64,000 nt of DNA from Paramacrobiotus metropolitanus (lineage: Eukaryota; Tardigrada; Eutardigrada; Parachela; Macrobiotidae), in contig NW_026570224.1 in assembly GCF_019649055.1 (NCBI RefSeq), forward strand, positions 2,108,001-2,172,000. Direction: 5' to 3'. Position 1 is the first letter of the stretch. Each line of letters begins with the position of its first letter. Below the pieces are notes generated by a model. It was given only the letters and a program-made list of their open reading frames with translations, did no database searches and had not been told where the DNA came from. This document shows positions 1-64,000 of this stretch, one piece after another. The position numbers and the translations under genes are program-made.

Positions 1-699
1 TTGGAAAATTTTCTGAAGTTCCTATTCTGCAGTATTTCACAGTTTAAACTTCAAAGTCAAATACTTTCGCAACAAGAGTACCGCTAAAATTCCCAATAAA
101 TAATAATCACTGCCAAATTCTGGTTTTGATAGAATACGCAACGAAGTCCGCTTACATTTCGACACGAAATCGGCATCGAAATGTCCTGGACGTTGCACTG
201 AACGTTCGTGTATTCCGACTTAATTATAGCGAATGGCGTGAGAATTCCGTATGGGCGGGCTGATGTGCTCGATTGCAAACGGCATCGTCATATCTCTGAG
301 CAGCTTTAGTCTATTTGTCTATAGTCTAGATCGGAATCCATTCCACCCTGACTCAAACGGTCCGCTTATTTTTAATTCTGCATTTTATTTTTGCCATGCA
401 AGGGCAAGGCAGCATCCTAAAATTAAAAACTGTTTGACTAGTGTTTGTTTTTAAAAATTTTTCGGCGCTTTTATGATCGCACTACAAAGTAGCATTAAAC
501 TATACTTCGCTGCTGGTACCCCGTAATCTGGTATTTTGAGGATTTTAGGCATTGTTGGGACAGATCTCTAGAGTTTCTGTGGTTCTGCGATTTAACGATC
601 GAGAGTTTGGTTTTCGCGCGGTGAAGCTTTGAGTTCGGACTAGAAGTCCGTGGAACTTTGATTTGGAAGTTGAAAATTGAGAATCATCGGAGAAGTACA
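1..699. other. Upstream region of RBBP4, no gene recognised
   Basis: I see no homologous coding segment on either strand. The short open frames here lack exon borders and recognisable motifs. The last ~150 bases before the RBBP4 start are probably its 5' UTR and core promoter, but I find no clear TATA element. Confidence 0.4.
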
Positions 700-3028
<2,329 letters not shown>

Positions 3029-3503
3029 TTTCCCAGCTCTTCCGGAGATCTTTTTCCCCCTGAACTGCTGGTTGATTTGTTCTTAGTTAGTTTTACTTGT
3101 TGTTAATTTTCAGTTTATAGCTGTATTGCATATTTCCATACTACTTTTTTTAAGCACAGTCCACGCCATTTTGTAGTAGAATCTTTTTGAATCTGGTGTT
3201 TCCGAATGGTTTTGGTACAGAAAGAAAACAGAAAATGCATTACTGATGCTGCATTGTTTGCTAGCTTTTTATGTACCTTTTTAGTTATTGCAACGTCGCA
3301 GTGAATCGCGGAGTGTAGTTCTTCATACACGGCCTGTTTACAATTAAAATTCGAAGCAATATTGAATTGGTGATTTGATTGCAACACAGGCATTTCTAAA
3401 TTCAAACCATGAGCTCATGCAATTCACCAGTTCAATACTCATAGTGCAAAGTGGTTCCATCCTAGTATATACAAATATTACCTCTAAAAAGTTCAGAGGA
3501 CTT

Positions 3504-6139
<2,636 letters not shown>

Positions 6140-9100
6140 GATGTACGGGTGTGAATCAGTTATCTAACTTATCTTCTATGCTTCCTACAACTAACGTGTA
6201 TCTGAAAACTGAAATAAAAGAAAATTACGCGCAAATCTGCAGGTAAAAGTGTACATTTGTTATGATATGTACTTTGTAATTGTATTTGGAACATACCAAC
6301 TTCACCCAAACTTGAAACCTAACATACCAGCAAAAGAAATCTGGAGAAGATGGCATCAACTCGAACACTGCATGGTTTGGAATCTCCACCGTTACCATAG
6401 ATTGGTAGCTTCGAAAACTATAACGTCAGCAATTGTATGGAATCATTTAAAAATTATTATGCTTTAAAAAATCCCGATATGATGTTTACCTCATACGAGA
6501 ACTTTTACAGACATTTTTTTTAAAAATCAGCTGACATCGCCATCACTACTCTAGCACAGAAGGAACATATCATGCAAAACTGCAAACGGAGTCGTCTTTC
6601 CATTGTGCGTGCTGCGATGTACGCATATGTAGTGTAAAGTCAGAGCGTGTTACCTCAGTCAGAGCCAGTGATTCATAACCAAAATGATTCATGAAATTTG
6701 CGAATAAAACGATTACTTACTAGTATGAACTCAATTTGACTGATTAACAATTCATAAGCATAAGTAGAAGGCTAGAAATACTTGCAAATTACATTGTAGA
6801 CTTGAAATTAAATAATTGCTAATTTGTTTTGATGTATCGTAACTAGGGTTTGTTGTTGTTTGTTTTACCATCTCCGATACTTAATAAACATAGTTTTATT
6901 GATTACCGTAAGGCCCGGGCCGTACCTGTGTGTATGAAACCTTACTTACAAATTACAATTAGTCTTACTTAATAAACCATGGCCATTAATTTTATATTTA
7001 AGAATTTGAACTTACATCACCTACTGATAATTAGTTACTATTTCTATAGTATTTATAGTACCCTGTTAAAGAATTTTACTACTTACCATTTATGGAACGG
7101 CTTCCTAAAATCCTGACCGGGAATATTTACTGTACTCCTATGTCCTAACCTGCATGGCAAGTATTGTATCTTCCACTACATAATTTAATATTCGCTAATT
7201 TTTCTGCAACATGTTTTTCATTTGACTTTCCGCATGCTGGCACAGCGCTCAAAATGAATACCAGTAAGAGTACTTAACTTACAAGAAATGCTACAAATAT
7301 AATCGTAAACAAGCCGACCACGGATGAATATTGGCTGATGACTAAAAGAATCAAGTAATTCTAAGGATGTGTTGAATTCTAGTTGCTTACAAACTGTCAA
7401 AATATTGCGAAACCTGTACGTGTATTTAACAATAATTATTTTGACACGCTGTAGTGATTTTACATAAGTTAATCGAAACATATACTCTACATAAGTTGCA
7501 GTTTGCGCTGTCGGCTGATACTGCCATTTTATCATGAATTTTTTACTTTGCATTGTGCTTTAAGTACTGTTGAGTAGGAGCACAGATATTTCTACTGTTC
7601 TGGGTCAAGTTTTGTGTTAGAACAGTATGCATTTCTTATCGCGTCCATGGTAACAAGCTTATGGCTGACCACTGGACCCAGCCAAATGATTTTGGCAAAG
7701 GTTAACCATCTTAGATCCACCGCTGCGCTGCGAGAATTCTTATGCACTTTAAAGTAGCAAAATTGGTGAAGTAGAAGCCGAGATCCTTTGCCTCAAAGGA
7801 GAGGGGCCGAAGTTCTGGCACAGATGATTAGTATTCATATAACAAACTGCACTGGGTGTTGCTGTAGTTTCTTTTGAAGATACTGTGCACAGTGTGTAGT
7901 GTGTACCACAATAAAATTAATATTAAAAGCCAAAATTAATTTTGCAAAAAAATTTTTTAAGAAGTCCTTGCTTCCAGATTCAAAGCAACTTAAGCAAGTT
8001 TCATTTCGAGATAAAAGGCATATCAATACAAATTTATACCAGTGCCTCGATCACCACGTATGGTTGCTTAACTTGTTTGTCCAGATTCCGTATTTCTTTA
8101 TCTTTGCACCAGCTCATACAAACCTTTGGATATCGTTCTAAACGCTATCGAGCATGTGTTTGCTTTTCAAAATTTCATATTGGGAAAGTCAAACTTCAAT
8201 TGCAGACACCTCAAACACCTGCAATCCCCGGCATGCGAAAAACATGCACTGTACAGTCTGCGCTCAAGCAATCGATACGACCGCGACCGGGCTGCAATGA
8301 CTCCAATCGGTCTGTTGTAGTATTGTACGCGTAAATACAACACTTACGAGTTGTGGGCCGGACCGTGGCTATCGCATTCGTCAGAGCTGCTGGCTTGCCT
8401 CCCTTTCGGCTATAGGCCACAAAATACCGCAGTATCAAACGTCTCTCTGAACCCTCTGATGGATGGGTGCATGAACGAGCGGAGCCATTTCTACGAATGC
8501 ATGATTTGTGATAAATTATGTAGGTCCATTTATTACCATATTTGTACTACAGAAATGCATATAACCTTCTCTAAGGAATAAATGGAACGTGAATCTTAAA
8601 ATTAATAGAATTTTATCTGTTGGATTATTTCATTGAGTCGGCGTTCCTTCGAGCACATGTACTGGTATAATTCCATTCGTGTGAGCGGTACTTTACATTA
8701 AAAACTATTCTGCATTCGTCGATTCGTGTCTTTTAATTTGGATTCCTGGTCGTCCCAGAGCTGTCGGAAAGCGCGTCTTCCTTGAATTTTGAACATAAGG
8801 TAGATGACGCAGTCTGGAGACTTCACGATCTTATTTTAATTTGTGCTGAGGAAAAAGTTCAAGGAAATTTGCACAGCTTGGTACTGGTAGTTCACTGACC
8901 GGGGGTTGTTTGAGGGACTTCGGATTTAGGGAAGTTTATCATTAATAAGTAAGTGTGAACTACATGCTGTATCCTGTATTAGACTGATGCAGAAGATCCG
9001 ATGCTTCTATGTATGCATTTCTTTTGATTCATTTTGTGATAAGTTTTCTAATTAGAGAGTATGTCATGCAAAAAAAGAGGTAGTAAATCAGTCTGGTTTA

Positions 9101-12100
9101 CATGTTACGTACTACCTGGACCGACTCTATACTGTACATGGACATGTGCAAGCATTGCTTGCACTTGCTATAGTTTACGATTTATAAGTGATTTTGGTAT
9201 TTTGTGATCTTTCATATAACATGTAGGTATGCATTAGATTTGTAGGTTTCGGATTGCTCATCGTAACATGTATTAAAAAACTTATGCGCTTTTTGATATG
9301 CTTTGTATTTATTTTCTGACTCGCATGCATCGCTGGGTTAGGTTTAATTAATTTTGCAAATTAAGCCAGGTAATAAGAGATGCTGTATCTGCACGATATG
9401 AAACCGGCATCGTGAGTTCTTCAGATTTTCTCTGTGCAGACACTGTGATCTATATTGTGGGATTCAAAGGTGCCGAGGACGGGCCAGATTTTATTCCAGT
9501 CCCTTGGTAGGCACTGGTAGACAGTGACTTTATTGGCCCTTTGTCTGTTGTTTCCCACGGCCGCGACTGTTGTTGCATGATCCTATACAATCTGTTTGAG
9601 AGCAGTATGCGCATTAGTTTAATTTAATCACAATTTTTTGTGTTTTATTTTTGTGCTTTTAAGTTTTTTAGGTTGCTCGTACAGACGCTTATGCATTTGT
9701 TATGTACATCGAAATAATGATCGAATACTCACTTGTGTACATTACTTGTTATCTGTAGGAGAAATTTTTTGGTGTTGATTTTCTTTTTACGTATACGTAA
9801 TACTGGCGCTCATATCGTTCGCAAAGGTTATGAGCGGCGGAATAAGTGGTCGCGTGAAGTTGAATCTTACTTGATAGTTGATACCGATGGTGATTTGACG
9901 AGTATACCATTGCGTCGTCGAAAATAGAACCGATTAGTACTATAAAATGGGACAAGCGTCAAAAAAGCAGTGTTTTTAGGGTCAGAAGAGTTAACCGCAG
10001 ATTGCGGACATGCAATTGCCTTTAATTATGGTTTATCAAATAAAAGAACCCGAGAAAACATGAGAAATTAATTCTGACTCGCTAGTAATTGGTAGTAGCA
10101 CACATGGGAAAAATAGGCCAAGGGTTTGGCTCATCCTTGAGCGAAATTAAAGTGTGCACACGGTCTAAAAATCCGTTCTTATAAAATACAGGCCGACTAC
10201 GATAAGAGGGAATAATTATGAACGGTATGTGGCTCTGTCGAATTGCCGGACATCGTAAATATGGAACTCGATAACTACTCGCACATATCAGTTCGCATAA
10301 TCAGCTTATCGGCATTTCGGCACTGGGATAGCCAGCGTATGCTGCCTGATGCATTTCCTTGCAGTTCAACACTCCAACATCCGCTGCGGAATTCTGCAGT
10401 TGGCGCATCCTAAATATTTCCGTATGAATGGAATTGTACTTGAGTCTGGTACTGTTTGTTGTCCAGGAAGTGGTCTTCACTCTTTGGGCACTGCATTTGC
10501 TGATGTGATTTATGCGCTATGGTAAATGAAAGCATGCAATGGATAATCTTGCAACATACGGCAATATATCGGATGTGCGAATACTCATGTCGCTTGAATA
10601 TGCAGTGTATACGCATTTGATCGATATTAGCCGAACTTAATTATCGATCGTATTCAAATTTGTTGGTTGAGTTTTCCTACAAAATCAGGTCATTACTTGA
10701 CGTTTGGCAGCAATTTTATTAAATAAATTTTCTTTCTCTGCCCACTTAGAAGTTGATTAATGGGACATATCCAAAAAGCCGGCACGTAGAGAAATCTAGT
10801 TTCATTCATCCACTAAATATATATGTAAGTATTTTGTGATTTTCACAGTTTGTTTTCTGAGACTGTTACTATGTACAATAAGCTGTATTAGATAGTGACC
10901 TGTGTTGGTGTTTGGCGCAGTAAATCGTTTGGATTCGAACTACTACAGTATACAGTGCGCTAAATGCAGTAATGAATGCAGAATAACGTGAGACCGGAAG
11001 AAAATTGTTTGCTATGACAAAGGTTTGCCATATTAATATATTGTGAAGTGTCGCGATTCCTCAAAAGAGGTATAGTTACTGTGTGTTTTTGCTTAACCAG
11101 GAAATAACCAGCAGACGAAGAATTTAGTAAATTTGAAATTAGTTATCTTGAGTCTGATTGTGCATGAGAAGCATGAGCATTTGGGGTGTGTGTACTCGCA
11201 TGGATGCGTAGGCTAGGATTACTCATATGATATCTCACCAACACTGGGTGTAACGGTGGTTCTCCTCATGCATATCTGTGGTCGTTGCCGACGATCATGA
11301 TAGGTTCGTTGCTATAATTTCTGTGCAGCCATACGTACCTGTTTGAAACGTTTGAGCTGTAGTGTTGTTTGCAATACGCATGCAACTTGATGCTTGTTGG
11401 TGAGCAATGCAGTTATTCAGCAAAAGCACACCTGTGAGATGAATCGACTCATTGCTAGCGCGCCATGAAAACTAGTTAATCTTATCGTAAACGAGAGAAT
11501 TTATCAATAATGTACACGTACCTTACCTTCGCTGCATTTGCTTTAGACGGCGAGGTACGGTAAACTTCGCATACTACGGCATCCGGCTAATGCATCCATC
11601 ATTTGTGGCTGGGTTTTCGACTTTACTGACCGACCTGTGCATTGGTCGGGTTTAGCGTACAATTATACTCGTACACTACGCTGCAGTCGCAATTTTCACG
11701 TCAAATCCAATTTTCTCATTGTGGATATCCATCACGATTTACCTATGGGATTATAGCCGTTCTGCTGAAATCCTGATTGATGTTGTCCGTATATAAGTGT
11801 AATTATTTAATCTAACAACAAAGTACGGAGCTCGAGCTTAGGATTTCAAAATCAAATACATAACCTCAATGGTGAAAGGTTGCACTGGTGAGTGAGACAA
11901 TTAATTAGTGATGCTTGAAACTGGTTATACACCGAAGGTCATTGCGGTTGCGCTTTTTCTGATTGTCGTGAGTGTGGGGATACCGGTGATAACTTAATCC
12001 AACACAAAAATCCCTTTCCGTCAGGTTATACTTACAATTGATAAATGCATTGTGCTAGTAATATTGACGTCTTTTACGTTGGTCATTAATTTATGAGTGA

Positions 12101-12455
12101 TTTTTTGGGAGTTTCCGGTGACTTTGCATAACAATGAGTATGTTATTGCATGACTGTAAACATTATGTACAATCGACATTAATGCGTCGATGTTTGGTGC
12201 GGCCATCGCGAATGCACTTACTTGCGAGTTTACCACAGAAGCGGAACACCGAAAACTGTCATACGTAAAATTTCTGTTTACTACTAACAAGTAATAGCCC
12301 ACGACTATCTTAAAAACACAACATGACCGGGAATTATTTTTCAGGTTATTCCAGTCGGGTGTAAGCCATAACACGTTAATTGCGGCTGTTTTGCCAACAA
12401 TTGGCGTGCAGTATTCTTGCCGCGCTAACCAGCGGCACCCTTTCCCTTGTCAAAG
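6140..12455. other. 6.3-kb gap with no recognised gene
   Basis: Mostly AT-rich sequence. Open frames such as those at 7942-8334 (+) and 12021-12374 (-) show no family motif, no signal peptide and no matching exon borders. I see no tRNA or rRNA. The right part probably contains the promoter and perhaps untranslated first exons of the LRR gene that begins at 12456, and the left end the PHAF1 promoter. Confidence 0.4.
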
Positions 12456-15400
12456 ATGAGGAATTTTCAGTTCAGTATATTAGCCTTTGTTTGTTTGCTC
12501 CTGAGGACGGTAACGGCATTATGTCCCCAAGTGTGTATATGTGATATCGATGAATGGGGAAGAAAGCGTACGCGCTGTGAGAATGGCGGTATTCGCATAC
12601 CCGGCACGGTGGACATCCAGAATCTGGATAACGATGTGGAAGTGTTGGTCATCTCTGGTTCTCGACAGAATCCTAACTTTATCAATCTGGAGCCGGCCAT
12701 GTTTTTGAACAAGCGCTTTAAGGAAATTCATCTTACTTATTCCGATTTGGAGCGTTTATCATCCTCGCCGTTTCACTACGTATCAAACACTTTGCAGGTG
12801 TTGAATTTAACGAATAATCGGCTGAGTTTTGCCGTGGAGCAGAACTTTCGCAATCTGTCCAGGCTAACGCATCTCCACTTGGATTACAACCGCATTGAGC
12901 CGGTGTTTTCAGCCATGTTCAACTTCCTGAGTTCCTTGAAGGTTCTGACCATGTCGAACAACCTAATCCGAGAAATCCCGCCCCGAATGGCCTTGCAGTT
13001 GAGCCAGCTCGAGGTAATTCGGCAATTATGTTATTAACTTCGTTATTTAACGCAGAATCTTTGAAACTTAAATTAGCAGTAGTGTAGTATTATTTCGATC
13101 AGGTATATTTTCGTGAATTACGAACCAGTTGAATAATAAAATTCATAAAATAAAGCATTTTCCAATACTTTTTAGTCCAGTATTGTGATAAGATAGCCAT
13201 TTTATCTGATAACAAACTGTATAAACAGAATGGATTCATAAATTCTTGTCTTTTCATTTTCTTTCTTTCCTGGTATGCGTCAGTGTGTATTACTCTCAAC
13301 GAACCCTTTCTGAGCTGATTCATAGAACCTTGACATCCCTTGGGTTTGATAATAGGACAGGTATGCCGGGGTGCATAATCGATTTTTAAGCTCTGAGAAA
13401 CAGGTCGCCAACACCGGCATGTAAACGCACAATGTGATTGTTAGTCGCCATAAAAGTTTGCTGTTTGTATGGAGTATAATTATGTTTTTTCAGGCTTGTA
13501 CCGCTACGAGTATGCATACATACTCACCATTGCTCTGCTCTGTGCGGCAGTACTTATTAAAGAGAGTTGACCGACCGGTAAAACGATTGTTTTCTGTGGA
13601 ATTTATTCTAACTGTAACAAAATTTTATTACTTAGCAAAATTCCCACAGCGTCTAATCTTGGCGGAAACAGTCTTTGGTAAACAGTCGTTTACGAATGGG
13701 CAGAAATATTGGTTGCGTAAAAAGGATTTAGTGGGTTGTAAATCAAATTTTTTTCATGGCTTTTCTGTACTTACCTATATTAAATGTTAATATTAGCTAC
13801 ATATGCATATTTGAACTTGTTAACCTTCCTATTGTTAAGATATATTCTGAACAAAAAAGTATCAAACAAAGCAAAGGTTTTTTATTTTATTTTGAATATA
13901 GATATTTAGTTACGCGTTAGCTGTAGTACGTGGTAGCGCACTGCCGGTTTTTCAGGGCGATAATTTAGGAAAGTGTACTTTGGTACTTCGGTTTAGGATA
14001 ATGGTCTGAATGGTAGCTACTTCAGAGATATTTGAACCACGTCGCAGTCGTTAGCGTTTTGTTGCGTTTTGTTGCATACCGAGAAGAGAGAAAAATGCAT
14101 TTTTTCGTTACTGTAAATGCTAAGGAAGCAAAGTCCGATTGCGACAATTTCCTTTTGCTGATGTTTATAGGTAATATTTATGATAATAGAAAGACAGTGA
14201 TATACATAATCTTCACTCCATTTTTCATAAACTTCAAAGTGGTACAGCACAGTCTTTTCGAACAGTGAAAAAGTAATTTTGACAGTTTACATAACTGAAC
14301 GATTCAGTTTACACTTTCCTCGTGCATCTGCCGCCGAATACGGAATAAGCGGATCGGTTTGCTGAGCACCTGCTCGCTGTGTACAGATGTATTTACGTTT
14401 AACAGAGCATAAAAAATGTGCTATATAGTTTTTCGGGTGCAAGTAATGGTCGAACAAATAACCAAGGCAAGTGCCAGCTACAGACAGCTCTCCCGGCATT
14501 TGCATTGTACATTGTAGAAAGAATTGTATACGATGAACCGGCCTAATTTCCATAAGCGGTATTTTAATTTTAACGATCTGTATTTCAACGCACGATTAGC
14601 TGACCGCGAACTTTACCTTTAAGCGCAATGTGTATGAATGCGAGCCTGTCATTTACATGGAGCTCTCAATAACCTGCCAACATGTCCACCTACTTCACCC
14701 AGATTACATGTTGGTTAATCTGGTGTGTTTTTTAATTACACAGGTCCTTGATTTGAGCTCAAACCCACTGGGCGAACGACAACCTGGTGCCGTGAACGAC
14801 AACCGGCAGCCAATTCCGGACACAATTTTTCAAGACATGCCAAATTTACGGGTAAATTTAAATAAAGGAATTAATATCAATATAGCGATGTATCTGGAAT
14901 CTGGACAGTGGGCACATAAATTATGAATGGATTTAATTTAACGTCATAGAACGTGCAGCTTTTAGAAAGTTCTCCTCAAAACAGTTTGGATTATTAGGTG
15001 TTGCGCGTTGCCAATGCAAGTTTGGACGGGCTGCCCTGGCCGGCCATTCAAAAATCCGTGACAAATCTTAATGAAGTCGACCTATCCGCCAATCGGATAA
15101 AGGAAATCAAAGCCAACCAGTTGTCGTTGAATCGGAAACTGGAAGTAGCCAAACTAGCCGGCAATCCTATTACTCGCATTGAGCCCAACGCTCTGAGCGG
15201 GATGTATTTGCGGTATCTGGATTTAAGCGGCATCAACCCGAATGTCTTGGCTCCGGGGGTTTTTCAGGGCGCCAGGATCGTCTTCCTTGATATTAGCGAT
15301 ATGAATTTAAATAACGCATTGAACCGAGAGGTGTTTCTGCCGATTTCTCAAGACTTGAAAGGACTGAATATCAGCGGCAATCCCGATCTGGCTTTAGAAA

Positions 15401-17388
15401 GCCGGATGTTTGAGCTCTTCCCTAATTTGGAGGATTTGACGATGAAACGGATGAATAAGGGTCAATTGAGCAATGATTTTTTCGGCTACCAAAATGTCAT
15501 ACAGAATCTGGACTTGTCAGAGAATCAGCTGGTCATGCTGGATGATGGGTTCTTCAATCAACTAAGCGAGCTGACGGTACGTGTATTTTGGAGTATGCGG
15601 CTTCTGTAAAACATGCTGATTTTTGAGCATTTGTTGACTTGAGCTGATGCCGCTCTCGCGCTCTTAACGCGAAATTTGAGCCGGCGTACAAGTAAGCACC
15701 GTCGTTGGCAAACTTAGTGACCCGAAACGCGATAGCCATATCGATTAGGTCGAACGGTTTTCTTGAGAAATTTTTCAGGTTTTTATTCATATCGTATAGC
15801 GCTGCAGGTTGCGGGCTTTAAGTAGCTCTAATAGAATATCTTCCATCTGTGACCCTGTTGTCAGTGTTAACAAGCGGAAGATTTTGTAAATATGCTGGCC
15901 GATGGCGCTTTGACCGTCATACTTTGCAGCTCAGAGCGCTGCTTAATTTGCCCACTTAAGAAAATTTGAAGGTGTAAATTAAGTGTCTTAACAAAAATTA
16001 TTTTAAGTTCGAAGCAATGTTATTTTGTTCGCAACATTTCCTTACAATTTTGGCTTTGCTCTGCTGATGTTTTCGAAGAAAATATTATTATTTTTTTCGA
16101 AACTTGTACGCAGCGATGCCGTATGTTTTGGTTGTTTTGTTGCCAGATACGTGCAATCTCAGATACAATTACCATAAGAATAATTTTTACTGTAAGTTTC
16201 AGAATAATAAAAGGAGCTAAATTAAACCATAGAAGAGCTTTTATATTGCAAATTCGGAATGATCGGTTTGTGATTTTCCGATTGACTTGTGTACACTCGT
16301 ATGAGTAGTCTTTACCGAATGGTTTAAACTTTTTAAACCGTACATGGATTTGCAGCTCTTACTCTTGAGTTCATAACGGAATGCAATGATGAACATTTTG
16401 TATGCAGTACGTATTAATGATAATCACTTTAATAGTAACCGACATTTTCGCTCGGTGTCTGTGTAATAAGTACATGTTGCTTGCTGCCGCACTTCCGCTT
16501 TTGCCGTAATAATCTTGAGCCAGCCAAAATTTGCCAAACAACGCAAGATGTTGTTATTGACTTGTTGGGCTTATATGAAAGCGCCTAGCCAACACAACAA
16601 TCATGAGATAACCAGTGTTCGTGCGTGCCGGAATGAACTGGCTTCTATAGCGGTCATTATGCTGGCTGTTATGTAACAATCCGGTCCTTGCTTGTCAGAT
16701 CGTTTTTTCTATGCATAATAACATTGTAATTGTTTTATAGCGTCTGAACTTGGCATCCAATCAGCTGACCAGTATCCCCGTGAACATCAACCGACCGAAA
16801 ATCCAGGAAATCGATTTATTCAATAATCGCTTAACCAGCTTCCCGGACGCCCTGGCTATGACATTCGCCAGCCCATCATCGAGATTACAGTCCCTCCGGT
16901 TAAACAGTAACCCTTGGCACTGCGACTGCTCGGTTGCCGGTCTGGGGCGGTGGCTGACCCGGCAGGATGGCAGTATGAACGGTCAGCGCATTGTCTGCCA
17001 AGGAACCGGAAATTTCACTTGTCCTGTCTGCCAGTCACCCGAGAATCTGCGGGGCGTGCCGTTGGATCGTGCTACATTCTTGGACAGCTGTACGCCGATC
17101 GCAGATACCCGTAACACGGGAACGGCCAACGTGGACGTCATTATTGCCGTCGTTGTCTGCCTGATTGTACTGATTATTGCGGTGTTGTTGTTGGTGTTGT
17201 GGTACCGTAACCGCCTGCATTCCTATCGAACGTACGAGGAGAAGCGGAAGGATGCCGATGTGTACGACCAGAACGGCGATGCTGAAGTATTCGCGGAGGA
17301 TCCTGGTCCGATCAGTAAGCCAAAGAGTGGTGTACCAGCCAGTGCACCGGTCAAAGCCCCCGTGAAAGGTGCTGAATCCGATGTGTGA
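12456..17388 (+). CDS. Leucine-rich-repeat single-pass membrane protein
   Basis: Predicted type I cell-surface protein of 630 aa from four exons: 12456-13013, 14744-14851, 14998-15576, 16741-17388. All borders are GT-AG and all junctions fall between codons (phase 0), a pattern seen in LRR genes. The start ATG opens a signal peptide with core FSILAFVCLLL, ending before LCPQVCICD, which is the LRRNT cysteine cap. About a dozen LRRs follow, for example LQVLNLTNNRLSF, LTHLHLDYNRI and LDLSENQLVML. The LRRCT cap NPWHCDCSVAGLGRWL lies near residues 470-485 with further Cys to about 535. A 25-residue transmembrane helix lies near 546-570. A ~60-residue cytoplasmic tail rich in Lys, Asp and Pro has no TIR, Ig or kinase domain. 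Domain order fits adhesion or recognition receptors of the tartan/connectin/LRRC sort. I cannot name an orthologue. Confidence 0.9.
13014..14743 (+). other. Intron 1 of the LRR gene
   Basis: A 1.73-kb intron between repeats, donor GAG|gtaatt and acceptor ttacacag|GTC. I see no nested gene in it. The open frames at 13434-13790 (+) and 14287-14553 (-) have no recognisable domain. Confidence 0.7.
15577..16740 (+). other. Intron 3 of the LRR gene
   Basis: A 1.16-kb intron, donor ACG|gtacgt and acceptor tgttttatag|CGT. No nested gene or repeat is recognised. Confidence 0.7.
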
Positions 17389-18673
17389 TGATCCCCGTAT
17401 TTGGTTCCTGGACAAATATGATGGGGGGCAGCTACTGCAAAAGAGTTTTTTTCTTTGTTATACCAGCAAATACCACAGTTGGGTGTGTCAAGTGATATTT
17501 GCTGTTCCGTAATGGCCAAAAATGCGAAGCGGTCTGGACCAGGAATTTTTTTCTATTTGTTGTCTTTTGATTTTTTATTATTGTAATTTGTAGGAATGCA
17601 TGTGTATCGAAATGAGGCATTGCGGATTTTATTATTTGATGAAATAGTGTCATGGTCAAGCAATGATGGTTGGGGTTTTTTACGGGTATGATGTTAACGT
17701 TGCTGTTGTTTTGTATGACGGGATGATGAGGTGTTTGTATTTCCTCGTACGACCGCATTGCAGCTCAATTCTACATAGCTTTTTTCTACGTTCCTCTGTT
17801 TCCCGATTGTGTCCTATGTTTCATGTACATTTATTTCCTCGTCATTTCGATCGCACTGGCATGAAAAGTTACTGTAATAAATGAAAATATTAACGAAGTA
17901 TGGAGTGGTTCATTGAGGAATCTATAAATGAAGCAGACCTTTGCCAGCAATCCGTCACAAGTTCACAACACACTGATAATATAAAACACTTATCATTAAA
18001 CTGGTCGTGCGAAACAATCAATTTCGATTTCCCAAATTCTCTCCAGTTTACTGTAATATTTGCGAAGGGAGGCATAACGAAGTTATACTTTGTACTACTT
18101 TGTTACTCGGCGCAGAGCTTCCGAAAATCTGTAAATTTGCATGTCCGTTTATGTTAAGTACTGACAACAATAATTATATTAACTGCAAGTACTCGTACTA
18201 ATGTTATACTCAGACCCATACCCAGCGATCACAAAAAAAGTTAATTTTGCATGAGGCCCTGTAACTTATAACTACAGTAACTGCCAACTACATAACTCGA
18301 TAGATCTCCGAATTCTGCTTATTCACTCAACGTAAGTAGTGCTTGACTTTCGTGCTTTTTGGTTTTCCAGATTAAGCTTTTCTAAACAAAGGCAAAAAAA
18401 CCGTGGTCGACATTCGCCAGCTAGCAACACACTGGAAGATTTTCGAAACAATCGTGAATTTTATTGCCGACAACATTAAGATACACCTAAATAGAATAAT
18501 TAAAAAATGAAATAAACACAATCCTGATTTACAACACACTGGCCAACGTCAACAGAATTAGTTTAAAACATTTTTAATATTAATACACAACGAAATCACA
18601 GTTAGCGATGGAATGGAATGATTGCAGAAAAAGCGCCCACAACAGCAATCGCATGAGCATTCAGCCGTGACAA
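17389..18673. other. Convergent intergenic region, LRR gene and Rab5 3' ends
   Basis: Holds the 3' UTR of the LRR gene and that of Rab5. There is a candidate AATAAA for the LRR gene at 17876-17881, and the reverse-strand AATAAA at 18460-18465 could serve Rab5. No other gene is recognised. Confidence 0.5.
17876..17881 (+). terminator. Candidate polyadenylation signal of the LRR gene
   Basis: The hexamer AATAAA lies 488 bases after the LRR stop codon and is the first perfect forward-strand copy I noticed downstream. It would give a 3' UTR of about half a kilobase. The signal alone does not prove use. Confidence 0.45.
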
Positions 18674-20387
18674 TCAGCAGCATTTCTTTTTCTTCTGTTC
18701 TTCCGCCGTCCCGGCCATGTGTATAACATCGGCTCCCTTCCGATCGGCCGGTCCGGTCGACCGTGGCAGCTTCCTGGCCACTGCTGTGAAAATATCGATA
18801 ACATTCTGAGCTGTCTTCGCGCTGGTCTCCATAAAGATCAGTCCGTTTTCGTTGGCGTATTTGGCTCCTTCTTCCGTTTCCACCTGTCGATGGTTGGCCA
18901 GATCGGCTTTGTTGCCAGCCAGAGCGATGACAATATTGGGCGCCGCTTGACGCTGCAGTTCGCGCACCCAGCTCTTGGCACGCTCGAACGATTCAGCGCT
19001 GGTAACATCGTACACGACGATACTGGCCTGTGCGCCGCGGTAGTACATGGGCGCCAGACTGTGATAGCGCTCCTGGCCGGCTGTGTCCCAGATCTCAAAT
19101 TTAATGGTGGCGTTGTCGAGGTTCACTGACTGGGTGAGGAAGGCCGCGCCGATAGTGGACTCCTGGTGCTCGTAGTAGTGACCTTTCACGAAGCGCAGAA
19201 CGAGGCTGCTTTTTCCCACTGCCGCTTCACCTAATAGTTCAGGTGGTCAGTTAGATAACTTAGAACTCTAGCTTCAAGGTTCATCATGATCATATTTGAA
19301 GCAACGTTATAACGACAGGCTACAGCAATCTGTACGGATTTTTTTACCTGCTTCAGCAGTTCTGTGTAGACAATTTATCGAAATCAAGAAGTGTATTCTC
19401 AAAAATCAGAATTAACGAACTGACTACGACTAGTTGGTTATTTTACATTGGACGACTGAAATTATATTACAAACAACACCGGATCGTGCATGTTTGTAAC
19501 CGGTATTTTAGAATTAATTGTGTTTCCAATATTTCGTACAAATTACGCACAATGAGAATTTAATTTCCAGTCATCAGTAAGTATAAATCGATGCCCATCA
19601 ATTTTTACAATGAAAAAGCAGTTTACAGCTACAGTGTAGGATAATTACCATCTCTGATTATAAAAATACCACTTATATATCAAGCTCTCATTAAGCTACT
19701 GTCGTACGTCAGTTTCTCTTATCAAGATGCAACGTCAGCTAACCCTAAGATTTTGGACGCAACATTAACCGGTAAATGCGGTAACCAGATTATTTTCTGC
19801 GTGAAGGTGGTTAACGCAAGACAACCACAAAAATTTCAAACCCACAAAAAAATGAAACTCTGATGATTATACTTCTTACTCAGAGCTAAACTTTAACAGA
19901 AACAACACAATAAATCAACGAAAGTTAAGTTAAATGAATGTCAACATTCCAATCCTTAAAAGCTATGGCTAATTATTAGTCAATTTCTATAGAATAAATT
20001 GTAATTATTGTAACTGCAGTAACATCCGAAACATTGTTATTGTAATTGTAGTAACATTATATATTACTGTACTGTAATTGCGGTAACATTCAACATTGTT
20101 ATTGTAATTGTAGTAACATCCAAAATTGTTACAGTAACTGACAAGTGAATGCGTCAACGAGGAAATCACTAGCGTGGCGCACACTGCACACCACAAAAAC
20201 GCTTCACGAGTTTCAGTAATGTGCAAAAACTATCCAAACAACATTCAAACAGCTGTTGGAAGTGGTGGTGTTAACGTTATGCTCCCTTACCGAGTAAAAC
20301 CAATTTGAACTGAAAAATCTGACTGATCCCTCCGGGATCACCAGCAGATCGGGCTTGTCCGGACTTGTTACGCCTCGCGTCCGCCAT
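18674..20387 (-). CDS. Rab5: Rab5 small GTPase
   Basis: Early-endosome Rab GTPase, 217 aa, two exons: 20387-20291 and 19230-18674, split inside the P-loop block (KLVLLG | EAAVGKSS). G1 is GEAAVGKSS, the effector region is [13 protein letters not shown] (the Rab5 signature), G3 is [20 protein letters not shown] with the catalytic Gln present, G4 is GNKADL and G5 is ETSAKT. The C terminus is KKKKCC, a double-cysteine prenylation motif. Many Rab5 proteins carry one or two residues after the cysteines and this one has none. The N-terminal 20 residues are basic and Gly/Ser-rich as usual. The single 1,060-nt intron contains a tandem repeat. The family call is very firm; A/B/C paralogy does not apply to invertebrates. 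Confidence 0.97.
20001..20140. repeat. Degenerate tandem repeat in Rab5 intron
   Basis: At least two near-identical copies of a unit reading attgttattgtaattgtag followed by taacat, with further decayed copies on both sides. They alternate TTGTAAT with GTAACAT. The whole array is AT-rich and lies in the Rab5 intron. No function is evident. Confidence 0.65.
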
Positions 20388-21794
20388 GCTTGTCCACTTT
20401 CGAGACCGACTATCAAGTTAATAATAGATGTACTGCGGCTGTTGCGGAGTGGCAACCGGGCAGAAGGTATGCAGATAACAGAGATTACTGTCAAAAACAC
20501 AGATCTTCCCATCAAAAAGTACCTAGCTGTAGCACATGCATGCAGTGCAAGATATTTTGCAGAACGTAGTTCCTGTTTCAGGCAGCAATAATCAGCGCTG
20601 CGTACTACACGATTGGCTACACCGTACGGGGGTGGTGTACCGATGAGCTTCCAAGTGCTGATAATCCAAAGAAGGTTGCAGAATTATTGCAGTCAATCGT
20701 AGTGCGTAAATAAGGAGAACGAATAAATTGAAATACAGTTCGGAACGCAATTACTGTGGGTCCACCAGATCGGAAATTATGAAAAGAATTTGCAGTGCGC
20801 CGCAAAGCGCCGTCTACTTATCAACAATTGATGGACTTTGGCCGGAAACAGCTGCAGTCGAATGGAATTACAGTAGAAGTACTGTACTTATAAGATTAAG
20901 CGCCGGTACCTGTAGAATTGTAAGCCACAGTACTTTAATGTATTCTATGGTAGCTTTGTTGGCAGTTTCGCAACAAATCTTGCACTTAATTTTTTCCATG
21001 CTCTTGAATTAGGAAGTGTAATACAAACTGCGAATCAGGGGACAAGCCACATAATTTAGATTTCTGCCAATTCTGCGTAGTGATAAAATGACTATCAAAA
21101 TTAATTAAAATTACTGATTGTTAATAGAGAATAGTAGAATTGACCTGTAACTGTAAAACAAATCATTAACAACAAATAAGAGAAAATCAGTATTTTGCAT
21201 GTGGAAATGCTTATTTGACTGACGAAGGGAACAGAATATTGTGTATAATGTAATTATGCGAGTATTCGTATTGCTTTCTCAGAGCATTCTTCCCACCTTG
21301 ATCTGGTATCTGAGATTTGTTCTTGAAAGTTAGCAAGGAAGAAATCTTGACTTTTGTTCGAACTTGGTAATCTTGGTGCATTTGTTTGCAGAAATGTTAC
21401 TGTTGAACTTACCGGTTAGCATCTGCACGTCGACTCATAGGTAAACATGTTCCGATTAGAAAAAGTCCAGGGAACGTCCGGAATTAACCAACTACATAAA
21501 CGGAAACAATCTGTCCGTTTAGCTTACATTGTCGGAACGATCCCAACGTGAAATAGGCTTCAGTACGATGAAAAAAGTGTAACTTACATTCCTTATTGCA
21601 TTGCAACATTACAAATGTGTTTTCAGTTAAGTTAACAGCAAAATCATTATTCGTACATAAAGCGTCTGCTTATTGTTAGAAACAAATGGCGCATTATACT
21701 TCGCTTTTTTAATATCGGCTTATGTCACAGTTATGTGGTAGTTTTACGAGTATTTCAATCTATCTGTATACGAGTATCGGACCAGCTCTGGGAA
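20388..21794. other. Divergent region between Rab5 and the Methuselah-like gene
   Basis: 1.4 kb between two divergent start codons, so it must hold both promoters. I recognise no coding segment or RNA gene. Open frames at 20355-20591 and 20728-21012 show no motifs. Confidence 0.4.
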
Positions 21795-24700
21795 ATGCAG
21801 AAAGCCTGCAGATTGTCCTTGCTGGTTTTTTTTCTTGTTTCGGAGCATTATAGATTTGGAGCGCGATGCATAGGCAGCACTAAAGACGAAACAAATGGCA
21901 CGTGGCTTGACTCAGTGATGGACAGAAAGGAACTGCTGCAAAAGGTCATTGCGAGCAATTTTGGAGTCAGTTTGGAGAACAACTTTAACGATTTCGTGCT
22001 GCGTCAAAACGAAAGATTAGAAGTTGCAAACGGATTCGAGGAAGATGTTCAATGGACGACAACAAATTCGGTTGGTGGAATCGACCGAGCTTCCAGTTTT
22101 TCTAACGCTTTACCGAACGAAAACAGCAAGAGCATTCAAACTTACTTCTACCCTTCCTATGGTGTAAATGCGGAAAGCAGCTTCACGTCCCAGTCCTTCA
22201 AACCCAAACCGCTATCGCTGCTGATGAACTTTGGTTTGGATGGAATATCACAATGGAGCGGATCGAGTCTCGATGAGAAAAATGATCTGCAGAAAGACTG
22301 CCCCGAAGGTAAACGTACGTTCTGGTATACATCCATGTGACCTTTAGATGTTCACTTATAATAAGTGTCGGTTAGACTTATAATAACTATCGGTTAGATG
22401 TGCGCCTTTCGAGCTACGCAAAACGTACATATATGCACATGTATATTGTGATAATAAATTATTTTTGGTAAGGCCATCTCGAAAACTCCCGAGTAAAACA
22501 GTTTGTAAAAAAAACGTTAGTTAAACGTTAGTCAAACGTTAGTTAAAGGCCAAAATTCGAACATGTTCGAATTTTGGCCTTTAACTAGCGTTTAGCTAAC
22601 GTTTTTTTTACAAACTGTTTTACTCGGGCCGGGACTTGTGTTCGCATGTTGCAATAGATGCAATATAAGGGACTTCTTACATACAATATTTATTTTGTGC
22701 TGATCAAGAATTACTGCATTGTTGAGTGTACATGACTGCAATTATTAAAAAAAATCGAAAACTGCTAACGGTAAGAAACAAAATTAATATCGAAAATTGT
22801 TGAAGACATGTCTATAGTCCGCTCTGATTTCAAAGCGAAATGGTCTAAAATTTAGGCTCTAAATAGGCTCCATTTATGACCCTTTTGGATGTATGTGCCG
22901 ACCCACGGTATGCGTGCCCGTGGAGGGTTTAACCGGGGATCCAGCCGATGTGACCTTTCCCGATAACTGCGTTTCCATAACATCCAACTATAAGCGCACC
23001 GTTCGCATATCCCCCAACGCCACCGAAGCGAATATCACCATCTTTCTTGGCCTGACGAAGCCGTCCGTCGATTTCGATCGCCTTCGGACCGTCCCTGCAG
23101 AATTTCGTGAGCATGTGGGCATCGCTCTGCGCAAAGAGCTTCTGAATTTACTGACCGAACCCATGCGCATCGACGAATCGCAAATCGTTAACGTCACCGT
23201 TTCGGCTTTTCTTGCCGGCGGCAACTGCTCCAAATACGCACTAACCGACAACCTCCTCGACATCAGTCACCGACTGAACAGTAGAGTGACCTTTTGCGAA
23301 TCCCTATCAGATTTCGTGGAACCACTGGTGCAAGTGCCGGCATATTTTACGCTATCTCGTCCGCCACAGTTTCGCAACATATCGGAATCCATCATCGAGA
23401 TGTTCGTTCATTTAGCGGAAGCTATACAGAATAAGACTTTTGTCTTCGATGTGGATGGCTTTGCGGTAGAAGCTCAAGGCATCCAAGAGTGCAACGCGGC
23501 CAGCAAAGTCAACCCGGTATTTATGGATACATCGTGGTGTTCACGGGGCGCGGTACAGACATATTATAACGAAGAATTCAACATAACCGACCTGGGTAAC
23601 AATACCAAGGTTTTCGTGCGGAACACGCGGAAGGAGTACGCAGCCGGGGAATTTCGCCTTCAAGTGCTGATTCGCAGCGATAATTCCGATCGCATCCATG
23701 TCAGCCAGGTAGCGCACACCTGCGACCGGCCGTTAAACTGTTCCGCATTCGAAGCGAAAGGAGCCGTTGTGCAGAAAAATCAGACGGTGCTCTTCAATAA
23801 TCGCACGTACGACATCACCGAGTACTACCGGCTTCCGCATGATCCCTCGAAAATTTTAATTTGTGGCCAACAGTTAACGGTTCGTCTCAACGAAAAGAAT
23901 GTCGTCCTGGGTTTTGATATGCGACCGGAGTTAAGCATTATCTCCACGACACTGACCGTTATTTCGGTTGTCGCGCTGCTATTGACACTTGTCATCTACA
24001 CTTTGTTCAAAGAACTGCGCACGTTGCCGGGCCTGAATTTGATGAACGCGATGGGAGCGATGGTCGTCGGGCAGAGTGCACTGCTGCTGAATTCCGTGGC
24101 GGTGAACCAGTTCTGTCATGCCATCGGGATAATTACGCACTACGCGTTTCTGCTGGGCTTCTTCTTTGCCAATGTCATCGCCTGGGATTTTTATCGGACC
24201 TTCGGACGACCACAGTCGCTGCAAAACCCCAATGCCACGTCGCAGCAGTCCATTCGGAAGCGATTGTTGTGCAATATGGCGTACTGTTACTGCGCCTCGG
24301 CCTGCATTGTCGCCGCAGCTGTTATTCTGGATTACCACGATATCGACCAATGGCGAGTGGGCTATGCTGATCTATGCTGGATTGCCGGCGCACGCGCCAG
24401 TCTGGTTTTTTATGCCCTGCCTATCGCCATTATCGTAGTTGTCAATGGTGTGTTGATCATTACTACATTCTGCAAAATGCAGACACATGAAAGGTCACTT
24501 AACGCAATGCACGTCATATCTGGTCGCCGCGCATTATCCAGAGAACAGAAAATTAAGCGGGAAATTCTGGCGTACGTTCGCATTGGATCGGTGTTGGGTT
24601 TCATGTGGTTTTTCGGGATCGTGGCTGGACTGGTTAGAAATTTGGATCCGGATCCGGAAAACGACGGATATTTGGTAGCGTACGAAGTATTCGTATACGG

Positions 24701-25010
24701 TGGGTACAAGTCGAGTTATTGCTTGAAAAAAGTGTAAGTACTTTTTTAACATACAAAGTTTATTATAGTGTTCCTGTTCACCCAATCAAGTCAAGGATTA
24801 TTCATCTTCATAGCGTTTGGAATAAACAAAAGAAACCGGAAGCGCATTAGAAACTTATGGAACACGTGGAAAATTAAAGGATGCAAAATGTGTCAAAGAA
24901 AACTGTGCATCTGCCGAATGTCGCCGCATATCACGAAAAGCGGTAGCAATAAATCTTTGCAAACGTCGTCCAGCGGAAATGGCTTAGATAATTCCGCTAT
25001 GCAAATCTAG
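21795..25010 (+). CDS. Methuselah-like family B GPCR
   Basis: Predicted 862-aa seven-transmembrane receptor from three exons: 21795-22308, 22867-24699, 24769-25010. The ATG at 21795 was chosen because it opens a signal peptide (LSLLVFFLV core) and earlier in-frame starts are only GTG. Residues ~25-525 are a large extracellular domain with many N-glycosylation sites and scattered Cys, among them CMCRPTVCVPVEG. I see no GPS cleavage motif. The 7TM core starts with STTLTVISVVALLLTLVIY (TM1), then LNLMNAMGAMVVGQ (TM2) and HYAFLLGFFFANVIAWDFYR (TM3), the usual Methuselah/secretin layout. TM7 is encoded in the last exon (SSQGLFIFIAFG), after which a short basic, Cys-rich tail follows. Intron 1 contains a palindromic element. 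Methuselah-like receptors act in stress and lifespan in flies; the ligand here is unknown. Confidence 0.87.
22488..22628. mobile_element. Palindromic element, copy 1
   Basis: A 141-bp element whose two halves are near-perfect reverse complements. It begins CCCGAGTAAAACAGTTTGTA and ends with the reverse complement of that. A central AAAATTCGAACATGTTCGAATTTT joins the arms. Inner arms hold repeats of ACGTTAGTTAA/ACGTTAGTCAA. It lies in intron 1 of the Methuselah-like gene. It looks like a foldback or MITE-type non-autonomous DNA element; no clear target duplication is seen. A second copy lies at 33191-33321. Confidence 0.8.
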
Positions 25011-26979
25011 TAAAGCGAAATAATGTTGTCGCGGTTTTTTATATTCCTGGAATATATATGTGTTTTACCTGTAACCCTTTATCGTCAGCACCTGCATCTT
25101 TTAGTTCTTTGTTCGAACGCGAAAACCTACTAACAAACTGCTTACAAGAAATTTTACATGCAATATTTATTACAACAAGCTTGTACAGAATGTCGTTTGT
25201 CCGCTCCACTGAATTAAATGTGATGCTTTGGATTGCTGTACAGTACCCTAGTTTCATTGCTCCATCTTGGTTATAATGCACAAGAATGTGAAGAAATTAA
25301 ATTGGTTTTTAGTATTTTCAGAATGTATGCTTCTACATATTCAAGAAAGGAACAGGTTTCGCGATTTTACATGCTGTACTTCGTAGCATATTCAGGGCCC
25401 GATATAATATTATCACAAAGCATAGATTGCAAATCTGCATTACAATCGCTTTATTTCGGAAGTAAAACATACGTAATTAAATATTGAGGGTAAGACTAGT
25501 TTTCAAGCTTTTGTTGAATGGCGTCAGAGCGATAATATGGTGGTTAAAGTTCGATTCTGCTGGATAAATTGAATTTTCCAATTACATATTCACAGCCAAT
25601 ATTGTACTAAATATGACTGCAAATTGTGCAACAGTGATCTCCAGCTGTCGTCTGCAATCCGCCAGTCACGCAATGGAAGAAATAACATATGCACCGTATA
25701 CAAATGTACTGTAGCTGCCAAAGCATGATGGTTTCTCTGAAGTTTCTGTAAATTTACATTAGATTCCCATACTTGACTGAACTCCTTTCACTATGTTGCT
25801 TAATGCTAAACTGTCCCAAAACACTGGTGTATGTACATGCGGTCACCAACTTATCGTTCTCGCGTTATTGTTTATCGTCTACATACATTATGGACGCCGA
25901 CATTCCATTAACGCTGGACTGTAAGACGTATACAAAGTTCATATAAACCTAACGTTCTACAAAACGTTTAGATTATTACAAATTTACAACATATTAAATT
26001 TAAGGATGATCATTTTGTAATCATTTAATATAAGTGATCACAAAATGTTCAGTATCAATAAGGGTGGACTTACGGCCGTCCATTAAAAGTCCACCGCAGA
26101 TGTTGATGGCCGCTAGTCCGCTACTTGAAGCGTGTACTGTAGAAAGTTCGCATACAGTGCGAGTAGCGTGGGAACTCAGATACTCCGTATGTAGCAGAGT
26201 AACAATCCGTTATACGTGCGTAAATATTGCTCGGGAATAACAAGTGTACTTAAAAGCGCCACTAACTCAATATTCCATTCTATCAATTTTGCATTTACCC
26301 AGTCATCATGGGGAAATGATTGATTTTATGATCTCGTAAATCTTTAACTTAGAGCTGTTTTCTCCTTCGTGTCCCTGTCATGTATTAAGTAGCTTAAGAA
26401 ATCGACAGGCTTTTCACGCTTGCGTAAGAACAAAATTTCATCCCTGGAATGGGCGATATCCATAATTTATGTTTTCTGCATGACACTTCAGCTTTTATAG
26501 GAAATATTATGACCCTTTCTACAGCAAAAGAGCGCAGATGCATGCGCAGAGTCACAGATGGACAACTCAAGGGTTTAAAATTGTCTTCACTTTATACTGC
26601 TTTGCATTTGTATAGTTTGTCTAACAGCCATTGGTTGATTATGCAAATTTTAACAAAAAAGGTGGAAAATCAGATGTTAATCAATGGCAAAATATCGCAA
26701 AAACAACATGTGTAAATTATGCTTGTGCCAGAATTTCGTTGTTCTCTTTTTCTGGTAATTTGTTTAGCTTATCCTATGGAGACTAATCAATAATAATTCA
26801 TTTGCATTGTGTTCCCATGTACGTTTTACAAACCCGTATGTTTTGCAAGCGAACACAACTCATTTATACATAACAGTCTATACGGCTTTAATTAATACAT
26901 AAGCATATTACACTTTAAAAACTTTACATTAATGTGAACATTTGCGAGATTGCGACACAGTCCAATGGAATCGGCGTGA
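25011..26979. other. Convergent intergenic region between two GPCR genes
   Basis: About 2 kb holding the 3' ends of both receptor genes. I see no further gene. The open frame at 26449-26715 (+) has no family motif and is likely chance. Confidence 0.4.
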
Positions 26980-28020
26980 TTATACAGTATCAATTTCTGG
27001 GACCTCCCGCAAGGTCAGCAAACTCAGCGTAGTATTGTATGACATTTCCGACGGAGCACCATAACTATGGATACTGCTATGACGTCGGCTCCGTTTCTTT
27101 GTGGAGGAATAGATTGTGAACACGGCACTGTTGCAGGTGAACAGAAGCGCCACGAAACTTCCCACACTGGACAACGCCCCGACAAAGCACAGCCACAGCG
27201 TATCCACATCGCACAAAGCTGCCACAAATCCAATTAGCCACGTACAGAGGTAGATTAAAATGATTTTTAAGTACAAATGTAACAGTATCATTTCCGGTCG
27301 TTTGAACTGTTTCCGCACACCGCTCTTGTAACTGAGCAGAGTAGTGCGGTGCACTGTTTGCCAACTGCGACAGAACCAATAGGCCGATATGGCGATGAGC
27401 CAGACAAAAGGCAGCACCAGCCCGACAACAATCCCGTCCTTCCCCACCATCCAGCAGTGCGGCCGGCGTGGATCTATGTAAACAAACCCGGCGCGACCGG
27501 CCGCGGCATCGTATTTCAGCAAATACACCACGGTACACAGTAAGACGATAACGGCCGGAAGTCCCCATCCGTATAATGTATAAGCAATCAGATGATTTCT
27601 TAAACTGTGATTACCGTCCTGAATTGACGGGGCCAGACGGGTTTTGACGTCCTGGCTTATGTCGTAAATACCGATACTGATCCAGAAGAAGGCACCCAGC
27701 CAGGCAAAGTGCAGAGTAATGGCAAAGAAATGGCATAAGGCATCCGAATCGGCCTGATCCATACCGATTAGCAGAAATAGCTGGCCGAGAAATACGGCCG
27801 TAAATAAATTGATCATCACATAGCCGGCCAGATCTTTCAGATCCGAGAATAGGGTGAAGGTAATAAACGCGAAGGCAATAAACACCAGGGATAAACTACT
27901 GCCAATCACCACCAACATCTGCTGGATGCCGTTGATCATCGGCGAGTTGGGAAGGATTTCCGTGCGCGTTACGTCAATGTCCAGCAGCGCAGGGAGGATT
28001 GTCGTTTCGTTGTATGTCAT
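26980..28020 (-). CDS. Intronless 7TM receptor-like protein, short ectodomain
   Basis: Single open frame of 346 aa from ATG at 28020. The frame stays open to a TTG at 28044. About 20 N-terminal residues with one N-glycosylation site (NETT) precede seven hydrophobic helices: MLVVIGSSLSLVFIAFAFIT (TM1), YVMINLFTAVFLGQLFLLIG (TM2), HFFAITLHFAWLGAFFWISI (TM3) and on to TM7 LWLCFVGALSSVGSFVALLF. A Cys before TM3 (ALCHF) and one in loop 2 (HCWMVG) can form the standard disulphide. The helix pattern (TM2 MINL, TM3 H...WLGAFFW) resembles family B/adhesion receptors and the neighbouring Methuselah-like gene, but the large ectodomain is missing. Either it is a ligand-domain-less receptor, or upstream exons with a signal peptide exist that I could not find in the next 1-2 kb. 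Confidence 0.75.
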   Translation of the reverse strand: MTYNETTILPALLDIDVTRTEILPNSPMINGIQQMLVVIGSSLSLVFIAFAFITFTLFSDLKDLAGYVMINLFTAVFLGQLFLLIGMDQADSDALCHFFAITLHFAWLGAFFWISIGIYDISQDVKTRLAPSIQDGNHSLRNHLIAYTLYGWGLPAVIVLLCTVVYLLKYDAAAGRAGFVYIDPRRPHCWMVGKDGIVVGLVLPFVWLIAISAYWFCRSWQTVHRTTLLSYKSGVRKQFKRPEMILLHLYLKIILIYLCTWLIGFVAALCDVDTLWLCFVGALSSVGSFVALLFTCNSAVFTIYSSTKKRSRRHSSIHSYGAPSEMSYNTTLSLLTLREVPEIDTV

Positions 28021-29402
28021 TTTTGGATTGCACAAAGTGGGCAACGGCTTTAATTAGCGGCTCGGGTTTCAAAGCATGGTCACAACGGAATCTGTCGGTA
28101 GAAAATTTTGCAGTGCATTAAAACAGCAAACAGCATATATGTACATAAAGCTACATTACCCATAACAGAAACGTAAATCGAGCTTTGGATTTCGCTCCTC
28201 GGTTTGTGTACTTTTGTGCGTATTGTATACATGTTACTGCCCGCGTATAAATACTGTAAATTTGTAGCATATAATCATTACAGTCATTACTAATACGCAC
28301 AACACTACGTGCCCACGTGAGCAGGCCGATGATCCTGCGGTCTAACTTAACACTTTACTTTAAAGAACACTTTAAAATTCTTATCTGTTAGCTGGTTTGT
28401 CTAAACCGAAATCGCCCTTTAACTTACAAAGCACTTTAAGCTGTGCAGGCGCAGCGAGAGGGTCTATTAGGTAAGTATATTTATTTTACCAAGTTCTGCG
28501 TATATAATGTGTAGACGATTTAATAATGATCTTAGCTAATCACGGTGCTGTTTGACAATTTGTTTAGCAATTTGTCATTGGTAAGATAACGTCATTAAGA
28601 AATTAAAAATTAATTTTAAAGCGAAGCAGTATGGCACGCAATCTGCTGCCGTTCCCTCCACTTCCCTGCAGTTTGTTTTTATCATGGAAGATAATTGAAG
28701 TGAAGGTAATTACTATGTAGCGAGAAGAAGGTGGAGACACGTGTGCCGCAAGGAAAACACGCGTTTCGAGAAAGCCGGACGCATGGGCCTGCACTTTACA
28801 GTACCACTGCACTAGACGAACCAATGGATCGCAGAAAATAAAATATAATCCGTATAACCTTTATAAGAAAATCTGTAAGAGATTTATTAATCAAAATAAG
28901 GAATATAAATACAGATAACGGAGTAAGGAATATACTGAACTGTTTTGCGCTCTGCTACAAAAGCTGCAGGAATAAGCAGAGTGCCCTTGCGAACGTTTCC
29001 GCATAAGTCACACTGTGTAAGTGTCACACTCAATATAATCGTAACCGGTACGTAACGTGTAATAAAATATATTATTCATTGAGCTTTAATATTTATGACG
29101 CCGCGTAATTTGCGCTTGCAAATGATCAACACAAAAAGCAGTCCACCGCGCGCCATGTACCAAGCTGCTTCTAAAACATGGGTACCTGGTAATAATCAAA
29201 GTTTAATAATGGCAATGTCACATTTGGTGCGAGAACTGAAGTGGCCTGTGCGCTGATATGTAGGATAACGGCATCCATCGGCCAATTTCCGGTGAATGCC
29301 GCGGCAGCAAAAATGTTGCGGCACAGGAGCTGTTACCGTTTACTTGAGCAACAATTACTGTATCTCCGATTTACTCCCATCAAATGATTCAAATCCCAAC
29401 CA

Positions 29403-29457
29403 AACACACACCGACAATAAAAAGAACAATAAAACACACACCAACAATAAAAAGAAA
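29403..29457. repeat. Short duplicated segment
   Basis: Two adjacent near-copies of an acacacacc.acaataaaaaga unit, AT- and CA-rich, in intergenic DNA. Confidence 0.5.
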
Positions 29458-31618
29458 AATTAGCATAATCAGAACTGTATGTATGTGTGATTGTAAAATG
29501 GATACTAGGTGAGGTGTCTAACTGTAATAATACAATGTCTCAAAATATGTAATTCTGCTGGCTAGATCCGCAACATAATCTCATACCTTGAAGGTAGTCG
29601 GATGCCGGATCACGTAAGATATATAAGACACGCGAGACCACAATAAGCCATGTCGATGAGCAGCCAGGCAGCTATATTTAGCGAGGCATGTCAACGGCGG
29701 CATCTGTAAAAAACCAAGAAAGACTGAATAACACGTTTTTATTTACCCCTTAATAACAATTATGGGTTTATTTAACAAGTATTACTACTTGGAATTAACG
29801 TAGTGGAACTTGTTGAAGAGAAAACAGTCGTCGATTTGTATCAAAAACTGCGGGTTACTTTATATTGTTTTTCGAACAATGTGGCAGAGGGAATAACGGA
29901 TGACTATGACCCAGTTTTTTTAAAAAGTATTGCATGTAAAGGCAGTACTTATGCGGGAATGCGTTTGTTTACCTACGCTGTATTATGGTACATTGGCGTA
30001 AATACTCCTTTGCAAGCCGTCGTGTTATCACCACTCACAACAAATCAGTATGAATAACTGGACTGTGTGTCCGCTGTAGTAGCAAATTAAACAGGATGGC
30101 TGCACTTATGATCACTCTTTTACACCGCTAATCCAGAAAATCAAGCATCCACATACACGGTATATGTACGCAGCCGGCTCAGTTATATAGGACGACGGTG
30201 GTGCGAAATCGTGAATCTCGATGAATAAGCGCATATCCTTCAGGGACATATGAATCAATGTTGCTGGCTAAAAAATGCAACACACTTAAAGAGCAATTTC
30301 GGAAGTCCACAGTGCCGCCGGGTAAGTTTTCCCACATCCGCCCAGCCTGTTGGGCAACGACACACAACACTCACTTGCACGTATGTATGTATGCAGCTGA
30401 TTGTACCGTACGCTGTATTGCACAACGCCCGCAACCCGCAAGTATGTGTATCAAACACTTTGATCTATTCATAGGCTAACTGGCGTGTTCCTTCAAGCAT
30501 CCCGTGCATTCTATTGTCGTAGCCGGGTAAAGGAAACAAACATTAGTTACAATCAAGGACATGCAAAATACTTATGCTGCTGCGCGTCTTCGTAATAGCA
30601 CTAAGAACTTGAGCACCGGATCACATTTCCCTGCAGTCTCCGTGCACAGAAAGAAGTTTGGCTCTCCTTAAAACATGTCACGCCACACAACTCCATGGTG
30701 CTGATTTGTGGCTACATTCTTCTCTCGCTTATATATTATCTCGAGCAGCTTTCAAGAAAATTGTTAACCAGTTTGCTATGTCACAATCATTTATGGCTTC
30801 TGTTACATTCTGCTGTGATCGCGATCGAGGCCTGCCACGACCGTCGTCGTCGACGTGATCTAATGGAGAGCGCGCGCGCAGCGTATGTGGAATAAGGAAT
30901 CGCCGGGAAAAAGGAATGTAATGTTCCGGTTCCGGTTCAACTGTTCGTGACGACTTGTGATGCGCAATCAAACGCACTGGCAACAAGCGTTTGTGCGGGC
31001 GGCCATATAGTAACGTTAACGCGCAGGCGAATCCCGTATGTCGTTATCGCTGTCAACCCATACTCGTACTGCACTGCATGAGCGCCAACTTCCATCCCGC
31101 TTGAAGCAAGATGGAAACAGGGCCAACTGTTAGTTTAATTCCCAGGAGACGCTAACACCCTCGATGCACATATGAGACGCGAATATATCTGTTAATTATC
31201 ATACTTTTAGCAAAAACATGCATGTCCAGGAGGAAGGCCGGGGAAATCATAACAAATGATCTGCTTTCTTTGTTGACCTTAAAAAAACCATATTTCAGGA
31301 AGGCTTTTTGCCTTGGCTGTAAAAGAGCTAGCTGCAGGCGTGCTTTGCTTTACATGTTGCACTTGCAGCCGTACATTCAGGATATGTACAGTATCAACCA
31401 CGAGACTTATCATACTTTTTACAAAATTAAATCGGGTGGTGTCGAACCTGAAGTAAAGCATATTAGCATGGTCCCTCCCCTCTACCTCATGTGAAATGCA
31501 CGGTAAAATGTACTTTCTATGCTGTTAGTATCTTCTTCTCGTACTAAATGCTGTATCGGCTCGTTCTGATTCAAAAACCAAGTCTATACAAAGTTACCTG
31601 TATTTATATTTATATGTA

Positions 31619-31676
31619 ATAATTTCATACTGGCAAGGTCTGGCATAATTTCATACTGGCATAATTTCATACTGGC
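31619..31676. repeat. Three copies of a 16-bp unit
   Basis: The unit ataatttcatactggc occurs at 31619-31634, 31645-31660 and 31661-31676. The last two are directly adjacent and the first is separated by 10 bases that repeat part of the unit. A recent small tandem expansion. Confidence 0.75.
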
Positions 31677-33190
31677 AATCTACGACTGCAGATGGACTAC
31701 AGATTTACAGTAGCCAGATTATTTAACACGAGTCACGAGTACAGTACTATAAGGATCCAAAATTGCTGTTAATGACTGGATTCTTGAAATAATTATTTTC
31801 TTAAGCCGTTATCGGTACTTGTAAATTCTAATAGTTTTACTTTTGAAAATTACTTACAAAAATGCTTGCAAAAGTCATCACGTGCACAGTCTGCTCAGCT
31901 GCAACATCGGTCATGAACTATCGTGCAGGGATTGCCGGTAGATTGTTTTCGCATTGTCGAACTGAAGCGGACCCACACTACTGTTGCAGTTGTGTCAAAC
32001 AGATTTATTGTACTTTCTTATTAATTTTACGTTTAATCTCCTTGGTAAACAGCGGAAGCGCACAGTAAGCTCTTGACATTGGCAAAAAAAGTGTATTGTG
32101 CTCTCTAGATGCAGTTAACCTGAAGGCATTCATTACAAGCACCAGTAATCACATAGATTCACTTTCCAATGAGCAATTATCTGGTATAATTTGAACGAAA
32201 GCTGGCGCGGTTCCGCTTCCTTTGCTGTCGGCATCCGCAATATTATTCTCCCGGCCTGGTCATCCCGCATGATACCCTCCAGACGCAGACAAAGAGAATG
32301 TGTACTTCCTGTGTGGCAAAATAAAAATCTCTGAAGCCAATTAAGTCTGTTCAGCCGGAAGCAATACTGTTACCTTACAACTGTTACTCGTATTGAAACA
32401 TCAACCCTTTAAAACATCGTTAGCAGCATTAGCTGTTCCTTAATAGCACACTACGTGCGTACGCGTTATGGATATTTATGTAATACAGTACACGCAGCTG
32501 GTTGGAGTAGAACTAATAATCCGTAAGTAGCCGGGAACCAAGTAATCGTATGGATTTGCATTATGCGTTAGGATTAGGATTTTTCAGGTACAGTTGTATC
32601 TAACTGCACACTGGGCGAATTCCGTTTTCCTATCGTTAATAATATTCACATCATCGATATTTATGTTATTGTTTTAATTTAATATATACTGCATAGTAGC
32701 GCAAGGGCGTATCTTCTAACCTTTCTGCATAACTGCAATGAAACAGTCATTCACGAATTCACACACCTTATCGATCGAAAAATTAGCACTATCCGTTTTA
32801 TCTAACACTGTAAGTTAAATTAACAGTTCTGCCACTCGACCATGACATGTTCATCGATATTAAAATTATTAATATGCTCAGAGGGTAAACTGGATGTGTT
32901 CAACACCCGTTATGTGAGCGCTTGTTCCGTCCCCTTTCGTGATAACATACAATACCGCCTATCCCTCTAGCTTACTTATGTCGTCCAGCTAAGTCATACA
33001 GCAATTGATTTTATACTCCTCTCGTTGTATTTTTTATTATAGTTATATTAATTTGATTATTCTTATAATAAGATGACGTACAACTAAAATGCACTGCGTA
33101 TTGCGTAACAATAGCGCTGCAATAAATTGTAAGTACTATTATACAGGGTGTTGTCCGGGGACAGACGGGTGCAGTACCAAAATCCATGCA

Positions 33191-33321
33191 CCCGAGTAAA
33201 ACAGTTTTTAAAAAATACGTTAGCTAAACGTTAGTTAAAAGCCAAAATTCGAACAGTGTTCGAATTTTTGCCTTTAACTAACGTTTGGCTAACGTATTTT
33301 TTACAAACTGTTTTACTCGGG
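33191..33321. mobile_element. Palindromic element, copy 2
   Basis: A 131-bp relative of the element at 22488-22628, with the same ends (CCCGAGTAAAACAGTTT and its reverse complement). It has the same ACGTTAGCTAA-type inner repeats and an AAAATTCGAACA core with a short centre. Arms match each other with few mismatches. It lies in intergenic DNA about 400 bp past the 3' end of the B3/4-domain gene. Confidence 0.8.
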
Positions 33322-33730
33322 GCAGTGCTGCAGACCAATTTTTCCACATTGGCCAACTTCAAGTAACGACAATTAACGACCCCCAGGGGTACCATCAAGA
33401 AAGACGCTGCAAAAATATTTCCTTGTAAATTTGCCTGCAAGTTATTCTCTGTGAATCTGTGACAGTTTGCTTGATCTATAACTTCCACATAGCTTGATGG
33501 TTTGCCCGATCTTTCTTCTTCCTTCTTCCGTTTGCATATACGCTTTCTTCTTCCTTCTGCATGTACGTCCTCAAACAGTGCGCATTTTTATATGTTACAC
33601 AATTTATTATGCGCTATCAACAATCAAAGCAAAGAAATTCTGTACTTATAACAATACACATCGGGGGACGATTTTGTGAATCACTATAGCATATGCGAAT
33701 CCACGAAGCATATTACGTAAAGGCGTAAAT

Positions 33731-34675
33731 TTATGTAGGTTCACCGTAAGAAACACCCGGAGTACTTTCTGTGATGAGGTGTATTTCCGCTTCCGCGTGC
33801 AACAATTGCCGGCACGCTTTTTGAAATTCCTGCTGCATTTCTACCAACTGGTCTTGAGGATAACCTCCAAGAACTTCCGCCATAAAACAAACATCGCGAG
33901 ACGAGTCCTGAATCAGTCCTTCTTTCGACTGTCTCCAATTGATGTGCCGGGTCACCACCGTGGATCCCGATGCATATACGACCTCACCAAGCGGCACAGC
34001 GACGCTGGCATCCGCGTCCAAGGCCGTAAACTGATCGCCATTCTGAGAGAAGCGCAGCTGCAGATCCTGGCTGGTCGGCGCATTCAGATCGAAGCCACCA
34101 AAGGGCAGGAGATACTTGAGAGAAAAAGCGTTGTACAGGTCAACCAAAGGATTAATCGAGTGCGGTAGCGTGTCCGCTCTGGCCGCGCGCTTCGCCATGC
34201 TCTCCACTGAACTGACGTATTTCTTCGTGGATACATTCAGTGCGGTAAACGCATTCCGCCACAACTGGATGTGCGGATGGCTATGCACGTTGGGATGACC
34301 GGATACTTGTGCGTGAGCAGTCTTCCAAGCTTGTTCGAGCATTGTCTTAATGCCTTCGTGATCAATGCGTTCCAGGTCGATTTGGCGAACACAAGCAAAA
34401 AATACCGTTAATTTGGGAAGAGCCAAGAAGACTTTGTTTTCCACTGTGAAATTGTAACTCTTTCCCAGAAGCGAACTGAAAAAAATATTATGAGCGCGGG
34501 GAGCTAGTACGTAAATGTCTGCACTTAGGATTGGTTCTCGAAATGGTAGCACGCGCTAAGATTTCTTATTGCATCCAGCGATATTCTGGATTTCCTTTGC
34601 TGGTTTCAGTTATTTCCTGCGCAGTCAACCGAAAGCTTACACGAATAAGACTTGTGTCATTCTGACAAAACACAT
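33731..34675 (-). CDS. Stand-alone B3/4 (PheRS-beta-type editing) domain protein
   Basis: Predicted 259-aa protein. The last exon, 34475-33731, is firm. The first exon, 34675-34641 (start MCFVRMTQVLF), is tentative but has a good donor (GT|GTAAGC) and closes the phase. The protein is the solo B3/4 family (COG3382 type), related to the B3/B4 editing domain of bacterial phenylalanyl-tRNA synthetase beta. It shows FTVENKVFLALPKLTVFFAC at the start, HPHIQLWRNAF, then INPLVDLYNAFSLKYLLPFG, GEVVYASGSTVVTRHINWRQ and a C-terminal helix. In PheRS this fold hydrolyses mischarged tRNA. The solo proteins are common in bacteria and their substrates are poorly known, so a role in tRNA quality control is inference. 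It lies 267 bp downstream of the LysRS stop on the same strand. Codon use looks like that of its neighbours. Confidence 0.82.
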
Positions 34676-34941
34676 CCTGGCTGGCACAAACGAGCCCAGC
34701 TTATTTAATTACAGGAATAAAAGTTTTCCGTGTTATTTCGTATACGACTGCTTCTTAAACAGTTATTCGTCATATCGTATGGCATGGTTTGAATTTATTT
34801 AATATCAAGCTAGTAAGTCTATCCCACCACAGCAATTTACTGCATTATACCAGAAAACAGTATAAAAATCCAGAATATCGTTATCCGATGCCAAGAAATC
34901 GCCAAGCAAACAACTGCTACGAAAAAGTCAAACACTCCCGT

Positions 34942-37900
34942 TTACCGGTGTTCAGCTGGTTTCTCTGGCTTCTTAGCTGGAGCATCTCCAGTTGCAGTTA
35001 CTCTCGGCTGGTCTTCCTGTAAACCGTGCACGTGTCAGTAGCATCAGCCACGAAAACAATAATTAAAGATAATTAGCCAATATCTGGTCATACCGTTCCC
35101 TCAATGACGTCAGTTTTTCCATCCCACGGCCGCATAGCCGGGAAAAATAAGACCTCCTGTAAATGCAACAAGTACACATACGGTATACCATACGAGCGAG
35201 CCATAAATGCAATGGAATGATTTTACCTTAATATTATGGGAATTGGTCAGAAACATTGTCAATCTATCAATACCAATGCCCAATCCGGCCGTGGGAGGAA
35301 GACCATATTCCAAGGATGTGCAAAAATTCTCATCTATCATCTGAGACTCTTCGTCACCTTGTTCCTTTGCCTATATTAACATTGCCAAAATTACCAAAAT
35401 TCCCTTCAACAAAAGCCGTGGTAGGAAACACTTACTATTGCCTGTTCTTCGAAACGCTGGCGCTGCACAATAGGATCGTTTAATTCAGTGTAAGCATTGG
35501 TTAATTCCCGTGTTCCACAAAATGCTTCAAAACGTTCTGTCAGCCCGGGAATAGAGCGATGCGTCTTGGATAATGGACTCATAATGGCCGGATGGTCGCA
35601 TAAAAATGAGGGATTGATTAAATCCACTTCCACAAAATCCCCAACCAACTACCAAAAACAGAAAGATGTATACAGTGTCAGTGTTATAAATTGACTTTAA
35701 AATGTACAGTAAATACAAAATCTGAAGATTTGCAGCAATTACTGTAACACATTTTTGATCGAAGCGAGACCATTTACAAAAGAAATGATGCAGCATGCTC
35801 ACCTTATCCAAAAGGCGAGCAACCGTTCTAGGTGGAGGACACTCAACCTTATGCTTCACCGCTAGATCGTCGAGAATCTTCTGCGACTCGGCAGTATGTA
35901 TTTCTGTGGCCGGTGGCAACTTCACCCCGAGCTTCTTTTCCAGTTCAGCCATCATGGATACGCGCCTCCACGGCGGCGTGAAATCAATATTCATCGCTTC
36001 ACCTTCCGGTCCTTTTGGATGGTAAACGATCTTGTATCCACCGGTGATGTACTTAACAAGCCCTAAATATACGGCACGCATTAACGAAATGTCCTTAATA
36101 GTCGAATACTGGAACATATTGTTGCAACCGCACTTCTCACCTGATAGCATTTGCTCAACAAGTGCCATTAAATCATTGTAATCCGCGTAAGCCATGTACA
36201 TTTCACACATGGTAAACTCCGGATTGTGCGTCAGATCAATGCCTTCGTTGCGAAAATTGCGTCCAATCTCGTACACACGGTCAATACCTCCCACAACCAG
36301 CATCTATCAAATAAATAACATCGTGATTCCCATAAAAAATTTACTGAATTCCTCAAAATCTAAAGGAAGCACATAAGCTTTTTTCGTACCTTGAGATATA
36401 ATTCCGGCGCAACTCGCATAAACAAGTCCATGTTCAAATCATTATGGTGCGTAATAAACGGTTTAGCCGTAGCCCCACTGGATACCATGTTCATCATAGG
36501 AGTTTCAACTTCCAGAAATCCCAAGTTATTGAGGAATTCACGGACGTAATGAATGACCTTCGCCCGAGTGACGAACTTCTGTCGCACGTAGTCGTTCATA
36601 ATCAGATCCAGATAGCGCATACGATACCGTGTTTCCTATGTTAAAATGGTTGGCAAAATGAGTAAGTAACCATTTGGAAAAGTAATCAGTTGTGTAGTCG
36701 GTCTATTATTCAAAACCGAATCTGACCGTACGTACCTGATTACGCAATCCAAAATGCATACTGGGAAGCATTCGCAAACATGGCGTTAAAACTTCCATCC
36801 GTTGTGGGATGATGCTCAGTTCGCCTTTTTTACTTTTGCCTATTGAAACATTCCATAATTAATTAATACACAACAGTTTCCCGTGCCAGTTAGTGTCTCG
36901 TCACCGTTAAGACAGCTACGACCACAATACGTAAGTTGATCATACCAGGATATCCGACGCATCCGATAATATCACCACGTCGTATACGGTCATTTATCCC
37001 TTCGAATTCTTTTTCGTTTCCATAATACCTGCATAATCAACAGGTTTATCAACATACTATGGCAGAGACAATTTAAACAAATCCAGTAATAAAAAGCCTA
37101 CCGTGCATTGGCCAAAACTTGAATCTTTGTGCCTTCTCCACGAAGATCATAAAAAACCAATTTCGCTCCAGATTCTCTCTTAGAATGGACTCTTCCTAAG
37201 CAAAGAAATTGACTTTCGTAAATATTACGCAGCACCGCGGGAACATACGGAAATTATAAGCCATGCTTCAAGCATTTACCGTCATAAGCCGCACATACAC
37301 TCATTTTATGAAAACAAAGCGTATTAAAAGCCACACCCACCCAATTAAACAGAATTTATTGTCAGCGCTTTTCTATTTTTTTCCTAAGAAAGATTATATA
37401 TATTCTTGATTCCATCCTCACCGGCGACGCTGACCAAATCAGATAATTGCTCGCCATCAGCAATATTTTTGAACTTTTCCACAAACTGCACGAGTGACGT
37501 GTCCACGTGGAACTTGTGCGGATATGGATTCTCTCCCGCAGATTTCATCGCAGCAAGCGTATCGACACGAAACTTGAAATATTCCTACAATAATAATAAT
37601 AATTCGTACAGCAACCACCATGGTAATTTGCCTTCGACTACGATAATTAAAGAAATAAAGGCACTCAAGGCCTTGAACTTACAACCAGCCTAAAATTTCT
37701 TATATTGTACACTGTGCAGTGTGTACAAATACGTAAGTAACTTTAATAGCTACGGGTAGCAAATTAGAATACAGGGACGGATTACAATAATGGTTCTGGT
37801 ACTCGTAAATTCCGCCCCACTTAAAACTGGATGTTGCTAATATTCAAGCCTTGTTCTTTCAAAGCTTTCTCGAACGTACGTCAGGATCGGTGGGGTCCAG

Positions 37901-38317
37901 AGGTTTCTGCACTCCCAAGGGAGAGAGGTCCCTTTCCTTTTTCTTAGCGGCTTCCGGTGCGCCAGAACCAGCCACTTTGTCTTCCTTTTCCTTCAGCTTT
38001 TGTGCTGCTTTCTGTTGACGCTTCAGTTCACTGAAAAATTTAAATCAAACCGTAAGCATCGTAAAATAAAATGTAACAGAGAACTAAAAAGGAGCAATGA
38101 CTGGCTGAGTCTGGCTCTGCAACAGTAGTGACAGACTGACAGTGATATGATCATAATTCATATCTATGAATAAATTACGCATTACGACTTGTCCGAAAAC
38201 CATTAGACTTCATCGAAGACTGCAGTTGCTATCACAAACTTGTTACTATTTGTGTCTTTTTTCATTTTTGCCAAAAATCACTTACTTCTTGCTCAGCTTC
38301 ACGTCTCCGTCTTCCAT
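34942..38317 (-). CDS. KARS1: Lysyl-tRNA synthetase (class IIb)
   Basis: Charges tRNA-Lys. 596 aa from 13 exons: 38317-38286, 38030-37880, 37584-37422, 37195-37102, 37028-36946, 36839-36736, 36635-36390, 36303-36141, 36062-35803, 35648-35436, 35370-35227, 35156-35094, 35016-34942. A Lys-rich N-terminal extension ([15 protein letters not shown]) precedes the OB-fold anticodon domain (residues ~75-210, with [20 protein letters not shown]). The catalytic core has motif 1 [10 protein letters not shown], motif 2 [19 protein letters not shown] and motif 3 [12 protein letters not shown]. The intron 36140-36063 is 78 nt, has no stop and is in frame; removing it restores the conserved [12 protein letters not shown] stretch. 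In animals this enzyme sits in the multisynthetase complex, usually also supplying mitochondria by alternative 5' exons, for which I see no targeting peptide here. The length matches cytosolic KARS (597 aa in human). Confidence 0.96.
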
Positions 38318-39101
38318 TCTTGCGGATAAAAACAGGTGCTTGACTTGATTAAAATATGGTACTAATACACCGGCGCGGCAGGTTCTTGCACTGGGATAGA
38401 ACAATCTACCAAAGCTCGCTACCACCATAAAGTCTGCCACATGAAATAAAGAAACCAGTATTTTGCGCGATCAGGAGAGCTAGTCTGGGTAACAATATCC
38501 AGACCGGAAGTAGTATTCAAATAATGATTTACGAGGGCGTCCCGAATGTCACCTCCGATGATTGCTATCTCGTACAGTCGTATACAGTACCTAGCTGCTA
38601 GACACAACAATCGAAATTTTTAGGAGGTTTTTTTGCGGATTGCGTCAGTCATAACTGTAAAGCGCACTAGTAGTAGGGAGGCGGGGAAAAATATGCGGGT
38701 TAGTACTGACTTATACAGAGCCGCTCCCTGGAAGGGCGGCATGAAAACAGTCAATTGCGCGGCAAGACCGAATAGCCTGTACTACTGGTAAAAAGTCTCG
38801 CTGTTACAAAAAATTTTTGTTTGTGGTTGGATGTGTTCTGAATCTTCTGATGTTTTTGATGGTAAGTATGTAAGTATTATTGTTCTTTTCAACCGTTTAG
38901 CATTAACAGCCAAACCAAACTAGATTCAGCTGATGCTCTTAAGTGATAATTCTTAAACTTATAAAGGGCATTTACAATTTACTTAGAAAAAAATCAGAGG
39001 TTCGGTGTCCGAAGTAGATTAAGAGGAAGCGGTGACAACTCGCTCACATGCATTCGTAAATCCAAAATTACCCAGCATCTGGGACCGAGCAAGGGGATCA
39101 A
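38318..39101. promoter_or_regulatory. Shared divergent region LysRS/MOB4
   Basis: 784 bp between the start codons of two divergent housekeeping genes, so it must hold both promoters and 5' UTRs. No TATA box or coding segment is evident. Its use as a bidirectional promoter is inferred from position only. Confidence 0.4.
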
Positions 39102-40714
39102 ATGACGGCTACTGGAGGGGAACTATTAAGCACAATGAAGTTCGAAAGTCCTGAAGAATCAGCTGCAAAAGTCTTGGCCAGACGCATTCGTCCGGGAACG
39201 AAAACTCAGGTGTGTCACCAACAATTTTGTGGGTCTGGTCCGACTCTGGTGACTGTGAAGTGATGACTCTAGTATAAACGGCAAGTTGGCAAGCGTGGAC
39301 AAGTTATAAACAGTAACACCGTAACAGAGCATTAATTTTGGTGTTTATTAATCTGAATCTTTTATGTTTTCCGTTTACCTATCTGGGGAAAACGCTGAAA
39401 GTTCTTCATGCACTCAGATTTTAATTTTAGAGTAGCGTTTATGTGGTTTTCACTGTATTACAACAGGCATGTTATACTGATACGCGTATTACTCGTAGGA
39501 TTTCTATCAATGGCCTGATCTGACTCTCGAAGACATGGACACAACGTTAGCAGTGCAGCAGGTAGGCCGAACAAACCACATATTTTAGCAGTTTAGCATG
39601 GTAAATTTAACGTGATCGTAAGAAAGTATATTTTTTTTAATTAAATCTCAAGTTTAACATGGAAACAATGCTAGCTTCAGCCGGAACATCTTCACGGGTT
39701 AAATACACCATGTTTAAAATTCTAAAAGGATGTTGTTCCAGTTTTGGCCGGGATATTTCGGAAACATTATAATGTATCTCTTTTACAGTACATACAGCAG
39801 CTGATTCGAAAGGATCCGTTGAATGTGGAAGATATTTTGCTGATGCCTGTAAATCAAGACGAAGGCGTGTGGAAATATGAGCATTTACGGTAAATAGTTT
39901 TGGCTGAAAAATTAAATTATTAGTTGGATGAAATCAGTGAACTGTGTGCGGGCGCATTGTTCGCACTTTTTCCCGTGTGATTGCCGAAGTGGATTTATTT
40001 CTAGGCAGTTCTGCATGGAGCTTAATAATTTGGCGGTTGCTCTTCAGGTACGTAATTTACCTAGCTAACTTGGTTGTTGTATTTACCTTTCCGGAGCTGA
40101 GCAAAAGTCTAACAATGTAAAAGTTAATTATTAGGTGGAATGCACGGCGGACACCTGCACTCAGATGACTGCTACCGATCAGTGGATCTTTTTGTGCGCT
40201 GCACACAAGCAACCCCGAGAATGCTCGGCCATTGACTATACCCGTCATACTCTGGATGGGGCGGCTTGTTTATTAAACAGCAATAAATATTTCCCGAGCA
40301 GGTGAGATTTCCTATATAAATTGTTCTAAAAAGATGTTATAGCATACGTAACTTTTATTTTTGATGTTCATACAGGGTGGATATCAAAGAGCAGTCGATT
40401 GCTAAACTGCCTTCCACTTGCCGCAGAGTGTACCGTATTTTTTCCCATGCCTACTTCCATCATCGGCCTATATTTGATTCCTTTGAGGTATTTCACTAAT
40501 GTCGTTCTGAGTGATTTATTACATCTGTACGGTTTTTTGAACAGTTGTGTTCTTATTCCAGGAAAAGACGTTCCTGTGCCGTCGTTTTACCGTGTTTGTG
40601 TTGAAATATGGTTTGATGTCACCGGAAAATCTCATTGTTCCAATTCCTGGAGTGCACAATCCTCCCGCTGTGCAGGGAACCGAATACAATAAATCCGGCG
40701 AAAATGATGGATAG
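39102..40714 (+). CDS. MOB4: MOB4/phocein
   Basis: MOB-family adaptor of the STRIPAK (PP2A-striatin) complex. 248 aa from seven exons: 39102-39209, 39499-39561, 39789-39889, 40005-40047, 40135-40301, 40376-40487, 40562-40714. All phases close. After a 30-residue N-terminal segment come [20 protein letters not shown], then [16 protein letters not shown]. The Zn-binding region contains [20 protein letters not shown], with [18 protein letters not shown] and [14 protein letters not shown] after it. These are specific to MOB4 rather than MOB1-3. It is about 20 residues longer than the human protein (225), mainly at the N terminus and in a short tail. The first ATG of the frame was used; an ATG 11 codons further in is also possible. 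Confidence 0.95.
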
Positions 40715-41182
40715 ACATGGCAACTATTGCTAGTATAATCTTTGTACCCTTTCTGTTCGAACGTCGAATTTCTGCATTTGCTTGTATTTCCTGAAGCTGC
40801 AGCTTCTGCAGATCTCTGGAAGCTGGAAGGTAAAATGTGACTGTCTCATGTCGGTGTGGTGTAATATGCAAGATGCTAAATGGCGTTTACAGGTTTCCTT
40901 TGTTTTCCCGATTATCGGACTATCAGCCATAACAGCGTAAGATAAGAACCGTTGTTGTTATCGCTTGAATCTTACGAAAAATCTTAGTGTGAAGGGTGGT
41001 ATTGGTGTTGTTACGATATTAACTGTAGAAGTATCTTATGAATCATTTCTGCGCTTACCAGTTAGGATTCATTTATGTAAACCATAAAGTCCGAACCATG
41101 AACCGTTGCATCACAGCTTAAAGCAATAAGAAACATTACCGTATGGCACATCAGCTATGAAACGCAAAAAAAACAGCACTGA

Positions 41183-44100
41183 TTATTCATCAGGCGGTTC
41201 TGTATAATTTCCACTAATAAGAAAATCCCCCAGAAAACTGTAATGCGGCTCTCGTTCAGTCGTGCCGGATACGTCCATCGATATATCCATTGCAACAGAT
41301 TCGTCGCCAGGCAGATCAACCACACCCTTCGACGTCGAAGGCACAGAAATATTAAGAGCGGATGTATGTGCGACGCTCGAGCTTTTCTTCGTACTCCGCT
41401 TTACAGATGAACGTCCGCTTTCGGAAAGGCTTATCGAAGGTGCTCGAGCAATACGATTCCGACGCGGCACACCAGCAGTTACCATCAGATCAGGAGGAAC
41501 GGATGGCAAAAGGTGCGCAACGCCTTCTTCAGCAAGAATATCTACTGTTTCGCCAAGCATCTTCTTGGTCAATGTATCATCCTTGTTGACAGCTAGCGCT
41601 CGTTGAAATGCTTCCACGGCACTTTGGAGATGACCCAACATATAATGTGCCATCCCAATAATTTTTAGGACACCACTGTTCTTTGAATTAATATGACTTG
41701 CCAGGATGGCATACTTCAGTGCTTCCTCGCCCTTACTAAAAAGCAACACAAATTTCGTAGTTTCATGTCTGTTGGTGCTAAAATCCCGCACTAATGCGTG
41801 CCTGCTGTCACACCCTAAATCACTTCAATAAATTAGGCGCAACAAGGAACTTAGACAACAGCTCAAGCCTTCGTACTGTTATGAGTAAAAATTATCGAAA
41901 TGAGCTATCAATAGTATATTGATAACTAAAACACTGCTATAGTACTTGCCGCAGTTTCATATATGCTGTGGCCAACGTCTCTAGGATGCCTTCAACACCG
42001 GAATCCATAGTTGTCTGTTCCGTGCTGTCCAGTTTAATGACATCCAGCGCATGTAAGAGATTCTCCACAGCCAACATTATTTCCTTCTTGCTATCGTTTA
42101 AAGCGCTCGCATTTGCTGTAGCAGTCTGATTTTTGGATAAGATAACACTAAAATCAAACGAGGGTATAATGGCCGTCAAGTGCAACAAGCGACTTGCTCC
42201 AACACATACTCTGCTTTTTTTATATGCAGAATTCCAATTTCGTGCAGTACTGCTGGGTCATCCGGGGCTAGCTGCTTCGCTTCTCCATAAAATCTCTCGG
42301 CCAAGACGTGATTGTTCGTTCGTACATATTCACGTGCTATGTACATGTAAGGGAAAAAGGAGCTGCGCAAAAATCGGTACATTACAATCTACTTCAAGTA
42401 CTCGCAGGCAAACAAGATTACCCTTTCATCACATCAACCGCATGGAAATACGCAGCCATTGCTTGGTCATGTTCCCGCTCGCGGGAAAACGAATGTCCAT
42501 ACAATAACCACACATGTCCACAACTCTTGTCCATACCAATCGCTTTGGCTAGGTATCGTCGTGTTAATTCCATATGGTTGCAGACGTAATAATACGCAGC
42601 CGTTGCATACCAAGTCATCATATCTTGTGGATACATAGCCACTAATCGATGGGACAGATCGAAAAGTAGACTACTTTTATTAAAATGCACCAGAGCAGCC
42701 ACATGAACTAGCAAACAATTCCGGTAGAGCGGCTTTATCCTCATTATTTCGTGAGTGATTTCCATAGCTTTGGCATAATCGCGCCTTTGCAAACTGAAAA
42801 GCATCTTGGAAATCGTGACCAAAAATTATGATAAAAACTGCACAGCAACTTCGACTATATCATACTTTCTAAGCGACGAATATTGCATCTGTATTACAAA
42901 CAGTTTATTAAACTGGCTTACAAGTATTCGGCTTTTGTGAGCAGGAAATCAGGATTTCGATCAAATTTTGTCTTCTCAACGCTACGCTCTCCAGTACTTT
43001 TTCCGTTTTCCCAATTGAGTTCCGGCTGTAATCTGCCGCGATATATCACATCAACAAGAGATGTTCCTTCATCGCCAAACATTTGCTGGGTTCGTTCATG
43101 AACATCCACCAAAATCTTCCCCTTTTCTGTCACTGTCAGTGCTTGACGGGAAGCCAAATACTCCAGTGCGTCGACAGAGAAGGGATCAATTTCCAAAGCC
43201 TGCTGGTACGCAGCACATGCCATTTGGCGATTGTCTTGGCGATCGTATATCTTTCCTTTAAGAATTTCGATGGCTGCCAAAAACTAGAAACACAAAGGCA
43301 GGCAAAAATCTTATTAAAGGCAGTTTTGACTTGTTAAAATTAATCATTTTACGTTTTCAGCGTCAATGTCATCGTCCTCAACGGGCAATTTCAAACCATT
43401 CCGTTCAACAGGTCCCGTTGGTGTCATGCAGATGTCGTCAATATGCATTTCCGACCCATTTTCGCTTATATATGATTTCTGTAGAGATGAGAAGACGCGC
43501 GAACCATTTTTATTATATTCTGGCACTGTAGGTAATCGCAATATCCGCAAAGCTTCCTCGAGATCGCCGGTGACAAACTGCAAAAAAAATCAAGATTTGG
43601 AAAAACTATAAAAACAATACTAAAAGTTAATTCTGCAGTGAGTCTGATCACAGTACCAGTACTCACGTAGCATCGTCCAAGCCAATACCGAAAGTCAATT
43701 CTTCGCTAGAAAACCCAAAAAAGATTCGACAACAACTTTTGTGAGTATTGAGCCACAAATGAGGAATACCTTTTCCAGATTTCTTGTTTCTATCATATTT
43801 CGGCAAGCAGCATATTGGCCGTCCATAAACAATAACTCACAAACGCTGAGAAGATCGGATAGATTCTCTGCAAAAATCGCCTTTCTCCATAATCTGAGTT
43901 TTCGGAGGTAAAAGAAATGATATTACTATACCGTAATCGGATAAGTTAGCCAATTTATCCATCCAAAATTCTGCAGCATCGTAACGTCCCTACAAACACA
44001 GAAAATACAGTCAAGCAATGGTGGCACAGTCCATGTAAAAATTCCAGCTCAATTTTTTAAAATCAGGTATCTTGGACCTTCTCGATATGGCGTATGTTAT

Positions 44101-44298
44101 GTTATTACTTACTGTTTTCCAATAAAGGCTAATTTTCTGCCGGATTTTAGCTATCACAGTCGCATCCGGACTATCCCAATACCCAAGCGAAACAGACTGG
44201 CGATCAGTCGGCGGTTCTGTCGCAAGTCTTTCCGTGGAAAACGATAGTTTACTCTTGGAGGAAGCGTTGGGAGATCGATGCATGTTTGAAGGAGGCAT
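41183..44298 (-). CDS. CDC16: Anaphase-promoting complex subunit 6 (CDC16)
   Basis: TPR scaffold subunit of the APC/C ubiquitin ligase. 728 aa from ten exons: 44298-44113, 43989-43932, 43867-43770, 43705-43667, 43577-43353, 43283-42922, 42793-42422, 42362-42210, 42090-41950, 41735-41183. Phases close throughout. TPR blocks include LKGKIYDRQDNRQMACAAYQ, the family hallmark GHSFSREREHDQAMAAYFHA, and RFYGEAKQLAPDDPAVLHEI. The last exon carries two TPR helices (SAVEAFQRALAVNKDDTL) and a ~130-residue Ser-rich C-terminal tail, longer than in human (620 aa total). The last intron probably uses a GC donor (CG|GCAAGT at 41949). The start could be 44298 (MPPSN) or 44283 (MHRSP); both are in frame. Confidence 0.92.
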
Positions 44299-45000
44299 CA
44301 AAGACTCGGCCAGTTTCACAAATAAGATCAGATTATACAAAGCAGTACAAATTACGCACAGACTGTTCCGGATTAAGCACCAGAATTCCCCCACAGCCGT
44401 CAATACGCAGACGTCAAAATTTCAAACCTTCAGGAGAACCGGAACGATGCATGTCGCAGGCTCGCAGCTTTGCAAGGTTACTTTGGTCTTCCAATAAATG
44501 CGCAGTGGGTTAGCGACCACCCAACTATGAATTCCATATTATTAAAATGCAGTTTTAAAGATTCGACGGAACGACCAGGCAATCACCTTTAATAAACAAG
44601 TTCACCGCAATTTTTTGTAAGTACAGTAATTCAATTACATACTTACACTCCAGTGACTCCATATTTCACAAAAAAAATCGAATGGGCTAAATTTGGATAA
44701 AAATCAAAAACAAAGTTACAAACAGATAGGCTTTGAATCAAATACCAGTGGCAGTGCAACGAATACCAGTGCCAGTGCAATGAAAACGAATGCCAGTGCG
44801 AGGTGTCTGGTATTGGAAGAGGCATTACTGGAACAGGAAGTCGTCGGGTCTTTCGTCGTTTTCGGGGTGGCCAACATTTGGGATCGTTTTCAAAGTTTCC
44901 TTGTAATCGGTAATCCTTTTGACCATTCGATTTGATCCAGTTTTGATTTTTGTCACTGTTTTGTCAGTCAGGTAGAGTCGTTCAGTTATATTATTTTACG
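44299..45000. promoter_or_regulatory. Shared divergent region CDC16/ATP synthase epsilon
   Basis: About 700 bp between two divergent starts. It contains the small tandem repeat at 44741-44801. No clear core-promoter element. Regulatory role inferred from position. Confidence 0.35.
44741..44801. repeat. Small tandem repeat with AATRCCAGTGCCAGTGCAA units
   Basis: Three imperfect units of about 20-25 bp built on GAATACCAGTGCCAGTGCAA, in the divergent promoter region. Confidence 0.6.
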
Positions 45001-45283
45001 ATGGCTGCAGCGTGGCGAGTGGCTGGACTTAATTATATTCGTTATTCCCAGATTGCTGCACGATGCGTAAGTGCTTAGGTAGTACTCATTGTCCAAGCTG
45101 TGAGCTAAACTGGCATTTCGCATTTTACCGATAGCGAAGATGGCAGCGCTTTGATTTATTTAGGTACGGCAGGCTTTAAAGTCGGAATATAAGAACGAAG
45201 CCGCAAAGCGCGCAGACGCAAGCGCCCGAGTGACTCGATGGGAGGAAGGACGCGCGGGAGCCATGCAGGCTGCCAAGAACTAA
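45001..45283 (+). CDS. ATP5F1E: Mitochondrial ATP synthase epsilon subunit
   Basis: Tiny central-stalk subunit of F1 ATP synthase, 61 aa, two exons: 45001-45066 and 45164-45283. The start MAAAWRVAGLNYIRYSQIAA matches the family core W.AGL.YI.YS.I, followed by RQALKSEYKNEA. The family lacks a cleaved presequence, and its length (50-65 aa) agrees. The intron has donor TGC|gtaagt and acceptor atttag|GTA. It is missed if only long open frames are considered. Confidence 0.93.
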
Positions 45284-46212
45284 GTGACAGGCAAACATTT
45301 TTTTGCAAAATGCTGGTCCGTTGGTAGAGTGCATCTTCCATTTGAATACTATGTAATTACAGCGCGGCCGTGAAGATCAGTCTGTTGGAGTGTGCAGAGT
45401 GTGACGTCGTGTTAATTATTTCATTTTATGCGTAAATGCTGGGAATTTGTCGTAAACTGCCTACATAAATAACGACATGGGTTCTACGAAGCTGGTGCAG
45501 TAAAAAAAATCTACGAAGCTGGTCTATTATGGTAAAATTACTCTGTGTTAAAAGTCTCAACTACGTAATTTGGTGGCAGTTTTGAGCAGATATCGCGCAA
45601 ACCATGCAACTATGCATTGCATTCAAGCATGCAAGATGTTGGATCGAGGATATTTAATTATATCGAGGATATTATATTTTTCTTCTTTTGTTGAAAAATT
45701 GCAGACTCCGAAAGCCTGTCAAAATTTTCTCTTAACCACATCAATATCATGCGTATATTACTCGATTCTGTAGACTGTAGAGAAGCACATATGTGGGAGC
45801 ATTTTCATGTTAGTTTGCGATGCTGCGCTAACATTTCAGCAGTACAGTACTTAAACAGTTGACACAATAGACTCAGCAGTACTGTACATTGTGCAAAAAA
45901 TTGTATTCTCTGCCACGGGTGCTTTTGTTCTTGAAATTTATTTACCGTACCTTTTCTTTTGCCTCTAACTATAGCATTTATATAGTTGAAGGAGAAAGTA
46001 AAGCATTTGTGTCGCAATTATTGCACAGCACTGTACAATGTGCGTCATATTAAAGAAGGATTAGCCTTCCCGGTTGTCACTTCCTCTCTTCCATAAAAAC
46101 GCTTCGCCAGGTTACATACGACACGAACTCGCTTTATTAGCAGAAAATAGTCAAAATACCATTAAAAATCGAAAGACATCAATCGGAAAATGGATCGGAA
46201 TCCATATCCATT
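45284..46212. other. Convergent region, ATP5F1E and RECQL 3' ends
   Basis: About 930 bp with no recognised gene, holding both 3' UTRs. A reverse-strand AATAAA for RECQL is at 46133-46138. Confidence 0.45.
46133..46138 (-). terminator. Candidate polyadenylation signal of RECQL
   Basis: AATAAA on the minus strand, 75 bases past the RECQL stop codon, a normal spacing for a short 3' UTR. Confidence 0.5.
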
Positions 46213-49188
46213 TCAGAACAATCCGCGGCGCTTTTTCCCACCGGAACTTTCAAAGCTTGTAGATCGTTTCATCGTGGCCAACGATACATCATCTGCAAGT
46301 GCTACTTTTTTAGTCGGTCTGGCAGAACGGTCTTCCAGATCACCGAAATCCAACTCAACATCGGAATCTTGTTTCTCGACGATTTCTACATCACGATCGC
46401 AGCCGTTTTCGACAATTTGTACATCTGCATTTCCATTGTGAGATGTAGAAGAAGCTCCTTCCTCAATGTCATCTGTTAGAACATGCTCCTCGTATGCACT
46501 AAATGCCGCCAAAATATCCTCGTCGTCTTCATTCTGTTCCGACTCGTAGTCCCCAGCAGCTGTTGGGGAATCTTTTGTTTTTACCAATTTCTGGTAAGTC
46601 CGGTCGTCTATTTCAAACGAGATTTCCAATTTCGCTTGATCTCGCAGCAGAGTAGGCGCAAGCGGGCCAGCGACTATGTATGTCACGTAATTGTAAGCAG
46701 TTGCATGGAATGTTTGTCCCAGGTAGTTATTCAGAATCATATCCACAATAATCCGTTCGCAATCGGACTGCGTGGCTGTTTTCACATTTCCCAGCCGTAT
46801 CTGTCGCTTATTCAGCCATGCATCAATGACTTGTGCAGCAGTACATTTCCCGGTTTTTGAGCGCCCAATCGCGACCTTCACCGCCTGTAACGAACAAGAA
46901 AATAATGGATCTGAGTTTAATAATAATGTATAAATTGCACTGATTTCCGGTCATAAAAACCACAGAAAATTTTTAAAAAGTTTTAAACAATTTCAGTCTT
47001 AAATAATTTACACATTAAATCAGACCTTTACGATGTCTTTAGCGTGCTCTGTCACGTCAATCGTAATGGTATGGCGATTCGCCCGCTTCTTGCAAATGTC
47101 ACACATCTCATCGCACATATCCGACGTCCATTTTTCACCGAAAAACTGCGCCAGGGGCCATCTTCGGCACTTGTCGATATTGTGAGCATAGCGCACCATT
47201 TCCCGAACGTTGTCCTGTCCAACCTTCTCCGTGAAAGTCAAAGAGGTCATACGGAATGCATCTTGCATCCGGAAGAACAGTATGCAAGCTGACTTCTTTC
47301 CGTCCCGTCCAGCACGACCGCTTTCTTGGTAATAAGTCTCGATACTTTTGCTGATTGTATGATGGATAACAAAACGCACATCCGGTTTATCAATGCCCAT
47401 ACCGAACGCCACTGTCGCCACAACGACAGAAATCTCGTTATTTAGCCAAGCGTGATGGGTTACGGAGCGTTTCTCAGGTGTGAGCGATGCGTGATACGGT
47501 TTAGCCTTCACGCCGCGCTGTACAAGATCTTGAGCGACTTCTTCGGTGTCCTTAATGGACAGACAGTAAACAATACCTGCGGAAGAAGAGAGTCTGTCCG
47601 TTGTTTAAATTGCCGGTATGAAGGCTACACATTTCCGCTATACTGTTTTACGCTTACCTGACTGTCCATCAAAACGGTGTTTAATGAGATTAGCAATTTT
47701 ATCCACAGCCAAACTGGTGGCAGAGGGCTTATACTGCACTTCGTACAAGAGATTCCCTCGGTTAAACGGCGCACGAAAAACTACGGAACCCTGGAGCCCC
47801 AAAATATTCTGAACATCTTCCAGTACACGGACAGTCGCCGTGGCAGTGAGTCCCAATATCGGCGTCTGAGGGTACTGGCGCTTCAGGATGTTAAGAGCCT
47901 TATAATCCGGCCTGAAATAAATTTTTTCTGGATTAATTATACACCATTAGCGTACGATCGCATAAAAACAGCACATCCGGAAAAAAGTCGGTTTCATCAG
48001 CTTCACCTAAAATCATGGCCCCACTGACTGCAGCAGTGCACCTCATCTATCACAATGCGAGAGAGCATTCCCGCAGCGTAAAGAGCTTCCATCCGCGCGT
48101 TGAAGGTCTTCGTTTTAGCAATCCTCTCTGGGGTAACGTAAATAATTCTCAACGTTGTTTTCGGATCCATCAGCCTCGTCAAGACTTGGCGGCTTTGTTC
48201 TGCTGGCAGCCCCGAATGGAAAGTCACGCCCTCTATTCCGTATTTTCGCAAAGCCAGGAACTGGTCCTCCATTAAACTGCAAAGGTAGACGCATATTATA
48301 CATTTTAGTATTTTACATTAGCAGTTCAAGAACATTTTACCTGACAAGGGGAGAGATGACAACGGTAATTCCACGCAGCGATGCAACAGCGGGGATCTGA
48401 TAGCACAGCGATTTTCCTCCGCCTATAAATAACAAGTTTTTGTAATATTCTGAACACGGCCTGGAATAGTGGAATTACTCTGCCGTATAATATTACACTG
48501 CCTGGAAAGTATAAATCGGACAAAGGAAAAATCTAACATGTAATTATTCAACTTTTGCAGACTACCGGCATTTACCGTCATTCAACTGCTAACTGCTTCC
48601 AAAATCTGAAATTTTTGTTAAAGTTATTATCAGTTCGGTATGTAGTTATGTACACACACTGTATCAACAGGCATGGTAGTAACATTTTTTCAACTTGATG
48701 TGCATTTATGAACTGAAAAACGACAAAAATTCGAAGAAAAAATACAGCTGCAGGTGCGAAACAACAAATCTTAAAAAGAGCTGTCAAATTTTCAATAATT
48801 TTCATCAAATACAGATACCCGACATTCTGGACACAGCTGCGGCTTTCTCAAAAAATTAGTCAGACAAGCAATTACCTGTCGGCATAATGAGAATGCAGTC
48901 TTTATTCGCCATAGTCACGTTAATTGTTGACAGCTGCAGTGGACGAAAACTAGCAATTCCCATTTTGGTGCGAATTTTATCCACAGCATCACTCCAGGGA
49001 AATATACCACGCTCCCAGTCATGATCTTGAGATCTCTGTTGAGATACTTTCACCTTAGCCAGCAAAGCTTGCTTGCGCTGTTCTAAAGCTTCGCGTCGCT
49101 TGCGAAATTCTTGTATCTTTAGATCCACTACAGCAATCTCTTCATCAATGGTTGCCAGTTCGGACTGCAGTGATTTCGCTGCAGCCAT
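46213..49188 (-). CDS. RECQL: RecQ-family DNA helicase, RECQL1 type
   Basis: ATP-dependent 3'-5' DNA helicase for replication-fork and repair intermediates, nuclear. 713 aa from six exons: 49188-48876, 48422-48341, 48276-48007, 47911-47658, 47576-47026, 46884-46213. The N-terminal coiled coil (LKIQEFRKRREALEQRKQAL) is the RECQL1 oligomerisation-type segment. Helicase motifs are FRPLQLSTINVTMA (motif 0), MPTGGGKSLCYQ (Walker A), DEVHCCSQWGHDFR (DExH plus aromatic loop), GLTATAT, VATVAFGMGIDKPDVRFVIH and YYQESGRAGRDG. The Zn-binding Cys set CRRW...CDEMCDICKK and a winged helix follow. The last ~110 residues are acidic (EQNEDDEDILAAF) and end in a basic KKRRGLF, a possible nuclear signal. No HRDC domain, as expected for RECQL1. 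The donor at 47025 (AAG|GTCTG) is weak but closes the frame. Confidence 0.95.
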
Positions 49189-49919
49189 GGCGGACAATAA
49201 ACGGCGCTCAATTAAGTACCTAAAGAGCTAAATTAGTACCTGGCACGCACAAGAGATAACATCGACCATGCAAACTGCATGCTGCAAACCTACATTACTG
49301 CAAGACCTCGCAACCTCAACGCTGAAGAAAACGGCATTTAAATCTTATCGCACTGTTACTTCCTAATGGGTGACAGTAAGTCACTAACCACCTATTCACG
49401 GTAGTTCACTCACCGAGTCCTTCACAACGATTGCCAGCTGACAGATGTCCCAACTCGCAAATACTTTGGTTTGGCAGCAGTATATTCAACAGTCCCGCGT
49501 ATCGCGGACTTGCAGTTATAAGTCAGTAAGTGCGACAGAAAATGTCACCAGAAATCAGAAAGTTCATGCTACTTCTTCCTTTTGATTTCGTATCATAAGA
49601 GTGCACAATAATATTATTGTGCACTCATCATAATCTCTTGCAACTTGCAAGCACCAAATCGAAGTGTTTCAAATTTTGTGCACTTCCTGACTTCCAACTT
49701 CTACAGAAAGTTCAACTCTTCCACTTAATACAACAAAAACATAACTACAGTCGTGTTTCATTGCGACCGCCCGCAGAACTGGTTTCCTACCGACACTTCG
49801 ACGAAGCTCGGCTCGCCGGTTCAACACATTTTGTAATTTTACAGATTTTGTGCCACAAACTCTGCTTCGGTAAATCATAAAACTGGATTTCCTCTTTTTG
49901 TATTTTATTAGCCTTCATT
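49189..49919. promoter_or_regulatory. Shared divergent region RECQL/DDX18
   Basis: 731 bp between the two start codons. It contains the perfect palindrome at 49599-49626. An acceptor-like ttattag lies just before the DDX18 ATG, so an untranslated first exon is possible. Confidence 0.4.
49599..49626. repeat. Perfect 28-bp palindrome
   Basis: GAGTGCACAATAAT and its exact reverse complement with no spacer. It sits about 295 bp before the DDX18 start and 410 bp before the RECQL start. Either a hairpin relic or a symmetric protein-binding site. Confidence 0.75.
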
Positions 49920-52572
49920 ATGTCTCTTCCGGACAAGATATTAAAGAAAAAGCTGAATAAATGGGAAACCATGAAGAAAACTGAACGACAGAAACGGATG
50001 GAAAAAGAAGCCCCGGTACGGAAACGAAAAGCTAGCGAGGCAGAAGAGGAACCTGAGTCGGGAAACCATGAAGGTCCACGAGAAGACCAGTCCGGTCGTT
50101 CCAGCAGAATTGTTCCATCTTCGATCAGCAGTATGTTTGTGAAAATGTAACGTTTATCCTACAACAGTAACAATACATAGCCTTAGTATGTTTTGCACCC
50201 ATTCAGTGTCTGATGGGCAAAATGGCAAGGCAGAGTCTGTCGAAGAAGTTTCCCATGATTCCGGAAAAGATGTGACGACGAACGGCTTGCCGTTCTCTGA
50301 CCTTGAAGGAAAGGTGTCAGACAACATTTTGAAGGCGGTGAAAGAGATGACATTTACCCATATGACCGATATTCAAAGCAGATGTATACCACCTCTTTTG
50401 GAAGGAAGGTACAGTGCACTGCTAATCGCATACTATGTAATCCCTTTAGTCTTGCACTCACTGAATTAACGAGTTAAAAATTATGTCATCTACTCACCGT
50501 AGATTTCTTAGGCTTTCTTTGTACTTAAAAGTATGGCATTCGTTTTTTGTAATAATTTTTTTGAGTAAATTTAGTATTTGTTTTTTATGGTGAATTTTTA
50601 CTTTTTTAAGAGTCTTAATAATTGTAAACGAAATGGCAGCATCGATTATTTTTTATATTGGGTGTGAACAGATGATTTAGTTTATTTTGTTTGTCTGGTA
50701 GGGATTTGATTGGTTCGGCCCGTACAGGAAGCGGTAAAACTTTGGCTTTTCTTATTCCGGCCATTGAGCTGCTGAATAAAGTAAAATTTCATCAACGCAA
50801 CGGAACGGGATGTATTATTGTTTCTCCGACGCGAGAGCTGTCTATGCAGACGTTTGGAGTTCTGAAGGAACTGCTAAAATTTTCTACACTTACTTTCGGA
50901 TTGATTATGGGGGGAACTAATCGGCAAGCGGAAGCCGATAAATTGGCCAAAGGAGTTAACATCCTCGTAGCGACACCTGGTCGGCTGTTGGACCATATGC
51001 AGAGCACCAATCAGTTCGTGTATAAGAATTTATTGTGCTTGGTAATTGACGAAGCGGATCGAATTCTGGATATAGGATTCGAGGAAGAAATTAAGCAGAT
51101 CATTCGACTGTTACCTAGTGAGTTTTTTTATGCGATCTGAGCTTCTTGGTACCATGAATCCTTGTGCGAAAATGTGTTCATTCAAATAATTTTGTAGAAA
51201 AACGACAAACCATGCTGTTCAGTGCAACTCAGACCCAGAAAACAACCGATCTCATAAAACTGGCCGTCTCCACCGCGCCGATTTATGTCGGCATCGACGA
51301 CGACAAGCAGGTTGCGACTGTGGAAGGGCTTAATCAGGTTAATACTTTTGTCGAATATTTTCGATGGATGGAAGAAAGAACAACTGCTTTAATGGTCGTG
51401 TTTTTCAGGGATACGTTGTCTGCCCCTCAGATAAACGATTCCAGTTACTGTTTACCTTTCTAAAGAAAAATAAGAAAAGCAAAGTCATGGTATTCTTCAG
51501 CTCGTGTTTGTCCGTGAAGTTCCACCATGAACTGCTTAATTATATTGGATTGAGCGTAATGTGCATACATGTAAGTACACATCTGTTTCCGATTTTTCCG
51601 ACATTCAGAAAGAAATGTTGCGGTTTTTTTCAGGGTCGGCAGAAGCAAGCCAAGCGAACGACCACGTTTTTCCAGTTCTGCAACGCAGAAAGCGGCATTT
51701 TGCTTTGTACCGACGTTGCTGCGCGAGGACTAGATATTCCTCAAGTTGATTGGATTGTTCAGTATGATCCCCCGGACGATCCGAAGGTGATTTTTTTACC
51801 ATCCATTTCTTTCTTTACTGTACAGCGTTACTGTTTTCTTTACTGTGCTTTTCTTTACTGTTCTGCGCTAGTTGTAACGCATAGTTCGAATACCATTCCT
51901 ATTACAGGCGCTTGTGGGTTCTTATTGTTGCAGCTTATTACGTTGCTTTATTCCAGTTTTCCGAATTACGTAATTTTATTCAGGTTACCAGAAAATTGTA
52001 TTAATTTGCAAGTTTATTACAGGAATACATTCATCGTGTCGGACGAACAGCGCGCGGTGAAGGAGGGCGAGGCCAAGCTTTACTCATCTTGAGACCAGAG
52101 GAGTTATTGTTTTTGCGGTACTTGAAACAGGCTCGCGTACCATTAACGGAGTTCGAGTTCTCGTGGAATAAGGTTGCCGATGTCCAGGACCAATTTGAAA
52201 AATTAATGGAGAAGAATTATTTTTTAAACATGTCGGGACGTGAAGCGTACAAATCATACGTGAGGGCATACGATTCACATCACCTCAAACAAATTTTCGA
52301 TGTCAACACATTGGATCTGAAATTAGTGGCAAAATCATTTGGATTCAAAATACCGCCTATGGTAGAACTGGGTACGTCATCTGCGTATGGACAATCATTG
52401 CAGTTTACTGTGGCATGAAATTAACGCTTGTGCATTTCGGTTTTCAGGTGTAACTAGTGGTAATCGAGCAAAATCAAAAGAACTAGGCGCTGGATATCAG
52501 CGTCCACCAATTGCAAAGAAACGAAAGCTGTATAAGCAGTTCCCGACTAAAAAGGAGCAGGAATACTTATAA
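49920..52572 (+). CDS. DDX18: DEAD-box RNA helicase DDX18/Has1
   Basis: Nucleolar RNA helicase for 60S ribosome assembly. 585 aa from eight exons: 49920-50130, 50207-50408, 50702-51117, 51198-51337, 51409-51570, 51634-51786, 52023-52371, 52448-52572. The basic N-terminal ~110 residues are followed by the Q-motif region ([18 protein letters not shown]), SARTGSGKT (I), SPTRELSMQ (Ia), TPGRLLDHM (Ib), [17 protein letters not shown] (II), LFSATQTQ (III), VMVFFSSC (IV), [19 protein letters not shown] (V) and HRVGRTAR (VI). The C-terminal [18 protein letters not shown] and SFGFKIPP are DDX18/Has1 signatures. A basic tail ([10 protein letters not shown]) follows. The N terminus is shorter than in human (670 aa). 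Tail to tail with INTS4, 269 bp apart. Confidence 0.96.
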
Positions 52573-52796
52573 CATTATGTTTTCATCAATTTCCTAACCT
52601 TACGAAGATGTGCGAAATTGGCGTTCTTGTGTTGTGTTATGTATCTGCCAAGCGTTTGCATGCAAGCGCGATTTTTACACAATTTTTATCGGTAACTTAC
52701 CAACGATACGCATGACGTACGTTGATAAAGAAAACAAAACCCAATCTAAGGGCCATAATACCGCAATTACATAATCCAAACTGCGGATCACCCAAA

Positions 52797-52802
52797 ATAA
52801 AA
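52797..52802 (+). terminator. Possible polyadenylation signal of DDX18
   Basis: AATAAA about 225 bases after the DDX18 stop, only 40 bases from the INTS4 stop codon. If used, the two opposing transcripts nearly touch or overlap. Confidence 0.35.
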
Positions 52803-52841
52803 TCAAATCTCCGCTTTAAATTGGCTTCATCCCTTGCTGCA

Positions 52842-55800
52842 TTATAGATGTGTTCGAATACTTTGTGGCATAACTTTATACGTCACTGCTTTGCCAAGGT
52901 AGAGTAATTTCTTCGTATCTTCTTCTTGAAGCAGCTGGTAGTTGCCATTTCCTAATAGCGACAAAGTTTTACCGACCACGGTCTTCGCCAATTGGACAAT
53001 AATTGCAGCCGCGGCACTCCATACGCTCTGACTGACAGCAAGATCTTTTTTAATAAAGAACTTCAGACGTCCATCCGCGTCACTCTCCGTCGTTGTGTCT
53101 TTAGCGGTAGGATAAACAACCAATCGGCGACCGTCCGGTAGCAAAATACAGATGACAATTCCTGTAAAAACCGTAACCCTATGAGATAAACAGAAAAATC
53201 ACAACGGTAAAACCAGAACCATTATTGGATTATAAATAAATAAATCCAATAATTTAAAGGGGAAAAGCTGCGAAGTTCACCCGGGAAAAGTGGTACTTGA
53301 ATGTATACTTAACTGCAAAGCACTTACCCGCCAAGTCCAAACATCCTTCTACGACAGCTTCCAAAGGAATTTTGTGAATTGTCCCAGCAACTACATTCAC
53401 CACATATTCGTTCTCTATTGGTGACACAATATTCACGCTAACCCTTTGTATTTCACTGCCAGGAAGGCGAGGAACGGGGATACAACTCCGCAACCAGGAT
53501 AGAAGCTTTGAATACGGGAGCTTTGTAGCGTACATTGTTTTCAGATCGTCTCCGATACCGGATATCCATCGAGGTAATTTTTCTCCATATTTACCAGACA
53601 TGCCCTCCAAATCGGTGATGTCAATCAAAATTTCAGGTCCCACTTCCACCAAATCGCCAGACCGTTCTCCACTTTGTAAAGCCTGCACAGCAGAAATGCT
53701 ATACAGTATAAACTATGAATATGTACAAATGCACCAGCGAATAATTTAAACAGCAATCAATCCCGAAGCTCATAACAACCATACACTAAAAACCTGGGCA
53801 AACTGCTTTTACAGACATTAAATGGCTGTTACCGAACACTTATTTTTGATTTACCTGAAGTAATTTGTCCTGAAGTATGAGGGTAGCCGTCAACAAGCGA
53901 TCGCGGTCAGTCATACCAGTAAAAAGCGTTCTCATTTCATCCACGATGCTTTTGCTTACACCTGCTTCGTTCACATCGTTCTCTCTAAGCATATCATTTT
54001 CAGAGTTTTCCAATGCTTCCACGTATCGGCTAGCAAACCGGAACTGCAGATCCAACCATGCGCCAGCCGCCTCCTGTGAGACATTCCACTGTACCATATT
54101 TTGGATTTCCTTACGACCTACGTCCAAGATATCTGCGATGTTGCGATAGCCTTTTGCTTCAACGAACCGACGCTCAAGGATGGCAAGAAACGACGCAATA
54201 TTGCCATCAGCAGAAGGATATTTCTGCAAACTGCCTTTTCTTGATTTTAGTCGTGCATTTCCAGCAGTGTCAAGATATGGGAACCATTCTGTAATGAGAA
54301 TGAAATTCACAATAATTACAGAGATTGTACTAAAATCGAAACATGTCAAATCCCTGAACAAACTCAAAACTTTCATCGTTAATTTAATCCAAACCAAAAA
54401 CAAAAATTCTACTTACAAGTCAGTGATGTACCACTGAAGTGACCGAACCCACACACATACTTGTACACTGTGTGTGATACACATGAATAACAATACATTA
54501 AATAAGCAAATACAATTATTATAGTACAAGCATAACGTGTTTATCGATACGTACACGTTGAAATTTTTTCTACGAAAGATTTTACCAACACTCCTCAAAG
54601 ATATAGAAGTATTCGTATATTTACCGGGGTATTTATAGCGATAAAGAAGATAATGGCGTAAATGGAAATCCAAAAAAACTTTTACAATTTCCGGTGTAGA
54701 ACTAGCTGCATTACACAGCAGTGCCATTGTGCCGATGTAGATTTTGTCGTCCGATTTAGTTTCCGATGAATGCAAATATGGATGGATATTCAAATACACG
54801 GTGGCTTCTTCGGCTATTAAAGCGCCGTTGCTAGCACCGATCTTCGCTAAACACTGGCATATCTGTCCATGATCCGAAGGATACTGTTTTAGGTTATTAA
54901 GAAGCTCTGTGTGCACCATTCTAATTAGTTTGGCGGATGAATATTTTAAAGTCGGCAAAATGGACCGAAGACCTTGACGAATGTCCAACGTTGCGTCTTG
55001 CAAAACGGTCAAAACCATTTCTAGCTGATCTTCTCGCAGCTCGACACCGCCCCCTAGTCTGGGGAACATCTGCAGGGCTTTTAGCCGCACATCATGAATT
55101 TCATCATTGAACATATCGACGAGGAATTCCGCGCCTGTTTAATTAAAAAAATAATTGTCTAAAACGATGCAAAAATGTTAAGTATAAAACGTCTCACTGG
55201 TAGAACCAAAGGTCGGATGCTTCTCTGCTAGCAAAGCCATGGAGATGACAGCCTGTTCCCGTACTTCTTGAAACTGGTCTTCCAGTGCTAAAACAAAGGC
55301 TCCCGTGGCACCGATGGACATCAGCGAAACGTCATCCTGTTGTAGACGTTCTTTAGGGGCATCGTCAGCCCATTTACGACCGCTAGACCATTCACCACTC
55401 TCGAACAAACGCTTCTGGCGCTCGTGTCCTGCAACCTTCACTCGCAAGTCCGACATCAGCTTCTTATCCACTGTCTGCAGGATGTAGTCAAGGGTCACGC
55501 CATTCATGCGACCTAAAAATTGACTCAAAATATTGAATATTCTATGACCTGTACTTCTATACGACATATCAATCACAAGTAATCTCGTACCCAAAATACT
55601 CGCAGCTTGAGCGCGAATATTAATTTCCCAATCATTGACACGATCACATATTTTGCAGAAGACATCATCAACTAAATTAATTGTTTCGGTTGTTTCGCTA
55701 CTGTGCACAGCCTGCGCGTTCGCCACTTGCTGGCTAGGATAGTCGTCGCTCAGGCGAAAAATAAGGTTCATAACGGACGAACGAACCGAGGAGTCAATAT

Positions 55801-57035
55801 CCTCCAGATCATTGCACAATCTCCGATAGCTGCAAAAATTTCACCATTACTACGACAAAACAATATTACAAACTACGACAAAACAATATTACAATAAACT
55901 TACACTGTACAACTCAAACAACACTAGCCAGCGAGTCCTCAAATTTATCAAAACGATCAGCAATTTACATAAGTAAAAAACGAAACAGAAAGCAGACCAA
56001 TCAAACCTGAACGAACAGAACGGAACAGCCAGCACAAATATCTATACATTAATATCTATACACAAATATCTATACTTTAACTTATCACGAGCAGTGAAAA
56101 TACTCACGTCGTTAGACTAAAGCGCATACGAAATCCACGCTCCGTCAACGCGTCCAGCATTCGGTAGGCCGCTGCGCGCACTTCATTACAGCCATCCTGA
56201 GCAAAACGGTTCCACAAACTGAGCACATACTGTCGCGATGTATCGCGGTAAGGCAGAACTTCCCCAATCACATCTAAACACGAAGCGAGCAGCACAGACC
56301 AACCACTATCACGCTGCATCATCTCGTCGTCGCCCTGAATATTCCCATCTGTTATATCGTCTTCGCCGTGCGCATCACTTGATAGCGGTGCTGTTAACGA
56401 AAAATTCCGCCATAAGAACTTGTCCACAATAGTCACAATGTGCCAGCAAAATGCGCTGTTCTGGCGATGCTTGACGCCTGCTTCCAGCAAGATCCGAGCG
56501 AGCTGCACCCGTATACGCGTGTCCCATGACGTAGAGTTGAGAACTTTAATAATAAATGGGCGCAAAACAGGGAAGCATGATGTCCCAAGAGATAACTTCA
56601 GCAATTCGCCCATACGCCGTAAAATTACGGAGTGCAGACTGTGAAAAATGTGAAACAGATCGCAGAGTTTTTCACACACGGCGACGATCTCATCCACGCT
56701 GACACTTACTCCATTCTCCGATATGGTCTGCAAGAAACGATCTGGTGAAAAAAATTTGTTCGAAGCGAGAAAACCCGACTGACATGTATCTGTGTGCTGA
56801 GATCGTCCAGGGCTGCCTGCGCTTTCTGCAAGTCGGTAATCCGTTCGATATCAGGCAGAACCAAAGATCGTGGATTCAAGCGGAGACGCTTCGGACTGCG
56901 CAGTGAGTCTTCTTCATCAATGTGTCTCCGCCCGCGACTCGATGATGCATTCTCTTCGCTCCCGGAGAGTTCCACATCCGTGTGGGTCACGGTGCTGGTA
57001 TAATCTGTCAGCATGCGCTTTTTGTAGGCAGACAT
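52842..57035 (-). CDS. INTS4: Integrator complex subunit 4
   Basis: HEAT-repeat scaffold of the Integrator cleavage module (with INTS9/INTS11) for snRNA and promoter-proximal RNA 3' cleavage. 1014 aa from eight exons: 57035-56784, 56727-56108, 55829-55591, 55512-55198, 55134-54625, 54288-53855, 53682-53328, 53161-52842. The N-terminal ~60 residues are polar with SPKRLRLNPR. HEAT units follow, then the family hallmark DKKLMSDLRVKVAGHERQ with GEWSSGRKWADDAPKE, ALEDQFQEVREQAVISMALL and FLVDMFNDEIHDVRL. The C-terminal part is a beta-rich domain ending in KVMPQSIRTHL. The 78-nt intron 55590-55513 is stop-free and in frame; removing it restores the conserved spacing before LDYILQTVDKKL. Size is close to human (963). 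Confidence 0.94.
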
Positions 57036-57371
57036 TGTACTGGCAGTGGCAGCGGAATGCGGTTTCCTGTAGCACGTCTGCGCGTTACCGCTGTTAGTGG
57101 ATAATGCAGTACTGGTACAGTGATTGCTCGATGAAAAAGTACATATGTACTCTTGTCAAATCAGAAGACTGAGCAGTCCACCGACCATCGCCTCCACTGG
57201 TTAAACAAAACTCCAATGAAAAACTCCGTTATCAGTTATCAGCAGCAGATATAAAATTACCCAATTTAAAATTTACTGATTTACATTTACAAATTAGATA
57301 ACTTTTCAACTTAAACCCAGATTTTCGAATTGTTATGATTTTGTGACTTGTAGTAAGATTGCCGCGAACTA

Positions 57372-57424
57372 ATTTCGGTTGCCGAGCCGAGCCACTAACA
57401 TTTCGGTTGCCGAGCCGAGCCACT
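57372..57424. repeat. 25-bp direct repeat pair
   Basis: ATTTCGGTTGCCGAGCCGAG followed by CCACT occurs twice, at 57372-57396 and 57400-57424, separated by three bases. Each copy contains the GC-rich GCCGAGCCGAGCC core, unusual in this AT-rich region. Confidence 0.8.
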
Positions 57425-57453
57425 CATGCAGTTACGCTGGTACTGCTAGGTCG

Positions 57454-57494
57454 TGGCCAACATATACCCCCTGTGGAGGGGTATATGTTGGCCA
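57454..57494. repeat. 17-bp perfect inverted repeat, 7-base loop
   Basis: TGGCCAACATATACCCC (57454-57470) and its exact reverse complement (57478-57494) around the loop ctgtgga. Stable hairpin in DNA or RNA. It lies in the divergent INTS4/AIMP1 region, 30 bases from the direct repeats. Confidence 0.85.
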
Positions 57495-58069
57495 ACTATG
57501 AAATACTTCGGCTCGGTAATAGTTGTGGGCATCCGAATAAATTCAAATTTTATTTGCAGTTTGCTAACTGAAAATTTCTCAGTTTTCTACCTGTTTTCCG
57601 TTTTCAGAAATTTTCTTGGTTCAGTTTTTGGCAGTTTAACATCTTTAATAAAACTAATAAGAAATAGATTCTTAATACCAGCAAGTTGGAGGCTGCGGTG
57701 TTTATTTATTTCTCCCTATAACGAATTGTCACTGTTGCTGTCAGTGACACAAGCAACTGCAAACATCTACCTAGATCTCGAAGCATCATAAGTGAATTGC
57801 ATCATCCTGTTGACGGTGGCCTTGTTCCTGATGATAGCAGCTCAAGCACGTCGAATTTTCTTCACATCGCTCCTTTCTCACACTCCGATCAATTGCCGGC
57901 CATTACTCGCAGGTAAGTAATGCGGCCTTGTAGATGCCTTTGCCACATCGAACTCATTTTTAAGTTCCACGGCTTTCGTGGTCAGCTTATCGATGCATAG
58001 TTATTAGTTGTTGATACGTCGGGCTTTTCAGAACTGCAACTTGCAACACCGTGGACGTCGATTATTAGA

Positions 58070-59909
58070 ATGGCTGCGAAGAAGATTGTGGATACCTTCA
58101 ACGAGATCGACAACGAGATGGTTTACGTGAAAAACAAACTGGACTCTATTGGCAGTGTGATCAGCAGCGGCCAACACTCAGACGTGTCGGCCGGTGCGCT
58201 GCAGAAACTGAAGGATGAAAACAAAGAGCTGCAGCGTCAGATGTTGGAGATCATGAAACAGATCGCCGTGTACGATCTCCTAGAAGGAAAGCCACCGTTG
58301 GCTCTTAAAGTTTTTCTCCAAAAAGAGGTACAGTTTCTGCGCTGGCTTCTCACAACAGGTTGAGAAAATTTCTGGGAATATTATTTTATGCTATAGAAAA
58401 CTAAATCCTCCAGCAACGAACCTCAGCCCGCTCCTCAAACCGTTGAAAAAACTGCGGAGGTACCGGAAGAGGTTTGTATTTGTGCTAATATGGCAGTACA
58501 TAGACGGAAATTCATCGAAATTCGTTTTTTTCAGTCTCCTGCTGAAAAATCAAAGAGCGGTTCCGCCAAAAAATTAAAAGGAGCGGAAGACAGCGCGAAA
58601 CCAGCCACTTCTCAATCTCAGACACCCTCAACCGAGGTAGTTTCCGATATTGAGTGCAGTGATAATTTTATTTTTTAAAGTGATAATTAAATGAAGTGCA
58701 ATGTTTTCCGACAGACTGAGAGTAAGGGAAAAAGCAATAAAGCCGATAAAAGCAAACAGGTACGGTACAGTATATCTTTTCTTATGTGTGCACGTTACCG
58801 TGTTCCATACAATTGTACATCGTTTATCTTTTGCAGCCGGCGAAGTCAGGTGACGGTGGAGATCAAAAACCTGAAGGCACAGCGTCATCCGATGATTCCG
58901 TCACCGTGGCTCGTTTGGATATGCGTGTAGGGAAAATTGTTGAAGTTGATAAGCACCCAGATGCGGATTCACTGTACGTGGAGAAGATCGATCTGGGTGA
59001 GGGGCAGCCGCGAACCATCGTCAGTGGACTGGTCAAGCATGTTCCCATTGAAGAAATGCGCAATCGATTGGTCATTGTCCTGTGCAATCTGAAACCGGCA
59101 AAAATGCGTGGCGTTACATCTGAAGGTTTGTCATACTGCTTATGGTGTTTAGATTAAAAATTAATCAGTCTTCTGAGACTTTTGTTTGAACACAATGTGA
59201 ATGCTGCTCGTGGCATGGACAGTTAAATATTTGCTTCCTGAAGTAGTTTATCAGAATAGTTCCTTTGCTTTTATCATTGATTGTTTTTTTCTTTATCATG
59301 TTCAATTGGGTTTGTTATAGTACATATCAGACCTGTGCAGTTATGGAAAATTCACCCAGAGTTAGAGTTAGGAGTTACTAGAAGCGTGGAAATTACGCTA
59401 CGAGTTACGCTATTCATAAAAGTAAACCGAGTTTCGAGTTACTCAGGGAATTACGCTACCATAGACAATACATACAATTTTTGTGCGGGTTACGCTAGAG
59501 TTAAGTTTTCGGGGGGACGAGTTACGCTACAGAGTTATATTATAACTCGAAAATAACTCGCGTTAAGTTAAATAGTTAAAAATAACTGCACAGGTCTGGT
59601 ACATATGTTGTAACGGTACATGTATCGACGGGTTGTGTTTCAGGAATGGTGATGTGTGCAAGCACTCCGGATAAAGTGGAACTTCTAATTCCTCCCAACG
59701 GCTCTCAGCCCGGTGATCGAGTCACCTTCGATGGATATCCCGGCACGCCTGATGACCAGCTAAACCCTAAAAAGAAAATTTGGGAGACGGTCGCTCCGGA
59801 TTTGACGGTAGATGCAAATAAAACCGCTATTTACAAAGGTGTCCCATTTAGTGTTGCTGGAAAAGGGATCGTTGTTTCACCATCTCTTGTGAATTGTCCA
59901 GTGAAGTAA
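58070..59909 (+). CDS. AIMP1: AIMP1 (p43), multisynthetase complex tRNA-binding protein
   Basis: Non-catalytic scaffold of the aminoacyl-tRNA synthetase complex; its C-terminal EMAPII-type OB fold binds tRNA. 344 aa from six exons: 58070-58327, 58397-58471, 58535-58636, 58715-58759, 58837-59125, 59644-59909. The N-terminal helix (residues ~1-80, [20 protein letters not shown]) mediates complex assembly. A Lys/Ser-rich linker (residues ~86-180) is encoded by three small exons. The tRNA-binding domain starts [20 protein letters not shown] and includes [19 protein letters not shown] and [19 protein letters not shown]. The end is the EMAPII extension ([20 protein letters not shown]). Intron 5 (59126-59643) contains a hAT-type element. 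A polyA signal lies at 59985-59990. Confidence 0.96.
59328..59598. mobile_element. Non-autonomous hAT-type DNA element (MITE)
   Basis: 271-bp element with 17-bp perfect terminal inverted repeats CAGACCTGTGCAGTTAT, flanked on both sides by the identical 8-bp target duplication GTACATAT (59320-59327 and 59599-59606). The CAG end and 8-bp duplication are hAT traits. The inside holds several copies of GAGTTACGCTA in variant spacing and no coding capacity. The intact ends and duplication suggest a fairly recent insertion into AIMP1 intron 5. Confidence 0.9.
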
Positions 59910-59984
59910 AGATTTGTGGTAGTCGGTAGGAACTTGATTCTGGAGTTTTGTCTTTAACATATGGATGGATTTCCTTCTTTTTCA

Positions 59985-59990
59985 AATAAA
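59985..59990 (+). terminator. Polyadenylation signal of AIMP1
   Basis: AATAAA 76 bases after the AIMP1 stop codon, normal spacing for a short 3' UTR. Confidence 0.6.
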
Positions 59991-60798
59991 GCTTTAAATA
60001 TGATCTTCAAAATTTTAGCCTTGTAATGCCGAATACGGTAATGCCGTTACGGTAGCATGCAAAAATCAGCTAACGGTAAATAAGTAGTTTATTTACGTTG
60101 TTTATACGATATATAAGTATAAATCATTTATTAAATTGACTACGTTTTTTATAAGCTTTGGTGCTCGGGTTGTAGAGCCTTGCTTGCTGTATCACGTTTT
60201 TTAGCAAATGCATGTAACAACGCTCTTACTACAGTACTCGTATGCATCGCAGATCTGCGGTTTGCCGGTATTTGTGCTTACTCACCATCAGATTCATACG
60301 CCGCGCAATATTTAGAGCGTGCAGAATGACTGCAGACTTGCGGAAAGCGCCATATTGCTTGACATGTCGGAGTTGAAAGGTATGTGGAGAGAATCGAGCA
60401 CAACAAACAATGCCTGTAGCATAATGGAAAAGAAATTCATAAAGGAGCCGTCGTACGTTATGTCAGCTTTTCATTCTCGGAGAGATTAAGCAACGCATGA
60501 CAAGCTGTCAAATCACGGGACCAGCAAAGTAAATAAATTGATTCCTAACGAACCGACGCCGTGTACGCAATGCTGGTTTTTATTGAAAACAGTGCCAAAC
60601 CGTCCACACCTGACTGAGCATTATGCGGGAGAATTTTTGATAGCGGGCGGATCGTGCGCATCACTAATTCGCAACACCTTGTCATAATGTTTGTGGTTTG
60701 TCTGTTTGATTAAGTCGTATTATTGCTGTTGTTTTGTTGAAACCGCAAATTATATCTATTCATTCAGCGGTGGCACATTGGTATTTCCGGTGTGGAAG
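59991..60798. other. Intergenic region AIMP1 to acidic ORF
   Basis: No gene recognised. A possible 3' splice site (cattcag, near 60767) lies just upstream of the next ATG, so a 5' UTR exon of that gene may lie here. Confidence 0.35.
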
Positions 60799-61404
60799 AT
60801 GTCGGACAAATCATCCACAAATCTGCGTTTTATGCCGGCGGTCGATTACAACGACGCACAGGCGCTACTCATAAACGAAGCCAGTGCAAATTCCAAAGCC
60901 AGCATGAATATCATCGCGATAATTAACTGTTGTGAATGGCGAATAGGTTTCCGGATTTTTTGCGATGATATCGATACCGGCGATAAGATACTGGATCCCA
61001 GTCAAATGTGTCTGTTCAGTTTCAGTGTCGCAGCACCCGACGAGACACTGGTCTTCTGCCAGACGCTTGGCCTGAATCGCACTATGAACTTTGACGCGTG
61101 GGGCGGGACGGCGCCACGGGGACTGAATGTGTGGTCGCTGCTGCCCAGTCTGCAGGACGGACTGGCACTGTGTGGTCTACTGGTCAAGAAGGGATGGACG
61201 CCGGTTGGTTACACGGGTACGAGTATTGAAGAAGAGGACGAGGATGACAGTGATCAGGATAGCGATGAAGCTGGCAATCGCTATTTCCATAAGTCCACCG
61301 ATCTGAAAAGTCCCGTGCCGGGATCCTGTACGAGTCCAGCGCAGAATGGCTTCCCGGATGCCTTTGTCCCCAACCGCTCTTTTGATCCCGGAACGCAAAT
61401 TTGA
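60799..61404 (+). CDS. Uncharacterised 201-aa protein with acidic run
   Basis: I do not recognise this protein. From ATG at 60799 it reads 201 aa with no intron. The N-terminal ~150 residues are mixed and look folded (MNIIAIINCCEWRIGFRIF, LNVWSLLPSLQDGLALCGLL) with five Cys, four of them spread through the core. An acidic run follows (SIEEEDEDDSDQDSDEAG), then a polar Ser/Pro-rich tail. No signal peptide or transmembrane helix is clear. Codon usage matches the neighbouring genes and the frame is long for chance here, so I think it is real. The frame is also open upstream to 60691 with non-ATG starts. Confidence 0.65.
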   Translation: MSDKSSTNLRFMPAVDYNDAQALLINEASANSKASMNIIAIINCCEWRIGFRIFCDDIDTGDKILDPSQMCLFSFSVAAPDETLVFCQTLGLNRTMNFDAWGGTAPRGLNVWSLLPSLQDGLALCGLLVKKGWTPVGYTGTSIEEEDEDDSDQDSDEAGNRYFHKSTDLKSPVPGSCTSPAQNGFPDAFVPNRSFDPGTQI

Positions 61405-62904
61405 AAACAGCTGTGTATGTCTTTTCCTTTGTATTTATTTGTTCTGCATTCTACTGACAGAAAAATATTTATTTAAATCTTTTTCGAATTCATTGAAACT
61501 TGCAGCTGCAGTTCAAAGCGTATGCAACCTTGTGTTGGTAGTATGCATATACTGCTCATAAACGCAAAGGTCATAATTATTATAGTATTTGCTAACCTAT
61601 GTAGTGGCGTGGATCAGCGACAGTACTACCACGCAAACAGATATAGAACTGTAAAATATTAACCAGCAAAACCGTACGTAGTGCATATGAAGGAGACTTT
61701 ACAGAGGAGACAAGTATGTACTCGTAATACGCGGCTATTCATATGCACTACGGCAAAGCTTAAATTCAGGTAGAACTGTAGTTAGTTGTAAAATGCTAGT
61801 GTTTACCCATTTATTAGCCGTGATGCCATTACATGTCGTCCATATATCGAATAGCTTTAATTACGAAAGAATTAATGATGAAATTTAATTCTTACTTACG
61901 TTTACGGCGGTTTACCAGTGTACCACCGATTTTCGCTGTTTATTTACTACTCGTAGTGAACAATTTCACGAAAGCTTAAGCTTGCATAATATTTGCTATT
62001 GCAGTTTTAGGCTTTATGGTTGGCTGATACAGTCCATGAGTACCGTGCATAATCTGTTCGCCATATTTGCTAGAAGCCTACAATAGAAGTACTGTACATG
62101 AAAAAAAGTTGGTCATTTGTATTTATGCGGTATGAGTTTGCAGCTGCACATTTGTAGCCTACTCTAGACAGCGCACAAGCGGGCTGCATTAAGTTCCAAA
62201 ATATGCAAGTGAAATCGTGATAAGATAACAAAAACTGCGTAAACAGGAATGATTAATTTTATGCGGTGTGCTAGTAATAGTGAGAAGATCACGAATGGAG
62301 ATAGAGTGATAAACCACGATCATACAACCGCAAACAAAGGGTCAAGAGCAGCTTGTTCAGTTGTTCTTCTGTTTAAACTCTTTTCACTTTGAATGCAGTG
62401 TGAGATAAGGATAAGGAAGTTGCACCTGCCGCAGAATTAGCTACTGAAACGTTGTAATCTGACCGAAACTGTGCTAACACAGTTTAACAGATATCGTTGC
62501 ATAAAACTGATCTACATGTTCTTTGCAAGTATTGAAAGGAGCGTTATTTTCTATCTTTTCGTACAAAAATTGTTACTTTTTTGCTTTCAAAAAGCTGTTA
62601 CCAACCAAAAGCGTTGTTGTTTCAAGTTGTTGTTGTTTTTGAGTGTAGTGAGGTACCGTCAGAAAATGCATATTCGTGCTTGAGTTTAGAGCTCGTCCGT
62701 GTTATCTGACGCGGTTTGTGGTTCATTTATGATTTCCGGAATTTCAGCATTACTACAGATCCGTATATGGGGGAAACATGAATTTGCGATAGTTGTAGAT
62801 CAGTTTCGATAATTTTGGTGCAACTCTGCAAGTTCAAGTTCACTTGTGCAGTGTTCGTTATTAATGTGAAAAAAGCTGCTGGCCATTTCTGGGCGTGATC
62901 AAAT
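61405..62904. other. Intergenic region before the TLD gene
   Basis: 1.5 kb, AT-rich, no recognised gene or RNA. It should hold the promoter and 5' UTR of the TLD-domain gene. Confidence 0.4.
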
Positions 62905-64000
62905 ATGGAGGTGCAATCCAATGATGGGAAAGTTGTCACTGAAAAGTATAACGTATTTGTTTTCGACCAGCCGGACAAGTACATTCAGATTGCTCGGGCT
63001 AAACTCAATTCATCCAATAAGGCCGAGAGTCCTGTTGCCAAAAAGGCGCCCAAACGACGTTCAGTTTTCCATTGGCTTCAGAACCAATGGAGTGTACCCA
63101 GGGATCCAATTTGCACCAAAGAAAGCATTCTCACCACAGACACGGTACGCTCGATCGTAATCATGATTAGAGTATTTTAATGTTTTACCGCAGTTTTTCG
63201 CACGTTACACACCATTCTTGAGATCGACAGAGATCTGATCATGCGAAGTTCATGTTTTTAGATCATTTATCATGAACTGGCTTTATTTTTTGTTGTTTTT
63301 TAATGATTTTCGTTTGCCGTAGCTGGAAGCACTACATTTTTTCTTGCCTCTTCGATTTCAAATTGGTCAGTCCAGTCAAGTATTCAATTCACTGGACGAC
63401 GGCGTCAGCATCCAGAACTTCCTCCACAAGATGGGGCCATACTGCGCCTCGTTAATCGCCGTAAAAACTTCCCGCAACGAAGTGTTCGGAGCGTTTTGCA
63501 GTACAAGCTGGAAAGATCGCCATGAAAGTGTGAGAAGATTAAAACTGTACTAAAATTAGAGTACTATCTGAGAACTGAAAAGCGTGAGACGTGATTTTGA
63601 GCTTACATTGGCATGCATACTGTACTTGTACGCGGCATGATATTGACGATGATATTGTATGTATGTATGACCATTAAAATTAATTTTATCGTTTAATGTT
63701 GGCCTGACGCGGCCTGCATATGTATTGGTAGGATGCTAATCATATTAGGAAGCCGTATGTACAAGTAATCGTACTGAAAATAAACAATTCAAATAAACAC
63801 CGATCTGCAAGAATAGCTGCCCATTGTAGTTCTAACTTCATGTCATTCGCTGTTTCATATAGAAAAAAGATCTGAAATTTTTCGGCACCGGAGAAACGTT
63901 TTTGTTTTGCTGTTCACCGAAATTCCGCATATTCCCCTGGGTCGGATGGACACGGAACGAGCTGGTCGATGCGCCGGTGGAGCTGTCCAGCTCACTATTT
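62905..64000 (+). CDS. TLD-domain protein, partial (3' end outside window)
   Basis: Three coding exons are visible: 62905-63144, 63323-63529 and 63863 to the window end, all phase 0, 195 residues so far. After an 80-residue N-terminal segment (with KKAPKRRSVFHWLQNQW) a TLDc domain begins: LHFFLPLRFQ, then FNSLDDGVSIQNFLHKMG, ASLIAVKTSRNEVFGAFCST and FFGTGETFLFCCSPKFRIF. GAFCSTSW and the GTGETF block are typical of TLD proteins (OXR1, NCOA7, TLDC1/2, TBC1D24), which bind the V-type ATPase or protect against oxidative stress. GAFCSTSW is closest in feel to the TBC1D24 group, but no TBC domain precedes it in this window. Identity within the family is open. Confidence 0.85.

Follow-up and report, generated by a model that had tools for sequence, protein, structure and literature searches.

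A gene for a bacterial-type tRNA-editing domain directly behind lysyl-tRNA synthetase in a tardigrade

CtdA (Hauth et al. 2023; PDB 9f7e and 9mkl) is an experimentally shown deacylase with a stand-alone B3/4 fold that clears canavanine from tRNA(Arg) without a synthetase, and canavanylation was likewise prevented by a B3/4 protein of C. perfringens that is only 35% identical to CtdA (excerpts of PMC10018355). According to the available sections of a review (PMC11415595), free deacylases need not match the synthetase of their kinship, the editing synthetases listed there include LysRS and neither TyrRS nor ArgRS, and LysRS errors are also cleared by free INS-family proteins. For LysRS itself, the accessible portion of PMC5370406 reports mischarging of tRNA(Lys) with Arg, Thr, Met and other amino acids, the Arg, Thr and Met forms not being deacylated, and places LysRS editing at the catalytic domain. 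The gene described here shares with CtdA the predicted B3/4 fold, the conserved R/D/N/P/E/R residues and a similar size, but it belongs to an animal, adjoins LysRS and encodes a protein only 24-25% identical to CtdA in the Foldseek alignment.

Exploring a window of 64,000 nucleotides from Paramacrobiotus metropolitanus (the whole stretch of DNA that was analysed), we found that the open frame at 33731-34555 on the minus strand encodes a B3/4 protein, as read from the frame listing and its translation. Its assignment to the B3/4 family, claimed in an earlier note made from the letters of the window, is borne out by a Pfam match to PF03483 (B3_4) that exceeds the cut-off of 29.3 with 71.1 bits (E 1.1e-19), and the NPLVDLYNA, GEVVYA and NWRQ blocks which that note had pointed out are all present within family-conserved stretches. 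The Pfam scan returned no second family at E<=1, leaving B3_4 as the only domain, and the NCBIfam scan returned no model at E<=1. Residues invariant across a 12-sequence alignment of the family are kept, among them R103, D119, N122, P131, E171, R183 and R188. AlphaFold modelled the exon-2 protein (248 residues; 28 aligned sequences) with a mean pLDDT of 93.9 and a pTM of 0.90, the first modelled strand starting at residue 8 with YNFTV. Judged by sequence and predicted fold, the window exon encodes a complete, intact-looking B3/4 domain of the CtdA / stand-alone B3/4 family.

Searching with the predicted model, Foldseek placed the two CtdA entries 9mkl and 9f7e on top (TM 0.81 by query, E ~3e-16), and the same entries were recovered by sequence with phmmer (E 2e-16 and 5e-16). 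Weaker matches came after these: PheRS-beta chains from bacteria and one from an archaeon (E 1e-7 to 1e-4), then human LRRC47 (1.3e-3) and human PheRS-beta (2.9e-3). Descent from the domains of the animal itself was considered and rejected: for PheRS-beta, no PheRS chain was matched by phmmer at E<=10 and the fold match is weak; for LRRC47, no LRR appeared in the Pfam scan and the fold match stays at the E value given above. The window protein thus has the B3/4 fold in common with the PheRS-beta editing domain and LRRC47 but carries neither an LRR nor other PheRS domains, and by sequence and model its domain is of the bacterial type and distinct from that of the animal's own PheRS-beta or LRRC47.

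The earlier note had also placed LysRS upstream on the same strand and held that the gene is not simple contamination, and both statements stood. The apparent LysRS stop (34942) lies 267 bp before the ATG at 34675 that the note proposed for the B3/4 gene, and LysRS is, by its sequence, of the animal type: with a 622-aa draft retaining a 78-base intron as query, the best PDB match was the human entry 6chd (806 bits), and 34 distinct LysRS sequences in PDB were matched at E<=1e-50. The gene has 12 introns of 65-295 bases. The 78-base intron, at 36063-36140 on the minus strand, is a multiple of three without an in-frame stop, so that its retention would add 26 residues. GC3 is 0.551 in the B3/4 exon, 0.473 in LysRS and 0.402-0.653 in seven in-frame pieces of other genes, a reference set that excludes the AIMP1 piece. 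Contamination is unlikely because an animal-type LysRS precedes the gene, the splice acceptor is good and GC3 is unremarkable. LysRS and AIMP1 are components of the multi-synthetase complex in animals, and elsewhere in the window, at about 58070-59906 on the plus strand, lies a gene with a coiled-coil N-terminus and a tRNA-binding C-terminal part that is presumably AIMP1-like. Other genes of the window are presumably, judged by their reading frames, a Rab5-like gene, an integrator subunit and a DDX18-like gene, among others.

Table 1. Features of the LysRS-B3/4 locus (positions in the window; a slash in a donor marks the exon-intron border).
Feature	Position	Strand	Basis
LysRS gene, 13 exons, 596 aa as separate protein	34942..38317	-	exon reconstruction
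Apparent LysRS stop, TAA	34942-34944	-	exon reconstruction
Candidate fusion intron, 470 bases, phase 2; LysRS exon 13 (35016-34946) to B3/4 exon in frame	34476..34945	-	donor profile, translation
Alternative 5' micro-exon ATGCA, in-phase donor 3.74	34841..34845	-	donor profile
Two overlapping hexamers, ATTAAA (from 34803) and AATAAA (from 34799), resembling poly(A) signals	34794..34803	-	hexamer scan
Further ATTAAA hexamer between the genes	begins 34709	-	hexamer scan
5' exon of the earlier note, MCFVRMTQVLF, doubtful; donor CGT/GTAAGC 2.34, below all 12 LysRS donors	34641..34675	-	donor profile
Splice acceptor AG of TTTTTTTCAG, score 7.16 (12 LysRS acceptors 1.55-11.85)	34476..34477	-	acceptor profile
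B3/4-domain coding exon including stop codon	33731..34475	-	translation, Pfam, AlphaFold, Foldseek
AATAAA about 120 bases past the B3/4 stop	33603..33608	-	hexamer scan

Since no ATG precedes the core of the domain in exon 2, an upstream exon is needed. The 259-aa model put forward in the earlier note, in which 34675-34641 is joined to 34475-33731 across a 165-bp phase-2 intron (GTAAGC..TTTTTTTCAG), was reproduced in translation, but its 5' exon is doubtful, given its poor donor; of the introns it mentioned in the plural, one is inferred and needed and a plurality is not. Donors were scored with a profile built from the 12 LysRS introns, whose true donors score 3.74-9.95 in leave-one-out. Three candidate donors (those of the exons ending at 34641 and 34841, and one at 34945) join the acceptor at 34475 in the same phase. 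In the gap that separates LysRS exon 13 from the B3/4 exon, the best-scoring of all donors is CCG/GTAAAC at 34945 (6.54), which overlaps the apparent LysRS stop. Among 3080 stop triplets on the same strand, 1.6% have a donor of at least that score starting one base before them. An unspliced phase-2 GTAA donor always reads NNG-TAA, and the first LysRS intron has the same pattern. The candidate fused frame would run to 843 aa, with LysRS followed by an Ala/Pro/Lys-rich linker and then B3/4, and the candidate fusion intron is longer than any of the 12 LysRS introns. The hexamers at 34803 and 34799 could end a LysRS-only mRNA, and LysRS-only and LysRS-B3/4 products may both be made. As candidates for what precedes the B3/4 domain, the exon of the earlier note is weak, and the 34945 donor and the ATGCA exon score better.

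Relatives were drawn from bacterial genomes, bacterial plasmids and one contig of a viral collection. Eleven plasmid proteins (from 173 plasmid records) are 22-28% identical to the window protein, and the scan of the bacterial genome collection covered the best 80 of 591 relatives, among sequences with one motif. Among the matches listed, the closest are solo proteins from the phyla of L013 and L041, at best ~40-42% identical over ~185-203 residues. By phylum, relatives occur in 38 of 301 genomes at E<=1e-10 (Chloroflexota, phylum of L013), 17 of 247 at E<=1e-10 (Acidobacteriota, L022), 8 of 246 at E<=1e-22 (Actinomycetota, L041, a Streptomyces), 13 of 92 at E<=1e-15 (Chlamydiota, L050), and, in the overlapping sets of the phyla of L014 and L015, 8 of 148 at E<=1e-15 and 10 of 198 at E<=1e-20. 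L013 (Thermomicrobiaceae) is taken by us as Chloroflexota, and Patescibacteria and Chloroflexota are GTDB names. The flanks of the closest solo relatives from bacteria, searched mostly over 1.5-3 kb, gave no LysRS, ArgRS or TyrRS in BLAST, and ten proteins scanned beside delta-type solo relatives included no synthetase, being regulators, oxidoreductases, ATP-synthase subunits and others. The frame upstream of one solo gene (L205:2178-3408), a putative GatB/YqeY protein, overlaps that gene with its end. A viral origin was rejected: three scans of viral_contigs gave no relative, a further one gave a single distant relative (L012), and no BFVD fold matched at E<=1e-3. Since the nearest relatives are only ~40-42% identical over ~185-200 aa, their sequences make it unlikely that any donor among those sampled passed the gene on recently; within a comparison set of bacteria, plasmids and viral contigs, the gene may go back either to an old horizontal transfer, as the earlier note suggested, or to vertical inheritance with losses.

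Furthermore, in some bacteria B3/4 domains are fused to synthetases. Fusion partners were identified with Pfam for 12 proteins and for the rest with BLAST, using a single query for each of LysRS, ArgRS and TyrRS, and the places examined number 34 in Patescibacteria, 5 in Dependentiae, 7 in Chlamydiota and 10 in Chloroflexota. In 379 patescibacterial genomes, 36 have a match at E<=1e-20, in 39 places, of which the 34 examined comprise eight B3/4-ArgRS fusions, four separate B3/4 frames adjoining or overlapping ArgRS (L145, L148, L149, L150), six domains after class II LysRS, two after class I LysRS, four B3/4-TyrRS fusions and ten that are solo or without an identified partner, some of them at contig ends. 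Matches were found in 14 of 101 Dependentiae genomes; at the five strong ones B3/4 precedes class II LysRS in three (L038/L113, L114, L115) and is solo in two, the nine weak genomes lying outside the examined set. Seven of ten Chlamydiota long frames were examined and all seven are LysRS fusions, with B3/4 first in five and last in two, whereby LysRS-B3/4 fusions occur in both domain orders in the surveyed bacteria. Nine of ten Chloroflexota long frames are B3/4-TyrRS (L169, L189-L196); in the tenth (L197:1191-3038, 616 aa), B3/4 is the C-terminal part and none of the three synthetase queries matched. The long frame of L217, also unmatched by the three queries, was rejected as a fusion and looks like chance read-through upstream of a solo gene. 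The fusion loci are L129-L158 and L199-L202 in Patescibacteria, L113-L115 in Dependentiae, L169 and L189-L196 in Chloroflexota and L218-L228 except L221 and L225-L227 in Chlamydiota, with some solo genes in these ranges. No mention of bacterial B3/4 fusions to LysRS, ArgRS or TyrRS was found in the accessible part of the literature, in which 'B3/4' does not work as a search term. Because LysRS of both unrelated classes was repeatedly chosen as partner, these sequences argue that some bacterial B3/4 domains serve tRNA(Lys).

Where the window protein falls among these domains was examined in three hand-picked subsets (an 82-row quick tree and trees of 77 and 72 rows) of 125 and later more gathered sequences, thinned mainly of Bacillota, Streptomyces and near-duplicates; L161, L174 and L183 were dropped as coming from the same genomes as L013, L022 and L014. 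The unrooted 72-row tree divides into two halves with 99/95 support. In one, of 32 rows, the window protein stands with solo rows and with every one of the 11 TyrRS-fused rows; the other, of 40 rows, takes in every row linked to LysRS or ArgRS, together with the rhizobial rows that resemble CtdA. Within its half, the window protein is sister to 11 solo rows (L013, L022, L159, L160, L164, L165, L175, L217, L225-L227) at 86/95, a moderate bootstrap. The unrooted 77-row tree likewise has a 32-row clade (99/97) with the window protein and the three TyrRS-fused rows of that tree, in which the window protein has no firm closest place. The class I LysRS fusions L152 and L158, included in the 82- and 77-row trees and left out of the 72-row tree, fall outside the clade of the window protein. 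Grouping the window protein with the three Dependentiae LysRS fusions was rejected (p-AU 0.0009), and descent from LysRS-fused bacterial B3/4 domains was discarded on that result and on their place in the other half of the 72-row tree. Two groupings named after the tree had been seen were not rejected, namely the window protein as sister to the rest of its clade (p-AU 0.226) and with nine solo rows (p-AU 0.429). Its end branch is long, at 1.47 and 1.22 changes per column in the 77- and 72-row trees. On the bacterial side, the search and tree proposed in the earlier note thus yielded solo relatives at the identity given above and a place in the TyrRS-linked half.

Position 186 of the 254-aa protein tells the halves apart better than any other column: it is V/I/T/A/M in 31 of 31 other Tyr-linked rows and Asn in 38 of 40 Lys/Arg-linked rows; the window protein has Asn. 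Over the ten most discriminating columns, the halves having been read off a tree that used the same columns, the window protein is Tyr-type at seven (193, 86, 135, 167, 182, 189, 168) and Lys/Arg-type at 186 and 93, and at 94 it matches neither half. Position 135, Phe in the window protein, is aromatic or His in 31 of 31 Tyr-linked rows and Glu/Asp in 27 of the 40 others. An aromatic 135 together with Asn186 occurs in 5 of the 71 other rows, four of which are fusions with LysRS ahead of B3/4 (L151, L156, L199, L200), the fifth being L002. A profile alignment to E. coli PheRS-beta (98% probability, 162 columns) sets 135 beside H265 and 186-189 beside G318; the mapping is usable at these positions and poor for E334 and A356, and no catalytic claim is drawn from it. 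We take H265, G318, E334 and A356 to be editing-site residues of PheRS-beta. In sequence, the window protein thus appears to be a Tyr-type background with one strongly Lys/Arg-type residue, Asn186, near the pocket.

Each group of bacterial relatives resembles the window protein in part. The clade of 11 solo proteins (Chloroflexota, Actinomycetota and Acidobacteriota phyla) reaches up to ~40-42% identity and has F or W at 135, but its members are bacterial and carry V, I or M at 186 where the window protein has Asn. Fusions with B3/4 after LysRS (Patescibacteria L131, L151, L156, L157, L199, L200; Chlamydiota L222, L224) have the same LysRS-then-B3/4 order, with Asn186 in 7 of 7 aligned rows (L157 left out) and an aromatic 135 in 4 of 7, but they stand in the other half of the tree and are single frames, whereas the window join needs a candidate splice. 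The Chloroflexota B3/4-TyrRS fusions fall in the family half of the window protein, but their B3/4 is N-terminal to TyrRS and the eight aligned rows have His135 and V or I at 186.

A role in tRNA quality control, suggested in the earlier note, is by homology the best reading, and the sequence makes it quite probable that the window domain has aminoacyl-tRNA deacylase activity. As the best explanation overall we propose, tentatively and at a little under an even chance, a deacylase that works with the adjoining LysRS on mischarged tRNA(Lys); that tRNA(Lys) is the main substrate is likewise a claim that falls slightly short of being probable. The domain is read as clearing mischarged tRNA(Lys) because of the CtdA precedent, the rule that free deacylases need not match the synthetase of their kinship, and the reports of LysRS mischarging. 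It could act with LysRS in two ways, forming the C-terminus of a spliced LysRS-B3/4 protein or being made separately, from its adjoining gene, as a partner. LysRS would gain post-transfer proofreading, as the CCA end of a mischarged tRNA(Lys) would move out of the synthetase active site into the pocket of B3/4 for hydrolysis. We infer catalysis from homology, and also the choice of tRNA(Lys) and the possible fused transcript; for tRNA(Lys) speak position, splice frame, bacterial precedent and Asn186, whereas the phylogeny points to tRNA(Tyr). For the link with LysRS speak its place as the next gene on the same strand, the in-frame 34945 donor, the bacterial LysRS-B3/4 precedents and Asn186; against it stand the TyrRS-linked half, the rejected grouping with the Dependentiae fusions, the seven of ten columns, the 470-base intron, the hexamers between the genes and the lack of a synthetase in the searched flanks of the nearest solo relatives. 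A more specific version, in which LysRS-B3/4 is made by splicing across the apparent LysRS stop and the domain, derived from a bacterial lineage linked to TyrRS, was shifted by Asn186 towards Lys-type substrates and converged on the patescibacterial and chlamydial fusions, seems to us possible but rather unlikely.

The phylogeny would be better served by a free trans-editing deacylase for mischarged tRNA(Tyr) (carrying, for example, Phe, DOPA or meta-tyrosine), with its own short 5' exon and an accidental LysRS adjacency. All 11 TyrRS-fused rows of the 72-row tree lie in the half of the window protein and no LysRS- or ArgRS-fused row does, the seven discriminating columns follow that half, TyrRS is the partner in Chloroflexota (nine of ten long frames) and in Patescibacteria (4 of 34 examined places), 135 carries an aromatic residue, like some rows of that half and like E. 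coli PheRS-beta with its F267, and TyrRS can take Phe (PMC11415595, available sections). Yet the nearest clade of 11 rows is entirely solo, with no TyrRS beside the members whose flanks were searched, Asn186 departs from the residues of all 31 other rows of the half, and a synthetase gene as neighbour is unlikely by chance, as estimated and not computed; we regard this reading as unlikely. That the protein is a canavanyl-tRNA(Arg) deacylase guarding the animal against dietary canavanine, the function of CtdA, we consider decidedly improbable: CtdA provides the closest solved structures, the C. perfringens protein extends its activity to a more distant B3/4 protein, and Asn186 is common to the window protein and the CtdA-like rows, but those rhizobial rows (L005 and L007, whose sequences we take as CtdA-like) belong to the opposite half at 99/95, which also led us to reject CtdA proper by grouping, and their Glu135 is replaced by Phe in the window protein. 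The long end branch and the unsettled 5' end would fit a domain that lacks deacylase activity, being a relict or turned to another use, or transcription of the gene otherwise than drawn here; with an intact frame, the conserved residues kept and a high-confidence fold, this too is improbable.

A gene for a bacterial-type tRNA-editing domain thus lies in an animal directly behind LysRS, an arrangement with a like in some bacteria, and the analysis adds to the earlier note a possible LysRS-B3/4 fusion, the bacterial LysRS, ArgRS and TyrRS fusions and the TyrRS-linked half of the family. If the reading with LysRS is true, the animal has acquired a proofreading module that may be absent from its relatives, and B3/4 modules serving LysRS, ArgRS and TyrRS in bacteria and LysRS in an animal would make proofreading a wider and directly testable field for three tRNAs.
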